Part shown: in pieces, positions 1-64,000 of the stretch
How the letters are laid out: every line of letters begins with the position of its first letter
Position numbering within the stretch: position 1 is the first letter of the stretch
Assembly (NCBI RefSeq): GCF_024385525.1
Contig: NZ_JANFLU010000011.1
Span: 124,001-188,000 of the forward strand
DNA length: 64,000 nucleotides
DNA from: Arthrobacter sp. zg-Y238
GTDB lineage: Bacteria > Actinomycetota > Actinomycetes > Actinomycetales > Micrococcaceae
Direction of reading: 5' to 3'
Notes under the pieces: model-generated
The model's input: the letters and a program-made list of their open reading frames with translations, nothing else
What the model was told of the DNA's origin: nothing
The model's database searches: none
Translations under genes and position numbers: made by a program

Positions 1-1387
1 GGCCGGGCTGCAGGAGGCCTATGCCACCGGAGTGCCGATGATCGTGGTGGCCAGCCAGATCCCCATTGACGGGCTCGGCGCGCGGCGCCGGGGAATGCTG
101 CACCAACTAGATGACCAGAAGGCCTCCGCCGCCAACGTCACCAAGAGCCAGCGCCTGATCCAGCACGCCTCCGGCATCCCCTCCGCCATCCAGGACGCGT
201 GGACCGAAGCCATCTCCTCCCCGGCAGGGCCGGTGTGGATCGAGATCCCGCAGAACGTGCTGCTCAACCCGGTCATGGTGCCTGCCGTAGAAGACGCGTT
301 GGCAGAACCGTTCGACAACCCCCCGCGCAGCGAACTGGTCAAGGAAGCCGTGCGCTGGCTCTCCGACGCCCGCCGGCCCGCCGTCATTGCCGGCGGCGGC
401 GTGCGCCGCAGCGGTGCCGAGGCTGCGTTGCTTTCCATTGCCCAGAAGCTGCATGCCCCGGTGATCTGCACGCCCGGGGGCAACGGAGCCTTCCCGTGGA
501 ACCATCCGCTGTCCCTGCAGTCCTGGATGGAGGACCGGCATATGACGGACGTGCTCGAGGATGCCGACGTACTGGTGGTCATCGGCTCCTCGCTCGGCGA
601 AGTGACGTCCAATTACTTCACCATGGCGCCCCGCGGCCGGATCATCCAGATCGACGCCGAACCCCGGGTCCTGGAGTCCAACCGTCCTGCGCTGGGTATC
701 CGCGCCGACGCCCGGCAGGCCCTGGACGCGCTCGACGCCGCCCTTCCGGCCTCGGCCCGCCTTCCCGAGTGGCACGGGCAAAGCGCCGAGGAGCTGGTAG
801 CCGGCGCCTTGGCCCGGGTTCAGGCGCGGCTGGATACCCAGGGCCTCGACATGGAACGCCGCTTCATGGCGGACATCCGCGCCGCGGTCCCCGATGAGAT
901 GCAGACCTACTGGGACATGACCATTTCCGCCTACTGGGCCTGGAGCTGCTGGGATGCGAAGTCCGGCCGGTTCCACTCCGCCCAGGGCGCCGGCGGATTG
1001 GGGTACGGCTATCCGGGCGCAATCGGCGGCGCGGTGGGCCTGGGGGAGCGGGTGCTTGCCGTGTCCGGCGACGGTTCGGCCATGTACTCCATTTCCGAAC
1101 TGGCCACGGCGCGGCAGCATAACCTTCCCGTGACCTGGCTGATTGTCGACGACGGCGGCTACGGCATCCTGCGCGAATACATGGAGGACGCGTTCGGCAA
1201 GGCGACCGCAACGGAGCTGGCGCGCCCGGATTTCGTGAAGCTCGCGGAATCCTTCGGTGTACCTGCCCGCCGCTGCGCACCGGAAGGCATCCGCGCGGCA
1301 TTGGAAGGGGCATTTGCCGGAGAAGGCCCCAACGTAGTTGTGGTTGAAGCGCGGATAGGTCTTTTTGCTCCCACCCACCTGGTTTAA
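1..1387 (+). CDS. Thiamine-diphosphate-dependent decarboxylase/synthase (5' truncated)
   Basis: The reading frame is open from base 2, so the N-terminus lies outside the window; the first in-window start-like codon (GTG 32) is internal. The visible part holds the end of the Pyr domain, the central domain and the C-terminal PP domain of the ThDP (acetolactate synthase/benzoylformate decarboxylase) superfamily. The PP-domain motif begins SGDGSAMYSISEL and ends in VDDGGYGIL, so the usual NN of the GDG-x(24-27)-NN motif reads DD. The SAMYSISEL stretch resembles benzoylformate decarboxylase more than acetolactate synthase. The family cleaves or joins 2-oxoacids using ThDP and Mg; substrate cannot be read from sequence. 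The C-terminus FAPTHLV is complete. Confidence 0.85.
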   Translation, partial: AGLQEAYATGVPMIVVASQIPIDGLGARRRGMLHQLDDQKASAANVTKSQRLIQHASGIPSAIQDAWTEAISSPAGPVWIEIPQNVLLNPVMVPAVEDALAEPFDNPPRSELVKEAVRWLSDARRPAVIAGGGVRRSGAEAALLSIAQKLHAPVICTPGGNGAFPWNHPLSLQSWMEDRHMTDVLEDADVLVVIGSSLGEVTSNYFTMAPRGRIIQIDAEPRVLESNRPALGIRADARQALDALDAALPASARLPEWHGQSAEELVAGALARVQARLDTQGLDMERRFMADIRAAVPDEMQTYWDMTISAYWAWSCWDAKSGRFHSAQGAGGLGYGYPGAIGGAVGLGERVLAVSGDGSAMYSISELATARQHNLPVTWLIVDDGGYGILREYMEDAFGKATATELARPDFVKLAESFGVPARRCAPEGIRAALEGAFAGEGPNVVVVEARIGLFAPTHLV

Positions 1388-1523
1388 CCGCCGCTGCTGC
1401 GTGATCCGGGTGTCGGCGTGCCCGGGCAGATAGAAGGGGTGGCTCTGGCATGATGAGGGCGTGCGATTGGCGTGGCCCCTCACCTGTCGGGGCCTTCCGC
1501 ACAAAGCGAATCAGGACCAACCC

Positions 1524-1931
1524 ATGCCCCTTCCAACCGCTCCCTCCGTGGAATTGCACGTTCTCGCCGGCGAATACGTGATCGCACGGCTTCCCCCGGC
1601 GTCGGAGGTTCCCGCCGCGCTTATGTCAGCGGCCGACGGCTTCATTTCCGTCACCCGCACCCCGCAGGAGCTTTCGATTGTCTGCCCCGCCGCGCTTGCC
1701 CCGGCGGACGCCGAAATTGACGGAACGTGGGCGGCGTTTTATGCCTCCGGTCCGATTCCCTTCGGGCTGACAGGAGTGGTGGCCTCGCTGGTCGCACCGC
1801 TCGCAGCGGCCGGCTGCCCGGTGTTTGTCGTGTCGACCTTTGACGGCGACGTCCTCATGGTCCCCTCGCCGCAGTACGAGCAGGCCCTCGCGTTGCTGCG
1901 CGCGGCAGGCCACACGCTTCCAGGGGTTTAG
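1524..1931 (+). CDS. ACT domain-containing protein (CASTOR-type ACT)
   Basis: A 135-residue protein. The frame is open from 1461, but ATG 1524 is preceded by AGGA at a suitable distance and begins directly before the conserved part, so it is preferred. Two ACT-like halves can be traced: LHVLAGEYVIARLPPASEVP near the start, and a C-terminal half with PVFVVSTFDGDVLMVP, typical of small actinobacterial ACT/CASTOR-like proteins. These bind amino acids as regulatory ligands, but no ligand can be assigned. It sits between the ThDP enzyme and the MarR operon on the same strand. Its stop lies at the edge of the MarR operator palindrome. Confidence 0.75.
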   Translation: MPLPTAPSVELHVLAGEYVIARLPPASEVPAALMSAADGFISVTRTPQELSIVCPAALAPADAEIDGTWAAFYASGPIPFGLTGVVASLVAPLAAAGCPVFVVSTFDGDVLMVPSPQYEQALALLRAAGHTLPGV

Positions 1932-1932
1932 T

Positions 1933-1978
1933 TAGTTGACCTAGGCAAATTTCCGCGTATAGTTGCCTAGGTCAACTA
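1933..1978. promoter_or_regulatory. Perfect 16-bp inverted repeat, MarR operator
   Basis: TAGTTGACCTAGGCAA (1933-1948) is matched exactly by its reverse complement at 1963-1978, with a 14-bp spacer. Each arm is itself nearly palindromic around CCTAGG, so the site looks like two dimer-binding sites in opposite orientation. It covers the -35 and -10 of the promoter in front of the marR-like gene, the classical layout for MarR autorepression with release by the efflux substrate. Confidence 0.75.
1936..1963 (+). promoter_or_regulatory. Sigma-70-type promoter of the marR-efflux operon
   Basis: TTGACC (1936-1941), a 16-bp spacer, then TATAGT (1958-1963). The -35 lies in the left operator arm and the -10 touches the right one, so a bound repressor would block RNA polymerase. 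The MarR start codon is 47 nt downstream of the -10. Confidence 0.7.
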
Positions 1979-2009
1979 TCAGTACACAAACCTCCGGAGA
2001 CCCATCCCC

Positions 2010-2522
2010 ATGCCCATGCAACAGGAAACGGCGGATGACCTGATCCGGAAGATCTTCGCCCTGCAACGGACGCTGCGGTGCGTGACCCAGCACAGCGCCG
2101 ACATCGGCGGACCCGGAGTAGCACTGCAAGGCGTCATGCGGATGATCGGCGAAGACGGCGAGCTGCGGGCGACCGAGCTTGCCGCCAAACTCGGTGTCGG
2201 CCCTGCCGGACTCAGCCGCCACGTCGCAGAACTGGAAGAACTCGGTTACGTCCGGCGTCGCCCGCATCCGCAGGACCGCCGCGCCTACCTGATCAGCCTG
2301 ACCGAGCTGGGGGAATCAGTCCTCCGCGAAGCACTCAATGGCCGGGCCGTCCTGCTGCAGGAAGCCCTTGCCGCCTGGTCCGAGGACCAGGCACAGCTCG
2401 CGTCCGACACCCTTGGAGCGCTCTCCGACGCGCTCTTCACCTCCATCCGCCGAGCGCCCGGAGCCCCCGAGCCGACGCAGGAAACCCCCGTATCCGATCC
2501 GCAGGAGTTAGCAACTAAGTGA
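2010..2522 (+). CDS. MarR-family transcriptional regulator
   Basis: A 170-residue winged-helix protein. ATG 2010 has GGAGA nine bases upstream; ATG 2016 is a close alternative. The helix-turn-helix is around residues 52-75 (ELRATELAAKLGVGPAGLSR), followed by the wing with YVRRRPHPQDRRAYLI, the D-x-R-A/R motif of MarR proteins that contacts DNA. It is the first gene of a two-gene operon: its stop overlaps the start of the efflux pump by four bases. It very probably represses its own operon through the perfect inverted repeat just upstream and is released by a pump substrate. The ligand is unknown. Confidence 0.9.
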   Translation: MPMQQETADDLIRKIFALQRTLRCVTQHSADIGGPGVALQGVMRMIGEDGELRATELAAKLGVGPAGLSRHVAELEELGYVRRRPHPQDRRAYLISLTELGESVLREALNGRAVLLQEALAAWSEDQAQLASDTLGALSDALFTSIRRAPGAPEPTQETPVSDPQELATK

Positions 2523-4225
2523 CCGATTCCAAGACCGCCCGGAAGAAACACGTTCCCGGCGAGATGAGCCATCGACAGATCCTGCAGGCCCTTACCGGCC
2601 TGCTTGCTGCGTTGTTCACCGCAATGCTGAGCACCACCATCGTGGCCAACGCACTGCCCACCATCATGGCCGACCTGCACGGTACGCAGACCGACTTCGC
2701 CTGGGTGGTCACGGCCGCCCTGCTGGCCAACGCCGTGAGCACCCCGATCTGGGGCAAACTCGCGGACCTGTTCAACAAGAAGCTCCTGGTGCAGCTGAGC
2801 ATCGTTATCTTCGTTGCCGGTTCCGTCCTCGCAGGCTTCGCCCATTCCATGGAGCTGCTGCTGACCGCACGCGTCATCCAGGGCCTGGGCATGGGCGGCC
2901 TGACGGCACTGGCCCAGGCGATCATCGGTTCCATCATTCCGCCGCGGGAACGCGGCAGGTACTCCGGTTACATGGGTGCCGTAATGGCAGTGGCCACCGC
3001 CGGCGGCCCGCTGCTGGGCGGTTTCATCGTGGACAGCCCGCTGGGCTGGCGCTGGACCTTCTTCCTGTGCGTTCCGCTCGCCGTCGTCGCCCTCTTCCTG
3101 CTGCAGGTCACGCTGCACCTGCAGCATGTACGCCGTCCGGCCAAGATCGACTGGCTCGGCTCGATCCTGCTTACCGCAGGCGTCTCCCTGCTCCTGATCT
3201 GGGTCTCCTTCGCCGGCAAGCCCGACTACTACGAATGGTGGTCATGGGAAACGGCTGCCATGGTGGGCGGATCCGTCATCCTGCTGGCCCTGCTCGTGCT
3301 GGTGGAATCCAAGGTCGCCGAACCGATCATTCCGCTGAAGATCATCAGCCAGCGGACCACCGCCCTGGCCATCGTCGCCTCCGTTGCAGTGGGCATCGCC
3401 ATGTTCGGTTCCACCACCTTCCTGGGCCAGTACTTCCAGCTGGCACGGGGCTTCACTCCCACCGAGGCCGGGCTGCTTATGCTGCCGATGATTGCCGGCA
3501 ACCTGCTCGGTTCCGTAGGGTCCGGCCTGCTGATCACCCGCTTCGGCAAGTGGAAGCGTTTCCTGATCATCGGCACGGTCCTGGTGATCCTCGGGACGGC
3601 GCTGGCCGGCTTCATCAACCATGAAACCGACATGATCCTCGTCAGCCTGTTCATCTTCATCCTCGGCGTGGGCATGGGCCTGCTGATGCAGAACCTCGTG
3701 CTGGCCGTGCAGAACACGGTCAAGGTCACCGACGTCGGCTCCGCCAGCGCGTCCGTTGCATTCTTCCGCACCGTCGGCGGCGCCATCGGCGTCTCGGTAC
3801 TGGGCGCGGTCCTTTCGAGCTCGGTCAGCCGCCGGGTCTCGGAGGAACTGGACAAGGCAGGCATGCCGTCCGAAGGCGGCGGCACCACAGCCACGCTGGA
3901 CCTGGGTGGGCTCCCGGCAGAGGTCCAGATGTTCTTCCGGATCGCCTATGCGGAGGGTACGGCGGACATCTTCAAGATTGCCGCGGCGGTGGCCATCATT
4001 GCGCTGGTTGCAGTGCTGTTCATCAAGGAGAAGGCACTGCGCCGGACCCTGGACATCAAGCCCACCTCCTCCAACCCGGTTGAACCCGGTCTGGCCGGCG
4101 GTGCGGAAATACTGCACACCGGCGCCATGTCCACCGTCGAACCGGCTACCGTGCCGGACACCGGCAGCCAGGAATCCGTACCGCGGACCGACGGCACGGA
4201 AAAGGCCGGCACCACCCGGCCGTAA
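2519..4225 (+). CDS. DHA2-family MFS multidrug efflux transporter (EmrB/QacA type)
   Basis: A 568-residue membrane protein with about 14 hydrophobic segments, the size and layout of DHA2 drug:H+ antiporters. Helix 1 contains the typical LSTTIVANALPTIMADL, and the 2-3 loop contains GKLADLFNKK (motif A). The C-terminal 70 residues are a hydrophilic tail. Translation starts at GTG 2519 inside the marR stop region (GTGA overlap), with AGGAG upstream, so the two genes are translationally coupled. It probably exports cationic or amphipathic compounds from the cell. It ends five bases from the convergent type III PKS operon, whose phenolic product could be a substrate; that link is only positional. 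Confidence 0.9.
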   Translation: MTDSKTARKKHVPGEMSHRQILQALTGLLAALFTAMLSTTIVANALPTIMADLHGTQTDFAWVVTAALLANAVSTPIWGKLADLFNKKLLVQLSIVIFVAGSVLAGFAHSMELLLTARVIQGLGMGGLTALAQAIIGSIIPPRERGRYSGYMGAVMAVATAGGPLLGGFIVDSPLGWRWTFFLCVPLAVVALFLLQVTLHLQHVRRPAKIDWLGSILLTAGVSLLLIWVSFAGKPDYYEWWSWETAAMVGGSVILLALLVLVESKVAEPIIPLKIISQRTTALAIVASVAVGIAMFGSTTFLGQYFQLARGFTPTEAGLLMLPMIAGNLLGSVGSGLLITRFGKWKRFLIIGTVLVILGTALAGFINHETDMILVSLFIFILGVGMGLLMQNLVLAVQNTVKVTDVGSASASVAFFRTVGGAIGVSVLGAVLSSSVSRRVSEELDKAGMPSEGGGTTATLDLGGLPAEVQMFFRIAYAEGTADIFKIAAAVAIIALVAVLFIKEKALRRTLDIKPTSSNPVEPGLAGGAEILHTGAMSTVEPATVPDTGSQESVPRTDGTEKAGTTRP

Positions 4226-4229
4226 GCAT

Positions 4230-5429
4230 CTACTGCATGGTGAAACGCCGTGCAACGGCTCCGCCCAGCGCCGGGACCTGGAACATCCGTTCCAGCCCGG
4301 CGTTGCGCAGGGCCATCACCCCCGCAGGGAGCGGCCGGCCCAGCACCATGTTGATCTGTGCCTGGGCGGAGGCGACGACGGCGTCCCGGCGGCGCCGTCG
4401 TTCGAATTCCCGCAGCTTGCTGCCCACCGGTTTACCGTGCAGGGATGCTGCCATGATCGGGGCAACGGCAGCGGCATCCAGCCAGCCCAGGTTCATCCCC
4501 TGCCCGCCGATCGGGCTGATCTGGTGTGCCGCGTCCCCGATCAGGACCGTGCGTCCGGAAACCAGCCGGTGCGCCCGGCCGATCTGTACGCCGAAAGCAC
4601 TCAGCATGGAGTTTCCGGCAACCTGCAGCCGGTGCCCGGTCCGCCGGTGCACCAGCTCAGCGAGACCGGACGCGGTGGGATCCTGCTGCAGTGCGTCGGT
4701 ATGGACCACCCAGCGGCGCAGGCCTCCGGGCAGCGGAAAAGACTCCACGATCCCCTCCGGCTCGAGGTAAAGCACGCCCAGCGTCCCGTCACCGGTGTCA
4801 TCCGGGAAATCGCCCATCAGATAGGTATCCGGCAGTTCGCGTGAAGCCCAGCCGCTGCCCAGCGCTGACCGGATCGAGGACCGGGCGCCGTCGGCCGCCA
4901 CGAGAAGGCCCGCCTGTGTGGTGAAGGGTTCTCCGCCGCGAACGCCGTGCACTCGGACTGCGGCGCCGTTGTCGCTGAAGGTTTCAACCCGGGCACCGCG
5001 GACCAGCGCTCCCGGGTCGAGGGCTCTGAGACGTTCCTCCAGCAGCTGTTCGGTCCTCACCTGCGGCAGGGTCAGCACAAAAGGGTACCGGGCCGACGCC
5101 GCGGCGAAGTCCAGGCGGGCCACGGTCCGCCCCGCGCTGCGGGCTTCCCCGTGGGCGATCCGGATTCCTTCCCGAGTCATGGCATCGGCGATGCCGGCCT
5201 GCGCCAGGGACGCCAGGGCCGGAGGATGCACCCCGATGGCCCGCGAATGCCTGCTCCGATTCAGCCGCTGTTCCAAAACCTGGACGGATACCCCCTCCTG
5301 CAGCAGCAGGACGGCCAGATACATGCCCACCGGCCCGCCGCCCACCACAACCACTTCGGAAGAGCTGCGGGGCACGCTGTAAGGAGCGGGGGAGGCAGGT
5401 TGTTCCGCGGGCGGCAGCTTAGCCCGCAC
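4230..5429 (-). CDS. FAD-dependent aromatic monooxygenase of the PKS operon
   Basis: A 399-residue group A flavoprotein monooxygenase. The N-terminus has the Rossmann GGGPVGMYLAVLLLQEG for FAD. The middle has the DG motif (VAADGARSSIRSALG), and the C-terminal half has GDAAHQISPIGGQGMNLGW, which binds the FAD ribityl/phosphate. Such enzymes use NAD(P)H and O2 to hydroxylate phenolic rings. It is the last gene of a three-gene operon and overlaps the methyltransferase gene by 11 bases. By analogy with type III PKS clusters such as srsABC of Streptomyces it would hydroxylate the resorcinol or pyrone made by the PKS, giving a quinone precursor. Confidence 0.88.
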   Translation of the reverse strand: MRAKLPPAEQPASPAPYSVPRSSSEVVVVGGGPVGMYLAVLLLQEGVSVQVLEQRLNRSRHSRAIGVHPPALASLAQAGIADAMTREGIRIAHGEARSAGRTVARLDFAAASARYPFVLTLPQVRTEQLLEERLRALDPGALVRGARVETFSDNGAAVRVHGVRGGEPFTTQAGLLVAADGARSSIRSALGSGWASRELPDTYLMGDFPDDTGDGTLGVLYLEPEGIVESFPLPGGLRRWVVHTDALQQDPTASGLAELVHRRTGHRLQVAGNSMLSAFGVQIGRAHRLVSGRTVLIGDAAHQISPIGGQGMNLGWLDAAAVAPIMAASLHGKPVGSKLREFERRRRRDAVVASAQAQINMVLGRPLPAGVMALRNAGLERMFQVPALGGAVARRFTMQ

Positions 5430-6150
5430 GGCGGTCGTCTCCCCGGGCGAACGGTGGATAAACCAGCAGGTTCTGCCACGGCCGCTGCTGCAGGCTTTGC
5501 CAGCCCTGGGGCGTCACCTCGGCAATTTCCGCCGCGGTGAAACTGCGGCGGATGGAGGTCAGCCCGTCCGCCCGGATGAACGAGCCGGGGAAAAACGGCA
5601 AGGTGCCGACGGAGAACAGGGCGTAGGCCCAGCGGCTGCGCTCAATGTCGCTGTGCAGGCAGAGCTTGCGGCCCAGCCGCCTTGAGTCCGCCAGCAGCGC
5701 CTGCAATTCCGCCGGGGCCAGATGGTGGAGCATGTGGTTGGAAATCACGACGTCGTAGGAACGCCCCTCCGCAACCAGCTCGCTGCTGTAGGCCTGGCGG
5801 AAGGACAATCCCGGCAGGGCCGGCAGCGCGGAGGCGAACGCATGTGCCCTCGGATCCGGGTCAATGGCGGTGATTTCCAAGGCAAACCCGTCCCTGCGCG
5901 CCCAGCGGGCAATGCAGCGGGGAACGTCCCCTCCGCCGGAACCGATATCCAGCAGGGTGCCACCGCCACTCGCCGCGAAGATCGGACGGAGGTACCGGAT
6001 GTAGTTGCGCCGCCACCCCGAGACCACCGCATTGACCAGCCAGAACTGGGCATAGGTGCGCTCGAGGCGCTGCAGGTCGGCGTCGGGCCGGTCCATTTCC
6101 TCCACTGCGTCTGCTGCCCGGGTGGCCAAGGAGGGAAAAACAGCGATCAT
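5419..6150 (-). CDS. Class I SAM-dependent methyltransferase of the PKS operon
   Basis: A 243-residue protein with the Rossmann SAM-binding motif I LLDIGSGGGDVPRCIARWA, an acidic motif II (ITAIDPDPRAHAF) and VVISNHMLHHLAP as the motif near the catalytic cleft, as in UbiE/Methyltransf_11-like enzymes. It overlaps the PKS stop by four bases (ATGA) and the monooxygenase start by 11, so all three are co-translated. It most likely O- or C-methylates the aromatic polyketide. This differs from streptomycete SrsB, which I recall as an unrelated isoprenylcysteine-methyltransferase-like membrane enzyme. Confidence 0.87.
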   Translation of the reverse strand: MIAVFPSLATRAADAVEEMDRPDADLQRLERTYAQFWLVNAVVSGWRRNYIRYLRPIFAASGGGTLLDIGSGGGDVPRCIARWARRDGFALEITAIDPDPRAHAFASALPALPGLSFRQAYSSELVAEGRSYDVVISNHMLHHLAPAELQALLADSRRLGRKLCLHSDIERSRWAYALFSVGTLPFFPGSFIRADGLTSIRRSFTAAEIAEVTPQGWQSLQQRPWQNLLVYPPFARGDDRRAG

Positions 6151-7361
6151 ACTGCGGCCGGGACCCCCGCTGGTACTGCCCCCGCCGGCGCTGCCAGTTC
6201 CGCAGACGCCGCTGCCGCAGGCTGCACCGGGCCGCCGACCCGGGTGAACAAGCCCGTCTCCACGGTGAGGCCCGGGCCGAAGGCCATGGAGCAGATCCGT
6301 TCGTTGCCTCCGCTGAAGGGTTGTTCCAGGATGTACTTGAGCACGAACAGCACAGTGGCGCTGCTCATGTTGCCCACGGTGCGCAGTGTCTCCCGGGCCG
6401 GCAACAGCTGCTGTTCGCTCAGTTCGAGTTTCGCCTCGACTTTGTCCAGGATGCTGCGGCCGCCGGGATGGATGGCCCAGTGCTCGATCTCCCGGTAGGG
6501 CCGGACGCTTACCGATTGGTCGTGCGCCAGCAGGGGTTCCAGGGCGCCGACAATGTGGTCGTCGATGATGTGCGGGACGTAGGTGCCCAGCACCATCTCG
6601 AAGCCTTCGTCGCCGATATTCCAGGCCATGGCCTCTTCGCCGACCGGGGTCAGGATGGTTTCAAAGTGGTCCAGCTGGATGGCCGGTCCAGAGTCCGGCA
6701 GGTCTTCGCGGGCGGTGATGATGGCGGCGGCGGCGCCGTCGGCGAACAGCGAGGATCCCATGATGGCGTCCGGGTCATTCGACGTGCGGACGTGCAGGGA
6801 GCACAGCTCCGCACTGACCACCAGCACCACGGCGCCGGGATCCGACTCGCAGAATGATTTGGCTGCGCGCATCGCCGGGAAGGCTCCGTAGCAGCCCATA
6901 AAGCCCAGGTGGTAGCGCTGCACGGACGGATTCAGCCCCAGCGCGCGGGTCACTTTGTAATCCGGGCCGGGGTTGAAGAAACCGGTGCAGGACACAGTGA
7001 TGACATGGGTGATATCCGACGGAGAGATACCGGCGCAGGCATCCAGTGCCTTGGACGCGGCTTCGATGAAGAGTTTCGTGGCCTCCACCGCAAAGATGTC
7101 ATTCCTGGTCTTGGTGCTGGGCCGCAGCAACAGGCCGCTGCGGGCATCGTAGAACTTGGGATTTTCCGAGGTGTCGGTGAGTGAGAGTTCAGCCAGCGCC
7201 GTACGGCGAGTGTCGATGGCCGCCGAATCGAAGCAGGTGCGCACCAGCCGCTCACCCAGCCGGGTCAGGCCGGGCTGGGCTGCGAACGTGTCGCGGACTT
7301 CGGACTGCACCAGAATAGTGGGCGGGATCGCAGTTTCCAGGGACCTGAGGGTAACCGTCAT
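6147..7361 (-). CDS. Type III polyketide synthase (chalcone/stilbene synthase family)
   Basis: A 404-residue ketosynthase with the full catalytic triad: Cys157 in GFMGCYGAFPAMRAAK, His298 in WAIHPGGRSILDKVE and Asn331 in RTVGNMSSATVLFVL. The family condenses a starter acyl-CoA with malonyl-CoA units to make pyrones, resorcinols or quinone precursors. The sequence resembles bacterial alkylresorcinol/alkylpyrone synthases, so a fatty acyl starter is plausible but not provable. It heads the operon PKS - methyltransferase - FAD monooxygenase. ATG 7361 fits the usual N-terminus, although no strong ribosome binding site is seen. A C-terminal Ala/Pro-rich tail of about 30 residues is unusual. Confidence 0.92.
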   Translation of the reverse strand: MTVTLRSLETAIPPTILVQSEVRDTFAAQPGLTRLGERLVRTCFDSAAIDTRRTALAELSLTDTSENPKFYDARSGLLLRPSTKTRNDIFAVEATKLFIEAASKALDACAGISPSDITHVITVSCTGFFNPGPDYKVTRALGLNPSVQRYHLGFMGCYGAFPAMRAAKSFCESDPGAVVLVVSAELCSLHVRTSNDPDAIMGSSLFADGAAAAIITAREDLPDSGPAIQLDHFETILTPVGEEAMAWNIGDEGFEMVLGTYVPHIIDDHIVGALEPLLAHDQSVSVRPYREIEHWAIHPGGRSILDKVEAKLELSEQQLLPARETLRTVGNMSSATVLFVLKYILEQPFSGGNERICSMAFGPGLTVETGLFTRVGGPVQPAAAASAELAAPAGAVPAGVPAAV

Positions 7362-7426
7362 AGTCCATTGTTAAGGGATGGCGATGCTCTGCACAATGGT
7401 TGGGGTTACTGAACGATTAGCCCCGG

Positions 7427-9097
7427 CTACTGGTTTCGCGGCTTGAGGAGTTCCTTTTCGAGCACCAAGTCGATCGACAGGGTCTTGTAGCCCTCCGCTT
7501 CGAACAGGACGGTCACCGTCTCCTCCTCGTAGCTCATCACGACGCCGGGTCCCCACTCCGAGTGCGTGACGGTGGACTGCAGGGGGAAGGGCAGATTGGG
7601 TGCTTCCGCGGCCGCCAGCACCTGCAGCTCCTCGACCGGGATGTCTGCCTCCGCCGCGGCCTTCTCGCAGTTATCGCAGTTGCCGCAGGGCTCCGGCAGG
7701 TCCTCGCCGAAGTATCCAAGCAGGAACTGCCGGCGGCAACCGGATGTTTCGGCATACTGCCGGGCCATATCCACCCGGGACTGGTCGATGCTCTCCCGCC
7801 GCTCGGCGTAGTCCACCGCCGCTGCCACTGCCTCGTCGGGTGCCATCCTGCGGGCCCGGTAGCCCTTCTTGGATGCGGTGACGGCTCCGGCAGCATTCAG
7901 CAGGTTAAGCAGGCCGGACAGCCGTCGGGAGCTGACGCCCAGCTTCTGGCTCAGGTGGGCCTGCGTCACGGTGCCTCGCTCGGCGCGCAGTGCGGCCAGC
8001 AGCTGGCGCAGGGACTGATCATCGGCGCGTTTGCTGGCGAAGAAGCGCCGCAGGCCCAGATCCTCCGGACGGTAATGCAGCACGGCGGCTGCCGGCTGCC
8101 CATCGCGCCCGCCCCGTCCGATCTCCTGGTAATAGCTGTCGATGGAGTCCGGTATGCCGGCGTGCACCACGTACCGGACGTTGGGCTTGTCGATGCCCAT
8201 GCCGAAGGCGGTGGTGGCCACCACTACGTCCAGCTCGTCATTGAGGAACTGCCGGTGGACCTCCTTGCGCTCCCCGGCGGGCCGGCCGGAGTGGTAGGGC
8301 GCGGCGCGCAGCCCGGACTTGGCAAGGACCTCGGCGTATTCCTCCGTTTCCCTACGGGTGGCCACGTAGACGAGCCCGGGATGGGTCAGTCCAAGGACGC
8401 TCTCCAGGACGGCCTGCCGTTTATCGTCGGCCTCCACATGCATCTGCACGGACAGGTAGAGGTTGGGGCGGTCGAACCCCTGGGCAATCAGGAAGGGATC
8501 CTTCAGGCGAAGCACCTCGGCAATCTCGGTCCGCACCGGGGGAGCGGCGGTAGCGGTCAGCGCCACCACCGGACGGTCCAGGGCTTCTGCGAGCGAGCCC
8601 AGCTGGAGGTAATCCGGGCGGAAGTCGTGGCCCCATGCGGAAACACAGTGCGCCTCATCGATCACCAGGATGGAAACATCCAGTGCCTTGAGCCGCTTGA
8701 AGACTTCTTCGCGGGCCAGCTGTTCGGGGGCCAGGAAGAGGAACTTGGCCCGCCGGTCTTCGTCCTTGTCTTCAGCGGCCGCCCAGGCGGCATCAACGGC
8801 GCTCTGTGGCTGGGTGGAGTTCAGGACATAGGCACGGGTAGCCCCGGCTGCGGCGTTAATGGCGTCCGCCTGATCGCCTTGAAGTGCAATCAGCGGCGAA
8901 ATGACGACGGCGACGCCGGGCAGGGCGAAGGCGGGTACCTGATAGACGGCGGATTTCCCGTGACCGGTGGGCATAACGCACAGGACGTCCCTGCCGGCAG
9001 CCACGGCCGTCATGGCTTCCAGTTGCCCTTCGCGGGCTGTGTCCCAGCCGAAGATTTCCGAGGCCGTTCGGGCCAGCGTTTCCCGCGTAACGTGCAT
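7427..9097 (-). CDS. recQ: ATP-dependent DNA helicase RecQ
   Basis: A 556-residue superfamily 2 helicase. Walker A is [14 protein letters not shown] (Ser49), the DEAH box is at residues 147-150 in [20 protein letters not shown], and the C-terminal helicase motif VI is [12 protein letters not shown] RecQ zinc-binding region follows ([12 protein letters not shown], then CGNCDNC). No HRDC domain is visible; the tail instead carries a short region ([24 protein letters not shown]), common in actinobacterial RecQ. The family unwinds DNA in 3'-5' direction during recombination and fork repair. AAGGA precedes ATG 9097. It is 65 bases upstream of the PKS operon on the same strand but is probably a separate unit. 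Confidence 0.93.
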
Positions 9098-9144
9098 TGC
9101 TTATCCTTCAGCGAACCGGGCCGGCCTCTGCCGGCAATCACATT

Positions 9145-9156
9145 AGTAAGCTTACT
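9145..9156. promoter_or_regulatory. 12-bp perfect palindrome upstream of recQ
   Basis: AGTAAGCTTACT is a perfect palindrome, 48 bases before the recQ start and overlapping the stop codon of the CtaG gene. The symmetry suggests a binding site for a dimeric regulator of recQ, or it may be chance. No protein is assigned. Confidence 0.3.
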
Positions 9157-9931
9157 GAGGATGGATAGCGGACGCGACTTTGCCGCGTGGCCGCGCTGAC
9201 GCGTACCACTGGCGGCACAACAGCACGATCAGCACCAGTTCGAGGATGCCGCCGCCGTAGTACATCACCAGCGCTCCGGTTTCCGCGGCAGCGGCCGGGA
9301 TCCCGGGAGGCGGGTCGGCGTAGATGCCCTTGGCGAGGATATTGTGGGCGGCGATGGAAAGCACCAGGACGATGGCCCGCAGCCGATAACCGGCCCGGTG
9401 CGGGGAAGGATCCCGCCCCACTATGGAAGCCGTGAACAGGTAGCCGGCAGCCAACAGGTGGAAGGTCACCAGCCAGTGCACCGGCATGGACTCCTGCATT
9501 GCCTGCAGCAGTCCGGTGCGGAACATCAGGATCATGCCGCCGGTATTGAGCAGTGCGGCGGTGACCGGGAAGGACAGGAACCGGGCGAACCTGCTGCGCA
9601 GCACCCGGGAGAGCCGGCGGGCCGGAAAAACGTCGAGGGTGCGCAGTGCCAGGGTGAACGGCCGGGAGAGCACCAGCAGCAGCGGGGAGAGCATCCCGGC
9701 CAGGAGATGCGAAAAGCTCAGTACCGCGAAATCCCGATGGGCCAGTTCGGCCAGGGGGTTCAGGACCGTAACCAGCACGGCTGCCACACCCAGCGTGAAG
9801 AAAGCCGTCCGGTACCAGGGCCAACGGCCGGAGCGCGGCGAACGCGCACCCGCCCAGTAGGCGACCAGGGCAACTACGGCGGGGATGAAGAACAGCGACT
9901 CTACGGGAAAGTCACTGCCGTGGTTATGCAT
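9152..9931 (-). CDS. caa3_CtaG-family cytochrome c oxidase assembly membrane protein
   Basis: About 259 residues with six to seven hydrophobic segments. The conserved pattern of the family is present: LSFSHLLAGMLSPLLLVLSRP, PVHWLVTFHLLAAGYLF and MYYGGGILELVLIVLLC, with membrane histidines that are candidates for copper binding. The frame is open further upstream, but ATG 9931 overlaps the end of the DUF2243 gene by eight bases and begins MHNHGSD, so coupled translation from this start is preferred. Members are linked to copper delivery and assembly of terminal oxidases. No oxidase gene is in the window, so the role is by family only. Confidence 0.85.
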   Translation of the reverse strand: MHNHGSDFPVESLFFIPAVVALVAYWAGARSPRSGRWPWYRTAFFTLGVAAVLVTVLNPLAELAHRDFAVLSFSHLLAGMLSPLLLVLSRPFTLALRTLDVFPARRLSRVLRSRFARFLSFPVTAALLNTGGMILMFRTGLLQAMQESMPVHWLVTFHLLAAGYLFTASIVGRDPSPHRAGYRLRAIVLVLSIAAHNILAKGIYADPPPGIPAAAAETGALVMYYGGGILELVLIVLLCRQWYASARPRGKVASAIHPQ

Positions 9932-10412
9932 CGGCCGGAGCCGTTGATTCCCGCGGGACGGCAGTGCGGGTGCGGTAGGTGAGGAACGCCCCGGCAACGA
10001 TCAACAGCAATGCGATGACGTTCCAAACCGTGTCGTACACCAGCAGATCCACCTCATAGCGGATCTGGTGAAGCCCCATGAGCTTGTGCTGCACCGTGCC
10101 GTCATAGAGCTGGAACACACCGGCGCCCAGCAGGACACCGCCGGTCCACCGCTTCAGGAGAGTCTCATGCCACCGGCGCAGATCGGCGAACAGGAAGAGG
10201 CCGGCTACAACTGCGAACCAGCCGAAGGCGTGGAACAAACCGTCCGAAAACAGTCCAACGGATGTAGTGGAGCGGTCGTAGAAATGATGCCACTGGAGGA
10301 GCTGGTGGAAGATCACTTCATCGACGAAGGCAGCAAGTCCGATCCCGAAAAGCAAGCCGGACACCAGGTTGCGCCGCCGCGGAGAGCGGCGCTCGCGGAG
10401 GGGAGAACTCAT
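9924..10412 (-). CDS. DUF2243 family membrane protein
   Basis: A 162-residue protein with four predicted membrane helices. It contains the family signature FGIGLAAFVDEVIFHQLLQWHHFYD and a conserved LYDGTVQHKLMGLHQIRYEVDL, rich in His that could bind metal within the membrane. DUF2243 genes are frequently found directly next to caa3_CtaG genes, as here, implying a joint role in copper/oxidase assembly; the molecular function is not known. ATG 10412 is preceded by a TATGTT box exactly six bases away and no Shine-Dalgarno, suggesting a leaderless mRNA. Confidence 0.85.
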   Translation of the reverse strand: MSSPLRERRSPRRRNLVSGLLFGIGLAAFVDEVIFHQLLQWHHFYDRSTTSVGLFSDGLFHAFGWFAVVAGLFLFADLRRWHETLLKRWTGGVLLGAGVFQLYDGTVQHKLMGLHQIRYEVDLLVYDTVWNVIALLLIVAGAFLTYRTRTAVPRESTAPADA

Positions 10413-10418
10413 GCTTCG

Positions 10419-10424
10419 AACATA
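10419..10424 (-). promoter_or_regulatory. -10 box of leaderless DUF2243-ctaG transcript
   Basis: TATGTT on the minus strand, then CGAAGC, then ATG 10412. With transcription starting about seven bases after the hexamer, the mRNA would begin at the start codon. Confidence 0.55.
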
Positions 10425-10490
10425 ACACCGGCACGGCGCCGGCCGCAGGGGTGCGTGACATGCCCGACGGCTGCGGCAAGGATGGGAGAC

Positions 10491-10784
10491 ATGTGGATTG
10501 GGGCGCTTGAGCTGGACCTGTTGCTGGGGGACGTGCATTCCCTCAAGGGGAAACGGTCGGTTGTCCGGCCCATCCTTGCGGAGCTGCGGAGGAAATTCGA
10601 TGTCTCCGCCGCGGAGGTCAGCTCCCTGGACCTGCACCGCCGGTCAGGAATAGGCGTGGGCGTTGTGGCGGCGGACCGTGCCCATGTGGTGGATGTGCTG
10701 GATGCCGCCGAACGGCTGGTGGCGGGCCGGCCTGAAGTGGAGTTGCTGAGCGCCCGGCGTCAATTGTTCACCGAGCAGGACTAG
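10491..10784 (+). CDS. DUF503 (YlxP-like) family protein
   Basis: A 97-residue protein matching the whole DUF503 family: WIGALELDLLLGDVHSLKGKR at the N-terminus and the LLSARRQLFTEQD end. The start MWIG is the usual one for the family and is preceded by GGGAG. YlxP-type proteins are small, often encoded near ribosome-maturation genes, and their function is unsettled. Here it lies 54 bases upstream of tex on the same strand and may be co-transcribed with it. Confidence 0.88.
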   Translation: MWIGALELDLLLGDVHSLKGKRSVVRPILAELRRKFDVSAAEVSSLDLHRRSGIGVGVVAADRAHVVDVLDAAERLVAGRPEVELLSARRQLFTEQD

Positions 10785-10838
10785 CCAGCGCGCTCCGTAT
10801 CCGCCCATCCGCCGGAGAAATGGGGAACAATTGGCCGG

Positions 10839-13322
<2,484 letters not shown>

Positions 13323-13330
13323 CCGGACCT

Positions 13331-13555
13331 TTACTCCGAGTCGGAGGGTGCCTCGGCGTCGGCTGCTTCGTCCGCCTTGTCCTGTGCGGCAGGCACCGCG
13401 CCGGCGGGCGAGGTCCCCTGATCGTCACGGATGTTGCCGGCCGAATGCGAGGCGCTCCCTGGCCGCCGGGGTTCGCCGGTTGGCCCGGGCTGCGGGGCGC
13501 TGGGGCCGAGGGGATCCTCGGCGTCGTTCGCGGGGCCGGTGGGTTCAGTAGTCAT
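13331..13555 (-). CDS. Small acidic disordered protein, unknown function
   Basis: A 74-residue Pro/Ala/Gly/Asp-rich protein with no hydrophobic core and no recognisable domain; it is probably intrinsically disordered. The gene is credible because a good ribosome binding site (GAGAGGA) sits just before ATG 13555 and because it follows the HAD gene by only 19 bases on the same strand. It would be the third gene of the vsr-HAD operon. It ends eight bases from the convergent tex stop, with no hairpin between them. Confidence 0.6.
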   Translation of the reverse strand: MTTEPTGPANDAEDPLGPSAPQPGPTGEPRRPGSASHSAGNIRDDQGTSPAGAVPAAQDKADEAADAEAPSDSE

Positions 13556-13574
13556 GGTGTCCTCTCGGAAACGG

Positions 13575-14267
13575 TTAGCCCTGGGCGAGGAGTTCGCTCA
13601 GCAGGCTGGTGTCCATGGCGGCAAGAAGTGCCCGCGGGTTTTCGTAGACTTCCTGGGCGCCTGCCTCGCGCAGTTCGGCTTCGCTCGTGCCGCCGCAGGT
13701 CAGGCCGATAGTGGGAATGGAGAGCTTCCCTGCTGCCTTGACGTCCCAGACCGAATCGCCCACGAACACAGTGTTGGAGGCCTCTAGGCCACCGGCCTCC
13801 AGTGCAGCTTCGAGGATGTCCGGTGAGGGCTTGCTGGCTTCGGCATCTGAGGAACTTGTGGCGCCGGTGATTGCTGAGTCGGCCTCAATCACGGTGCGCA
13901 GGAACTTCAGTTCGGCCGCGGAGGCGGAGGAAGCAAGAACCACGGTGAGGTCCTTGTCCGAGCAGGCGTTCAGGAGTTCGCTGGCACCGTCGAAAGAGCG
14001 CAGCGACGGCCACCAGGTGGAGAAGATGGCGCCGTGCGTCGCATCGAGCTGCTCATCCTCGTCCTTGTTGCGGTCTTCGCCCAGCAGGTGCTCCACGAGC
14101 TTGTCGCCGCCCATGCCGATGGCACGGTGGATGGCGGACATCGGGACATCATGCTCCATCCGGCGGAAGGCCTGCCACCATGCGACCGCGTGCAGGTAGT
14201 TGGAATCCACCAGGGTTCCGTCTACGTCGAAAAGAACTCCGCGCTTGGCGTTGCTTGAATCACTCAT
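13575..14267 (-). CDS. HAD-superfamily phosphatase (PGMB/Gph-like)
   Basis: A 230-residue HAD hydrolase with all four motifs: DVDGTLVDS (nucleophile Asp19 region), LASSASAAELKFL (motif II Ser), the KPSPDILEAAL Lys (motif III) and VFVGDSVWDVKAA (motif IV). A C1-type helical cap lies between motifs I and II (YLHAVAWWQAFRRMEHDVP), as in beta-phosphoglucomutase/phosphoglycolate phosphatase-like enzymes. The substrate is probably a small phosphorylated metabolite but is not determinable. It lies 10 bases downstream of vsr in the same direction, so it is likely co-transcribed. Confidence 0.88.
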   Translation of the reverse strand: MSDSSNAKRGVLFDVDGTLVDSNYLHAVAWWQAFRRMEHDVPMSAIHRAIGMGGDKLVEHLLGEDRNKDEDEQLDATHGAIFSTWWPSLRSFDGASELLNACSDKDLTVVLASSASAAELKFLRTVIEADSAITGATSSSDAEASKPSPDILEAALEAGGLEASNTVFVGDSVWDVKAAGKLSIPTIGLTCGGTSEAELREAGAQEVYENPRALLAAMDTSLLSELLAQG

Positions 14268-14277
14268 GCTGTGTGCC

Positions 14278-14829
14278 TCAGTTTTCCTTGGAGCCGATGT
14301 CTGGTTCGTCTGGTTCGAAGTCTAGTGTCCGTGCCGACGACGACGCAGCCTCCGCCGGCGTCTCGCCGTCCGATTCGGCGGTTGCCGGCGTCGCGCGAAC
14401 CCGCCCTGGCGGGCCTAGGAAGGTACGCAGCTGTTCTTCGAGAAGGCTGCGGTCCCGAAGTTCGCATTCCCACACGACCAGGACATCCCAACCTCCGGCC
14501 GCCAACCGTTCCTGGGCCGCTGCATCCCGCTCGACGGTGCGTTTGCGTTTCGCGGACCAGAATTCGCTATTGGTCTTTGGGGCGTGCTGCCCCGCCCGGC
14601 AGGAGTGGAAGTGCCAGAAACACCCGTTGACGAAGAGGACTTTCCTGCGCCCGGCGAAAACCAGGTCAGGCTTGCCCGGGAGGCGGGTCTTACCGAAGGA
14701 GCCGTGCAGCCGGAACCGGTATCCCGCGGCGTGGAGGATGCCGCGGATCAGGAGTTCAGGCTTGGTGTTCTTTCCCCGGATGCGCGACATGTTGCGGCTG
14801 CGCTGCTCCGGACTGACGGTATCGGCCAT
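14278..14829 (-). CDS. vsr: Very short patch repair (Vsr) DNA mismatch endonuclease
   Basis: A 183-residue protein. The N-terminal 140 residues match Vsr: MSRIRGKNTKPELLIRGILH, GYRFRLHGSFGKTRLPGKPDLVF (catalytic Asp), VFVNGCFWHFHSC (zinc site and active-site His) and WDVLVVWECEL. Vsr nicks beside T:G mismatches made by deamination of 5-methylcytosine and starts short-patch repair. The last 40 residues are an acidic tail not found in the E. coli protein. No cytosine-5 methyltransferase gene, its normal partner, is in the window. ATG 14829 follows a TAGACT box by six bases, so the mRNA may be leaderless. Confidence 0.92.
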   Translation of the reverse strand: MADTVSPEQRSRNMSRIRGKNTKPELLIRGILHAAGYRFRLHGSFGKTRLPGKPDLVFAGRRKVLFVNGCFWHFHSCRAGQHAPKTNSEFWSAKRKRTVERDAAAQERLAAGGWDVLVVWECELRDRSLLEEQLRTFLGPPGRVRATPATAESDGETPAEAASSSARTLDFEPDEPDIGSKEN

Positions 14830-14835
14830 GGGTCC

Positions 14836-14841
14836 AGTCTA
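14836..14841 (-). promoter_or_regulatory. -10 box of leaderless vsr transcript
   Basis: TAGACT on the minus strand, then GGACCC, then the vsr ATG. This is the spacing expected for a transcript that begins at the start codon. Confidence 0.55.
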
Positions 14842-14956
14842 GGAACAGATCACAATTGCATTTCGCACTACTCGATTCTTTGGGCAGGGGATCCAGAAAC
14901 TCATAAGGTGACTTAGCATTGAAGGCACTGATAGACCCCTTACAAGGAGGTAAGTG

Positions 14957-15193
14957 ATGTCGGGCTACTTCAAGCTGGTGGACGCCCACGAGGGAAGTTT
15001 CCGCATTAAGCTCATTGCCGGCGACGGAACGCTGATGGCAGTGTCCACGACTTTCGAAACCAAGCGGGAGGCAGCGGCCGGCATCGCGCAGCTGCGGGAG
15101 ATCGCAGGAACGGGTCCGGTAGTCGACCAGAGCCGGGATTCGGATGTGCTGGGCGAAGCGAAGGAATCGGCCCCCAAGGCAGCAGCCAGCTGA
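14957..15193 (+). CDS. DUF1508 (YegP-like) small protein
   Basis: A 78-residue protein of the YegP/DUF1508 family. It has one copy of the conserved beta hairpin YFKLVDAHEGSFRIKLIAGDG, then the alpha region TFETKREAAAGIAQLREIAG; the C-terminal 25 residues are a hydrophilic extension. An ideal AAGGAGG at 14944-14950 favours ATG 14957 (six-base spacing) over GTG 14954. The function of the family is unsettled. The strong ribosome binding site and following terminator suggest a well-expressed single gene. Confidence 0.85.
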   Translation: MSGYFKLVDAHEGSFRIKLIAGDGTLMAVSTTFETKREAAAGIAQLREIAGTGPVVDQSRDSDVLGEAKESAPKAAAS

Positions 15194-15219
15194 CGAGACG
15201 ACGAACATACGTACATACA

Positions 15220-15260
15220 AACAGGCCTCCGGCTCCCTCACCGGGAACCGGAGGCCTGTT
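15220..15260 (+). terminator. Hairpin terminator of the DUF1508 gene
   Basis: AACAGGCCTCCGG (15220-15232) pairs perfectly with 15248-15260 around a 15-base loop, 27 bases after the stop. The run of U is weak, as usual in high-GC actinobacteria. It also faces the convergent small gene. Confidence 0.7.
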
Positions 15261-15316
15261 CCGTTGTAGCAGCGCTGCATTACTGCGGGGCGCGGGGCCG
15301 GGCCTAAAAGCCTCAC

Positions 15317-15460
15317 TCAGGTCTGGTCTTCGCCACCTTCGGCCGGCTCCTGGGTGTGCTCGCGCTGCTCGTTCTTCTGGTCGTCGGTATCCCCTTCGGA
15401 CGGCTCCTGCGGATGTGTCCGGTTGGAGTCCTTTTCCTCGTTGGCACTCTGTTCGCTCAT
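15317..15460 (-). CDS. 47-residue acidic hydrophilic protein
   Basis: A short open frame begins MSEQSANEEKDSN and ends EGGEDQT. It is almost entirely charged or polar (Glu, Asp, Gln, Lys) with no hydrophobic stretch. GGAG lies eight bases before ATG 15460, and the codon usage is like the neighbours. It has no recognised domain; similar small acidic proteins occur in many actinobacteria. It ends 57 bases from the hairpin after the DUF1508 gene. Confidence 0.55.
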   Translation of the reverse strand: MSEQSANEEKDSNRTHPQEPSEGDTDDQKNEQREHTQEPAEGGEDQT

Positions 15461-15530
15461 GCGGTTTCTCCGATTCGTATCCAGCCGACACCGGCATCCG
15501 CCGGTTCTCCTTCAGAGCGGCCCTACATCC

Positions 15531-15559
15531 AGTCTAGAAACCTCTGCCCGAGTCTAGAA
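15531..15559 (-). repeat. Two AGTCTAGAA direct repeats, 20 bp apart
   Basis: AGTCTAGAA occurs at 15531-15539 and 15551-15559. Read on the minus strand each copy holds TAGACT, the -10-like word seen at several promoters in this window. The pair could be tandem promoters or operator half-sites for the small acidic gene starting at 15460. The 20-bp period is about two helical turns. Confidence 0.4.
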
Positions 15560-15641
15560 CCCCTGGCGGCCGCACACGGGCTCGAGGGACGGGTGAGGAC
15601 ACGCCTGTACCAAACTGCTGGCCAGTACCCGGCGTCGCCGG

Positions 15642-15647
15642 TAGCGT
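15642..15647 (+). promoter_or_regulatory. -10 box of leaderless FAD dehydrogenase gene
   Basis: TAGCGT followed after seven bases by ATG 15655. No Shine-Dalgarno is present, which favours this ATG over GTG 15646. Confidence 0.45.
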
Positions 15648-15654
15648 GAGCCGG

Positions 15655-17325
15655 ATGCAGCCAAAAGACGCGGACGTCATTGTCGTAGGAGCCGGACTCG
15701 CCGGCCTGGTAGCCACAGCCGAACTTGTGGACGCCGGGCGCTCGGTGATCCTGGTTGAGCAGGAGGGACCCCAGGGGCTGGGCGGCCAGGCATGGTGGTC
15801 CTTCGGCGGGCTTTTCCTGGTGGATTCCCCTGAACAGCGCAGGCTGCGGGTGAAGGACTCCGTGGAGCTTGCCTGGCAGGACTGGCTGGGCACCGCGGGC
15901 TTTGACCGCGAGGAGGATTTCTGGCCGCGGAAGTGGGCCGAAGCGTACGTGCATTTCGCCGCAGGGGAGAAGCGGGCCTGGCTGCAGCAGATGGGGCACC
16001 GCATCTTCCCCGTGGTGGGCTGGGCCGAACGCGGCGGATACGGCGCCAACGGGCCCGGCAACTCTGTCCCGCGCTTCCACATCACCTGGGGCACGGGGCC
16101 GGGGATCACCGCGCCTTTCGAAGCCAAGGTGCGCGACGGCGTCGAACGCGGGCTGGTGCGTTTCGCGTTCCGCCATCGCCTGGATGACCTGGTCCTCACC
16201 GGCGGTGCCGTGACCGGCGTGCGCGGCAGCGTCCTGGAGCCGACGACGGCGCCGCGCGGCACCGCTTCCAGCCGCACCGTCGTCGGGGACTTCGAATTCA
16301 GTGCCTCCGCCGTGGTGATCACCACCGGAGGCATCGGCGGAGACCATGACGCCGTCCGGGCAGCGTGGCCCCGGAGAATGGGACCGGCGCCTACGAACAT
16401 GCTCAGCGGGGTGCCGGAGCATGTGGACGGACGCGGCATCGGAATCGCCCAGGCCGCCGGCGGGCGGGTGATCAACCCGGACCGGATGTGGCATTACGTG
16501 GAGGGAATCCGGAACTGGGACCCGGTGTGGAAGAACCATGGAATCCGCATCCTGCCCGGTCCGTCCTCGCTGTGGCTGGACGCGGCCGGAAACCGTCTGC
16601 CGGTGCCGTTGTTCCCTGGCTTCGACACCTTGGGCACGCTGGAGCACCTGCGCCGCAGCGGCTCCGACTACAGCTGGTTCATTCTGAACAAGGCGATCAT
16701 CCGCAAGGAATTTGCGCTTTCCGGTTCGGAACAGAATCCGGACCTCACCGGAAAGTCACTCCGGGACGTGCTGAAGCGGGCCACCGCCGGAGTGCCTGCC
16801 CCCGTCCAGGCGTTCCTGGACCACGGCGAGGATTTTATTACCGCCAATTCGGTCGAGGAACTCGTTGCCGGCATGAACCTGCTGGCCAAGGGCTCGTCCG
16901 TGCATGGCGACGTGCCGGAACTGTCGGCTGAGTCGGTGCGGCTTGAACTGGAATCCAGGGACCGGGAAATCCGCAACCCGTTCACGAAGGACTCCCAGGT
17001 GACCGCCATCCGCGGGGCACGCACCTATATGGGAGACCGGCTGATTCGTACCGCTGCACCGCACCGCATCCTGGATCCGAAGGCCGGCCCCCTGATCGCC
17101 GTGCGCTTGTCCGTACTGACCCGCAAGACCCTCGGCGGGTTGGAGACGGACCTGCAGTCCCGCGTCCTGGCCGACGACGGCACACCGGTCCCCGGCCTTT
17201 TCGCAGCCGGGGAGGCCGCCGGCTTCGGCGGCGGCGGAATGCACGGCTACCGCTCGCTGGAAGGGACCTTCCTCGGCGGGTGCCTGTTCAGCGGGCGGGC
17301 TGCCGGCCGGGCTGCGGCCGGCTAG
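15655..17325 (+). CDS. FAD-binding dehydrogenase (FAD_binding_2, KstD/fumarate-reductase-like)
   Basis: A 556-residue flavoprotein. The N-terminal Rossmann motif is VIVVGAGLAGLVATAELVDAG with the downstream acidic VILVEQEG. The C-terminal FAD contact is PGLFAAGEAAGFGGGGMHGY. The size and the GLGGQAWWSFGGLFLVDSPEQ segment match the actinobacterial FAD-binding dehydrogenase group related to 3-ketosteroid dehydrogenases, which desaturate or reduce C-C bonds. The substrate is unknown and no steroid-degradation genes are nearby. The start at ATG 15655 is chosen over GTG 15646 because of the TAGCGT box. It ends before a strong bidirectional hairpin. Confidence 0.87.
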   Translation: MQPKDADVIVVGAGLAGLVATAELVDAGRSVILVEQEGPQGLGGQAWWSFGGLFLVDSPEQRRLRVKDSVELAWQDWLGTAGFDREEDFWPRKWAEAYVHFAAGEKRAWLQQMGHRIFPVVGWAERGGYGANGPGNSVPRFHITWGTGPGITAPFEAKVRDGVERGLVRFAFRHRLDDLVLTGGAVTGVRGSVLEPTTAPRGTASSRTVVGDFEFSASAVVITTGGIGGDHDAVRAAWPRRMGPAPTNMLSGVPEHVDGRGIGIAQAAGGRVINPDRMWHYVEGIRNWDPVWKNHGIRILPGPSSLWLDAAGNRLPVPLFPGFDTLGTLEHLRRSGSDYSWFILNKAIIRKEFALSGSEQNPDLTGKSLRDVLKRATAGVPAPVQAFLDHGEDFITANSVEELVAGMNLLAKGSSVHGDVPELSAESVRLELESRDREIRNPFTKDSQVTAIRGARTYMGDRLIRTAAPHRILDPKAGPLIAVRLSVLTRKTLGGLETDLQSRVLADDGTPVPGLFAAGEAAGFGGGGMHGYRSLEGTFLGGCLFSGRAAGRAAAG

Positions 17326-17345
17326 CCAGCGGGTCTCCCAAAGAC

Positions 17346-17385
17346 CACTGGCCGGGACACCTTCTTTGAGGTGTCCCGGCCAGTG
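17346..17385. terminator. Bidirectional terminator between convergent genes
   Basis: A perfect 17-bp stem: CACTGGCCGGGACACCT (17346-17362) pairs with 17369-17385 around a six-base loop. T-rich GCAGTTTT follows on the plus strand and AAAGA-type sequence flanks the other side. It serves the FAD dehydrogenase and the convergent membrane protein. Confidence 0.85.
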
Positions 17386-17403
17386 AAGCTGCAGTTTTAC
17401 GGT

Positions 17404-17937
17404 TTAGCCGGCATAGCCCAGGGACTTCGCCTGGCGGTACTGCTTCATCTGGTTGAAGTAGGCAGTGGCCGGGGCGGTAAAGAGCATCACCGCGGCGGCA
17501 ATGATCAGCAGGATGGAAACGAGGCTGAGGATACCCTCGAGGGAGCCGTTGACCTGGAACAGACTCAGCAGGGAAAGCCCGGCGAACACGGTGATGACGA
17601 TGCGTGCCCAGTTGTGCCCCTTCCGTGCAAACACGGCGAACAGGACGCTGACCGCAACACTGAGCACGCCGATCACGACGCCGGTAACAATTCCGATGGT
17701 TACTGCAGTGTCCGCTTCAGCGGCGGTGAGCCCGCTTACCCGGGCAAGCTCACTGCGGCCCTCATCGGACATCAAGTTGACAATGGAAAGGATCCCGGCA
17801 ATGAGGCTGAGAACGGCAGAGGCGATCAGGAGCCAGAACCCACGCTCCACTGCGGCCGGACGCTCCGGCGCGGCAGGGGCGGCAGCGGGTTGCCCTCCGC
17901 TGAAGGCGTTGTAGTTGTAGTTCGAAGGCGTGCTCAT
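17404..17937 (-). CDS. Four-helix membrane protein, unknown function
   Basis: A 177-residue protein. The first 30 residues are a hydrophilic Asn/Tyr/Pro/Ala-rich leader. Four hydrophobic segments follow: GFWLLIASAVLSLIAGILSI, IGIVTGVVIGVLSVAVSVLF, WARIVITVFAGLSLLSLF and ILLIIAAAVMLFTAP. ATG 17937 with AAGGGG upstream is preferred to the longer open frame. This resembles small actinobacterial membrane proteins annotated only as hypothetical. Its upstream region carries the perfect palindrome AAACGGCCGTTT at 17986-17997. Confidence 0.75.
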   Translation of the reverse strand: MSTPSNYNYNAFSGGQPAAAPAAPERPAAVERGFWLLIASAVLSLIAGILSIVNLMSDEGRSELARVSGLTAAEADTAVTIGIVTGVVIGVLSVAVSVLFAVFARKGHNWARIVITVFAGLSLLSLFQVNGSLEGILSLVSILLIIAAAVMLFTAPATAYFNQMKQYRQAKSLGYAG

Positions 17938-18211
17938 TATTCCCCTTAGATACTTTTGACCAACGGTTCCACGATCGCGAATGACAAACGGCCGTTTCGG
18001 CATAGCCTAACCAAGACTTCGCCTGTTGTGCCTCCCCACTTCGGCGGAGATCCAGGGTGTTTTTGACCGGATGGACCCACGCCGGTTCCGCCGAAAGGAT
18101 TACTCCGGGGCTGGCCCGGAGACGCCGGAGCCGAGTCGGTGTCCGCACAGGAATAACGCCTTCCCCGCCGCAGTTGAGATAAACATGCAAACGCATGAAG
18201 AGGAGTCCAAT

Positions 18212-18835
18212 ATGGTGGATCGCAGGATTGTCGTGGTTTCGGGCGGACTGGGTGTTCCGTCGTCGTCCCGGATGCTTGCCGATGCCTTGGCGTCGGCGGC
18301 CAAGGCTGAGATCGAGGGACTTGGGCTGAGCGCCAGCGTCAGCACCTTCGAACTGCGTGAATACGCCGTGGATATCGCCAACAACATGGTGACCGGTTAC
18401 GCCGCGCCGCGGCTGGACGCAGCGATAAACGAGCTTATTGCGGCTGATGCACTTGTTGCGGTGACCCCGGTGTTCACCGCTTCGATGAGCGGGCTGTTCA
18501 AGTCCTTCTTCGACGTCATCGACAACACTGCCTTGGACGGCAAACCGGTACTGCTCGGCGCCACCGGCGGCAGTGCCCGGCATTCCATGGTCCTGGACTA
18601 TTCCCTGCGGCCGATGTTCAGCTATCTCCGCGCCCGGGTTGCTCCAACCGCTGTCTACGCCGCACCGGGCGACTGGGGAACGGGCGAAACCGGTACCGGT
18701 TCCCTGGACCAGCGGGTCCGCCGTGCCGCCGGAGAACTGGTGGCACTGCTGGGGGATGCACCGGTGCAGAAGCGCCGGGATCCGGCGCAGTCGCTGCCCT
18801 TCGAGGAATTGCTCGCCCAGACGCAGCGCAAGTAA
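18212..18835 (+). CDS. NADPH-dependent FMN reductase (CE1759 type)
   Basis: A 207-residue flavodoxin-fold protein. The N-terminal phosphate-binding loop is VVSGGLGVPSSSRMLADAL, followed by TPVFTASMSGLFKSFFDVID and LGATGGSARHSMVLDY, typical of the CE1759 FMN reductase group. These enzymes supply reduced flavin, often to two-component flavin monooxygenases. ATG 18212 has AGGAG six bases upstream. It is convergent with the MarR gene downstream, and no partner monooxygenase is adjacent. Confidence 0.88.
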   Translation: MVDRRIVVVSGGLGVPSSSRMLADALASAAKAEIEGLGLSASVSTFELREYAVDIANNMVTGYAAPRLDAAINELIAADALVAVTPVFTASMSGLFKSFFDVIDNTALDGKPVLLGATGGSARHSMVLDYSLRPMFSYLRARVAPTAVYAAPGDWGTGETGTGSLDQRVRRAAGELVALLGDAPVQKRRDPAQSLPFEELLAQTQRK

Positions 18836-18845
18836 GCGCGAACTC

Positions 18846-19298
18846 CTACGTGTCTACGCGGGGGCCGGAGGCGACGTCGCCGTCCCACCCCAGATTGCTG
18901 GCCATCCGCTGCAGGACGGCAAGCAGGGCGGTGTATTCCTCTTCAGTGATGTTGTCCGTCATCAGTTGCCGAATCCGGTCCACCGCACCGCGGAGGTTCT
19001 CCAAGCTTCGGCTGCCGAGGTCGGTGAGCTGGTACTGGCCGTCTTCCAGCAGCACCCAGCCGGATTCCCGCAGTTCCTCGATAAGTTCCGCGGAGGTGCC
19101 GGTTTCCACGGCGGGAAAGAAGGGGCGCAGGCCGTCTGATAACTCTTTTTGGGTAGCGGGGCCTTCAACCAGCAGGTTCATCATTTGCCACTGCCGGCGG
19201 GTCACGCCGTGTTCTTCGAAACTGGCGCCAAACTGGTCGTCGACCAGTTGGTCGACGAGCTTGAGCCAGAATCCGATGGGACGCTCCTGATTCGCCAT
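18846..19298 (-). CDS. MarR-family winged-helix regulator
   Basis: A 150-residue protein with a MarR-like fold: helix-turn-helix around GPATQKELSDGLRPFFP, a wing GWVLLEDGQYQLTDLGSR, and terminal helices for dimerisation. The start ATG 19298 (MANQERP) is preferred to an upstream in-frame codon because TACAGT lies six bases before it, so the transcript may be leaderless; GGAG is also present in those six bases. The target is unknown. The FMN reductase gene is convergent, so it is a neighbour but not an obvious target. Confidence 0.83.
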   Translation of the reverse strand: MANQERPIGFWLKLVDQLVDDQFGASFEEHGVTRRQWQMMNLLVEGPATQKELSDGLRPFFPAVETGTSAELIEELRESGWVLLEDGQYQLTDLGSRSLENLRGAVDRIRQLMTDNITEEEYTALLAVLQRMASNLGWDGDVASGPRVDT

Positions 19299-19304
19299 CA
19301 CTCC

Positions 19305-19310
19305 ACTGTA
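19305..19310 (-). promoter_or_regulatory. -10 box of leaderless MarR gene
   Basis: TACAGT on the minus strand, then GGAGTG, then ATG 19298: the six-base spacing repeated at other genes in this window. Confidence 0.5.
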
Positions 19311-19358
19311 CAAATCAAACCCCGTGCAGGGAATGGCAGCGGTGCAGGCAGCCGGCCG

Positions 19359-19421
19359 CAGTCGAAGCGGGCTTGGGGGCCGCGTCGGACCAGGTGGGGG
19401 TTCTGCTCAGTCGAAGCGGGC
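19359..19421. repeat. Duplicated 3' end of the Cys-rich gene
   Basis: CAGTCGAAGCGGGC occurs at 19359-19372 and again at 19408-19421. The right copy contains the last codons and most of the stop of the Cys-rich gene; the left copy lies just downstream. The arrangement suggests a short local duplication (49-bp period). Confidence 0.5.
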
Positions 19422-19667
19422 CTGGGTGCCGCACCGGGGGCAGGGGGCGGACCGGGCGAGGTCCAGGCACACCGCACACACGGGAAGGTCCCCGGTATCG
19501 TCCTGCAGCGGACGGTTGGGCATCTGTTTACCGCAGTAGGGAACCGGGCGGCGTGCACGGCTGCGTGCCCGACGCTTGCAGGGGGTGCAGAAAATGTGCA
19601 CCAGATCGTCTTCATCCTTGGGGCGGGTCCCGACCGGCCGGACCAGCGTTGATTCCTGGACGCTCAT
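19407..19667 (-). CDS. Small Cys-rich putative zinc-ribbon protein
   Basis: An 86-residue protein starting MSVQESTLVRPVG. It has four Cys pairs or singles arranged as IFCTPCKRR, VPYCGKQM, PVCAVCLDL and PCPRCGTQ, with a central basic stretch RRARSRARRP. The CxxC knuckles suggest one or two bound zinc ions and possible nucleic-acid or protein contacts. AAGGAAAGG precedes ATG 19667. It lies downstream of the SNF2 gene (218-bp gap) on the same strand. No characterised family was recognised. Confidence 0.65.
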   Translation of the reverse strand: MSVQESTLVRPVGTRPKDEDDLVHIFCTPCKRRARSRARRPVPYCGKQMPNRPLQDDTGDLPVCAVCLDLARSAPCPRCGTQARFD

Positions 19668-19851
19668 TGCCTTTCCTTGGTACGCATGTTGCTCGACCCG
19701 CGGCCGTCCGACGGCGGAAGCGGGCCATGTTTCCAAAGTAACCGGTTCCACGTGCCATGGAATTTGGACGGTCCCGGCGCCGGCGCGGGATTGAGCGGGA
19801 GTCCGCAGACGCAGGGTGCCCGAATTCACGTCCGGATCCGCTGCAGATGCC

Positions 19852-19897
19852 GGTCCGCTACTGCAGCGGTTCCAGCGCAGGTCCGTTACTGCAGCAG
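19852..19897. repeat. Imperfect 28-bp-period repeat at the SNF2 gene 3' end
   Basis: GGTCCGCTACTGCAGCGG (19852-19869) and GGTCCGTTACTGCAGCAG (19880-19897) match at 16 of 18 positions. The right copy includes the stop codon and last codons of the SNF2 gene; the left copy lies beyond the stop. Confidence 0.5.
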
Positions 19898-22800
19898 TGA
19901 CCGGATGTCGTCGGCGGTGAGCGCGGAACTGAAGACGGCGTCGTCGTCCATCACGGACGAGAAGAGCTTCGCCTTTTGCTCCTTCAACGCCATGACCTTT
20001 TCCTCGATCGTGTCCCGGGCGACCATGCGGTAGACCATCACGTTGTTCTTCTGCCCGATCCGGTGCGTGCGGTCCACTGCTTGGGATTCCGCTGCCGGGT
20101 TCCACCACGGATCCAGCAGGAAGACGTAATCCGCCTCCGTCAGGTTCAGCCCGAATCCGCCGGCCTTGAGGCTGATCAGGAACACGGGAACAACGCCGTC
20201 CTTGAAGGAAGCAATCACTTCGGCCCGGTTGCGGGTGGAGCCGTCGAGGTAGGCGTACTTGATGCCCTGCTCGTCCAGGCGCTGGGCGGCCTTTTTCAGG
20301 AAGGAAGTGAACTGGCTGAAGATCAGGGCCCGGTGGCCCTCGGCAGTAATGTCTTCGAGCTGCTCAAAGAGTACGTCCAGCTTCGCCGAGGGCACGCCGT
20401 CGTACTCCTCCGCCTCGACGAGTGACGCGTCCAGGCTGAGCATGCGCAGCAGGGTGAGGGAACGGAAGACGATCATGCGGTTCCGGTCCATGTCCTGGAT
20501 GAGGCCCATGAGTTTCTGGCGTTCGCGCTGCAGATGCGTCTCGTAAATCTTGCGGTGCTTCGGATGCAGTTCAACCTCAAGGATCTGTTCCTGCTTTTCC
20601 GGCAGGTCCTTGGCCACGGCTTCCTTGGTGCGGCGCATCAGCAGCGGCCGAATGCGCCTGCGCAGCCGTGCCAGCAGGTCGGGGCTGTCGCCGCGTTCGA
20701 TGGGCCGCTGGTATTCGTCGGCGAATTTGCGGGCGGAAGGGAACAGGCCCGGTGCCACGATGGCGAACAACCCCCAGAGCTCCATCAGGTTGTTTTCCAT
20801 CGGGGTGCCCGTGATGGCCAGTTTGAACGGCGCGGGCAGGTCCCGAGCGCACTGGTGGACGCGGGTCACCCGGTTCTTGACGAACTGCGCCTCATCGAGA
20901 ATCAGGCCGTCCCAGTCCAGTTTCCGGTAGGAGGCGAAGTCCAGCCGGAACACCGCGTAGGAGGTGAGGACGACGTCGGCACCTGCCACCACTTCGGCGA
21001 GCGGTACGCGGGACTTGCCGCTGGTGTCGGAGACTGTCACCACCTTCAGCCCGGGTGTGAAGCGTGCGGCCTCGGAGGCCCAGTTGGGAACCACCGAGGT
21101 GGGGGCAACCACCAGGAAGGGATGAGCCGGTTTAGTCCCGCCCTGTTCACGGGCATGGGCAAGCAGGGCCAGGGTCTGCAGGGTCTTGCCGAGCCCCATG
21201 TCATCGGCCAGGATCCCGCCCAGTCCGTGGTCCCAGAGGAACGCCAGCCAGTTGAAACCGTCCTGCTGGTACGGCCGCAGGCTGGCCTGGAGCCCGGCCG
21301 GCAGCGGCACCGGGTCCACGGACTCCAGATTCAGCAGTGCCGAGACGGATTCCCGCCAGGCGACGGCTTCCTCGGTTTCCTCCGCCAGTTCCTCCAGCTC
21401 GGACCACAGCCCGGCCTGGTAACGGCTGATGGACAGTTCTCCGGTATCCCATTCCTGCAGGCCCTGTGCCTCGTTGATCAGGGCGTGCAGATGTTCAAAC
21501 TCGGGACGGTCCAGGGAAAGGTAGGTCCGGTCCACGAGCAGCAGCTTGGTTTTGCCCTGCGCGATGGCCTTGAAAATGTCCGCGAACGGGACCAGCCGGC
21601 CCTCCACCGTGACCATCACCGCGAGGTCGAACCAGTCGCGGCGTTCGGTTTCCACCGTGGTGATCTTCAGCTTCGGCGCCTCGAGCAGCTCCCGGTAATC
21701 GGGCCGGGTTCCTTCGATTTCCACCCGCACCCCGTCGAGCTTCTCCAGCTCCGGCAGGACATGTTCGGTGAATTCGGCTGCTTCTATCTCGCGCAGGGTC
21801 CGGTTGCGGGGTACCGCGTGCAGGGTTTTCCCCGCGGCGGCCAGGAGCGCTGCCTCGGCGGGGATGTCGCGGTAGGAGGTATCGCCGTCGTCCGCTGTCC
21901 CTGCCTTGGCGCTCTGCGGTGCACGGGTGAGCGGCAGCCGGGTCTGGGAACTGCCGTGCTGGTAGACCCAGTTCCAGGTCAGGGTCAACTGGTCCTCGGG
22001 GCCGAAGGCCGCGGTGAGAACCAATGCGGGCGGCTCGATCTCAGGGAACTCCACGGAGTCGTCACTGCTGGTGACCGGCAGGACCTGCCGCAGCCGCGGG
22101 TAGAACTTCTCGAGGAACACGGCGGCATCTGCCTTCGGCACCATTACCGGGGCGCCTTGGAGCAGCAGGCCCTTGTCCTGTTCCGTCAGGGTCTTGGCCG
22201 TGGGCGCCAGCGTGATGGTGTTCTGCGGCGAGCGGAGGTAAATACCGTGGCTGCCGATAATCCCGGCATCTTCCAGCGGGACCGGCGAGCCGTCCACTTC
22301 GAGTGTCGGCAGCAGCTGCAGGGGTGCCGGAGTGTCCCCGCCGGCGGCCCGGACGTCCAGGGACAGGGTGGCTAGTTTCCCTACGCGGACGGCGGCGTCC
22401 TTCTTGGTGCCGACAAACGGGATGCCCAGCCGCACCGCTTCATCCAGCAGCTGCCAGAGCAGGGGATTGGCGAAGTCATCGAGATACAGCCATGAGTCAT
22501 TCTGCCCGAAGTAGCTCACGCCGTTGGAACGGTGCAGGGCCGGGAACTGGGAGAACCAGCGGTGCTGGTCCGGATCCAGCCGCAGCCCGTAGGTCTGGTA
22601 GCTGATGTTGCTCCACGCCAGGTTGTTCTTGACCCAGTTGCCCTTGGAATTGCGCACCACCGGACGCACCCCCAGACGGAAGGGCGTGGCCCGGTGCCGG
22701 CTGCGCGGGGTAGGAGCACCCCAGCGGGACGCCGCTGCCGCGGCAAAGTTCCGCAGTTCGAACTGCAGTGCCAGGGGAGTGGTTTCCGTGGGTTTGGTGC

Positions 22801-23203
22801 TGTCCGCCAGATCCGCATCGATCAGGGTCTGCAGCGACTGCTGCCAGGCCGGCACGGATGGCCGTAGGGCGGGGGCGGAGAGCTCCTGCCGGGAAATCAA
22901 ATGTTCGGTGTTGCTCTGCAGTGCTGCTGCGGCAACATGCTTGCAGTCGAAGCCGAGGGGGCAGCTGCAATGGTTATCCAGCAGGCGGTAGTCGCCCTGG
23001 CGTTTGGCGCCGAGCTGCAGCATGGTCCGGTAGGGGACGGAAGCGCTGCCGCGGACAGACGCGCGCAGCACCTCGCTTTGCGCATCCCACTCCAGGGCCT
23101 CCACGGCCCCGCCCTTGGCGTAGGTCTGGCCCCGCTGAAACGCTGATCCGCCGACCACGCGGATGACGTCGGTAACGTCTACGAGCGGAGGGGTTTCGAG
23201 CAT
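19886..23203 (-). CDS. SWIM zinc-finger SNF2-family helicase
   Basis: A 1105-residue protein. A SWIM zinc finger lies at residues 79-89 (C79, C81, C87, H89 in CSCPLGFDCKH). A long middle region of unknown fold follows, then a SNF2 ATPase core: ILADDMGLGKTLQTLALLAH (motif I), LILDEAQFVKN (DEAQ motif II), ITGTPMENNLMELW (motif III) and DPWWNPAAESQAVDRTHRIGQ (motif VI). Bacterial SWIM-SNF2 (HepA-like) proteins are DNA translocases with poorly known cellular roles; some are part of defence systems, but no nuclease or methylase partner is nearby, so housekeeping is more likely. The start matches the family. Confidence 0.92.
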   Translation of the reverse strand: MLETPPLVDVTDVIRVVGGSAFQRGQTYAKGGAVEALEWDAQSEVLRASVRGSASVPYRTMLQLGAKRQGDYRLLDNHCSCPLGFDCKHVAAAALQSNTEHLISRQELSAPALRPSVPAWQQSLQTLIDADLADSTKPTETTPLALQFELRNFAAAAASRWGAPTPRSRHRATPFRLGVRPVVRNSKGNWVKNNLAWSNISYQTYGLRLDPDQHRWFSQFPALHRSNGVSYFGQNDSWLYLDDFANPLLWQLLDEAVRLGIPFVGTKKDAAVRVGKLATLSLDVRAAGGDTPAPLQLLPTLEVDGSPVPLEDAGIIGSHGIYLRSPQNTITLAPTAKTLTEQDKGLLLQGAPVMVPKADAAVFLEKFYPRLRQVLPVTSSDDSVEFPEIEPPALVLTAAFGPEDQLTLTWNWVYQHGSSQTRLPLTRAPQSAKAGTADDGDTSYRDIPAEAALLAAAGKTLHAVPRNRTLREIEAAEFTEHVLPELEKLDGVRVEIEGTRPDYRELLEAPKLKITTVETERRDWFDLAVMVTVEGRLVPFADIFKAIAQGKTKLLLVDRTYLSLDRPEFEHLHALINEAQGLQEWDTGELSISRYQAGLWSELEELAEETEEAVAWRESVSALLNLESVDPVPLPAGLQASLRPYQQDGFNWLAFLWDHGLGGILADDMGLGKTLQTLALLAHAREQGGTKPAHPFLVVAPTSVVPNWASEAARFTPGLKVVTVSDTSGKSRVPLAEVVAGADVVLTSYAVFRLDFASYRKLDWDGLILDEAQFVKNRVTRVHQCARDLPAPFKLAITGTPMENNLMELWGLFAIVAPGLFPSARKFADEYQRPIERGDSPDLLARLRRRIRPLLMRRTKEAVAKDLPEKQEQILEVELHPKHRKIYETHLQRERQKLMGLIQDMDRNRMIVFRSLTLLRMLSLDASLVEAEEYDGVPSAKLDVLFEQLEDITAEGHRALIFSQFTSFLKKAAQRLDEQGIKYAYLDGSTRNRAEVIASFKDGVVPVFLISLKAGGFGLNLTEADYVFLLDPWWNPAAESQAVDRTHRIGQKNNVMVYRMVARDTIEEKVMALKEQKAKLFSSVMDDDAVFSSALTADDIRSLLQ

Positions 23204-23452
23204 GGTTTTATCGTCTCACGCAGTACTGACGGTTTCCGCCGCCCGGTTCCTTCGGGGGATTTGGCAGGCTCCGGGGTGTCCTGTTTAGGATGTTAGTAGC
23301 GCGGGTCACAATGGCGTGATCTGCGTTTCACATTCCTTGTCGGGTACCTGCTTGGAACCGCCGTTTTCACACGCCAGAGCCGGCCGCCGTCGTCGTCCGC
23401 CCTCCTCCGCGTTAAGCCCCGGTGCAGTCCCGGCCCCGAAATACCCGTGCGC

Positions 23453-23458
23453 TATTAT
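23453..23458 (+). promoter_or_regulatory. -10 box of leaderless GNAT gene
   Basis: TATTAT, then CGCCGC, then ATG 23465, with no Shine-Dalgarno sequence. Apart from this box I see nothing functional in the 261-bp stretch between the SNF2 and GNAT starts. Confidence 0.55.
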
Positions 23459-23464
23459 CGCCGC

Positions 23465-24037
23465 ATGAATGATTCCGCTGGCCTCCAGGAATGGTCATCG
23501 TCAATGCTCAGCGGCGAGCGGGTCCGCTTCCGGGAGCTTCGGGAACCCGACCTCGCACACCTCGCCGAGTGGTGGAATGACCCGTCCCAGGCGATCCTCC
23601 AGCAGGACCGGGTCACCGTCCGTCCGCAGGAGACCGCGGCGGCCATGTTCCGGACCTGGAGCAAGAATGAGTCACCGTCAGGTTTCGGTTACAGCATTGT
23701 CAATCCGGCCGAAAAGCTGATCGGTCATATCAGTGTCTGGGGTATATCCGTTCCGGAACGGATTGCAACCATGGCGATCATCATTAGTCCGGAATTCCAG
23801 GACCAGGGCCTGGGCCGGGAATCCCTGCAACTCGGACTGCGGATTGTCTTTGATGAAATGGGTGCGCATAAGGCCGAACTGCAGACATGGTCCTATAATT
23901 CGCGAGCCATCCACCTGTATCGCTCGCTGGGGTTCCGGGAGGAAGGGCGACGCCGCGCGGCCGTGTTCCATCGTGGAGAGTTCCACGACCAGGTGCTGCT
24001 CGGGACGCTGGAAGAGGAATACCGGGCCGCGGGCTAG
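23465..24037 (+). CDS. GNAT-family N-acetyltransferase (RimJ/RimL-like)
   Basis: A 190-residue acetyltransferase. The core shows the GNAT order: RFRELREPDLAHLAEWWNDP, the strand IGHISVWGISVPERIATMAIII, the acetyl-CoA loop FQDQGLGRESLQLGLRIVFDE, and SRAIHLYRSLGFREEGRRR near the end. The subfamily acetylates N-termini of proteins, amino groups of small molecules or antibiotics; the substrate is not evident. ATG 23465 is chosen because a TATTAT box lies six bases upstream; ATG 23504 is an internal alternative. Its stop overlaps the stop of the convergent hydrolase gene by four bases. Confidence 0.87.
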   Translation: MNDSAGLQEWSSSMLSGERVRFRELREPDLAHLAEWWNDPSQAILQQDRVTVRPQETAAAMFRTWSKNESPSGFGYSIVNPAEKLIGHISVWGISVPERIATMAIIISPEFQDQGLGRESLQLGLRIVFDEMGAHKAELQTWSYNSRAIHLYRSLGFREEGRRRAAVFHRGEFHDQVLLGTLEEEYRAAG

Positions 24038-24843
24038 GACAGTCCGGCGGATGAACCGGAACCGCCGTGGATTTCAACGCGCTCAATCCAATCCCGAATC
24101 AGTGCTGAGACCAGCGCCGGACGTTCGAGGTGGAGGTTGTGCCCCGCGGCATCCAGCACGGTGAAGGTGCCGCGCGGGTAATGCTCCCGCACTGCCCAGC
24201 CGTCTTCATACCCCGTGACATGGTCCTGCCGGCCGAAAATATGCAGGGACGGTGCTTCGAACGGCTGCGGGTGGGCGAGCTCGGGCTCCGCGTCCAGTGC
24301 GTAGTTTGCGGCGATCTGTTCCATAAGTGCCTGATCCGCACCCTGGAGGCCAGGGAACACGTATTCGGAGAAGCCAGCAAAAACGTCGGCTGTCTGCAGG
24401 ACCGCCTCGTCCTCGAAGTCGGATGAGCCCTCTGCCGCTGCCTTCATTAGGGCAGGCTCCCGGTGAATGATTTGCCGGGGCGGCAGGATCCGGTCTTCGT
24501 GAACTGCCGTGAACACCGACACCAGGGTTGCCAGCCCGAGCACTTGGTCCTTCAGGGTATGGGCAACGTGCCGGGCCACCATGCCGCCGAAGGAATTTCC
24601 GATCAGGGCAAACGGCTCGTCGCCGAGCCTGTTCCTGATTTCGTCGACGACGCCGTCTGCCACCTCTTGGGCGCCGGCAGCGGGCTTCCGGGAGCCGTTC
24701 TCGGCCCACGGAAGGTCAAGATAAATGCGACGCCAGGCAAGGTCGCCGAGGGCGCTTTCCAGGGGCAGCAGGATCCGGTGGTCCACGCCAAACCCATGTA
24801 TGAGCACCAGGGGTTGGCCGTTTCCTATTTCGCGGGCTATCAC
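24034..24843 (-). CDS. Alpha/beta hydrolase
   Basis: A 269-residue alpha/beta-hydrolase. The oxyanion region is LVLIHGFGVDHRILLPLE, the nucleophile elbow is ALIGNSFGGMVARHVAH (Ser in GNSFG), the acid is in HIFGRQDHVTGYED and the catalytic His in LDAAGHNLHLERPALV. It is probably cytoplasmic (no signal peptide). The esterase, lipase or lactonase specificity is unknown. The start is GTG 24843, preceded by TAGGAT at six bases, so this gene also appears leaderless. It shares four bases with the convergent GNAT gene, leaving no room for a terminator between them. Confidence 0.87.
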   Translation of the reverse strand: MIAREIGNGQPLVLIHGFGVDHRILLPLESALGDLAWRRIYLDLPWAENGSRKPAAGAQEVADGVVDEIRNRLGDEPFALIGNSFGGMVARHVAHTLKDQVLGLATLVSVFTAVHEDRILPPRQIIHREPALMKAAAEGSSDFEDEAVLQTADVFAGFSEYVFPGLQGADQALMEQIAANYALDAEPELAHPQPFEAPSLHIFGRQDHVTGYEDGWAVREHYPRGTFTVLDAAGHNLHLERPALVSALIRDWIERVEIHGGSGSSAGLS

Positions 24844-24849
24844 CCCGCG

Positions 24850-24855
24850 ATCCTA
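24850..24855 (-). promoter_or_regulatory. -10 box of leaderless alpha/beta hydrolase gene
   Basis: TAGGAT on the minus strand, then CGCGGG, then GTG 24843. Confidence 0.5.
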
Positions 24856-24927
24856 TGCGTGCTCCTGGTCTCACCGGCGGAGCGACTGGCCGTGGTCTGA
24901 GTCGTGAGCGGCACGGCGACTCGGCGG

Positions 24928-25962
24928 CTACCCCGCGGCCTGCGTCGTAGCGTTTCCCTGCGGTTTCACCACCGGGAAACTGCCGTGCGGTTCGTCGTCC
25001 TCTTCAAAATGGTTGTAGGCCCGCCCGACAATCAGCGGGTCCGGTGCATGCGCAATGGATTGGTCCTTGTTCGGGTATTCCACTGTGCTGAGCACATGGC
25101 GCATCGCTTCGAGCCTGGCGCGTTTTTTGTCATTGGACTTCACCGCGGTCCAGGGAGCGTCTCCTGTGTCCGTGTAAAAGAACATGGCTTCCTTCGCCTC
25201 GGTGTACGCGTCCCATTTATCCAGGCTGGCCAGGTCGGTGGGGGAGAGCTTCCACTGCTTCACCGGGTCCGTTTCCCGGGCAGCGAACCGGGCCAGCTGC
25301 TCCTCCCGGCCTACCGAGAACCACAGCTTGTGCAGCAGGGTGCCGGAATTGACGAGCATCCGTTCGAGCTCCGGAACCTCCCGCATGAACTCCAGATACT
25401 GGGCCGGGGTGCAGTACCCCATCACGCGTTCGACGCCGGCCCGGTTGTACCAGGAGCGGTCCATCATCACGATCTCTCCGCCGCTGGGCAGAGTACGGAC
25501 ATACCGCTGGAAGTACCACTGGGTCTGCTCCTCGGAGGTGGGCTTCTCCAGCGCTACGACGCGTGCACCGCGGGGATTCAGATGCTCGTCGAACCGTTTG
25601 ATCGCCCCGCCCTTTCCCGCGGCATCGCGGCCTTCGAAGATGATGAGCATTTTCTGCCCGGTTTCCTTGACCCAGAGCTGCATTTTCAGCAGTTCGATCT
25701 GGAGCCGGCGTTTCTGCCGGTCATAGGTGCGCCGGCTGAGCTTGGTGTCGTATGGGTAGTTCTGGCGCCAGGCCTCGTCGTCGACCTTGATCTTGAGCTT
25801 TTTGCCCTTCGTTTTCAGTTCCTGCAGCTCGTCGAGTTCCTGGGCATAGTCTTCCGCGACCGCCACGCGCTGGCCGTCCAGGCTTTGCTCATCCGCCGCA
25901 AGTCCGTTGGCTGACGGCCGCCGGGCGGAAACTTCCTTGGTGCCGTTCTTATTGGTTGCCAT
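24928..25962 (-). CDS. ppk2: Polyphosphate kinase 2 family protein
   Basis: A 344-residue single-domain PPK2. Walker A is IIFEGRDAAGKGGAIKRFDE, the lid and Walker B region is MMDRSWYNRAGVERVMGYC, and the PPK2 segments RTYDRQKRRLQIELLKMQLW and LHKLWFSVGREEQLARFAAR are present. PPK2 enzymes use polyphosphate to phosphorylate nucleotides (NDP or NMP) or run in reverse. The N-terminal 35 residues are a variable hydrophilic leader. GGAGATG-type ribosome binding sequence lies just before ATG 25962. It appears to be a single-gene unit. Confidence 0.92.
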   Translation of the reverse strand: MATNKNGTKEVSARRPSANGLAADEQSLDGQRVAVAEDYAQELDELQELKTKGKKLKIKVDDEAWRQNYPYDTKLSRRTYDRQKRRLQIELLKMQLWVKETGQKMLIIFEGRDAAGKGGAIKRFDEHLNPRGARVVALEKPTSEEQTQWYFQRYVRTLPSGGEIVMMDRSWYNRAGVERVMGYCTPAQYLEFMREVPELERMLVNSGTLLHKLWFSVGREEQLARFAARETDPVKQWKLSPTDLASLDKWDAYTEAKEAMFFYTDTGDAPWTAVKSNDKKRARLEAMRHVLSTVEYPNKDQSIAHAPDPLIVGRAYNHFEEDDEPHGSFPVVKPQGNATTQAAG

Positions 25963-26079
25963 GACATCTCCTGCCGGAGGTTTGGAACGGGATTCCGGTT
26001 GGCTTACGAACCTACTTGGATGCAGCGGGGGAGGGAAGAGGTTTCCGGTTGCCGGGCACCGCCGCTCGTGGGGTGCAGG

Positions 26080-26109
26080 AAGGGAGGCCCGGAAACCCGG
26101 ACCTCCCTT
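26080..26109 (-). terminator. Hairpin downstream of the SLH-like remnant
   Basis: AAGGGAGG (26080-26087) pairs with CCTCCCTT (26102-26109), extended by CCGG/CCGG inside one mismatch, with an AAAC loop. It lies 27 bases past the stop of the minus-strand remnant and serves no intact gene, so it is probably the terminator of a lost gene. Confidence 0.5.
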
Positions 26110-26135
26110 TCATCGTGCCAGCCGGCGTAGTGCCG

Positions 26136-26222
26136 TCAGCGGCCGGAGTCGTAGCGATTCATGAAGGCGGCCATCGCGTCCCGGTTTACCGGTTCGTAGG
26201 GGTGGCCGGCCCGGAGACCCGT
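26136..26222 (-). pseudogene. C-terminal remnant of an S-layer-homology-like protein
   Basis: A 28-codon frame, opened by an in-frame TAG and closed by TGA, reads TGLRAGHPYEPVNRDAMAAF then MNRYDSGR. The PVNRDAMAAFMxRY word is the hallmark C-terminal half of SLH-type domains in actinobacterial cell-surface proteins (PVxRxxMAAFLxR). No upstream part survives. A hairpin sits just downstream as expected for the original gene end. The rest of the 407-bp gap (25963-26369) shows no gene. Confidence 0.5.
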
Positions 26223-26369
26223 CTATTGACGCGCGTCCAAACTATAACGGATGTCTGAAAAACCCTCCTATCCGCGGCCTGCTGCACCACGGACCGATTC
26301 AGTGGGGGTATTGGACAATCCGGCGCGCCTGAGCGGGAGGCGGCGTCGTGCCGCCGATAATGGATCGCG

Positions 26370-27392
26370 ATGACTTCACTACGCACCAAAGCTCTGTCCC
26401 TCGTTGCCCTGCTCGCCCTAGGCCTAGTCGGCTGCACCCCCGTTACCGATGACGGTTCCGATCCAGCCCCGTCCTCCGCGACCCAGCCTGCGACTGGGTC
26501 CGCCGAACCGGCGGACCGGTCCGCCCCTGCTGAACCCGCCGCACCTGCCGAGCCCGCCGCAGCCGGCACCGCGCTGGACCAGCTGGCAGGCATCCCGATC
26601 AAGGGCCGCGCGCCGAAGACCGGGTACGACCGCGAGCAGTTCGGGCCCGCCTGGGCCGATACGGACCACAACGGCTGCGACACCCGCAACGACATCCTCG
26701 CCCGCGACCTCGTGGACATTGTGTACAAGGACGGAACGCAGGAATGCGTGGTTGCCTCCGGCACGTTCCTGGATCCCTACACGGGAACCACTATTGCGTT
26801 TGTCCGCGGCAACACCACCAGCACCGCGGTCCAGATCGACCATGTGGTGGCCCTGTCCGATGCCTGGCAGAAGGGGGCGCAGCAGCTGTCCGCCGAAGAA
26901 CGCCGGCAATTCGCCAATGATCCGCTGAACCTCATGGCCGCAGACGGCCCCGCGAACGGCGCGAAGTCCGACGGCGACGCCGCCACCTGGCTGCCGGCCA
27001 ACAAGGCTTTCCGCTGCGAATATGTGGCCCGCCAGACCGCGGTCAAGGCCGAATACCGGCTGTGGATGACGCAGGCCGAGCACGATGCGATTGCTGCCGT
27101 CCTGTCCGGCTGCCCGGATGAGCCGGTTCCCGCGCGGGACGGCTCAGTGCCTGCCGCAGTGGCTGCTGCTGCCGGTGCCGGGCAGTCAGCCGAGGCAGCG
27201 CAGCCCGCACCCGCCGTCGAGCCCGCACCTGCCGCTCCGGCGGCGGAACCCGCTCCCGCTGCACCCGCCGGAACCGTCTATGCCAACTGCACTGCCGTCA
27301 AGGCCGCGGGAGTGGCACCGATCCGTCCGGGAGATGCCGGCTGGGATCCCAAGTTCGACGGGGACGGCGACGGCGTGGGCTGCACGTCTTAG
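26370..27392 (+). CDS. Secreted HNH-family nuclease lipoprotein (DUF1524 plus Excalibur)
   Basis: A 340-residue exported protein. Residues 1-22 are a lipoprotein signal with lipobox LVGC (Cys22). A Pro/Ala/Glu-rich linker follows. The DUF1524 nuclease domain spans about 70-250: CDTRNDILARDL, then IDHVVALSDAWQKGAQ (Asp157-His158) and NDPLNLMAADGPANGAKSD. A second Pro/Ala linker leads to a C-terminal Excalibur calcium-binding domain (YANCTAVKAAG ... DGDGDGVGCTS). It probably degrades DNA at the cell surface for nutrition or competition. A GATAAT box lies eight bases before ATG 26370. Confidence 0.88.
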   Translation: MTSLRTKALSLVALLALGLVGCTPVTDDGSDPAPSSATQPATGSAEPADRSAPAEPAAPAEPAAAGTALDQLAGIPIKGRAPKTGYDREQFGPAWADTDHNGCDTRNDILARDLVDIVYKDGTQECVVASGTFLDPYTGTTIAFVRGNTTSTAVQIDHVVALSDAWQKGAQQLSAEERRQFANDPLNLMAADGPANGAKSDGDAATWLPANKAFRCEYVARQTAVKAEYRLWMTQAEHDAIAAVLSGCPDEPVPARDGSVPAAVAAAAGAGQSAEAAQPAPAVEPAPAAPAAEPAPAAPAGTVYANCTAVKAAGVAPIRPGDAGWDPKFDGDGDGVGCTS

Positions 27393-27404
27393 CGGTTGAC
27401 CCAC

Positions 27405-27449
27405 CAGCAGGCTCCGGATCCGCACCACTAGCGGAAACGGGGCCTGCTG
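27405..27449. terminator. Possible hairpin between convergent genes
   Basis: CAGCAGGC (27405-27412) pairs with GCCTGCTG (27442-27449) around a 29-base loop in the gap between the nuclease and GH15 genes. The short stem and long loop make this a weak call. Confidence 0.3.
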
Positions 27450-27461
27450 CCGTTGCAGGAC

Positions 27462-29288
27462 CTACCGCTCCTCCGCGAGGGTCAGCGCGGCAGTAATCAG
27501 CGCCAGATGGGACAGCCCCTGCGGGAAGTTGCCGAGGAAGGAGTGATCCTCGGCGATCATCTCGGTGAACAGGCCAACGTCGTTTGCCAGCGGGACCAGT
27601 TCATCCATCAGTGCGGTGGCTTCCTCCCGCCGGCCCACGCGGTCCAGGGCCGCAGCCATCCAGAACGCGCAGGCCACAAAGGTCCCCTCTTCCTTCTCGG
27701 CGCCGCTGAACCGGTACAGCAGCGGCCCGCGGCCGAGTTCGCTGCGCAGGGCATCCAGGGTGGAGGACATGCGTTCACCGCGGTCGAAGCCGCTGATGGC
27801 GTGCAGCAGGATGGAGGCGTCCAGCTGGTCCGTGCCGGGATACCAGACGTAGCTGCCCCGCTCCTCGGACCAGCAGTTGCTGGCCACCCAGTCGCGGATG
27901 CGTTCCTGTTCGGCGCGCCAGCGTTCCGGATTCCCCGGAATCTGCCCAAGGTCGGCCAGGTGCGACGCGCAGCTCAATGCGTGCCAGCAGCCAAGTTTGG
28001 AAGTGGTGTAGTGCCGTTCCTCGTCCAGCTCCCACATGCCCGAGTCTTTCCGCTGCCACACATCACAGGCCAGGTCCGCGAGGTCTGCCAGATACCGGCC
28101 GGTTCCGGTGTCCAGGACATGCCCGGCGTCCACATACATCTGGACAATGTTGAACAGGTCGCCGAAGACGCCCATCTGCAGCTGCTGGGCGGCGTCGTTG
28201 CCGTTGACCACCGGCCCGATGCCGCGCCAGCCGGGCATGTCGAGGATTTCTGCGCCTTCGGCCCGGTCGCCGTTCAGCCGGGTGAAGACCTGCAGGTCCT
28301 CACCTTGCCGGCGCACGCTCTTGAGCATTCCCGACACCGCGGCGTGGACCTCCTCGCGCAGCCCGAAACGGATCATGGCGTGCAGGGTGTAGGCGGTATC
28401 CCGGACCCAGGCGTAGCGGTAGTCCCAGTTCTTGCCGCCGTCGAGGTTCTCGGGCAGCGACGTCGTGGCTGCAGCTGCAATGGCGCCGGTGGGGCTGTGG
28501 AGGAGCAGCTTCAGGGCCAGTGCGCTGCGTTCGACGGCGTCGGCCCACGGCCCGTCGTACTGGAACTCCCGGGACCAGGCCTGCCAGTTGGCGATGGTGC
28601 GGTCCACGCCGTCGTCGATAGTGTCCAGCTCCGGCAGAGGCAGCGGCTCTTCATGGGTGGTAATCAGGGCCAGCAGGTGCCGGGAACCTGCCCGGGCGGT
28701 GAACGTGCCGCTGATTCCGCGGTCCGAAACCTCATGCGTGCCGAGGTCGGCATCGCGGGCGTCCGCGGCATCCTCCGTGCCCTCAAAGCCGATGCCTTGG
28801 CCGCGCACGGCCATGGTGGTGCCCTGCACCTGCAGGACGGGGCCGTGCACCGAACGCTGAACCCACGGTGAAGCGGTGTTGAAACTGCTGCCCGGGGTTA
28901 CCGCCCAGCGCATCGGAACCTCGCCGTCGAGTCCCTCAATCCGCCGCGCCAGTTCGCCCCACGGAAGCCTTCCCGCCACCCCTGTGTTCAGCGAGTCCGT
29001 GACCCGGACACGTCCGGTCCCGGTGGAAAACGTAGTGGCCAGGACGTTGGTGCCTTCCACGTACGCCCGCTCGACGGTGAAGTCCGCGACGGGACGCAGT
29101 TCAATCTGTCCGCCGTGCGCTGCGTCGAGCAGGCGCGCAAAGGCGGGCGTTGAATCCAGGTCCGGGGTCGGGTACCAATCGATCGATCCATCCAGTGCAA
29201 CGAGTGCCACCGTCCGGCCATCGCCTATCGCGCCGTAGGAACGCAGGTCTACGTAGCCGTCGCGGCGGTCGGGGGAGGGCAGGCTCAT
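27462..29288 (-). CDS. Glycoside hydrolase family 15 protein (glucoamylase/trehalase-like)
   Basis: A 608-residue cytoplasmic enzyme without a signal peptide. The N-terminal beta-rich domain begins YGAIGDGRTVALVALDGSIDW, standard for bacterial GH15. The (alpha/alpha)6 catalytic domain carries NWDYRYAWVRDTAYTLHAMI, MQMGVFGD-like sequence, and HYTTSKLGCWHALSCA. Actinobacterial members of this length include trehalases and glucan 1,4-alpha-glucosidases, so trehalose or alpha-glucan is the likely substrate. AGGAG precedes ATG 29288. It lies 23 bases downstream of gluQ on the same strand and may share its transcript. Confidence 0.9.
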   Translation of the reverse strand: MSLPSPDRRDGYVDLRSYGAIGDGRTVALVALDGSIDWYPTPDLDSTPAFARLLDAAHGGQIELRPVADFTVERAYVEGTNVLATTFSTGTGRVRVTDSLNTGVAGRLPWGELARRIEGLDGEVPMRWAVTPGSSFNTASPWVQRSVHGPVLQVQGTTMAVRGQGIGFEGTEDAADARDADLGTHEVSDRGISGTFTARAGSRHLLALITTHEEPLPLPELDTIDDGVDRTIANWQAWSREFQYDGPWADAVERSALALKLLLHSPTGAIAAAATTSLPENLDGGKNWDYRYAWVRDTAYTLHAMIRFGLREEVHAAVSGMLKSVRRQGEDLQVFTRLNGDRAEGAEILDMPGWRGIGPVVNGNDAAQQLQMGVFGDLFNIVQMYVDAGHVLDTGTGRYLADLADLACDVWQRKDSGMWELDEERHYTTSKLGCWHALSCASHLADLGQIPGNPERWRAEQERIRDWVASNCWSEERGSYVWYPGTDQLDASILLHAISGFDRGERMSSTLDALRSELGRGPLLYRFSGAEKEEGTFVACAFWMAAALDRVGRREEATALMDELVPLANDVGLFTEMIAEDHSFLGNFPQGLSHLALITAALTLAEER

Positions 29289-29311
29289 GCAGGACTCCTA
29301 GGGTCGAGGGT

Positions 29312-30229
29312 TCACCAATGACGGGGAAGGGGTGCGGTTTCCAGTGCGGGGTCGAAGATCCACGGCTCCAACGGGATTCGAGCGGGGTCGAATCCGGCCA
29401 GGGCGTCGCTGAGGTTTCCGGGCAGGCCCAGCGACCCGAGAATCAGGGTCCGGACCGCGTCTGCGTCCAGCCCCGCAGCGGCGAGGTCGGGGAGGGTGAC
29501 GGCGCCGTCGCGCTTGGCCAACCGCTGGCCCGCAGTGTTCAGCGCCAGCGGAACATGGGCGTAGCTGACCGGAGGCAACCCGAGGAGGGAACCGAGGTAC
29601 GCCTGGCGGGGTGCCGAGCTGAGCAGGTCATCCCCGCGCACTACCTGGTCAATGCCCTGCAGCGCATCGTCGAGGACCACCGCAAGGTTGTAGGAGGGGA
29701 CGCCGTCATTGCGCAGCAGCACCAGGTCATCCACCGCCGAGGTGTAGCTGCCGTGCAGCTCATCGGTCACGGTGAACTCGTTTACCTCCGACCGCAGCCG
29801 CAGAGCGGCGGGACGTTCCCGCCGTCGTCGGGCGCGCTGCTCTTCGGTGAGATGGCGGCAGGTGCCGGGGTAGGCTCCGGGCGGCGCGTGCGGGGCCGAC
29901 GCCGCTTCCGCCACCTCGCGCCGGGTGCAGAAGCATTCATAAACGAGTCCGGCACGGCGCAGCCCGGCGATCGCGTCCAGATAGATTTCGGTGCGTTCGG
30001 TCTGCCGGATGATCTCGCCGTCCCAGTCCAGGCCGACGGCGGCAAGGTCGCGCAGCTGGGCCGCTTCGGCGCCGGATCGCACCCGGTCGAGGTCCTCCAT
30101 CCGCAGCAGGAACCGGCGGCCGGTGCTGCGGGCAAAGAGCCAGGCCAACAGGGCGGTGCGCAGGTTTCCAACATGCAGCTCTCCAGTGGGACTGGGAGCG
30201 AAGCGGCCGGCGGCGGAGGAAATAGGCAC
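29312..30229 (-). CDS. gluQ: Glutamyl-Q tRNA(Asp) synthetase
   Basis: A 305-residue class I synthetase-like enzyme lacking the anticodon-binding domain. The HIGH-type motif is FAPSPTGELHVGNLRTALLAW. The zinc site is CFCTRREV plus YPGTCRHL, and the KMSKS-equivalent is QRLAKRDGAV. GluQRS transfers glutamate to queuosine in tRNA(Asp), and length and zinc ligands fit this rather than full GluRS (about 500 residues). The start is GTG 30229, with TAGACT exactly six bases upstream, so a leaderless mRNA is likely. Confidence 0.92.
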   Translation of the reverse strand: MPISSAAGRFAPSPTGELHVGNLRTALLAWLFARSTGRRFLLRMEDLDRVRSGAEAAQLRDLAAVGLDWDGEIIRQTERTEIYLDAIAGLRRAGLVYECFCTRREVAEAASAPHAPPGAYPGTCRHLTEEQRARRRRERPAALRLRSEVNEFTVTDELHGSYTSAVDDLVLLRNDGVPSYNLAVVLDDALQGIDQVVRGDDLLSSAPRQAYLGSLLGLPPVSYAHVPLALNTAGQRLAKRDGAVTLPDLAAAGLDADAVRTLILGSLGLPGNLSDALAGFDPARIPLEPWIFDPALETAPLPRHW

Positions 30230-30235
30230 AGCTTC

Positions 30236-30241
30236 AGTCTA
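30236..30241 (-). promoter_or_regulatory. -10 box of leaderless gluQ
   Basis: TAGACT on the minus strand, then GAAGCT, then GTG 30229. It is identical to the hexamer in front of vsr. Confidence 0.55.
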
Positions 30242-30403
30242 TTCCGGTGCCGTGTAGCCCGGCGCCTCGGCCCAGCCGCAGGGGACCGGACGGAAGTTTG
30301 GTGATGCGGCTTCCGGAGGCCGCAGATGGTCCCCGGTGTTCCGGACCGAAGGTGTCCGCAAGGCTGTGGCGTGCGTGCCGGAGCGGTGCCTAGCGTTGCA
30401 GGT

Positions 30404-30652
30404 ATGGGACTCATGGAGCTCGAACTTGCCCGGCTGGAACACAGGCAGCGGCAAGCTGAAGCGGAGCAGCGCCGCCGCTTCAGGCAAACCCTGCTGGAGC
30501 GGGAGCAATCGGACGGACAGGAGTGCGTCCAGACCGATTGGCCGCTGATCACGCTCCGGTTAGGTCGGTTCAGCCTGGCTCTGTTCCGTACCCTCCGGCT
30601 GCCCGCTGCGGGTGTGTCTTCACACGGGACGTCCGGACTCCTCCCGGGTTGA
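30404..30652 (+). CDS. Hypothetical 82-residue protein
   Basis: The frame begins MGLMELELARLEHRQRQAEA, a highly charged, probably helical or coiled-coil stretch of about 45 residues, and then becomes more hydrophobic (ITLRLGRFSLALFRTL). A TAGCGT box lies seven bases before ATG 30404, the same hexamer and spacing as at the FAD dehydrogenase gene. No domain is recognised and it ends 36 bases from the convergent permease gene. It could be non-coding. Confidence 0.4.
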   Translation: MGLMELELARLEHRQRQAEAEQRRRFRQTLLEREQSDGQECVQTDWPLITLRLGRFSLALFRTLRLPAAGVSSHGTSGLLPG

Positions 30653-30687
30653 CCGGGCGGGGCGTCCTGCGAAAAACGGGGGAGGGA

Positions 30688-32121
30688 TCAGACGCGGCTT
30701 TCCGCTGCCCCGTGCGCTCCGGCGTCACCCGTTTCATCTGCCAGTTCCGCACGTACCAGGCCGTCGCCGCGCACCCACAGCCGGTACGCCGCAAACAACA
30801 GCACAATCCACACGGCGCCGACAATCAGCGCCACCCGCGTGTCCGGCATGATGCCGAGCAGCACCACGATGAACACCATGAAAGCCAGTGCCGCATAGGA
30901 TGCGGCCGGCCAGAACGGCACGCCGAATTCCGACGCGGGCAGGTTCCGGCGCTTGATTTCCCGCTTCATGGCGATGTGCGAGAGCAGGATCATCAGCCAC
31001 ACCCATACGGTCGCGAAGGTGGCGATGGACGCGATGATCGTGAACAGCGATTCGGGCAGCAGGGCGTTCAGTACGACGCCGACGAGCAGCACCACCGCCA
31101 TGGTCGCCACGGTCATCCACGGCACCCCGTTCCGGGAAATCCGAGCGAACGACGCCGGTGCCTGGCCTTCCTGAGCGAGTCCGTAAAGGACGCGGCCGGC
31201 ACCGAAAATGTCGGAGTTGATGGCGGAGATCGCTGCGGTGATGACCACGGCGTTGAGGATGTGCGCTGCTGCGGGGATGCCCAGGGTGTCGAAGATCTGC
31301 ACAAACGGACTGGTTTCGCCGTTGATGTCCTGCCACGGGAAGATCATCATCAGGATGCCCAGGGCGCATACGTAGAAGAGCAGGATGCGTACCGGCACGG
31401 TGTTCACTGCTGCGGGGATGGCCTTCTTGGGGTTGTCCGCTTCGCCTGCGGTGATGCCGATGGTTTCGATGCCGCCGAAGGCAAACATCACAATCGAGAA
31501 GGATGCCAGCAGGCCCCAGAATCCGTTGGCGAAGAACCCTCCGGAGCCGAGCATCGTATCCAGGCCGGGGTTCGCGGCGTCGGGCAGTCCGAACCCGAAG
31601 ACCACGATGGCGGCGCCGCCTACGATCATTGCGATGATCGCTGCGACCTTGATCAGTGAGAGCCAGAACTCCGTCTCGCCGAAGACCTTCACCCGCATGA
31701 GGTTCAGTGCGGCAATCAGCAGGATGACGGCGAGGATCCAGATCCAGCGCGGCACGTCTTCAAACCAGAAACCCATATAGATGCCGAAGGCGGTGACGTC
31801 GGCAATGGCGACGATGGCCATTTCAAAGGCGAACGTCCAGCCCGTGATGAACCCGGCGAACGGGCCGAGATAACGGCTGGCGTAGTGGCCGAACGAACCT
31901 GTCACCGGATGCCGGACTGCCATCTCGCCGAGGGCCCGCATAACCAGGAACACAGCGGCTCCACCGATCATGTAGGCCAGCAGGACGGACGGTCCGGCGG
32001 ACTGGATGGCCGATGCGGACCCGTAGAACAGGCCGGTGCCGATGGCCGAACCGAGCGCCATGAAGCGGATGTGCCGGACGTTCAGCCCGCGGGCCAACGC
32101 CTGGGTAAAGGAGGACTTCAA
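30688..32121 (-). CDS. APC-family amino acid permease
   Basis: About 477 residues with 12 membrane segments. The first helix region [21 protein letters not shown] and the following [22 protein letters not shown] are typical of the amino acid transporter (AAT) branch, which contains GABA, proline, aromatic and histidine permeases. [19 protein letters not shown] is the conserved mid-protein motif. The frame is open to 32172, but TTG 32121 with AAGGTG upstream begins [13 protein letters not shown], the usual N-terminus. It imports amino acids by H+ symport; specificity is not determinable. Confidence 0.88.
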
Positions 32122-32566
32122 GAAAACGCACCTTGGAATGTGGGGGTAGGCCCAGTTCAGGGGCCAATCCATATTACGCCCGCTGGAGCCACCGGGATTT
32201 TTCGTTACGTCCCAGCCCGGAGTCTTTGGAGGACAGGGTGAGCCATCTCATGGCGCAGCCGTCGCTCTGCGTGACCGATCTCATAGAGCCTCAACCGTTG
32301 ACGAATTAATCTTTAACCGTGCAAGCGAAAACACGCGCACACATGGGTACGTTGGGTGTATTCGGCGCTGATGAGCGGTATTCGACGGTTGACACGTACC
32401 CGTCATGAAGCTGTCCAGTGTCGCTGACCCGTGAAGATACCCCAACCTCCACCCCTGTTTGAAACAAGGAAGTTCAGCGCCGCGGGGCCTTTCCAGAGTT
32501 GAAGAGCGGGACCCCGCAGACGTGGCGCATTCATAGGACTGTTTCACGACATGGGGAGAATTTTCA
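32122..32566. other. 445-bp divergent intergenic region
   Basis: This region separates the permease (minus) from the DUF4352 protein (plus). It is more AT-rich than the neighbours near 32290-32340 (ACGAATTAATCTTTAACC) and has a TTGACA at 32389-32394 without a convincing -10 partner. Open frames here have no coding character. It probably holds both promoters; nothing else was recognised. Confidence 0.5.
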
Positions 32567-33439
32567 ATGGATAACACCTCGTTCAAGCAATACGCTCCCG
32601 CCCGGCAACATGACGAAGGGTCTGTTCCTCAGGGCCCCCCCACCGGCGGACCCGAACCACCCGGCACACCTGTCCGTAACCCGGAAGCCGGAAAGGGATT
32701 GGCCATCACGGCGCTGGTCATCGGGCTTGTGTCCCTGTTGCTGTGTTGGGTTCCCATCGTCAATAACCTCGTATTCCTCCTTGGCCTCATCGGACTGGGA
32801 TTCGCTATCCCGGCGGTGGTGGTTGCCGTCAGGAACAGGTCAAGATCCAAAGGGATGTCGATTGCGGGCCTTATCCTCGTGGTCCTGTCCCTGGTCGGCG
32901 TGGTGGCGACACAGGCGTTTTACGGGCAGGTGATTGATGACGTCACGGAATCCGTCGCTGGCAGCGAGCACTCCGCTGCAGATGACTCCGCTGCGTCCGC
33001 CGGTTCCAGCCAGGCCGGGCAGACCGAAGCACTGGGTGAAACGGCGCGGGTGGGGGATTACAACGTCACCGTGACCGGCGTGGATACCGCCGCCACCCAG
33101 GAGATATTGGCCGTCAATCCGCTCAACGATGATCCGGAGGGAGAGTATGTGCTGGTTGACCTGACGGTTGAATATGTGGGCAACGAGGAGGGAGATCCCT
33201 GGCTGGATCTGCAGACCAAGTTCGTGGGATCCGATGCCAAGCAGTATGACTCGGCGACCGGGGCAGTGGTAGCGCTGCCCGACTACGATGTACCGACGCT
33301 GGAAAAGGGCGGCACCGCCCACTACCAGGTCTGCATGGACGTTCCGGCTGAAGCGGCGTCCACTGCAGATGCCAAGGTCCTGGTGGAGCCGACCTTCTCG
33401 ATGCATGACAACGACGGCGTGTACTGGGCTGTGCGGTAA
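32567..33439 (+). CDS. Membrane-anchored DUF4190/DUF4352 protein
   Basis: A 290-residue protein. A Pro/Gly-rich cytoplasmic N-terminus of about 45 residues is followed by two to three hydrophobic helices (ITALVIGLVSLLLCWVPIV, LVFLLGLIGLGFAIPAVVV, GLILVVLSLVGVVATQAF), as in DUF4190. A Ser/Ala linker then leads to an extracellular immunoglobulin-like DUF4352 domain (VGDYNVTVTGVDTAATQEI, EYVLVDLTVEYVGNEEG). Such proteins are surface-exposed with unknown function. GGGGAGA precedes ATG 32567, and a strong hairpin follows the gene. Confidence 0.83.
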   Translation: MDNTSFKQYAPARQHDEGSVPQGPPTGGPEPPGTPVRNPEAGKGLAITALVIGLVSLLLCWVPIVNNLVFLLGLIGLGFAIPAVVVAVRNRSRSKGMSIAGLILVVLSLVGVVATQAFYGQVIDDVTESVAGSEHSAADDSAASAGSSQAGQTEALGETARVGDYNVTVTGVDTAATQEILAVNPLNDDPEGEYVLVDLTVEYVGNEEGDPWLDLQTKFVGSDAKQYDSATGAVVALPDYDVPTLEKGGTAHYQVCMDVPAEAASTADAKVLVEPTFSMHDNDGVYWAVR

Positions 33440-33473
33440 ATCTTCCCTTCCCGCGACAAAACGGCGCGTACTA

Positions 33474-33508
33474 GACGACGGGGCTTCCAGCACGGAAGCC
33501 CCGTCGTC
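33474..33508. terminator. Bidirectional terminator
   Basis: A perfect 15-bp stem: GACGACGGGGCTTCC (33474-33488) pairs with 33494-33508 around a five-base AGCAC loop. It lies between the DUF4352 gene and the convergent ArsR-SRPBCC-VOC operon. Confidence 0.85.
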
Positions 33509-33533
33509 ACAGGTTAAAGACTCGGCTTAGCCC

Positions 33534-33968
33534 CTATTGCTCCGGTGGATAGCTAATCCGCGCCTCGTGCGGAATCAGGGGCTTGTCCGCCCGGACCTTC
33601 ATCTCCTGCACGGTCCAGGCGTTGCCGTCCGGATCCGAGAAGCTGAAGAACGTGCCGCCGTCGCGCTCATCAAAGACGGTCACGTCGCCAACCTCCACCC
33701 CGCGGTCCAGCAGCTCCTGCCGGGCGGCCTGCGCATCGGAAACCACCAGTTGCAGTCCCCGCAGGGAGCCCGGAACCATACCCTGCTGGGAACCCGTATC
33801 CCCGAGCACTATCGAGCAGCCCGAGCCCGGCGGAGTCAGCTGCGCGAAGTCCATCTGCTCGGTCGACGTGCGGTGATCCAGGTTGAAGCCCACCTGGTCG
33901 CGGTAGAAGGAGATCGCCCGGTCCTGGTCGCTGACCGGGACGATCACCACCTCAAGGGTCCAATCCAT
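33534..33968 (-). CDS. VOC-family protein (glyoxalase/bleomycin-resistance fold)
   Basis: A 144-residue VOC protein with two beta-alpha-beta-beta-beta units: VVIVPVSDQDRAISFYRDQVG at the start and LQLVVSDAQAARQELLDRGV in the second half, ending with FSFSDPDGNAWTVQEM. The metal-ligand pattern of true glyoxalases is only partly present, so the activity is open. It lies nine bases after the second SRPBCC gene and is the last gene of the ArsR operon. Confidence 0.87.
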   Translation of the reverse strand: MDWTLEVVIVPVSDQDRAISFYRDQVGFNLDHRTSTEQMDFAQLTPPGSGCSIVLGDTGSQQGMVPGSLRGLQLVVSDAQAARQELLDRGVEVGDVTVFDERDGGTFFSFSDPDGNAWTVQEMKVRADKPLIPHEARISYPPEQ

Positions 33969-33977
33969 GATCAGCCC

Positions 33978-34469
33978 CTAGCTTCCGGTCCGGACGGAGG
34001 CGAGCAGATCATCCAGCTGGTCGTAGCCGTCGGACATAACGTCCCCCATGCCGTTTGATAGAAATTCATCCCGGAATTCGACCGACGGATACAGGGAACG
34101 GCCGGTCAGCCGACTCCTGCCGCCGGGTAGCCCGGCGAAGGTGCTGTATTCGAGAGTCACAACATCCGGGTAGCCCTCGAACTCGAAGGTCTGCAGCAGG
34201 AATTCGTCCTGCCGCACGCTGTGGAAGACACCCCGCATGGCGTACTCCGCGCCGTCGTCACCGGCCTGAACCCAGCGGTACGCTCCACCGGACCGCGGCT
34301 CGAAAAGGTCAAACCGCGGCGGCGTGGGCCCGGAGCTGTTCCAACGGGCATACAGATCCGGATCGGTGTGGGCGGCGAAGACGGAATGGACCGGGAAATC
34401 GAACTCGCGGTGATACTCGATCAACGGTTGCCCCGGGGGAGCATCAAGGACCAGCGGGTTGCTCATCAC
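33978..34469 (-). CDS. SRPBCC (AHSA1/START-like) protein, copy 2
   Basis: A 163-residue helix-grip protein: IEYHREFDFPVHSVFAAHTDPDLYARWNSS at the N-terminus, RFDLFEPRSGGAYRWVQAG in the middle and a long C-terminal helix with GMGDVMSDGYDQLDDLLAS. It is clearly paralogous to the gene just upstream (same motif order, same length), so a tandem duplication is likely. It overlaps that gene by four bases (ATGA). AHSA1-like proteins bind hydrophobic ligands, and those next to ArsR genes are common but poorly characterised. Confidence 0.87.
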   Translation of the reverse strand: MMSNPLVLDAPPGQPLIEYHREFDFPVHSVFAAHTDPDLYARWNSSGPTPPRFDLFEPRSGGAYRWVQAGDDGAEYAMRGVFHSVRQDEFLLQTFEFEGYPDVVTLEYSTFAGLPGGRSRLTGRSLYPSVEFRDEFLSNGMGDVMSDGYDQLDDLLASVRTGS

Positions 34470-34972
34470 GCACCCCTTCCCTGCAGTGCCTCCGGCTGGA
34501 GCTGGGAGAGCAGCTCATCCATCCGGTCAAAGCCCTCGGCGACGCCGGACTCCATGCCGGAGGCCGCCATCCCGTCCCGTGCCTCCATGGAGGGGTAGAC
34601 GGCGTGGGCGCTGATCCGGGTGCGGCCGCCGTCGAGCGCCTCGAGCGTCATGAATTCCAGGCTGGTGACGTCGGGATAGCCGGAGAACTCGAAGGTCTGG
34701 ATCGCGGATTCATTTTCCCGCACGGTGTGGAAGATGCCGCGGAATTCGTAGGGCACTCCCTCCGGCCCGGTATGGATATAGCTGTAGGAGCCGCCGGTGC
34801 GGAAATCGTAGTGGTTGATGTCCATCTTCATTCCCCGGGGCCCCAGCCACTGGGCCAGCAGGTCCGGTTCGGCGTATGCCCGGAAGACCTGCTCCACGGG
34901 ATAGTCCACCTCGCGGGTGAAATCAATGAAGGGGACGCCGTCCGGGACGGTGAGCTGCAGTGCGTTGGTCAT
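34466..34972 (-). CDS. SRPBCC (AHSA1/START-like) protein, copy 1
   Basis: A 168-residue helix-grip protein with FIDFTREVDYPVEQVFRAYAEPDLLAQWLGP, then MDINHYDFRTGGSYSYIHTG and EFRGIFHTVRENESAIQTFEFSG, the standard AHSA1 order. It overlaps the ArsR gene upstream and the second SRPBCC gene downstream by four bases each, so all are co-translated. A role in sensing or neutralising a hydrophobic compound under ArsR control is inferred from context. Confidence 0.88.
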   Translation of the reverse strand: MTNALQLTVPDGVPFIDFTREVDYPVEQVFRAYAEPDLLAQWLGPRGMKMDINHYDFRTGGSYSYIHTGPEGVPYEFRGIFHTVRENESAIQTFEFSGYPDVTSLEFMTLEALDGGRTRISAHAVYPSMEARDGMAASGMESGVAEGFDRMDELLSQLQPEALQGRGA

Positions 34973-35337
34973 GATGAATCCTTTGCCTGCGGGCCGCCTT
35001 TCGCTGCGGCCTGTGCGTTGAGCACGGCGTCAAGGCTGCGGAACTGCTCCTCGCGGACCAGCCGGTACTGGCCGATCCATGCGGTGAGTGCCTCCAACCG
35101 TGCGGGATTCAGGTGGACGGGCCGGCGCTGGGCGTCACGGCTGCGCGTGACAAGCTGCGCCTGCTCGAGGACCTGGATGTGCTTCGAGACGGCCTGCTTG
35201 GAGATCTCGAAGGGTTCCGCCAGTTCGTTGACCGTGGCAGGGCCCCGGGAAAGCCGGGCAATGATTTGGCGGCGGGCCGGATCGGCCAGGGCCAGGAAGG
35301 CCTTGTCCAGAAGGGGTTCGTCGCTGTGGGAGTCCAT
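34969..35337 (-). CDS. ArsR-family repressor
   Basis: A 122-residue winged helix. Helix-turn-helix: DPARRQIIARLSRGPATVNEL then FEISKQAVSKHIQVLEQAQ; the wing is TRSRDAQRRPVHLNP. The cysteine metal boxes of arsenic or cadmium sensors are absent, so this is the metal-independent ArsR type that usually precedes SRPBCC genes. ATG 35337 is taken as the start; TTG 35370 is an in-frame alternative. It likely binds the TCAACC-TTTC-GGTTGA palindrome upstream and represses the operon. Confidence 0.87.
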   Translation of the reverse strand: MDSHSDEPLLDKAFLALADPARRQIIARLSRGPATVNELAEPFEISKQAVSKHIQVLEQAQLVTRSRDAQRRPVHLNPARLEALTAWIGQYRLVREEQFRSLDAVLNAQAAAKGGPQAKDSS

Positions 35338-35382
35338 GCGGTCGGTCAGCTTCTGTCGATGTGTAATCAAGGTGCTGGTTGT

Positions 35383-35398
35383 TCAACCTTTCGGTTGA
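35383..35398. promoter_or_regulatory. ArsR operator palindrome
   Basis: TCAACCTTTCGGTTGA: perfect 6-bp arms around four bases, 46 bases before the ArsR start codon. A wider pair, GTAATCAA (35363-35370) and TTGATTAC (35395-35402), frames it. The TCAACC/GGTTGA symmetry is common for ArsR proteins linked to SRPBCC genes. Confidence 0.6.
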
Positions 35399-35549
35399 TT
35401 ACGAAGGTACGACGACGCCGGGGGAGGGTCAAGGGTTTTTCGATAATTCCGGTCGGTTAGGGTGGGCGGAAAGACCGTCTGGGGGCGGCACCGTATGGGG
35501 GTAAGCAATGAGCGCTGCGGCGCTGGCTACCAGTGTCTGGGAGGCGGAC

Positions 35550-36314
35550 ATGAAGCGAAGGTATGCCGTTACCGAACCTGCTGCCGGCGTCTTTTTCGTG
35601 GAGGGGCCGGCATCGAATTGGGTGATCCTTCGCCGGGACGCACAGTTCACGCTGATCGACGGCGGCTACCGGGGCGATCTGCCTTCGGTCCTGGCGTCCA
35701 TCCATGACATCGGGCTCCAGCCGCGGAACGCCGTCGCACTCCTCATCACCCACGCGCACACCGATCACACCGGTGCAGCGGCTCATTTCGCACGGGAGTA
35801 CGGCACACCCGTTCTCAGCAGCGCGGCCGAACACCGCCAGCTGCTGGGGCTGGAGACGTTTCAGGTCTCACCACTTCAGGTGCTGGTCCGGGCCTGGCGG
35901 CCGCGGGTCTTCCGCTGGGGCATCAGGGCACTTCGGGCCGGCGGAGCCAGGATAGTGCCCGCACCGGCCGCCGCGGTCTGGGACGTCGACCTGCTGGCTG
36001 CGCTCCCCGGCGGTCCGGTGGCCGTGCCCACACCGGGACACACGCCCGGACACACTGCCTTCTACCTGCCGGACGCGAAGGCCGTCATAACCGGCGATGC
36101 GCTGGTGACCGGGCACGCCCTCAGCACCCGGACCGGCCCGCAGCTGCTCCCTCGGATGTTCCAGCACGACGGCGTCCGGTCGGTCGGTGCGCTCGCGGTG
36201 CTCGCCGGGCTCGATGCCTCACTGATCCTGCCCGGGCACGGCCCCGCTCAGAGCACCGGAATCCGTGAGGCTGTCGACGTCGTGCGCCGCCTATCGGGTG
36301 ACGGGGCGAAGTAG
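35550..36314 (+). CDS. Metallo-beta-lactamase-fold hydrolase
   Basis: About 254 residues. The metal motif HxHxDH is present as THAHTDHTGAAAHF. The third ligand region is AVPTPGHTPGHTAFYL, then ITGDALVTGHAL (Asp ligand), and the final His is in LILPGHGPAQ. These fit a two-metal glyoxalase II/lactonase-like hydrolase. The frame is open from 35508, but ATG 35550 has GGGAGG five bases upstream and directly precedes the conserved region, so it is preferred. It is divergent from the ArsR operon; the substrate is unknown. Confidence 0.87.
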   Translation: MKRRYAVTEPAAGVFFVEGPASNWVILRRDAQFTLIDGGYRGDLPSVLASIHDIGLQPRNAVALLITHAHTDHTGAAAHFAREYGTPVLSSAAEHRQLLGLETFQVSPLQVLVRAWRPRVFRWGIRALRAGGARIVPAPAAAVWDVDLLAALPGGPVAVPTPGHTPGHTAFYLPDAKAVITGDALVTGHALSTRTGPQLLPRMFQHDGVRSVGALAVLAGLDASLILPGHGPAQSTGIREAVDVVRRLSGDGAK

Positions 36315-36360
36315 GGCGCTCGCGTCCTGCCGCCGGAAGCGAAGCGGGACGGGCGTTGCC

Positions 36361-36389
36361 TTCACGTGGTTTCCCCGCGCCCGTAGACT
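36361..36389 (+). promoter_or_regulatory. Putative promoter of the first NRAMP-like gene
   Basis: TTCACG (36361-36366), a 17-bp spacer, then TAGACT (36384-36389), 37 bases before ATG 36427. The -10 is identical to that before the second NRAMP-like gene. Confidence 0.4.
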
Positions 36390-36426
36390 GACGGCGATCC
36401 CCACCGGCCGCGAAAGGGATGAGCAC

Positions 36427-37737
36427 ATGGACGAGCAGCCGTCTGATTCGCCAAAGGAACGTTCGGAGGCCCCGGGGGAGTCCGGAGGAGCATCCGGGGA
36501 GCCCGCCGCCGCAGGCGCTTCAGCGGCATCCGGACGCAGACCGCGTAGGAAAGTTGATCCCAAACGGTCCGCCATCCTCGGGGCCATGTTCCTTATGGCC
36601 ACCAGTGCGATCGGGCCTGGCTTCATCACCCAGACCACCGTATTTACCGTCCAGCTCGGTGCTGCCTTTGCCTTCGCCATCCTGGTGTCCATTCTGGTGG
36701 ACATTGCCGTCCAGCTGAATGTCTGGCGGATTGTCGGTATTTCCGGGCTCCGCGCCCAGGTGCTGGGAAACAAGGTGCTTCCCGGTGCGGGACTGGTGCT
36801 GGCGATCCTGGTGTTCATCGGCGGCCTTGTCTTCAACGTAGGCAACGTGGCCGGGACCGGACTGGGACTGAACGCCATGCTTGGTCTGGATCCGAAGATC
36901 GGGTCCGCGATATCCGCCGTGCTGGCGATTCTGATCTTTCTTTCGAAACGGGCCGGCCTGGCACTGGACCGGGTGGTGGTGGTCCTTGGCGCCCTGATGA
37001 TCCTGCTGATGCTTTACGTGGCCATCGTTGCCAACCCGCCCGTCGGCAGTGCCCTGAAGAACACGGTCCTGCCGGAGCAGGTGGATTTCCTGGCCATCAC
37101 CACCCTGATCGGCGGGACGGTGGGCGGCTACATCACCTACGCCGGGGCTCACCGGATGGTCGACTCGGGAAACTCGGGCCTGGAGAATATCCGCCCCATC
37201 ACCCGTGCTGCCCTCTTAGGCGTGATCGTCACCGGAGTGATGCGGGTATTGCTGTTCCTGGCCGTTCTGGGAGTGGTTGCCGGGGGAGCAGTGCTGAGCG
37301 GAGAGAATCTGGCTGCCGATGCCTTCCGGATAGCGGCGGGCGAAGTGGGAATCCGGCTCTTCGGGATCGTTTTCTGGGCCGCCGCCCTGACCTCGGTGAT
37401 CGGCGCTTCCTACACTTCGGTTTCGTTCATCACCAAGCTCTCCGGCAGCGACCGGGTTCGAAACCTGCTTACGGTTGCCTTCATTGCCGTGTGCGCGGCG
37501 GCCTACCTCCTGCTGGGCCAGCCGCCCCAGACCTTGCTGGTCTTTGCCGGGGCTTTCAACGGGCTCATTCTGCCGCTCGGATTCGCCATCCTGCTCTGGG
37601 CTGCCTGGCGGCGGAGTGACCTCCTGTCCGGGTACCGGTATCCGCGTTGGCTGCTTGCCGTCGGTGTCGTGGCCTGGCTGCTGACCCTGTATCTGGGGTG
37701 GAATTCGCTTGCCGGCCTGCAGGCCTTGTGGGCGTAG
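36427..37737 (+). CDS. NRAMP-related transporter of the pxp locus, copy 1
   Basis: About 436 residues with some 11 membrane helices after a 45-residue hydrophilic Ser/Gly/Ala leader. The sequence is NRAMP-related (YcsG-like), but helix 1 reads [15 protein letters not shown] where true metal transporters have DPGN, so the Asp and Asn metal ligands are absent. In Bacillus subtilis the equivalent ycsG lies with ycsF, ycsI and kipIA, matching the neighbourhood here. A role in uptake of 5-oxoproline or a related acid rather than Mn/Fe is inferred. It is strongly similar to the next gene (tandem duplication). ATG 36427 is preceded by AAAGGG. Confidence 0.85.
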   Translation: MDEQPSDSPKERSEAPGESGGASGEPAAAGASAASGRRPRRKVDPKRSAILGAMFLMATSAIGPGFITQTTVFTVQLGAAFAFAILVSILVDIAVQLNVWRIVGISGLRAQVLGNKVLPGAGLVLAILVFIGGLVFNVGNVAGTGLGLNAMLGLDPKIGSAISAVLAILIFLSKRAGLALDRVVVVLGALMILLMLYVAIVANPPVGSALKNTVLPEQVDFLAITTLIGGTVGGYITYAGAHRMVDSGNSGLENIRPITRAALLGVIVTGVMRVLLFLAVLGVVAGGAVLSGENLAADAFRIAAGEVGIRLFGIVFWAAALTSVIGASYTSVSFITKLSGSDRVRNLLTVAFIAVCAAAYLLLGQPPQTLLVFAGAFNGLILPLGFAILLWAAWRRSDLLSGYRYPRWLLAVGVVAWLLTLYLGWNSLAGLQALWA

Positions 37738-37775
37738 CCGGACCGCCCCGGCGAGCAGTCAGTTAACAATCGCAG

Positions 37776-37812
37776 GATCGTTCAACAAAACTCTTGTGGA
37801 TTGTTCAACAAC
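37776..37812. promoter_or_regulatory. Two GATTGTTCAACAA operator sites
   Basis: GATCGTTCAACAA (37776-37788) and GATTGTTCAACAAC (37799-37812), centres 23 bp apart, about two helical turns. The second differs by one base from the perfect palindrome GATTGTTCAACAATC in front of pxpA. They overlap the promoter of the second NRAMP-like gene and are the likely target of the GntR/FCD regulator at 43957-44622. Confidence 0.65.
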
Positions 37813-37821
37813 CCTTAGACT
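37794..37821 (+). promoter_or_regulatory. Putative promoter of the second NRAMP-like gene
   Basis: TTGTGG (37794-37799), a 16-bp spacer, then TAGACT (37816-37821). The spacer is occupied by the second operator copy, consistent with repression. Confidence 0.45.
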
Positions 37822-37871
37822 GCTGGAAGCCCCTGTGGCGCGCCCCACACCTCCCAGCGAACGGAATCACC

Positions 37872-39089
37872 ATGGACAGCACGCCTACCAAGGTAAAGGT
37901 CCGGCCCAAGGCCAAGCGCACGGCCTTGCTCGGTGCCATGTTCCTGATGGCCACCAGTGCCATTGGCCCCGGCTTCATCACGCAGACCACGGTCTTCACC
38001 GTCCAGCTCGGTGCTGCCTTTGCCTTCGCCATCCTGGTGTCGATTCTGGTGGACATTGCCGTCCAGTTGAACGTCTGGCGGATCATCGGTGTCTCCGGCC
38101 TGCGGGCCCAGGTTTTGGGCAACAAGGTCCTGCCGGGAGCCGGCTGGGTCCTCGCGGGACTGGTCTTCCTGGGCGGGCTGGTCTTCAACATCGGCAACAT
38201 TGCCGGCACCGGCCTGGGGCTGAACGCCATGCTGGGCCTGGACACCAAGATCGGCGGGGCCATCTCTGCCGGCGTCGCCATCTTCATCTTCCTGTCCAAA
38301 AAGGCCGGACTGGCCCTGGACCGGATTGTCGTGGCACTGGGCGCGCTGATGATCCTGCTTATGCTCTACGTAGCCGTCAGCGCAGCGCCGCCGGTGGGTG
38401 AGGCGCTGAAGAACACGGTCCTGCCCGAGCAGGTCGACTTCCTGACCATCACCACCCTGATCGGCGGCACCGTGGGCGGGTACATCACTTACGCCGGCGC
38501 GCACCGGCTGCTGGATTCGGGCACCACCGGTCCCGGATATGTCAAGGACATCACCAAGGTCTCGATGCTCGGCATCATTGTCACCGGCGTCATGCGTGCC
38601 CTGCTGTTCCTGGCCATCCTCGGCGTAGTGGCCGGCGGGGTTACCCTGGCAGGCGACAACCTGGCCGCCGACGCGTTCCGGCACGCCGCCGGCGAGATCG
38701 GGTTGCGGATATTCGGCATCGTGTTCTGGGCGGCGGCCCTGACCTCGGTGATCGGCGCGGCCTACACCTCGGTGTCCTTCGTTACGACGCCGGCCACCAA
38801 GGACCGCACGCGCAGCTGGATCACCGTCGGGTTCATTGCGTTCTGCACCGTGGTGTATCTGTTCCTAGGCCAGGCACCGCAGACCCTGCTGGTCTTCGCC
38901 GGGGCGTTCAACGGGTTGATTCTTCCGCTGGGCTTCGGCATCCTGCTCTGGGCGGCCTGGCGGCGCCGGGATCTGCTGCAGGGCTACGAATACCCCAAAT
39001 GGCTGCTTATCATCGGTGTGCTGGCGTGGGCGCTGACCCTCTTCCTGGGCTGGAACTCCCTCTCCGGGCTCGCCGCACTCTGGCAGTAG
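37872..39089 (+). CDS. NRAMP-related transporter of the pxp locus, copy 2
   Basis: About 405 residues and about 11 helices, without the long N-terminal leader of copy 1. Most of the sequence is identical or similar to copy 1 ([44 protein letters not shown]), and helix 1 again has IGPGFITQ instead of DPGN. ATG 37872 is the natural start ([16 protein letters not shown]). Unlike copy 1, its promoter carries the shared operator, so it is probably the copy controlled with pxpA. DUF1445 follows 29 bases later and is likely co-transcribed. Confidence 0.86.
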
Positions 39090-39118
39090 CGGTCCCTTTC
39101 GGAAAGGTTGAAGCGACT

Positions 39119-39955
39119 ATGGAAAACCTAGCTGATGCCCCCGCCGCAGGCCCGGCCCAGGATCCTGCAGCCTTGAACCCGGCCGGACTGTCACCGGCCG
39201 CAGCCCGGGCGCTGTTCCGGGACGGACTGGTCACCCCGACGGCGGGCTGGTCTGCCGGCTACGCGCAGGCCAACCTGATCATCGTGCCCAAGGCGCAGGC
39301 CTTCGATGTCCTGCTGTTCGCCCAGCGCAACCCGAAGTCCTGTCCCATCCTGGGCGTGCTCGACGCCGGGGAAACCGCCGGGCCGCTGCTGGCCGGCGGC
39401 GACATCCGCACCGACGTACCCCGCTACACCGTGTACGAAGACGGTGTGAAGGTCGCTGACCCCACGGACATCAGCGGATACTGGCGCGATGACCTGGTGA
39501 CCTTCATTGTCGGCTGCAGTTTTACCTTCGAGGCGGCCCTGCAGGAGGGCGGCATCCGGATCGCGCACATTGACCAGGGCACCAACGTGCCGATGTACCG
39601 CACCTGGGTCCGCTGCGAGCCGGCCGGGGCCATGGCCGGGCCGCTGGTGGTCTCGATGCGCCCCGTGCCGGCCTCACAGGTGGCCGACGCCGTGCGGATC
39701 ACCTCCCGCTACCCGGCGGTGCACGGCGCTCCCGTGCACGTGGGTAACCCGGCGGAGATCGGCATTACGGATCTGGGCCGGCCCGACTTCGGTGAGCCGG
39801 TGCGGATTGCCGACGGGTACGTGCCAGTGTTCTGGGCCTGCGGCGTGACCCCGCAGGCGGCGGTCATGGAGTCGAAGCCGGCGCTGGCCATCGGCCACGC
39901 GCCGGGGCACATGCTTATCACCGATGCGCGGGACAGTTCCTACCTGGTGCCGTAA
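39119..39955 (+). CDS. DUF1445 (YcsI-like) putative hydro-lyase
   Basis: A 278-residue DUF1445 protein: [43 protein letters not shown], then [18 protein letters not shown] and a final [11 protein letters not shown]. The family is annotated as putative hydro-lyase (D-glutamate cyclase-like) and is a standard companion of PxpABC/5-oxoprolinase genes. It may convert D-glutamate and 5-oxo-D-proline, but this is by family context. ATG 39119 has GGAAAGG upstream. It ends 38 bases before the convergent KAP gene. Confidence 0.87.
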
Positions 39956-39993
39956 CTGCGTTGGATACCGAGTGACGAAGTCATGGGTCTAAC

Positions 39994-42900
39994 TTAGGGT
40001 GTCGTGTAGTTCAGTCGCTTTCTTTTGTTTATCTTCCCCTTCAAGGAGATCGAGTATCCGAGTTGAGACAAGACTCGAAGAGCATTGTTTTCGAGTGATT
40101 CATTCTTTTCCACCGCTGATTTCACCCGTTCGCCCAGCGCTCCCTTAACACCGTGGGGCAAAGGTCTGCCGAGATTGCTGAGTGCGCTGAGGGCGAGGTC
40201 CACCGCACTCACGTTACTGGCACCTGCTATATGGAGATCGAGAAGGCCATAAACGACCGTCTCAATCAGCCTTTTTCGCGATGCGGCATCCCGAATTACG
40301 GCCTTCGCCCATAGGTCGATTACAGCCTTACGTTGACTGTTGTTCGTTGTTTGGGAGAAGCGGCGACATAGGAGGTCCGCTGCTACTTCGTCATCGGCGG
40401 AGGTAAAACCGATCGTCGTCAGTACCAGATCTGCAGGAATTTGAGAATCGGCAGGTGCCAGGTACATGTCCAACAGTGCTCTCCTTTGGTCGGCGGTCCA
40501 AAGAATTTGTGCTTCTCGTGCAGCACTGGCGAACTCGTCTGTCAGCACATCTTCAGCCATCAGCCGATTTAGGATGGGTAGAAAGTCGTCGAGGCTGGGC
40601 TTTACCAAGTCTACCCACATGGTCGCTGCAGAAACGGCGTCGCCTGCATAGTTATAGACGATAGAGGCAACTTCCTGTGCCGTAGGAATTGCAGTCAAAT
40701 CAGCTATGGCTTTTCGGCTGCTTTTGGCTAGGAGGAGGGTAACTTCCACATGTTCCACCTCTCCCAGCCACGGGCTCTCCGCCGCTTCGGTCAGGATACT
40801 TTTGAGCTGTTGTTCGCTGACTGAATTAGCGGAGATATCTAGAGCTGCACAGCCATCAACGACGACATACTGAAATAGCGCGTCGTCGCGGTCCGCCAAG
40901 ACATGTGTTTGAGCAAGAGTGTCCTGAAGCGTCGAAACGACTGCATCGGCAACGCGCGGGGCATCAACGAAATCGGCATTAATGAACCCTGCCGTGTGAC
41001 TCAGGAGTGTGCGACGGGCTGATGCATCGTCCTCATCGACGACCGCTGGGGCGAGTTTTTCGAGAACATCGTCAGTAAGGGTGGGTCGCGTATCCTTCGG
41101 GAGGACGTCGACGAGCTTTCGCAGGGCCGTGAAAGTTCCCTCTGCGACTGTGATGGACGGGTCGTTCCACAACTTGGTCAGCAGTCGGCGGAGCAGCTTC
41201 CCGTGGGCCGGGTCGATAGCATTTGGGGATACTCCTTCCAACCAGGTCGGCCATTCAGAGAGTGTCCGGCGGTGGACTGCCTCGAGCATCAGTCCGGCCA
41301 CCTCAGGCGCCCTTACAGGCTCGGTCTGACTGATGAGTCTCAGCGCAGCAGCCCGGCCCGCCTGAGTATCCACCTCAAGTAGGAGCCGAAGGGTCTCGTG
41401 CTGTATGGGAGTCTCCCGATTACCGGCTGCTTCCACGAGGGCAGAGAGGAGGATCTCCGGATTATATGGCTCATCATCACTGGACGTTGACGCGGATGCT
41501 TGAGCCGCACCGCGCGTCCGTGTTGCTACAGATGTGGCGGGTTCCCCTGTGTCCGTCCACGCGGCATGTGTTTTTACGGCGGCTCTAATACCTACGGCCA
41601 GCGTTGTCCGAAGTATTGCGAGTATCTGCACCACATCTTCATCGTTGGTTGCGAAAAGATGACGAAGCGCCTCGTCGCCATCCTCGGAAACCAGCAGCGA
41701 CCCCAAGTACGCTTTTACCTCAGCAGGTTTCAACTCAAGAGCAGTCAAGGCATCCCGTAGTAGGAAATCCGGGGCCGTGCTAGAGGGCGAAGAGATTGCT
41801 GTAGTGATTACACGGTCACGAAGCGCTGACGCTCCAGCCTCGTTTCCACCTGCAGCGAGGTCCCACGCTGTAGCGATGGTATCAGCATCAAGAACACTCC
41901 CGTCGTTGTCCTCGTGAATTAAACAGATAGCTTCAATGACGGAATCGATAACGCGATCAACATTCAGGTCAGGCACAGCTTTCCTAAGAAGCAGGAAAGA
42001 GCGAGCCGTGTTCGGCCCGGTAATTCCGTTTCCGGTTCGTATTTGTTGGGACAGGAGTTCTAGAACTCCGCCAATTTGTTGATCGTTGAGCTCGTCAATA
42101 CGTTGCTTGATGGTGTCGATATCGATATCCTCTGCAGCCCGCTCGATAGCCAAGGCTAGGTCCCCATCGAGCCCGAAGATCGTCCCGGTGCTCTGCATGT
42201 AGATCAGATGACGTGAAGGCCCCTGTACTTGGCGGGTGCGGCGCAGGTAATTCAGCAGCTGTTTGTTATGCGCCCTAGCTGTTGGTGATGCCTCATTGAC
42301 AACAAGAGAATCTTCCTTTTCCTGATCTGAAAATTCAGTAGATGCGACCGAATCTTCATCGTCATTCAGGAGGGTTGCTGGCGAAGCCCCTTCGAGCGCA
42401 TAGCCGTGCGCTAATTGGTGCACTCGCTCCGACACACTTGACGGTAAATTGGATTTTGGTTCTTGGACCAGCTGGAGAACTAGGTTCGGAAGGTTCGCAT
42501 CTACTTCCAGATGGCGTGAGAAAAGCGGGAACTCGACCCGTAAGCAAGCCAATTTTGCTAACGCTGCGGCACTGTTGCCAGGGCTTTCTGCGAGCAAGCC
42601 GGCACCATGCCGCTCCTCTGCAAGACGGTAGGTGAGTGCGAAAGTGTTTAGCAGGTGTTTGACGCGGCGGGGACTTGTCACGTGGGTGGGGATGAGCACA
42701 GAGAGTACATACTCCAGATTGATTTCACCCCATACTCCCGCACGCCCCTCAACGAGCGTGTGCGCGTAGTTGCTGATGCTTTGGGCCATGAGCGGCGGAA
42801 GACTGACTTGGTACTGAAATACCTTGTCAAGGTAGGCGCTGCCAGTGCTGTAGTACGGGTTAGCATCGTTCGTCGGCGTTTCTTGTTTAGCGGCCTGGGT

Positions 42901-43737
42901 GAGCGCTTCTTCCAAGACGTTCTGATCTGCAGCGATGACGAAAACGCAGCCATCGATACCGAGAAACGTACGAACCGTGTCCAACGTCGCTACCACCTCC
43001 GTGGCAGAGCAACGATCTAGCTCATCAATGAAAACAACCAACCTCTTCGCGCGAGTGTCCCTTACAAGGTCACGGAAGAGCTGTTCGAACTGCTCGTCGC
43101 TTTCCGGCTTCGCTAGACTCCGATCGACGCTCAGTGTCTTGCTAGCCAAGGCGATCAATGCCGCGAGGAGCGAGGCGGGAAGGAGTCCCGCTTTCATAGC
43201 CTGCGCCATAAGCGATCCGAACGACGGCCACAATTCCCCCTGTTGTAATGCAGCTACACCAATAAGGATCGTGCTCAGGATTAGGGTTAGACCACCCATG
43301 AGAAGCGTGAAAGCTCCAAGCAGTCTGAAAACGGTGGCCGGGGGGACGCTGATGTCCGTCTTGGTTCGCCCGCTGTAGAGGTCGGCGTGGTATCGCACGT
43401 TTTGTTGGCCCAAGCCTTCGGCCACTGCGCTTATGAAATTCCGACGTAGGGGTACGTCAGCATATTTGAATGCGTCAAATCGAACGAATCTGATACCGTC
43501 CACACGGTCAATTTTCGACCTTAGCAAGTTTGCGATACCCGTCTTGCCCGAGCCCCAAGGGCCATAAAGTGCAATGTTGGAAGGTGTGTTCACCGACTTC
43601 ACTAAGGCAGCCAGCTGATTAACGATGCCCTCATGCGCGAGTCGATCATCCGTCGCTGCGGCAAGTTCGCGGTCCTCGATTAAATCGTCCCGGTGAAGAG
43701 CCGTCCCCCGGACCACGTCATTAGCACACCTTGACAT
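39994..43737 (-). CDS. KAP-family P-loop NTPase with membrane hairpin and large C-terminal domain
   Basis: About 1247 residues. With the start at ATG 43737, Walker A GPWGSGKT is at residues 59-66, two hydrophobic segments (about 136-164 and 180-202) interrupt the NTPase domain, and Walker B VVFIDELDRC is near 233-243. This is the diagnostic KAP layout, in which membrane helices are inserted between Walker A and B. The remaining 900 residues are a long, probably helical-repeat region of unknown fold. F-plasmid PifA, a phage T7 exclusion protein, is a KAP NTPase, so phage defence is a reasonable hypothesis. The gene is visibly lower in GC and uses AT-ending codons, unlike its neighbours, and splits a pxp locus. 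GGGGGTG upstream supports ATG 43737; 43752 and 43785 are alternatives. Confidence 0.88.
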   Translation of the reverse strand: MSRCANDVVRGTALHRDDLIEDRELAAATDDRLAHEGIVNQLAALVKSVNTPSNIALYGPWGSGKTGIANLLRSKIDRVDGIRFVRFDAFKYADVPLRRNFISAVAEGLGQQNVRYHADLYSGRTKTDISVPPATVFRLLGAFTLLMGGLTLILSTILIGVAALQQGELWPSFGSLMAQAMKAGLLPASLLAALIALASKTLSVDRSLAKPESDEQFEQLFRDLVRDTRAKRLVVFIDELDRCSATEVVATLDTVRTFLGIDGCVFVIAADQNVLEEALTQAAKQETPTNDANPYYSTGSAYLDKVFQYQVSLPPLMAQSISNYAHTLVEGRAGVWGEINLEYVLSVLIPTHVTSPRRVKHLLNTFALTYRLAEERHGAGLLAESPGNSAAALAKLACLRVEFPLFSRHLEVDANLPNLVLQLVQEPKSNLPSSVSERVHQLAHGYALEGASPATLLNDDEDSVASTEFSDQEKEDSLVVNEASPTARAHNKQLLNYLRRTRQVQGPSRHLIYMQSTGTIFGLDGDLALAIERAAEDIDIDTIKQRIDELNDQQIGGVLELLSQQIRTGNGITGPNTARSFLLLRKAVPDLNVDRVIDSVIEAICLIHEDNDGSVLDADTIATAWDLAAGGNEAGASALRDRVITTAISSPSSTAPDFLLRDALTALELKPAEVKAYLGSLLVSEDGDEALRHLFATNDEDVVQILAILRTTLAVGIRAAVKTHAAWTDTGEPATSVATRTRGAAQASASTSSDDEPYNPEILLSALVEAAGNRETPIQHETLRLLLEVDTQAGRAAALRLISQTEPVRAPEVAGLMLEAVHRRTLSEWPTWLEGVSPNAIDPAHGKLLRRLLTKLWNDPSITVAEGTFTALRKLVDVLPKDTRPTLTDDVLEKLAPAVVDEDDASARRTLLSHTAGFINADFVDAPRVADAVVSTLQDTLAQTHVLADRDDALFQYVVVDGCAALDISANSVSEQQLKSILTEAAESPWLGEVEHVEVTLLLAKSSRKAIADLTAIPTAQEVASIVYNYAGDAVSAATMWVDLVKPSLDDFLPILNRLMAEDVLTDEFASAAREAQILWTADQRRALLDMYLAPADSQIPADLVLTTIGFTSADDEVAADLLCRRFSQTTNNSQRKAVIDLWAKAVIRDAASRKRLIETVVYGLLDLHIAGASNVSAVDLALSALSNLGRPLPHGVKGALGERVKSAVEKNESLENNALRVLSQLGYSISLKGKINKRKRLNYTTP

Positions 43738-43956
43738 CCAGCACACCCCCATAAATCGATCGTGAGGCATCGCCTCCCGAAGCAATCATGTCTTACGTCT
43801 TGATTTACGGCCTCGATCCGTGCGCTCGTGTCGCATGGCCATTTCGGGGTCGTAGGAGAAGCGGATTACGGATGGATGCAGCTCGGCGCGTTGTTTTAAC
43901 ACGAAGGTATTAGTCGAATAGGCCACCCGTGGATAGCCATAATCACGAGCCTGCGG

Positions 43957-44622
43957 CTACGAGCCCAGGTGCGCCAGGAGCTCGGCCTCCGCCGCATCCA
44001 AGTAGGCCTGCAGGACCTTCGTGGCCTTGGCGCGTTTGCCCTGCCGCAGCAGTTCCACCAGCCGGGCGTTCTGCTCCACGTAAGTAGAGTGGAAATCCGG
44101 CTGGCTGCTCATGGCATGGAACACCAGCCGCATTTCGGCCAGCACCCGGCCCATCACCTGCTGCAGCTGCACGCTCCCGGACATAGCCACAATGGCTTCG
44201 TGGAAGGCCTGATTCGCAGCCGCCATTTCGGTTACCGCGCCGCGCGCCTTGGCCTCCCGCGCGTCGGCAATGACCGCATCCAGCCGGGCCAGGTCCAGCT
44301 CCGGACCCCACAGCACCGCGGAGGGTTCCAGCATCCGGCGCACCCGGTAGATCTCGCGGACGGCCTCCGCGCCGGGGGCTGCAACGAACACCCCGCGGTT
44401 GGGATAGCGGGTGACGGCGCCTTCAATGCTGAGCATGGTGAACGCCTCGCGCAGCGTATTGCGGGAGACCTGCAGCGAGGCGGCCAGCTGTTGTTCGGAG
44501 AGTTTGGTGCCGGGCAGCAGCTCACCGGCGGCAATGCTGCCGCGCAGCACGTTCGCCACCCACACGGTGGTGTTGGCGTGGTCGGCGCGCTCGGTGGTGA
44601 CATCCCCCAGGTTCACAGGCAT
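43957..44622 (-). CDS. GntR/FCD-family regulator of the pxp locus
   Basis: A 221-residue regulator. The N-terminal winged helix includes LLPGTKLSEQQLAASLQVSR then NTLREAFTMLSIEGAV and RYPNRGVFVAAP. The C-terminal FCD ligand domain has REIYRVRRMLEPSAVLW, ANQAFHEAIVAMSGS (metal-binding His) and MRLVFHAM. The likely operator is the palindrome GATTGTTCAACAATC near pxpA and before NRAMP copy 2. The likely effector is 5-oxoproline or a related acid (inference). ATG 44622 follows TAGATT by six bases, and it is separated from the carboxylase operon by a terminator, so it has its own promoter. Confidence 0.9.
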   Translation of the reverse strand: MPVNLGDVTTERADHANTTVWVANVLRGSIAAGELLPGTKLSEQQLAASLQVSRNTLREAFTMLSIEGAVTRYPNRGVFVAAPGAEAVREIYRVRRMLEPSAVLWGPELDLARLDAVIADAREAKARGAVTEMAAANQAFHEAIVAMSGSVQLQQVMGRVLAEMRLVFHAMSSQPDFHSTYVEQNARLVELLRQGKRAKATKVLQAYLDAAEAELLAHLGS

Positions 44623-44628
44623 CTCCCT

Positions 44629-44634
44629 AATCTA
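44629..44634 (-). promoter_or_regulatory. -10 box of leaderless GntR gene
   Basis: TAGATT on the minus strand, then AGGGAG, then ATG 44622. The six bases also resemble a Shine-Dalgarno sequence but are too close to the start to act as one. Confidence 0.5.
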
Positions 44635-44652
44635 GCCGCAGCGGCAGCTAAA

Positions 44653-44688
44653 CGGAGGCCCGGCCACAGGGGGACGGCCGGGCCTCCG
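44653..44688 (-). terminator. Terminator of the pxpA-pxpBC-carboxylase operon
   Basis: CGGAGGCCCGGCC (44653-44665) pairs perfectly with 44676-44688 around a ten-base loop. It is five bases after the carboxylase stop, with TTTAG on the exit side of the minus strand. Confidence 0.75.
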
Positions 44689-44692
44689 GGCT

Positions 44693-46435
44693 TTAGTCGC
44701 CGATGGTGCCCAGGGACTCACGCCGCCCGACGGCGGCGCCCGGTTCCAGCCCGGCGCGCGCGAAAGTGCCGGCGCGGTGGGCGCGGACGGTGGTTTCCAT
44801 CTTCATCGCCTCCAGCACGGCCACCGGATCGCCTTCGGCCAGCTGCGCGCCGTCGTCGGCCACCCACTTCACCAGGTTCCCGGCCATCGGGGAGGCAAGA
44901 ACACCGTTCCCACCGGCTCCGGCTTCGTCTGGAGCCGGAGCGGAAGCAGCGGCCCCGCCGCCGGACCGCAGTGCGTTGAGCAGCGCTGCCGGCACGCCCA
45001 GGGAAACCGCCCGGCCGTCGACGTCGATGGTCAGCGTTTCCCGTTCGGCGCCGGGCAGGGACGCGGCGATTTCCGGTGACGCGGCCAGCGGTTCAGCGAA
45101 CTCGGACTCAATCCAGGTGGTGTAGACACCCAACTCGTCCTCCCGGGTGAACGCCGCCGAGCGCACCACGGCCCGGTGGAAGGGCACCACCGTGGGAACA
45201 CCGCGGATCACCAGTTCATCCAGGGCGGCCCGGGCCCGGCGCAGCGCCTGCGGCCGGTCTTCGCCCCAGACAATCAGCTTCGCCATTAGCGAGTCATACT
45301 CGGCGGGCACCACGGAGCCGGACCGTACGCCGGAGTCCATCCGGATGCCGGGGCCGGTGGGCGGCTCGAAGACCTCCACGGGTCCGGGGCCGGGCAGGAA
45401 GCCGCGGGCCGGATCCTCGGCGTTGAGCCGGAATTCGAACGCGTGCCCGTGCGGCGCGGGGTCCTCGGTGAAGGACAGCGGCAGTCCGTCCGCAATGCGG
45501 AACTGTTCGCGGACCAGGTCCACGCCGGTGGTTTCCTCGGTCACGGGATGCTCCACCTGCAGCCGGGTGTTCACTTCCAGGAAGCTGATCAGTCCGTCGG
45601 GGGACACCAGGTATTCCACCGTGCCGGCACCGGTGTAGCCGGCTTCGCGGCAGATGGCCTTAGCGGATTCGTGGATGGTGGCCCGCTGCTCGTCCGTGAG
45701 GAACGGTGCCGGAGCTTCCTCCACGAGTTTCTGGTTCCGGCGCTGCAGCGAGCAGTCCCGGGTGCCGACGACGACGACGTTGCCGTGCGTGTCGGCCAGC
45801 ACCTGGGCCTCCACATGGCGGGGCTTATCCAGGAACCGTTCGGCGAAGCACTCGCCGCGGCCGAAGGCGGACACCGCTTCACGGACAGCGGACTCGAAGG
45901 CGTCCTCCACGTCTTCGAGCCGGCGGGCGATCTTCATGCCGCGGCCACCGCCGCCGAACGCCGCCTTGATGGCCACCGGCAGGCCGTGCTCCTCGGCGAA
46001 GGCGCGGACCTGCTCGGCGCTTTCCGCCGGGCCCTCGGTCCCGGGCACCAGCGGTGCACCGGCGCGGACGGCGATGTCGCGGGCGGTCACCTTGTTGCCC
46101 AGATCGCGGATGGCCTGCGGGGACGGGCCGATCCAGGTCAGTCCGGCGTCCTGTACGGCCTGGGCAAACTCGGCGTTCTCGGAGAGGAACCCGTAACCCG
46201 GGTGCACGGCATCGGCACCGGCGCGGCGGGCGGCGTCGATCAGTTTGGGAATGTTCAGGTACGTGTCCGCGCTGGCAGAGCCGTGCAGCGGATACGCCTC
46301 GTCCGCCACGCGCACGTGCAGCGCATCGGCGTCGGGGTCCGAGTAGACGGCGGCGGAGCCGATCCCGGCGTCGGAGCAGGCGCGGGCCACGCGCACGGCG
46401 ATCTCGCCGCGGTTGGCGATCAGGACCTTCTTCAT
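44693..46435 (-). CDS. Biotin carboxylase fused to biotin carrier domain
   Basis: A 580-residue protein. The N-terminal biotin carboxylase ([19 protein letters not shown]) contains the ATP-grasp loop [15 protein letters not shown] and the active-site stretch [20 protein letters not shown]. The C-terminal carrier domain has the biotinylation motif [11 protein letters not shown]. It carboxylates its own biotin with bicarbonate and ATP. The gene overlaps pxpBC by four bases in a pxpA-pxpBC-carboxylase operon. KipI/KipA proteins are homologous to the carboxyltransferase part of urea carboxylase, so this subunit may supply carboxybiotin to a carboxylation linked to 5-oxoproline or another amide. 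No separate acyl-CoA carboxyltransferase is present. Confidence 0.9.
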
Positions 46436-48279
46436 GGGGTTCCTTCCGTAAACAGCCCGGCGGTTTCCTCCGCGGAGAGCGAAGCCAGGGTGTCGGGGTT
46501 CGAGAAAACAAAGCGGACCGGGTGTCCAGGCGGCAACTGTGCGGCGACGGGCAGGTCCTGGGGAACGACGACGGCGATCACCGGGTAGCCGCCGGTGACC
46601 GGATGGTCGGCCAGGAACAATACGGGCAGGCCCGACGGCGGCACCTGCAGCGATCCGGCCACTACGCCTTCGCTGGGCAGTTCACCGTCCCGGACGCGTT
46701 CCAGCGGGGCGGCGTCCGGGTCCGCCGGGTCGGTGGCAAGCCGCACGCCGATCCGGTTGGACTCATTGGTGGCCAGCCAGGTCTGTGCGGTCAGGGCCGT
46801 TGCGGCGTCGGGACCGAACCAGTCCTGCCGGGGACCGGCCGTGATCCGGAGCAGGGTGGGTGCACGGCCGTCGCCCAGCGTGCCCGGGGCGGTGCCTTCG
46901 GGCAGGGGAGATGGTTCGGCGGTGCCGACCGGTACGACGCCGGGAACGTCACCGACCGGCAGGCGGGTGCCGGCGTCGAGCGGTGCCGGACCGATGCCGC
47001 TCATCGTGTCGGTGCTGCGGCTGCCCAGGACCGGATTCACGGCCAGCCCGCCGCGGACGGCCAGGTACGTACGGACACCGCGGAACGGTGTGCCCACCGT
47101 CAGGGTTTCGCCGTCCAGAAGGGCAAAAGGTGTGTTCCGGGGTGCGGGCCGGTCCCGGTCGCCGCCGGGGGATACGACGGCGGCCGGCGCCTCTGCGCCG
47201 GACAACGCCAGGACCGTGTCGCCGTGCGCGGCCAGCTCCAGGCCGCCGAGCAGGTTCTCTATCACGGCGGCGTCCGCGGGGTTGCCGACCATTCGGTTCG
47301 CCTGCCGGGCGGAACGGGTGTCGGCGGCACCGGCAACGGAGACGCCGAGGTCCGCATAACCGGGGCGGCCCAGATCCTGGATCAGGGACTGGAGGCCTGG
47401 CGTGGTTACCTCGAGAGTCGTCTGGTCGCGTTGGATGGGCGCATCGTCACCTTGCGCGGGCGGGAAAGTCCCATCGTCCCTTAGACACCTCGTTCGTTCC
47501 TCACTCGGCGATGCGGGACTCGCGGGACTTTCCAGCCCCGACCGGGCTGGGGATGCGGAGTCCGCAGTCTCCCGAGTTCCGTCAGGTGACTCAACCCCAT
47601 CCGTCTGAGCTGTCTTGGTGGTAATCAATTCCCTGACAGGTCGGAAGATGACCGAATCGCCCGGACGGATGAGAGCCGGCGATTCGCGGGAAAGGTCCCA
47701 TAGCTTGGCATTGGTATGGCCGATCAATTGCCAGCCGCCGGGGGATTCACGGGGGTAGACCGCTGAATAGTCACCGGCCAGGGCAACCGAGCCGGCCGGA
47801 ACCGCCTTGCGGGGGGTGCTGCGGCGCGGAACGTTCAGCGCGGGATCCCCGCCGACGAGGTAGGTGAAGCCGGGGGCGAAGCCGCCGAACCCGCCGGTCC
47901 ACGCCGTGCCGGTGTGCGCCTGAACCACCGCCTCTTCGGAGAGGCCGGTGAGCCGGGCCACCTCGGCGAGGTCCTCGCCGTCGTACACCGTGTCAATGGT
48001 GACCGTGCGGGCATCGGACAGCGCGGCGTGGCTGAAGTCCAGGCGCTCCAGAAGCCGGACGGCGGCCACGGTGTCGCGGCGGCCGGCGAACCGGACCAGT
48101 ACGGTTCCGGCGGCGGCCAGCGCATCAATCTGCCCTGGCAGCGGCGAGGACTGCAACCGGGCATGGAGGGCGACGACGTCGGCCAGCGAGTCGAGCTCGA
48201 CCAGCAGCGCCCTGGTGCCGGCGGGGCGGATGGCGCCGATCCGCGGCCCGCCCTCGGTCGAGCCAGGAACTGTACTCAC
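46432..48279 (-). CDS. Fused 5-oxoprolinase subunits PxpB-PxpC (KipI-KipA / AHS1-AHS2)
   Basis: A 615-residue fusion. Residues about 15-225 are AHS1/PxpB ([63 protein letters not shown]). A roughly 65-residue hydrophilic Ser/Pro/Glu/Asp linker follows. From about 290 comes AHS2/PxpC ([20 protein letters not shown] then [20 protein letters not shown]). PxpABC is the ATP-dependent bacterial 5-oxoprolinase that opens 5-oxoproline to glutamate; separate or fused B-C genes both occur. Four-base overlaps link it to pxpA upstream and the biotin carboxylase downstream. The linker DNA carries inverted repeats, suggesting how the fusion arose. Confidence 0.9.
47461..47565. repeat. Inverted-repeat-rich stretch inside the PxpB-PxpC linker
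   Basis: GGAAAGTCCC (47463-47472) faces GGGACTTTCC (47524-47533). CCAGCCC/GGGCTGG (47532-47538, 47544-47550) and the palindrome GCGGAGTCCGC (47555-47565) follow at once. Dense symmetry of this kind is typical of short repetitive intergenic elements rather than coding sequence, and it coincides exactly with the non-conserved linker between two normally separate proteins. Confidence 0.45.
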
Positions 48280-49034
48280 ACGAAACTCTGGATGGTGACT
48301 CCGGCGCTTTCCAGGCCGGCACGCACGGCCCGGGCCATGGCCACGGCGCCGGGGGTGTCGCCGTGTACGCAGATGGACTCTGCGGACATGGGGATTTCGG
48401 TGCCGTCGACGGCAGTAATGGTGCCCTGGGTGGCCAGGCGGACCATGTTGGTGGTGACCTGGTCGGGGTCGTGGATCACCGCGTTGGCTTCACGTCGGGA
48501 CACCAGTGTGCCGTCGGGGTTGTAGTTGCGGTCGGCGAAGGCCTCGGTGACGCCGCGCAGGCCGGCATCGGCGGCAATGTCCAGGGCAACGGCGCCGGGC
48601 AGCAGCAGGACAGGTAGGTCCTTGTCGAAGGTGCGGACCGCGTCGATCACGGCCTTGGCATGGACTTCGTGCCGCACGATGGTGTTGTACAACGCACCGT
48701 GGGGCTTGACGTAGCGGATGTCGGAACCGGCCGCGCGGGCCATCGCCTGCAGCGCGCCGAGCTGGTAGAGCACGTCGTCGAACAGTTCGGTGTAGGAGCA
48801 GTCCAGGAAACGGCGGCCGAAGCCGGCCAGGTCCCGGTAGGCGGGGTGGGCGCCGATGGTGACGCCGGCGGTGACGGCGTCGCGGCAGGTCTGGGCGATG
48901 GTGGACGGATCGCCGGCGTGGAAGCCGCAGGCCACGTTGGCACTGGAGACGGATTCGAAGACGGCGGCGTCGTCGCCCATCCTCCAGTTGCCGAAGGACT
49001 CGCCCACGTCGCTGTTCAGGTCAATGACGGTCAT
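48276..49034 (-). CDS. pxpA: 5-oxoprolinase subunit PxpA (LamB/YcsF family)
   Basis: A 252-residue protein matching the whole LamB/YcsF family: [52 protein letters not shown], and then [10 protein letters not shown] plus a conserved [13 protein letters not shown]. It is the catalytic partner of PxpBC in ATP-dependent hydrolysis of 5-oxoproline to glutamate, which clears a spontaneously formed damage product and allows its use as nutrient. It heads the operon; a GGGAGGCAGGA ribosome binding site precedes ATG 49034, and the operator palindrome lies 57 bases upstream. Confidence 0.94.
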
Positions 49035-49090
49035 GGTCCTGCCTCCCGCTTCTTGTGCAATGTGTTCCTACAGTGTGCCCGGTCACGTCG

Positions 49091-49105
49091 GATTGTTCAA
49101 CAATC
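49091..49105. promoter_or_regulatory. Operator palindrome GATTGTTCAACAATC of pxpA
   Basis: A perfect palindrome with 7-bp arms around a central C, 57 bases before the pxpA start. The same core occurs twice before the second NRAMP-like gene, 11 kb away across the KAP insertion, tying both arms of the locus to one regulator, probably the GntR/FCD protein. Confidence 0.7.
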
Positions 49106-49293
49106 TGTGGTTTGTGGCTGGTGTTGGCAGGCCACGGTTTCGGCTGCGGTACAAAGTATTGTGCTCCCGCGGGTGCCGTTGCGGGAGGCCTGGCAAGAGT
49201 GGCCGTGACCGGTGAGACCACGGGCTGGAGATCAGCGGGGTCTTCGGGGATCCGTCCTATCCGGAGGGGTGGCCTGGGATGCCACCTGCCGTG

Positions 49294-50688
49294 CTACCCG
49301 GTGGGCACGATGTTGTGGTTCCGCCGGAAGAGGTTCTGCGGGTCGTAGGCGGTCTTCAGTGCGGTGAGCCGGGCCAGCTTGTCCGGGCCGTAGACGGACG
49401 GGGCGGTGCCCTGCGACACCGGATCCTCGGCGCCCATGAAGTTCACGTACTGCGCGCCGGAGGAAAACGGTTCCACCGCCTTCGCCAGCCCGCGGACAAA
49501 AGCCGTGTGGGCGGCGTCGTCCGCCGGGTCCTGCCAGAAGCCGTAAATGTTCAGCCAGTAGGGGGCATCCCGGGTGGGAAAGGCGGTGGCGTCGTCCGCC
49601 ACCCGGCCGTAGGCGCCACCCAGATGGTGGATGTCAAAGCCGGTCCCGCGCCAGGTCTGTTCACAGCCGGCACGGACCAGGGCGTCGATGGCGGCGTCAT
49701 CCAGTCGGTCGATGGAGGCGTTTTTCCAGTAAGCGCGTGAGCCTGGCGGGAAGGTTGAGTCCATGGCCGTCTGCCAGTCGGACCAGGGCACCGCTTCCAC
49801 TGCCTCGATGTCAGGGGGAGCTGCCGCGGCAAGCTGCCGGATCAGCGCGGCTCCGGCCTCCCGGTCCGGGTCCGCCCAGGCGAGTCCGATCACCATCAGC
49901 GGCTGGTCCCCCATGTCCCATTCCTCCGCCGGTACCAGAAAACTGATGATGGTGGTCATCTCATCGGGCAGATCGGCCGCCCACGCGTCAAAAGCGGCGA
50001 GCGCCTGGTGCCAGTGCATGTTGCCGTACGCCAGATTCCCGCTGAGGACCTGCGCGGGCAGCGGATGCGCGGAGAAGGTAAAGGAAGAAACGACGCCGAA
50101 GTTCCCGCCCCCGCCGCGCAGCCCCCAGAACAGTTCCGAATGATCATCGGCGGATGCGTGGACGGACTCGCCGTCGGAGGTGACGACGTCGGCCGCCTCC
50201 AGGTTGTCGATGCTCAGTCCATGCGCGCGGGTCAGCCAGCCGACACCCCCGCCGAGGGTCAGCCCGGCCACCCCCGTGCCGGACACGACGCCCAGGGGAA
50301 CGGCCAGGCCGTAGGGTTCGGTGGCGGCGTCGACGTCGCCAATGGTGGCGCCCGCCTGCACTGTAACGGTGCCGCTGTCCACGTCTACGCTGACGTCCCG
50401 CAGGCCACCCATATCCAGTACGATCCCGTCCGCAACCGTCCCGTTCCCCGCCACGTTGTGCCCGCCGCCGCGGACCGCCAGCGGCAGGTCCCACTGCTGG
50501 GCGAAGGCGAGGACCGGGGCGATGTCCTCAACGGTGCCGGCTCGCACCACCATCGCGGGCAGGACGTCGATCATGCCGTTCCAGACGCGCCGGGCGTCGT
50601 CGTAAGTCTCATCCTGCGGCAGGACAACGGAACCGGTCAGGGACGCCCGCAGGTCCGCAACGGAGTCCGGGGAAAACTGGGGGTCCAT
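49294..50688 (-). CDS. BBE-type FAD-linked oxidoreductase
   Basis: A 464-residue protein of the FAD_binding_4 plus BBE architecture. The N-terminal FAD domain has AVRGGGHNVAGNGTVADGIV, whose His is the usual covalent FAD attachment site. GLTLGGGVGWLTRAHGLSID lacks the second-attachment Cys of bicovalent members (Val in its place). LFWGLRGGGGNFGVVSSFTF follows, and the BBE end is YDPQNLFRRNHNI. Relatives include 6-hydroxy-D-nicotine oxidase and many sugar or alkaloid oxidases. The protein has no signal peptide; the substrate is unknown. It is divergent from the GH3 gene. Confidence 0.88.
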   Translation of the reverse strand: MDPQFSPDSVADLRASLTGSVVLPQDETYDDARRVWNGMIDVLPAMVVRAGTVEDIAPVLAFAQQWDLPLAVRGGGHNVAGNGTVADGIVLDMGGLRDVSVDVDSGTVTVQAGATIGDVDAATEPYGLAVPLGVVSGTGVAGLTLGGGVGWLTRAHGLSIDNLEAADVVTSDGESVHASADDHSELFWGLRGGGGNFGVVSSFTFSAHPLPAQVLSGNLAYGNMHWHQALAAFDAWAADLPDEMTTIISFLVPAEEWDMGDQPLMVIGLAWADPDREAGAALIRQLAAAAPPDIEAVEAVPWSDWQTAMDSTFPPGSRAYWKNASIDRLDDAAIDALVRAGCEQTWRGTGFDIHHLGGAYGRVADDATAFPTRDAPYWLNIYGFWQDPADDAAHTAFVRGLAKAVEPFSSGAQYVNFMGAEDPVSQGTAPSVYGPDKLARLTALKTAYDPQNLFRRNHNIVPTG

Positions 50689-51070
50689 GGCGTTACACCG
50701 CCTTCACGCGGCAACCGCCGGACGCCCGGATGGTGTCCGGTCCTTTGGTTTTTCTGCCGCTGTAAAAAAGTCTTTGCCTGCGGCCCGGGGGAATCAAGGG
50801 GTTCCCGGTGCGAGCAGCCCGGCACGGAAGCTAATTCCCGCCTCCCGGACCCGATACCGCGAACCTTGGTTGTTCCTTCCAGCCCGGCCCCATAGCGTCC
50901 TTCCTGCACTCGCACCGCCGTCCCGCCACCCGGGACGGCAAGTCAGCTGCACGGGCCGCCCGCCGGGGAGGGGCCAGCCTGTTCTGCGACTTCGCATCTT
51001 GACGGATGCGGCAACTGACACCGCTGCGCCCCTGGGGGTGAGACGCAAGCCCAGTATGAGGGAACCCGCC
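50689..51070. other. 382-bp divergent intergenic region
   Basis: This lies between the BBE oxidoreductase (minus) and GH3 (plus) genes. It includes a T-rich patch (GGTTTTTCTGCCGCTG near 50753) and GC-rich sequence toward the GH3 gene. No convincing promoter, operator or small gene was recognised, although both gene promoters must be here. Confidence 0.4.
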
Positions 51071-53839
51071 ATGCATCAACGAAAGAAATCAGTACGACTC
51101 GGGCTGGCGTCGCTTGCAGCGATGCTGGTTGCCGGAACCCTTTATCCAGCCGGTGCCGCTGCGGCACCCTTAGCACCCGAAACCCGGATTTCGCTCCCGG
51201 CCCAGGCGCCGTCGGGCATGCCGTGGATGGACCCGGAACTGTCACCGGATGAACGGGCGGACCTGGTGGTCGCCGTGATGACCCTGGAACAGAAGGTGAC
51301 CTACCTGATCCAAAGCGGCGGACCGGGACTGCCGGAACTGGGCCTGCCGCCCATCCGCAGCAAGGACGGCTGCTGCGGACTTGCCCTGGAAACCCAGGAC
51401 ACCACGGCGCTGCCGGCCGGAGTGGGACTCGCGTCCTCCTTCAGCCCGGAACTCGCGCAGGCCTACGGCGCTGTGGGCGGAGAAGAAGCCCGGGCGACCG
51501 GCTACAACGCCATCGCCGGCCCCACCATGGACCTGGTCCGGACGCCCTTCAACGGACGGATGTGGGAAGACCTCGGCGAGGACCCAATGCTGAGCGGCGA
51601 CATTGCCGCGGGGCAGGTGCAAGGTGAGCAGAGCGCGGACATCTCGGCCCTGCCCAAGCACTACAACCTGAACAACTTCGAGACCCGCCGCGGGCACGTG
51701 AACGTCCTGGTGGACGAGCGGACCCTGCAGGAGACCTACACCCGCCCCTGGGAAACCATGGTGACCGAGGGTGATCCCGGCGCCATCATGTGCGCTTTCA
51801 ACCGGGTGAACGGACCGTTCTCCTGCGGCAACGACACGCTGCTCAACCAGATCCTCAAGGGCCAGCTGGGCTTCCCGGGGTTTGTCTCCTCGGACTTCAA
51901 CGCCGCGCACAGTTTCGAGGACTATGCGGCCGGGCTCGACGTCGCCGGGCCGGGCCTCGAATTCTCCGGACCCGCGCTCCTGGCGGCGGTGCAGAACGGG
52001 CAGGTCTCCGAGGAACGGGTGACCGACGCCGCCCGCCGGGTGGCGCGCACCATGTTCGACAAGGGCATTGTGGACAACCCGCCGGTCGGCTCCTTCATCA
52101 ATCCGCAGCCGGCCGATCCGCCGGTTCCCGCGGAAATGCTCGACGAGCACGCCGAGGTGGCGGAGCAGGCCGCCCTCGAAGCGGCGGTGCTTTTGAAGAA
52201 CGAGGGCAGGACCCTGCCGCTGGATGACGACGCCGGGTCCGTCGCGGTCATCGGTTCCGACGCCGACTGGTACATCGACGGCGGCGGCAGTGGTGCCATT
52301 CCGAACCCGGCCCGGCTGACCACCATCCTGGACGGGATCACCGCGCGGGCACCGGGATCCGCCGTCGACTGGGTGCCCGGCACCGATCCGGTTTCTCTGG
52401 GCGACACGATTCCCGGTCCGGCGCCGGTCCCCAGCGGCGTGCTGACGGAACTGTCCGCGAGCTACTGGACCGGGATCAATACCTTCGAGGGCGAACCGGC
52501 GCTGGCCCGGGACGAGCTGCAGGTCAATCTGCGGACCGGTATCTCGGCCGACACCATCAACACCTCGCAGGTGCCCGGCGTCGGCCCGCAGCTGGCGTCG
52601 CAGCCGATTTCGGCCCGCTGGACCGGAACGCTGGTGGCTCCCTCCACGGGGACCTACACGTTGTCGCTCACCCATCTGGGCACCGCACGGCTGTTCCTGG
52701 ACGAGCAGGAAGTCATCACCGGACCGGCGGCGCCCTTCGGCACCCAGGAAGCAACCGTGGACCTGACCGCCGGACAGAATGTGGCCGTGCGGATCGACTA
52801 CACCACGGACGCGCCCAACCAGTTCAACGGCGGACTCAATGACCAGCCCGGAGCCATGATGCGCTTCGGCTGGACTCCGCCGGAGGACGTCCTGCCGCCG
52901 GCCATGGCCGAAGCGGTGGCTCTCGCCGCCGAGTCCGAAGTGGCCGTGATCGTGGCGCGGGACTACACCGGGGAGGCCGCTGACCGCGGATCGCTGGTGC
53001 TTCCCCAGGACCAGGACCGGCTCATCTCCGCGGTCTCGGCAGTGAACCCGAACACCGTCGTCGTACTGGCTACGAGCGGTCCGGTGACCATGCCGTGGAT
53101 CGAGGACGTCCCGTCGGTGATGGAAATCTGGTACCCCGGGCAGGCACAGGGAACATCGACGGCGGCGTTGCTGTTCGGCGACGCGAACCCATCCGGCAAG
53201 CTGCCGGTCACCTTCCCGGCCAGTGATGAGCAGGCCGTCCAGGTGGCACCGCCTAACCCGTTCTCGCTCATTGAGATCGTGGACCCCGAGGTGCCCTATG
53301 TTGAGGGTGTGTTCGTGGGTTACAAGGGGTATCTCGAGCAGGGGCTGACGCCGCTGTTCCCCTTCGGCCACGGCCTGTCCTACACCCAGTTCGACTACGG
53401 GAAACTGCGGACCACGCACAAGGTGGACGCCTCCGATCCGGAGGCTGCGGTGTCGGTGCGGGTATGGAACACGGGACACTACACCGGCGAAGAAACACTG
53501 CAGGTGTACGTGGGCAACCTGCCCACCGATGTTCCGACGCCGGCCCTGCAGCTCGCCGGGTACGGCAGCGTGACGCTGGCGCCGGGGGAGTCGGACCGGG
53601 TGGAGATCGAACTGGATCCGCGCTCCCTGCAGTACTGGGACGAGACCGAGGGTGCCTGGGTGACTCCCACCGGGGAGGTCCCCGTCTATGTGGGCCGCTC
53701 GGTGGAGGATATCCGGCTGGCCGGAAGCCTGTACGTCAGTGACAAGGGCGGCGGCCACCACGGCCACCATGGACACCACGGCCATCCGGGTCATCACGGT
53801 GGCTGGGGCGGGGGTGGACACGGGGGAGGCCGCGGCTAG
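51071..53839 (+). CDS. Secreted GH3 beta-glucosidase with PA14 insert and His-rich tail
   Basis: A 922-residue exported enzyme. Signal peptide at 1-32 (RKKSVRLGL, hydrophobic core, AGAAAA cleavage region). The GH3 N-terminal domain contains KHYNLNNFETRRGHVNVLVD, and the nucleophile is Asp275 in GFVSSDFNAAHS. The GH3 C-terminal domain is split by a PA14 carbohydrate-binding domain at about 460-590 (ISARWTGTLVAPSTGTYTLSL). A fibronectin III-like domain comes near 800-885. The last 30 residues are Gly/His-rich (GHHGHHGHHGHPGHHGG), likely metal-binding. Layout fits beta-glucosidases or related beta-glycosidases. GAGGGAA precedes ATG 51071; ATG 51056 is an alternative. Confidence 0.9.
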   Translation: MHQRKKSVRLGLASLAAMLVAGTLYPAGAAAAPLAPETRISLPAQAPSGMPWMDPELSPDERADLVVAVMTLEQKVTYLIQSGGPGLPELGLPPIRSKDGCCGLALETQDTTALPAGVGLASSFSPELAQAYGAVGGEEARATGYNAIAGPTMDLVRTPFNGRMWEDLGEDPMLSGDIAAGQVQGEQSADISALPKHYNLNNFETRRGHVNVLVDERTLQETYTRPWETMVTEGDPGAIMCAFNRVNGPFSCGNDTLLNQILKGQLGFPGFVSSDFNAAHSFEDYAAGLDVAGPGLEFSGPALLAAVQNGQVSEERVTDAARRVARTMFDKGIVDNPPVGSFINPQPADPPVPAEMLDEHAEVAEQAALEAAVLLKNEGRTLPLDDDAGSVAVIGSDADWYIDGGGSGAIPNPARLTTILDGITARAPGSAVDWVPGTDPVSLGDTIPGPAPVPSGVLTELSASYWTGINTFEGEPALARDELQVNLRTGISADTINTSQVPGVGPQLASQPISARWTGTLVAPSTGTYTLSLTHLGTARLFLDEQEVITGPAAPFGTQEATVDLTAGQNVAVRIDYTTDAPNQFNGGLNDQPGAMMRFGWTPPEDVLPPAMAEAVALAAESEVAVIVARDYTGEAADRGSLVLPQDQDRLISAVSAVNPNTVVVLATSGPVTMPWIEDVPSVMEIWYPGQAQGTSTAALLFGDANPSGKLPVTFPASDEQAVQVAPPNPFSLIEIVDPEVPYVEGVFVGYKGYLEQGLTPLFPFGHGLSYTQFDYGKLRTTHKVDASDPEAAVSVRVWNTGHYTGEETLQVYVGNLPTDVPTPALQLAGYGSVTLAPGESDRVEIELDPRSLQYWDETEGAWVTPTGEVPVYVGRSVEDIRLAGSLYVSDKGGGHHGHHGHHGHPGHHGGWGGGGHGGGRG

Positions 53840-53872
53840 ACGGGGTTGCCGCTGACCGCGAACCGGAAAGTA

Positions 53873-53916
53873 AAAAGGCCTCCCGGAACGACTACTCGTC
53901 GTCGGGGAGGCCTTTT
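53873..53916 (+). terminator. Terminator of the GH3 gene
   Basis: AAAAGGCCTCCC (53873-53884) pairs perfectly with GGGAGGCCTTTT (53905-53916), with a 20-base loop that can itself fold and a U-run at the end: the classical intrinsic terminator form, 34 bases after the stop. Confidence 0.85.
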
Positions 53917-54126
53917 ACGTCAACCTGGTGCGTGCCTAGCCGGGTGAGGTGTTATGGGTCACGTGGCCGCGTTCCGGAAGCTGCTGTCGTTACACTTTCG
54001 GTGCTTCCGGATCACCCAAAACCGGGGCAATCCGGGGGCCGTAACTGAAACAATAGGAAAGGCGGCTTACTTGTTCGAGCCGCCCATACAGCCACAGTCT
54101 CATGCCCGTGAATGGAGCCCCCCGAA

Positions 54127-54516
54127 GTGCCTTCCGAATCAGCCCAGCCGTTTGAAATTTCCGAAACGGACCGCGTCACCGTCTACGGTGCGAAGAACTT
54201 CCCGGAGGTGGCCGGGTTGCTGCCCGACTCCGCGTTCCTTGCCGAAGATGACGGCCGCTTCCCGGCCGACGTCGTGCTGCTGTTCGTAGGCTCCGCTGCC
54301 GATTTGGCACATGACCTGGCCACGGCCGCTGCCGCCGTCGAGCCCGGCGGATCCCTCTGGGTCTGCTATCCGACGGCAGAGATCGACGGCGGCGCCCCGG
54401 ACCTGAACCGGGACACAGTGGCTTCCCTCGTTGAAACGAATGACTGGGAGCCCGTGGGCGACGCCGTGCTCAACAGCCAGTGGTCTGCGGTGCACGGGCG
54501 GCCGGCCGGAAAGTAA
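54127..54516 (+). CDS. Hypothetical 129-residue acidic protein
   Basis: The protein begins MPSESAQPFEISETDRVTVY if GTG 54127 is used (GGAG nine bases upstream); ATG 54112 is an in-frame alternative. It looks like a small Rossmann-type alpha/beta domain: VTVYGAKNFPEVAGLLP, ADVVLLFVGSAADLAHDLAT, and AVEPGGSLWVCYPTAEIDG. The pattern resembles the C-terminal part of DUF3052-like proteins but I cannot assign it firmly. It is free-standing between the GH3 terminator and a VOC gene. The 287 bases upstream hold nothing recognised other than that terminator. Confidence 0.65.
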   Translation: MPSESAQPFEISETDRVTVYGAKNFPEVAGLLPDSAFLAEDDGRFPADVVLLFVGSAADLAHDLATAAAAVEPGGSLWVCYPTAEIDGGAPDLNRDTVASLVETNDWEPVGDAVLNSQWSAVHGRPAGK

Positions 54517-54655
54517 GGCTGGGAAGTAAAGCAGGGGAATCCGCCGGGCCGGACCGCGCAGCAGCGGTGCGGAATTAGGTCCGGCGGCTTCCGCAGGGAT
54601 GGTCGTCGGCGCATACTCGGGAGCATCTGATCCGTTCCCCCGAGAGGAGACCGCT

Positions 54656-55090
54656 ATGCCCTCGAACATGAACCCGTACCTCAACTTCCGGGACAACGCT
54701 GCGGAAGCGATGTCCTTCTACCAGGACGTCTTCGGCGGCACCCTGGAAAGCTCCACATTCGCGGAAATGAACATGTCCGACGACCCGTCCGAGGCAAACA
54801 AGATCATGCACTCGACGCTCACCACGGACAGCGGTTTTGTGCTGATGGCCTCGGATACGCCCAACGCGATGGCCGGGCCGGAAAGCGTGGCCCCTGATTC
54901 CAGCAACGGCTATGCCATTGCACTGAGCGGCGACAACAGCGACGAGCTGCGCGGCTACTGGGACAAGCTGCTCGACGGCGGCCAGATGACCCTGCCGCTG
55001 GAAAAGGCACCCTGGGGTGATGTGTTCGGCATGGTGACCGACCGGTTCGGAACCAGCTGGATGATCAGCATCGAGACTGAGGACTCCTAG
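54656..55090 (+). CDS. VOC-family protein (PhnB/3-demethylubiquinone-like)
   Basis: A 144-residue VOC protein: MNPYLNFRDNAAEAMSFYQD then VFGGTLESSTFAEM, IMHSTLTTDSGFVLMASDTP, and ending with WGDVFGMVTDRFGTSWMISI, which matches the PhnB-like subgroup. Activity is not known for most members. GAGAGGAGA a few bases before ATG 54656 is one of the best ribosome binding sites in the window and suggests high expression. Confidence 0.88.
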   Translation: MPSNMNPYLNFRDNAAEAMSFYQDVFGGTLESSTFAEMNMSDDPSEANKIMHSTLTTDSGFVLMASDTPNAMAGPESVAPDSSNGYAIALSGDNSDELRGYWDKLLDGGQMTLPLEKAPWGDVFGMVTDRFGTSWMISIETEDS

Positions 55091-55144
55091 AACCCGATCC
55101 GTCCGGCACGGGAGCAGCGCGCGGCCCCGCCGCGTGACGGCGGC

Positions 55145-55678
55145 TCAGCTCCCTCCGCCGGATTGCGTTGCCGCCCACTCCGCGACCCGGCGGGCGCTCT
55201 CCTCCTCGGAGAGGTCCTCCACCCGGGACATCACTGACCAGCGCACCCCGAATGGGTCACGGATACTGGCGAAGCGGTCTCCCGAGACAAAGGTTGTCAG
55301 TGGTTCGCGGATAACGGCACCGGCCGCCGCTGCGCGCGTGACGGTCTGGTCCGCATCGGCGCAGTAGAGCCCGAGCGAGTAGCAGTCGTTGTCCCCTTCC
55401 GGTGGTAGTACCAGCCCGAAAGCCGGATTGGGCTCGCCCAGCTGCAGCCGGCCCATTCCAAAGTCGAGGTCGGCGTGCACCACGACGCCGTCCATCTCGG
55501 TTATGTCCACCACCCGGGCCCCGAACACGTCACGATAAAACGCGATGGCGTTTCGGGCATCCGGTACGGCCAGGAACGGGGTCAGGCTGGTGGCGCCGTG
55601 CGGGATCCCGCCGGTGGTGTGTTCACCGGTGAGGCCGGCTGTGGTTTTGTCTGAAGTGGTGTTGTCTGTGGATGTCAT
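55145..55678 (-). CDS. VOC-family protein divergent from AraC regulator
   Basis: A 177-residue VOC protein. The first 30 residues are a Thr/Asp/Gly-rich leader, then SLTPFLAVPDARNAIAFYRD, VVHADLDFGMGRLQLGEPNP and FASIRDPFGVRWSVMSRVED. A VOC fold with a conserved DPFG near the end is common among glyoxalase-like proteins. ATG 55678 follows TAGCCT by six bases and lacks a Shine-Dalgarno, so it may be leaderless. It is divergent from an AraC-type regulator that probably controls it. Confidence 0.86.
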   Translation of the reverse strand: MTSTDNTTSDKTTAGLTGEHTTGGIPHGATSLTPFLAVPDARNAIAFYRDVFGARVVDITEMDGVVVHADLDFGMGRLQLGEPNPAFGLVLPPEGDNDCYSLGLYCADADQTVTRAAAAGAVIREPLTTFVSGDRFASIRDPFGVRWSVMSRVEDLSEEESARRVAEWAATQSGGGS

Positions 55679-55684
55679 GATGCA

Positions 55685-55690
55685 AGGCTA
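55685..55690 (-). promoter_or_regulatory. -10 box of leaderless VOC gene
   Basis: TAGCCT on the minus strand, then TGCATC, then ATG 55678. Confidence 0.45.
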
Positions 55691-55757
55691 GGCAGCAGCA
55701 ATATGGCGACGCTTGAAGATTCACGACAGGCCCGGAAGCAATAGAAATGAGCAGGCT

Positions 55758-56591
55758 ATGGAGGACCAGTGGCGCGGGCTGCTTTATCCCGCCCGGCTGC
55801 CGGCGTTCCACCGGTTGCCCCCGCCGGACGCGCTCCGGGACCGCTTGCGCTGGGTCTGGATCCCGGAATGGGATCTGGCACCCGGCAAGGTGTCCCGGCA
55901 GGAGGTCCTTCCGTTCCCGGCCCTGAACCTGGTGGTGCAGCCGGAGGGCGTCAGTCTTTCCGGTCCCGCCACGCGGCGCTCCTTCCGCGATTTGGCGGGG
56001 CAGGGCTGGGCTGTCGGGATGCTGCTGCGTCCCGCCGCCGTACCGGTCTTTACCGATGACCCGGGCAGCCTCCGCGACGCTGAAATCCCGTTCCACGCCC
56101 CGGACCTGCATGCCGCGGTTACGGCCGCCATGAGCTGCGGCACTGGGGGAGAGGGGAACAGTGACGACGACGACGGCGCCCGCCGCCAGGAGTGGTTAAC
56201 CGGGCACCGCCGTGCAGCATCGATAGCCGCCGAGTGGCTGGAAGCCCGCGTCCCGGTACCAACAGCCGAAGCCGAAGCAGCCAACCGGTTGGAGGACCTG
56301 ATCTCCTCCGACCGGGAACTGATCCGGGTTGATCAGGCAGCCCAACAGCTCGGCGTCTCGGTCCGGAGCCTGCAGCGCCTGGCGCGCCGGTTTGTGGGCC
56401 TGCCACCGCTGGCGATGATCCGCCGCTACCGGCTGCAGGAGGCAGCGGAACGGCTGCGTGAAAACAGTGAAATCTCCATTGCCGATGTCGCCGCGGATCT
56501 CGGTTACGCCGACCACGCCCATCTGGCCAACGCGTTCCGGGAGGTCCTGGGCTTCACCCCGAGCGGGTACCGGCACTCTGCGGCCCTGTAA
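55758..56591 (+). CDS. AraC-family transcriptional regulator
   Basis: A 277-residue regulator. The N-terminal 130 residues are a DUF6597-like sensor domain (RLRWVWIPEWDLAPGKVSRQ, LNLVVQPEGVSLSGPATRRS). A short acidic loop (NSDDDDGA) follows, then the two-HTH AraC DNA-binding domain: RVDQAAQQLGVSVRSLQRLA, FVGLPPLAMIRRYRLQEAAE and ADVAADLGYADHAHLANAFR. ATG 55758 is chosen inside the longer frame because it begins the conserved part and has AGG upstream. It likely controls the divergent VOC gene. Confidence 0.86.
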   Translation: MEDQWRGLLYPARLPAFHRLPPPDALRDRLRWVWIPEWDLAPGKVSRQEVLPFPALNLVVQPEGVSLSGPATRRSFRDLAGQGWAVGMLLRPAAVPVFTDDPGSLRDAEIPFHAPDLHAAVTAAMSCGTGGEGNSDDDDGARRQEWLTGHRRAASIAAEWLEARVPVPTAEAEAANRLEDLISSDRELIRVDQAAQQLGVSVRSLQRLARRFVGLPPLAMIRRYRLQEAAERLRENSEISIADVAADLGYADHAHLANAFREVLGFTPSGYRHSAAL

Positions 56592-56599
56592 GCACGCTG

Positions 56600-57631
56600 C
56601 TAACAGATCGGCTGATGCCCGGTGCTGCCGCGGACAATCAAATCGCAGGGAAAATTCACCTGCCGTGACGGTAGTCCAGGGGTGTTGATGCGCTCCACCA
56701 GCAATCGGGCACCGATCCGGGCCATTTCCCTACTGGGCTGCCGGACAGTAGTCAGGCTGAAGGAGTCCCAGCCTGCCATATCGACGTCGTCGTAGCCGAT
56801 GACCCAGCAGTCTTCCGGGGCGGAAAGCCCGTTGGCGCGAAGAGCGTCAAGGGCACCGAAGGCCATGTAGTCGTTGGCGCAGAAAACGGCGTCGGGCCGG
56901 TCGGCGCGGGATAGCAGCCGATTGACGATATGGGCGCCTCGGTCGTGGGAAAACTCGCCGTAGAAGCGGAAATGGTCAGGAACCGGATGCCCGAGTTCTT
57001 CCATTCTGCTCAGAAAACCCCGCCCTCGGTCGCGGGAGGTGCTGGCTTGGTTGGTTCCCCCGATAAAAGCCACCCGGGTTTTGCTGTGCTCCAGCAGGTA
57101 GTCGGCAACGATAGCGCCCCCGTGCAGGTTGCTGCTGGATACCTGGTCGCAGTCCAAGCCTTCAACCACGCGGTTTATCAGGACGATGGGACTTTCCTGC
57201 TCCACGGCGGCCTGCAGCTCCACGGAGTCCGCCGTGGCCGTGGTGAAAATAACGCCGTCAACAGCACGCTCCCGGATGGCGTGCAACGCGTCCTGGTGGC
57301 TTCCACCACTTGCATTCCATATGACGACTCGGAAGCCCGCAGCGGTGAGTTCACGGCTGAGTTCATCCAAAACTTCTGAATAGAAAGGATTAGTCAGATC
57401 TGCGACGACCACTCCGATGGTGTTCGTCCGCATCGTTTTCATTGCCTTTGCCCCCGCATGGGGCACATAGCCGAGGGTTTCCATCGCCGCGTGGACTTTG
57501 GCCTGCGTGGTTGCGGATACCTTCCCGGAGCCGGCCAACAGACGGGAGACCGTGGCTTGTGAAACACCGGCCAGCTCGGCGACGTCTCGGCTGGTCACCG
57601 TTCTGCCATATCCCCTCGCGTTCGAATTCAT
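56600..57631 (-). CDS. LacI-family regulator, probable repressor of the adjacent catabolic genes
   Basis: A 343-residue LacI protein. The N-terminal HTH is VTSRDVAELAGVSQATVSRL, with the hinge helix around PHAGAKAMKTMRTNTIG. A periplasmic-binding-protein-like effector domain follows (VVVADLTNPFYSEVLDELSR, VDGVIFTTATADSVEL, AVFCANDYMAFGALDALRAN). It is the only LacI protein here, lies next to the catabolic module, and perfect CG-centred palindromes typical of LacI operators flank that module's promoters, so it is the likely repressor. The inducer should be the transported substrate or an intermediate. Confidence 0.9.
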   Translation of the reverse strand: MNSNARGYGRTVTSRDVAELAGVSQATVSRLLAGSGKVSATTQAKVHAAMETLGYVPHAGAKAMKTMRTNTIGVVVADLTNPFYSEVLDELSRELTAAGFRVVIWNASGGSHQDALHAIRERAVDGVIFTTATADSVELQAAVEQESPIVLINRVVEGLDCDQVSSSNLHGGAIVADYLLEHSKTRVAFIGGTNQASTSRDRGRGFLSRMEELGHPVPDHFRFYGEFSHDRGAHIVNRLLSRADRPDAVFCANDYMAFGALDALRANGLSAPEDCWVIGYDDVDMAGWDSFSLTTVRQPSREMARIGARLLVERINTPGLPSRQVNFPCDLIVRGSTGHQPIC

Positions 57632-57744
57632 TCTTTCCGTTTCAGTCGGCCTACTTGGATGGTCAGGTAATTACTCGGATCAGCGTATCCAAGAGGACGC
57701 CGTCAAATCCGCAAGGACGGAGTTTGAGACATCGAAAACCCGGC

Positions 57745-57776
57745 AGGGAGGCCACCTCCGATGAGGCGGCCTCCCT
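57745..57776 (-). terminator. Terminator of the MHS transporter gene
   Basis: AGGGAGGCC (57745-57753) pairs with GGCCTCCCT (57768-57776), extended inside by CCTC/GAGG across one mismatch, with a CGAT loop. TTTTC follows on the minus-strand exit side. It lies 26 bases past the transporter stop. Confidence 0.7.
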
Positions 57777-57801
57777 ACCGGTGGCTCGGCGCTGTTCGGG
57801 G

Positions 57802-59151
57802 CTACCGGGTAGCGGTTGCGTCGTATTCCGGCGTGAGTCCCCGGCGTATCCGGACCCGCGGGGCTGTTTCGGGTGCCCAAAGGACGCCGACGACGGTGAT
57901 GAGGGAAGTGAAGATCATGTACAGGGCGACGAGCCAATAGCGGTCGAAGTCCGGGCCGATAAGCGCGGTGGCGATCAGCGGCGCAAAGCCTCCAGCGAAG
58001 ACCGCGGCAACCTGCGGCCCCACCGATGCGCCCGAATACCGGAGCTTCGGTTCGAACAGCTCGGTGAAATACGCCGGTTCGACGGAGTAGCAAAGGTCTC
58101 GGCCCACATTGCAGGTAAGGATCAGCACCAGCAGGACCATCAGGAATTCACCCGTCTGGACGGCCCAGAAGAAGGGGAATGCCATCAGCATCATGGTCAG
58201 CGCGCCTGCCAGGACCGTGTACCGGCGGCCCCACCGGTCGGAAACCCAGCCCCAGAGCGGGATGGAGAAGACGCCCAGACCCGCCATGATCATGGTGGCC
58301 AAAAGGACGGTGTTGTTGCCGAGCAGGATTGCCGGCGCATAGGCGAGGAGGAAGGTCGTGTAGATGTAGTAGTTCGCGTTCTCCGCGAACCGCATCATGA
58401 TGACCTTCAGGATGGTGACGGGCTTGGTCTGGATGACCTTCACGACCGGGAGCTTCTCGATGTCCCCCTTGCGCTTGATCTCCTCGAAGGCAGGCGATTC
58501 GTCCACCTTGCTGCGGATGTAGAAGGAGAGGGCAACCAGCACCACGGAGAAGAGGAACGGTATGCGCCAACCCCAAGCGGCGAAGGCCTCGGGGTCGAAG
58601 GTGCCGGCCATGATGAAGAAGGCGCCGTTCGCCAACAGGGTTCCCACCGGAACCCCGATCTGCGGCCAGGACCCGAAGAAGCCCCTGCGCTCTGCCGGCG
58701 CGTATTCGGTAGCCATCAGCGCGGCGCCGCCCCACTCCCCGCCGACCCCAATGCCCTGGACGATGCGCAGGAGCACCAGCAGGATGGGGGCGGCAATACC
58801 GATCGCCGCAAAGTTAGGGAGGCAGCCGATAAGGAAGGTTCCGCCGCCCATCAGGCCCAGCGTGATCATCAGCATCTTCTTGCGCCCAAGCCGGTCACCG
58901 AAGTGGGCAAAGATGAAGCCGCCGATCGGACGTGCTGCAAAGCCGATGGCGTATGTGCTGAAGGACAGGAGGATTCCCGTGAAAGGGGTCACGGAAGGGA
59001 AGAACTGAGTGTTGAGGATGATTGCAGCCGCAACACCGTAAACGTAGAAGTCGTACCACTCGATGCAGCTTCCGAGTACGGACGAAACGAGCGCCCGTCG
59101 GCGCATTTTCGGATCAATGGCGGGTGGGGCTGTGGTCCCGGGGACACTCAT
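57802..59151 (-). CDS. MFS metabolite:H+ symporter (MHS family)
   Basis: A 449-residue, 12-helix transporter. The start ATG 59151 (MSVPGTTAPPAIDPKMRRRA) has AAAGGAG upstream and is preferred to the longer frame. Helix 1 SSVLGSCIEWYDFYVYGVAA, loop 2-3 GRLGRKKMLMITL and GIGVGGEWGGAALMATEYAP are the hallmarks of the MHS family, which imports carboxylates, betaines and similar acids (ProP, KgtP, ShiA type). It is divergent from the HisD-like/SDR/HAD-like operon with shared operators, so it very likely imports the substrate of that pathway. Confidence 0.9.
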   Translation of the reverse strand: MSVPGTTAPPAIDPKMRRRALVSSVLGSCIEWYDFYVYGVAAAIILNTQFFPSVTPFTGILLSFSTYAIGFAARPIGGFIFAHFGDRLGRKKMLMITLGLMGGGTFLIGCLPNFAAIGIAAPILLVLLRIVQGIGVGGEWGGAALMATEYAPAERRGFFGSWPQIGVPVGTLLANGAFFIMAGTFDPEAFAAWGWRIPFLFSVVLVALSFYIRSKVDESPAFEEIKRKGDIEKLPVVKVIQTKPVTILKVIMMRFAENANYYIYTTFLLAYAPAILLGNNTVLLATMIMAGLGVFSIPLWGWVSDRWGRRYTVLAGALTMMLMAFPFFWAVQTGEFLMVLLVLILTCNVGRDLCYSVEPAYFTELFEPKLRYSGASVGPQVAAVFAGGFAPLIATALIGPDFDRYWLVALYMIFTSLITVVGVLWAPETAPRVRIRRGLTPEYDATATR

Positions 59152-59217
59152 GGCGCGACTCCTTTGTCTGGTTTGCGGGGTGTGATGGCAACCACAGGAG
59201 GCCGCATCAGAAAGGAG

Positions 59218-59231
59218 TGTATACGTATACA
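59218..59231. promoter_or_regulatory. LacI-type operator 1 (TGTATACGTATACA)
   Basis: A perfect 14-bp palindrome with central CG, overlapping the -10 of the MHS transporter promoter. An identical copy lies 45 bp away; such pairing allows cooperative or looped repression. Confidence 0.75.
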
Positions 59232-59245
59232 AATCCGCAGCACAA
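59218..59245 (-). promoter_or_regulatory. Promoter of the MHS transporter
   Basis: On the minus strand: TTGTGC (59240-59245), a 16-bp spacer, then TATACA (59218-59223). Its -10 is the outer end of operator 1. Confidence 0.55.
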
Positions 59246-59249
59246 TCCC

Positions 59250-59278
59250 TTGCAGCAGCGAATGTATACGTATACAGT
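59250..59278 (+). promoter_or_regulatory. Promoter of the HisD-like operon
   Basis: TTGCAG (59250-59255), a 17-bp spacer, then TACAGT (59273-59278), with operator 2 across the spacer and -10. It drives the three dehydrogenase genes. Confidence 0.55.
59263..59276. promoter_or_regulatory. LacI-type operator 2 (TGTATACGTATACA)
   Basis: A second perfect copy, identical to operator 1, overlapping the -10 of the HisD-like operon promoter. Confidence 0.75.
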
Positions 59279-59355
59279 CTTGGTCAACCGGGCGGAACTG
59301 TCCGGCCCGGGCGCTCCGCTGATCGCTCATCAATGAAGATGGAAGGATCCCTCTG

Positions 59356-60699
59356 ATGACCGCTGATACCGAAACCAGTTCAGTTTTCTCCGAGATGCTC
59401 AAGGAACCGGCTGAGCTCAGTACGTCCCGGGGCAGCACCCCGGAGGTGCGCGCCACTGTGGAAGGCGTGCTTGCGGACGTCCGCCAACGCGGCGACGAGG
59501 CGGTACGAGAGTACTCGCAGAAGTTTGATAAGTACGCACCGGATTCCTTCCTTCTCAGCAAGGAGCAGCTGGAAGAGATCGTTGCCCGGGTGCCGGAGCA
59601 GGTCATTGAGGACATTAAATTTGTCCAGGAACAGGTCCGCTTCATGGCACAGAAGCAGCTCGAATCGCTTTCGGATTTCGAAATCGAAACCATGCCGGGC
59701 GTCCTCTTGGGCCAGAAGAACATTCCCATAGAGGCTGTCGGTGCCTATATTCCCGGCGGCAAGTACCCCCTGCTGGCCAGTGCCCACATGACCATCGTTA
59801 CCGCCAAGGTTGCCGGCGTGGAACGGGTGGCTGCGTGCACGCCCCTCATCCAAGGCGAGGTCCCGGACGCCACGGTTGCAGCCATGTACCTGGCTGGTGC
59901 GGACGAGATCTACCTGCTCGGAGGCATCCAGGCTGTGGCCGCGATGGCCATCGGTACCGAGAGCATCAAGCCGGTCAACATGCTGGCCGGACCGGGGAAC
60001 GCCTTCGTGGCGGAAGCAAAGCGGCAGCTCTTCGGCGAGGTGGGCATTGACCTCTTTGCCGGCCCCACGGAGGTCTTGATCGTCGCGGATGAACACGCTG
60101 ATCCGTTCATTGTCGCCGTCGATCTTCTCTCCCAGGCTGAGCACGGCCCGGATTCTCCGGCTGTGCTGATTACCACCAGCGAGGAGCTGGGACGCAAGGT
60201 GATCGACCATATCGACACCCTGCTGGTAGATATGCCCACCCGTGACTTCGCTGCTCCTGCCTGGCGGGATTGGGGTGCCGTGCATGTGGTCAAGAATCTC
60301 GATGACGCGTATGCGCTGGCCGACGAATACGCGTACGAACACGTGCAGATTCTGACGGCTGCCCCCCGGGAGGCTCTCGAGAAGATGCACAACTACGGAG
60401 CGTTGTTTCTGGGCGAGGGCACCTGCGTGTCGTACGGAGACAAGGTAATCGGTACGAACCATGTTCTTCCGACCCGAGGCGCCGCCCGGTACACCGGAGG
60501 GCTCTGGGTAGGGAAGTACCTGCGCACCGTCACGTACCAGGAGGTCGTGAACGAAGAATCCAGCGCTTTCTTCGGCGAGCTTTGCGGCCGCGCGGCGCGG
60601 GTCGAACGTTTTGAGGGGCATGCCCGGTCAGGCGACGTGCGGGCCGCCAAGTACCGCGGCACCTCGCTGGACTGGTCCGACCACACCTTCACCAGCTAG
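59356..60699 (+). CDS. Histidinol-dehydrogenase-family alcohol dehydrogenase (HpsN-like), catabolic
   Basis: A 447-residue HisD-fold protein retaining the zinc and catalytic residues: Gln260 and His263 (SQAEHG), Glu328-His329 (YAYEHVQIL), Asp362 (YGDKVIGTNHVLPT) and His422 (FEGHARSGD). The core also has AYIPGGKYPLLASAHMT and MLAGPGNAFVAEAKRQ. True hisD lies in his operons; this one heads a LacI-type catabolic operon with an SDR and a HAD-like dehydrogenase, like HpsN (sulfopropanediol 3-dehydrogenase). It probably oxidises an alcohol through the aldehyde to an acid with 2 NAD+. The substrate is not certain; no sulfonate lyase is nearby. Confidence 0.85.
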   Translation: MTADTETSSVFSEMLKEPAELSTSRGSTPEVRATVEGVLADVRQRGDEAVREYSQKFDKYAPDSFLLSKEQLEEIVARVPEQVIEDIKFVQEQVRFMAQKQLESLSDFEIETMPGVLLGQKNIPIEAVGAYIPGGKYPLLASAHMTIVTAKVAGVERVAACTPLIQGEVPDATVAAMYLAGADEIYLLGGIQAVAAMAIGTESIKPVNMLAGPGNAFVAEAKRQLFGEVGIDLFAGPTEVLIVADEHADPFIVAVDLLSQAEHGPDSPAVLITTSEELGRKVIDHIDTLLVDMPTRDFAAPAWRDWGAVHVVKNLDDAYALADEYAYEHVQILTAAPREALEKMHNYGALFLGEGTCVSYGDKVIGTNHVLPTRGAARYTGGLWVGKYLRTVTYQEVVNEESSAFFGELCGRAARVERFEGHARSGDVRAAKYRGTSLDWSDHTFTS

Positions 60700-60705
60700 G
60701 GATCC

Positions 60706-61449
60706 GTGAAACTGCAGCTGGAAGGAAAAGCCGTCCTGGTAACGGGAGCTGCCCGCGGGCTCGGCAAGGCCATCGCTGACGGCCTTGCCGAGTGCGGTGC
60801 AACTGTTTACGGAACGAGCCGTGACGCCGGGACTGCCCAGGAAATCGGCCAGCGCTACGGGACCCCGCCTCTGGTCCTGGACGTGGCCCGGACCGAGGGG
60901 ATAGGGGCTTTCGTAGACGAGTTGGAGGAACGCAGCGGCGGGCTGGACCTGCTGGTCAATAATGCAGGCGTCAACATTCCCCGGCCCGCGCTGGAGGTTA
61001 CGCAGAAGCAGTGGGACACGGTCCTGGACACGAACCTGAAGGGGATCTTCTTCCTCACCCAAGCCGTCGCGAGGCACTGGATTGCAAAGGGGTCTCCCGG
61101 CGCCGTCGTCAACGTAGCGTCGCAGGCAGGAATCGTAGCGATCGAGGAGCGGGCCGCATACGGGGCGAGCAAGGCAGCGTTGATCCACCTGACCAAAGTG
61201 CTGGCACTGGAATGGGCTTCCGCCGGTATCCGGGTGAATGCCGTGGCTCCCACGTTTGTGCGAACAGAGTTACTGGAATCAACGCTCAGCCGGCCGGAAT
61301 GGGCTGCTGAGCTGCTCTCCCGAATTCCAATGGGCCGCTTCGGTGAGCCCGAAGAAATCGCCGGGGCAGTGGCCTTCCTGATGAGTGACGCCGCGTCGCT
61401 CATCACCGGGCACACCCTGCCTATCGACGGCGGCTACACCATCCGCTGA
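60706..61449 (+). CDS. Short-chain dehydrogenase/reductase of the catabolic operon
   Basis: A 247-residue classical SDR: TGAARGLGKAIADGLAECGA (cofactor loop), LLVNNAGVNIPRP, the catalytic Ser in NVASQAGIVAIEERAA, Tyr-x3-Lys in YGASKAALIHLTKVLA, and a C-terminal SLITGHTLPIDGGYT. The start is GTG 60706, six bases after the HisD-like stop, so the genes are coupled. It probably oxidises a secondary alcohol of the same pathway with NAD(P)+. Confidence 0.9.
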   Translation: MKLQLEGKAVLVTGAARGLGKAIADGLAECGATVYGTSRDAGTAQEIGQRYGTPPLVLDVARTEGIGAFVDELEERSGGLDLLVNNAGVNIPRPALEVTQKQWDTVLDTNLKGIFFLTQAVARHWIAKGSPGAVVNVASQAGIVAIEERAAYGASKAALIHLTKVLALEWASAGIRVNAVAPTFVRTELLESTLSRPEWAAELLSRIPMGRFGEPEEIAGAVAFLMSDAASLITGHTLPIDGGYTIR

Positions 61450-61512
61450 CGGCTTCCGGGACCGGCCGCACAGGCCGGTCCCGGTTCCGCTCTTTTTATC
61501 AGGAGAACCGAC

Positions 61513-62478
61513 ATGGGCATTACACAGAGGATCGACGCCGTCGCAGTTGTCGGAGCCGGTTATATGGGCGGCGGCATTGCGCAGGTCATTGCCCTGCACG
61601 GCTACCGCGTCACGCTGGGGGACGTCGACGGCGACGCCGCCGAAGCAGCACGGGTCCGCCTTACGGAACAGGCACGGCAGTTCGAGGACCGCGGACTGTT
61701 TCCGCCCGGCGCTGCCGAACTTATCGCCGCCAACCTCACCGCAGCACCGAGCGTCGAAAAAGCAGTGGCCGAAGCCGACTACATAGTCGAGGCAGTACCC
61801 GAAAACCCGGCACTAAAGTCGACAATCCTGGCTCGGATTTCGGCGGCGGCCCCGGAGAGCAGCATCATCGGTACCAATACGTCCGCCATACCGATTGCTG
61901 AGTTGGCAGACTCCGTACAGGCACCGGCGCGGCTCCTGGGGGTGCACTGGATGAATCCTGCCCCCTTCATCCCCGGTGTCGAAATCATTCCCGGCCCCGA
62001 GACTGCGGCCGAAGCCGTAGACCTCGCGGAAGAATTCATCACCGGCCTGGGAAAGACGGCGGCCCGGGTCGCTGATACTCCGGGATTCGTTGCCAATCGG
62101 CTGCAGTTCGCGCTGTATAAGGAGGCGCTTCGCCTGGTTGAAGAAGGCGTCGCCACACCCACGCAGATTGACGCCGTAGTCAGCAACAGCTTTGGTTTCC
62201 GATTGGCGCTTTTCGGCCCTTTCGCCATCGGCGACATGGCCGGCCTGGACGTGTATGAATCCTCTTACCGTTCATTGGAGAAGGCATACGGCGAGCGGTT
62301 AGCTGCGCCTGACAGCCTTCGCGCCGCCGTCGCGGACGGGAATCTGGGCCTCAAGACCGGCCGTGGATTCCTGGAGATCGACCCGACGGACCGACAGGCG
62401 CTTCTCGCTTACCGCGATACCGCCTACGCCCGTCTCTCAGAGCTGAGAGCCGAGTTGGGGAAGGCCCCGGGCCTGTAA
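61513..62478 (+). CDS. 3-hydroxyacyl-CoA dehydrogenase-family protein
   Basis: A 321-residue protein with the NAD-binding VAVVGAGYMGGGIAQVIALH, the catalytic LLGVHWMNPAPFIPGVEIIP (His-x-x-N-P), and the C-terminal helical domain TPGFVANRLQFALYKEALRL. The family includes 3-hydroxybutyryl-CoA, L-gulonate 3-dehydrogenase and L-carnitine dehydrogenase, so the substrate may be a free beta-hydroxy acid instead of a CoA ester; no acyl-CoA ligase or thiolase is in the operon. AGGAG precedes ATG 61513. It is the last gene before a terminator. Confidence 0.88.
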   Translation: MGITQRIDAVAVVGAGYMGGGIAQVIALHGYRVTLGDVDGDAAEAARVRLTEQARQFEDRGLFPPGAAELIAANLTAAPSVEKAVAEADYIVEAVPENPALKSTILARISAAAPESSIIGTNTSAIPIAELADSVQAPARLLGVHWMNPAPFIPGVEIIPGPETAAEAVDLAEEFITGLGKTAARVADTPGFVANRLQFALYKEALRLVEEGVATPTQIDAVVSNSFGFRLALFGPFAIGDMAGLDVYESSYRSLEKAYGERLAAPDSLRAAVADGNLGLKTGRGFLEIDPTDRQALLAYRDTAYARLSELRAELGKAPGL

Positions 62479-62490
62479 CCACCGGGGATC

Positions 62491-62528
62491 AATCCCCGGG
62501 GCGAAGCCAAAGCGCCGCCCCGGGGATT
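62491..62528. terminator. Bidirectional terminator between convergent genes
   Basis: AATCCCCGGGGCG (62491-62503) pairs perfectly with CGCCCCGGGGATT (62516-62528) around a 12-base loop, between the dehydrogenase operon and the carboxypeptidase-like gene. Confidence 0.8.
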
Positions 62529-62541
62529 CATCCCTAATCGG

Positions 62542-64000
62542 CTAGCCCCCGAATCGGGCAGCCATCTCCTCAGCTGTCAGCTCGGTACCCGCACCGTTGT
62601 AGATGGCGTTGGTGACCACCGTCCAGGAGGCACGAGGCCACGTACGGAAGGTGATGTGGCCGCCGGCAATGGTCACTTCGCCTTCCCCCACATCGAAGGA
62701 CGCAATGTTGGTGGCTCCGTTGAGCGCCTCGGCACCAAGGGCGTAGCCGCTGACCAGCGGGTTGCCCTCGGCCGGATAGCGCGACACCGACGTGCCCTCG
62801 CCGGTGAGGCGGAACGCGGCGTCGTTGTTGAACCAGGTGGGCCAGGCCGCCGGCATGCCCCACGCCGCAGGCTGGGAGGCGTCGTACTCCTGGGCCAGCA
62901 GCGCACCGGGCACGGTAAAGACTTCCCGGTCCGTCGGAGTCACGTTCTCCACCGGCAGTCCCATCGCGGACGCGGCGGTCAAGGACGAGGATCCCAGCGC
63001 CAGGACGTTACCGCCCTGGTTGGCGAACTCGGCCAGCCGCTGCGGAGCGTCCGGAACACCGGCAGCCCAGGCGAACTCCTCCGGATATTTCGTGGCGTCC
63101 AGCCCGACGGTCAGCCGCTCGGTGGTGATGCCCGGAGCCAGCACAATGGTGTCGAACTGTTCGGACAGGGTGGCGTAGTCCGCGGCCTCCACCACCTCGT
63201 AGTTGGTGCCGAACTGGTCCATCATCCACATCAGCCAGCCGCCGGGCATGTTGTTCGCGCCCCGGACCAGGCCCACCCGGGTGTTCTCGGCGAGCTGGAC
63301 CGCCCCGGTGGCAGGCATTGCAGCGGTGGCGTACACCGGCAGCGCCGTCTCCCGGACGGCCCGGGTCAGCGTTTCCCGTGCCCGGGGCTCTCCGGCGGGA
63401 ACCATCAGGGCGCCGGGCGCGAATTCCTGTCCGTCGACAGTGATCGCGCCGGCGGCCCGGTAAGCATCCACCCCGGCGTCCTGCAGTGCGTCGATGATCC
63501 GGCCCAGCCCGTAGGACTCGGCACTGAGGATGTAGGCGCCGTCGGCACCGGGTGCACGCGGCATCCGGATCCGTTCCTGCGTGATGGCCTGCACCCGTCG
63601 GGTTTCGGCGTTGAACTCTTCCTGCACCGCCGCCACGTCCACGCCCATAAACAGGGCCACATTGTCGGTGGTTTCGCTGTACGGCAGGATCAGCGGGCAG
63701 TCGTCACATTTGCGGGCGCTGTCCGGATACTCGTCGATACGCAGCAGCTGATCCACCCAGCGGCCCAGCGGCTGCTGGGTGCGCAGGATGTAGGACCCGG
63801 CGTCGAACTCCCGGCCCTCGGCAGTGAACGGCGCGGTGGCCTGCTCAATCTCCACCTCGCCGAAATCGAAGATCCGCATCATGTCGTACACCGCGTACGG
63901 ATCCCGCTGGTCGGCGGGCACCACGTAGGCGTACGGGCCGCCGTCCCAGGTTTCACTGTTCGCGTTGACCCGGTAGAGGTTGTTCAGCAGCCAGGACTGC
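62542..64000 (-). CDS. M14-type zinc carboxypeptidase-like protein, C-terminal part
   Basis: The 5' part lies beyond the window: the frame is open through 64000 and reads NNLYRVNANSETWDGGPYAY upstream of the first in-window GTG at 63924. The visible 485 residues match the large C-terminal region of secreted actinobacterial M14-family proteins, including a DJ-1/GATase-like domain (FDTIVLAPGITTERL, QGGNVLALGSSSLTAAS) and a terminal VTIAGGHITFRTWPRASWTV. The catalytic zinc ligands of M14 are in the missing N-terminal part, so peptidase activity cannot be confirmed. It is probably secreted. Confidence 0.7.
   Translation of the reverse strand, partial: QSWLLNNLYRVNANSETWDGGPYAYVVPADQRDPYAVYDMMRIFDFGEVEIEQATAPFTAEGREFDAGSYILRTQQPLGRWVDQLLRIDEYPDSARKCDDCPLILPYSETTDNVALFMGVDVAAVQEEFNAETRRVQAITQERIRMPRAPGADGAYILSAESYGLGRIIDALQDAGVDAYRAAGAITVDGQEFAPGALMVPAGEPRARETLTRAVRETALPVYATAAMPATGAVQLAENTRVGLVRGANNMPGGWLMWMMDQFGTNYEVVEAADYATLSEQFDTIVLAPGITTERLTVGLDATKYPEEFAWAAGVPDAPQRLAEFANQGGNVLALGSSSLTAASAMGLPVENVTPTDREVFTVPGALLAQEYDASQPAAWGMPAAWPTWFNNDAAFRLTGEGTSVSRYPAEGNPLVSGYALGAEALNGATNIASFDVGEGEVTIAGGHITFRTWPRASWTVVTNAIYNGAGTELTAEEMAARFGG

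What the first reader, a model, noticed from the sequence alone, without database searches (positions are those of the whole stretch)
39956..43956. Single-gene KAP NTPase islet splitting a pxp locus
One 3.7-kb gene with visibly lower GC and AT-ending codons sits between DUF1445 and the GntR regulator, while everything on both sides belongs to one 5-oxoproline locus sharing one operator. The protein has the KAP layout: Walker A, a two-helix membrane hairpin, Walker B with DELDRC, then about 900 residues of unknown fold. KAP NTPases include the F-plasmid phage-exclusion protein PifA, and defence genes often arrive as single inserts in metabolic neighbourhoods. The 900-residue C-terminal region could be a new sensor or effector module. 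No integrase or flanking duplication was seen.
Basis: partly seen in the sequence, partly recalled or inferred. Interest (0 to 1): 0.7.

Follow-up and report, generated by a model that had tools for sequence, protein, structure and literature searches.

The report
Recently inserted single-gene KAP NTPase
One foreign gene, missing from a sister strain at exactly this spot, encodes a membrane-anchored ATP-driven protein with a long helical tail that most likely senses phage infection; related single-gene phage defences are known, so it is a new variant rather than a new kind.

Summary
A 1263-codon gene of atypical composition (GC3 0.572 against 0.797 ± 0.046 in 46 other window ORFs) lies between D-glutamate cyclase (DUF1445) and gntR. 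A genome of the same species lacks it: the flanks are 98.4% and 99.0% identical, and 8 bp stand where this window has 3,997 bp. None of 28 other congeners held has the gene.

It is a true KAP NTPase with two membrane helices inserted in the NTPase domain. Sixteen long relatives, this one included, were found scattered through Actinomycetota. Two others (after aconitase, in two bacterial families) also have empty sites. The closest (62%) lies near a pSAM2-like integrase/RepSA set. Some others lie beside restriction-modification or CBASS genes, but a crude control did not show enrichment.

The C-terminal ~870 residues are predicted as a HEAT/ARM-like helical solenoid. The NTPase model is closest to RdrA of RADAR.

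Most likely it is a Tmn/PifA-like single-gene defence: the solenoid senses, the NTPase forms a ring, and the membrane hairpins depolarise the cell. Acquisition is shown; defence is inferred; the membrane mechanism is a hypothesis.

The parts
39957..43953 (.). inserted segment (3,997 bp) that stands in place of 8 bp in the same-species genome G099
   Evidence: Flank alignments to L026 end at 39956 and restart at 43954
39994..43737 (-). KAP NTPase gene, likely start ATG at 43737 (1247 codons); the ORF extends to TTG 43785 (1263 codons)
   Evidence: Pfam KAP_NTPase 130 bits
43543..43563 (-). Walker A, GPWGSGK (residues 75-81)
   Evidence: core invariant in 14 of 14
43135..43341 (-). two-helix membrane hairpin inserted in the NTPase domain (about residues 149-217)
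   Evidence: AlphaFold2 helices 120-151 and 156-188 of the model, offset 29; two hydrophobic peaks in 14 of 14 sequences
43009..43032 (-). Walker B, FIDELDRC (residues 252-259)
39997..42603 (-). C-terminal, almost wholly helical solenoid (residues 395-1263), presumed sensor
   Evidence: AlphaFold2 mean pLDDT 84.9, pTM 0.56; HEAT/ARM-type matches
43738..43953 (-). upstream region of the KAP gene inside the insert; no sigma-70-like site found
38999..39955 (+). D-glutamate cyclase (DUF1445), left flank
   Evidence: PF07286 220 bits
43957..44622 (-). GntR/FCD regulator, right flank, convergent with the left flank
   Evidence: PF00392 and PF07729
37798..37811 (.). operator-like GGATTGTTCAACAA before the second Nramp gene (near copy at 37775)
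49090..49103 (.). exact copy of the operator-like 14-mer before ycsF

Best explanation
A single-gene cargo of the KAP NTPase superfamily, recently acquired by this strain through horizontal transfer and fixed in the convergent gap between the D-glutamate cyclase gene and gntR (shown by the empty site and composition). It most likely works as a stand-alone anti-phage or anti-plasmid system comparable in design to Tmn and PifA (inferred). Proposed mechanism: the long C-terminal helical solenoid binds an invader product; this allows ATP-dependent ring assembly of the Orc/Cdc6- and RdrA-like NTPase domain; the two membrane helices inserted in each NTPase domain are thereby gathered in the inner membrane and open or depolarise it, stopping the infected cell. 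Shown: acquisition, KAP domain, intact Walker motifs, hydrophobic hairpin, less conserved C-terminus. Predicted by model: solenoid and RdrA-like NTPase. Inferred only: sensing, ring formation, membrane effect, defence.
For: Empty site in the same species, flanks 98.4% and 99.0% identical; gene absent from 28 of 28 other congeners; foreign composition.

The same gene type is in three demonstrably polymorphic sites: this one, acn-GNAT in G044 against its congener G111, and acn-map in Brachybacterium.

Closest relative (62%) is near a tyrosine integrase, RepSA and a GntR/UTRA regulator, with a tRNA-Pro. Another long relative is on a mobilizable Dietzia plasmid, directly after a type IIG restriction-modification gene. 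Others lie next to a XhoI-type R-M pair (L047) or about 4 kb from a CBASS cyclase and E1-E2 pair with a weak integrase match on the other side (L048).

Passages read: Tmn is a KAP NTPase with two transmembrane domains that blocks phages (PMC11846954, passages and Discussion). PifA was suggested to sense phage proteins and kill by membrane depolarisation (PMC8594841). QatA appears to assemble as a heptamer or octamer (PMC13279940). RdrA is a heptamer whose four-helix insertion forms a crown on the ring (PMC9994260).
Against: No functional data exist. The window's own near neighbours scanned are metabolic genes.

In a crude control, PADLOC models at 1e-20 matched both the family flanks (127 ORFs; 14 models, which I assign to five proteins) and random regions of host genomes (113 ORFs; 16 models, seven of them BrxHI or DruE helicase types). 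Neighbour counts therefore do not prove enrichment. Gene sets of known systems were seen in 2 of 13 flanks (L047, L048).

Confidence: 0.5

Rival explanations
1. An acquired accessory gene without an immune role: a KAP NTPase that tethers or remodels membrane complexes or acts in signalling, kept by chance or for a niche function.
For: The neighbours here are a 5-oxoproline locus. Some relatives sit beside ordinary genes such as acn, dxs and dnaB. No functional test exists.
Against: Patchy distribution: 2 of 395 family genomes, 4 of 396 order genomes, 3 of 394 class genomes, own genome included each time. Carriage near an integrase/RepSA set and on a plasmid, and beside R-M or CBASS genes in some relatives.
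Confidence: 0.25
2. The same defence role by another effector step: the ring acts on nucleic acid or a host protein, and the membrane helices only anchor it.
For: RdrA, the nearest solved fold, works with a deaminase partner (PMC9994260); QatA binds DNA (PMC13279940). Tmn escape mutants map to a DNA-modification gene (PMC11846954).
Against: A single gene stands alone here, and no partner gene common to the relatives was noticed in their flanks. The membrane hairpin is kept in 14 of 14 sequences.
Confidence: 0.2
3. An ancestral gene of the genus, lost repeatedly, not an insertion.
For: Related genes occur in other families of the same order.
Against: Absent from 28 of 28 congeners; tight gap in 9 of 11 fetched congener loci; foreign codon use; best relative in another family.
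Confidence: 0.03
4. The segment is itself a self-moving unit with a cryptic end-recognition mechanism.
For: Two bacterial families of one order carry it just after aconitase. A 5-bp CTGCG lies at both ends here.
Against: No recombinase inside. Upstream and downstream DNA of six loci share nothing at E 0.01 beyond a 14-bp leader match of two; no inverted repeat joins the ends among the pairs listed. The gap itself also received unrelated genes in another congener.
Confidence: 0.04

Closest known systems
Tmn (TmnA), single-gene phage defence of Escherichia coli and others
   Same: KAP-family NTPase with two transmembrane segments (PMC11846954, passages and Discussion); single gene (recalled from the description of tmn)
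   Different: No Tmn sequence was at hand, so homology outside the NTPase was not tested; the relatives found here are from Actinomycetota
PifA of the F plasmid
   Same: KAP NTPase domain; PADLOC PifA 64 bits
   Different: Best stretch covers only 141-318 of the 720-position model; this protein is much longer. The genome's other KAP gene (691 aa) is the closer PifA relative at 254 bits
QatA of the QatABCD system
   Same: KAP NTPase domain; NCBIfam QatA 98.7 bits
   Different: Far under the curated cut-off of 600 bits; flanking genes scanned are not qatBCD
RdrA of RADAR
   Different: RdrA's insertion is a four-helix crown in the passages read, not a membrane hairpin; no RdrB gene in the flanks scanned; sequence identity 13%
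PDC-S20, candidate single-gene defence in PADLOC-DB
   Same: KAP NTPase part, up to 60.8 bits
   Different: Models are 446-464 positions long, so without the long solenoid

Membership tests
KAP NTPase family (PF07693) | score above Pfam's gathering cut-off | tested here: met
   130 bits against 20
KAP NTPase family (PF07693) | Walker A and Walker B intact | tested here: met
   Cores invariant in 14 of 14 aligned sequences
[quoted passage not shown]
   Two hydrophobic peaks between Walker A and B in 14 of 14; two long helices in the model
Tmn | KAP NTPase with two membrane segments in one stand-alone gene | tested here: met
   against the description in PMC11846954
Tmn | homology to TmnA along the whole protein | not tested
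   No Tmn sequence was found or fetched; no PADLOC hit named Tmn
Tmn | inhibits phage growth | not testable with these tools
   needs plating assays
PifA | match to the PifA model along most of its length | tested here: not met
   64.1 bits, best stretch 141-318 of 720
QatA | NCBIfam equivalog cut-off | tested here: not met
   98.7 bits against 600
RADAR RdrA | RdrA-like NTPase fold | tested here: inconclusive
RADAR RdrA | adjacent rdrB deaminase gene | tested here: not met
   Adjacent genes are the D-glutamate cyclase and GntR genes

The most novel reading that the evidence does not exclude
A one-polypeptide bacterial 'membrane resistosome': a HEAT-like sensor controls ring assembly of an RdrA-like NTPase whose inserted hairpins, at what looks like the place of RdrA's crown insertion (from the text of that paper, not from a superposition), line up as a multi-helix membrane pore. 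The gene travels as bare single-gene cargo into gaps after or between ordinary chromosomal genes without a recombinase of its own.
Probability: 0.15. Interest if true: 0.75.

Novelty: new variant of a known kind. Interest (0 to 1): 0.45.

Why it matters
KAP NTPases such as Tmn and PifA block phages, yet the 2025 Tmn paper calls its mechanism unexplored (PMC11846954). A family that is present or absent between strains of one species at a defined site gives a natural pair for a clean test. The combination of a predicted solenoid sensor, an RdrA-like NTPase and a built-in membrane hairpin makes the ring-and-pore idea directly testable with one gene. None of the four protein-family libraries scanned (Pfam, NCBIfam 20.0, PADLOC-DB 2.0.0, PHROGs) gave a model that covers this protein along its length, so surveys that rest on such models may miss it.

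Tried and rejected
Searches for viral carriers: no match in 50,697 phage records at 1e-5; 46 IMG/VR stretches matched a pattern, none encoded a relative. Plasmids: 113 records at 1e-5, none covering 80% of the query in one place. The Dietzia plasmid protein proved a relative over nearly its whole length only by profile.

Solved-structure search by family profile: no hit up to E 0.01.

Neighbour enrichment: PADLOC scan of 127 flank ORFs (7 kb each side, 13 loci) and 113 control ORFs from 10 random 17-kb windows. Of 22 windows drawn, 20 were fetched and 10 used; one very long control ORF (L114) was left out. Three host genomes had no control window because their contigs were short or not chosen. 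Both sets gave hits, so enrichment was not claimed. The ORFs came from a simple GC3-based chooser, not a gene finder; some are spurious. The tool gives hits per model, so which protein each hit belongs to is my assignment, for four of the five.

Promoter scan: 0 sigma-70-like sites, shuffles gave a mean of 2.1. tRNA proximity: ARAGORN hits lie in L043, L047, L048, L079 and L163, and one without a named amino acid in L037; no control was made, so it is not used as evidence.

Mycobacterium locus: none of the 29 other dnaB loci held encodes the gene within about 1.5 kb downstream, but the downstream neighbour could not be matched, so no empty site is claimed. Brachybacterium: loci were held for 20 genomes of 30 searched; 3 of the 19 others show the map gene next to acn by DNA match, and 16 gave no match in the DNA held and are uninformative.

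A conserved end sequence for a mobile unit was looked for and not found.

Papers: the founding KAP paper and the paper that described tmn are not held; their content is recalled or taken from citations.
Full report
OBSERVATION. The ORF at 39994-43785 (-) encodes 1263 residues; leader DNA shared by three relatives points to ATG 43737 as the start. In 500-bp steps GC is 0.63-0.68 over the 3 kb to the left, 0.67-0.73 over the 4 kb to the right and 0.53-0.61 across the gene. GC3 is 0.572 against 0.797 ± 0.046, minimum 0.710, in 46 other window ORFs, and the codon index 0.39 is the lowest of 47; the ORF set was picked by a rule that favours high GC3. Pfam names KAP_NTPase at 130 bits over residues 54-388; the flanks are D-glutamate cyclase (DUF1445) and a GntR/FCD regulator. 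The operator-like GGATTGTTCAACAA precedes the second Nramp gene and ycsF exactly, and was not found before the KAP gene.

EMPTY SITE. A second genome of the same species, G099, has the D-glutamate cyclase and gntR genes next to each other. Alignment of the flanks stops at 39956 and restarts at 43954; between them G099 has 8 bp and this window 3,997 bp. Flank identity is 98.4% and 99.0%, with no burst of differences at the junctions. The gene is absent from 27 congeners and from G099, which with this genome make up the 29 held for the genus. Eleven congener loci with a gntR orthologue were fetched. In 9 the two genes are adjacent with a gap of at most about 216 bp. One (G010) carries a TetR and an alpha/beta hydrolase gene in the gap. 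One (G004) shows no cyclase or Nramp gene in the 17 kb fetched and has a 616-residue hydrolase there. The gap therefore takes up other genes as well.

FAMILY. With this gene, G599 (62% identical) and G459, G1394 and a Dietzia plasmid protein that makes 16. The G1394 protein is 1252 aa, but its profile match ends at position 978. G1490 has the same coordinates as the Brachybacterium genome and was counted once. The gene is rare: 2 of 395 family genomes, 4 of 396 order genomes, 3 of 394 class genomes, own genome included each time. The part from residue 462 on, searched alone, was found in 1 of 396 phylum genomes, the own one. In 10 of 10 host genomes checked there is one match.

OTHER SITES. 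In G044 the gene lies between aconitase and a GNAT gene; the congener G111 has the two adjacent, and the left boundary falls just after a hairpin-like stretch behind aconitase. None of 24 other acn loci held has the gene in the roughly 1.5 kb downstream. In Brachybacterium it again follows aconitase; three of 19 other loci show acn next to the map gene and none shows the KAP gene. The closest relative lies near a tyrosine integrase, a pSAM2-type RepSA, a GntR/UTRA regulator and tRNA-Pro. On the Dietzia plasmid it follows a type IIG restriction-modification gene, 1069 bits. In Streptomyces altiplanensis it neighbours a XhoI-type nuclease and a methylase; in Microbacterium a CBASS cyclase and E1-E2 protein lie about 4 kb away. 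Counter-result: PADLOC models also match random control regions, so the flanks do not prove enrichment.

MECHANISM. Passages read: Tmn is a KAP NTPase with two membrane domains that blocks several phages, mechanism unexplored (PMC11846954). PifA was suggested to sense phage proteins and depolarise the membrane, though the same authors ask whether it evolved for immunity (PMC8594841). QatA appears as a heptamer or octamer and binds DNA (PMC13279940). RdrA is a heptamer with a four-helix insertion crowning the ring (PMC9994260). From these I infer: solenoid binds a trigger, NTPase rings form, hairpins gather in the membrane, the cell is depolarised. Only the gene's acquisition and anatomy are shown.

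STATUS. It is a KAP NTPase by every feature tested. It is not a PifA or QatA by the models tested. Whether it is a Tmn could not be tested for lack of a Tmn sequence. No paper on this particular family was recognised in the listings of the searches made; most listed papers were not opened.

Noticed in passing
L082:6112-8187 (-), genome place about G000:C5:84111-86186: A second KAP gene in the same genome, 691 aa, matches the PADLOC PifA model almost full length (254 bits); a PIN_8 gene lies beside it, GC about 0.57.
   Followed up: partly
L031:7933-9446 and L030:7533-9383: The same D-glutamate cyclase/gntR gap holds other genes in two congeners: TetR plus alpha/beta hydrolase in G010, and an Abhydrolase_8 protein in G004, where no cyclase or Nramp gene was seen in the 17 kb fetched.
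   Followed up: partly
L049:8001-8114: Cellulomonas hominis carries only an N-terminal remnant of the KAP gene, ending near Walker A.
   Followed up: no
L042:1642-2844 and L045:351-1544: Two Streptomyces relatives have two similar small genes directly upstream of the KAP gene (by eye; one with a weak Phd/YefM match), a possible partner cassette.
   Followed up: no
window 36418-39089: Two tandem Nramp-like transporter genes whose products match each other at about 74-79% identity in the congener loci; the pair is seen in 6 of the 11 congener loci.
   Followed up: no
L036:7737-8392: The gntR orthologue of G013 is split into two frames.
   Followed up: no
L044:12453-13757, L079:12234-12941, L038:14977-15798: Further flank genes of relatives with conflict-type Pfam domains: SLFN_AlbA_2, MrcB_N and a zeta-toxin-like protein.
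   Followed up: no
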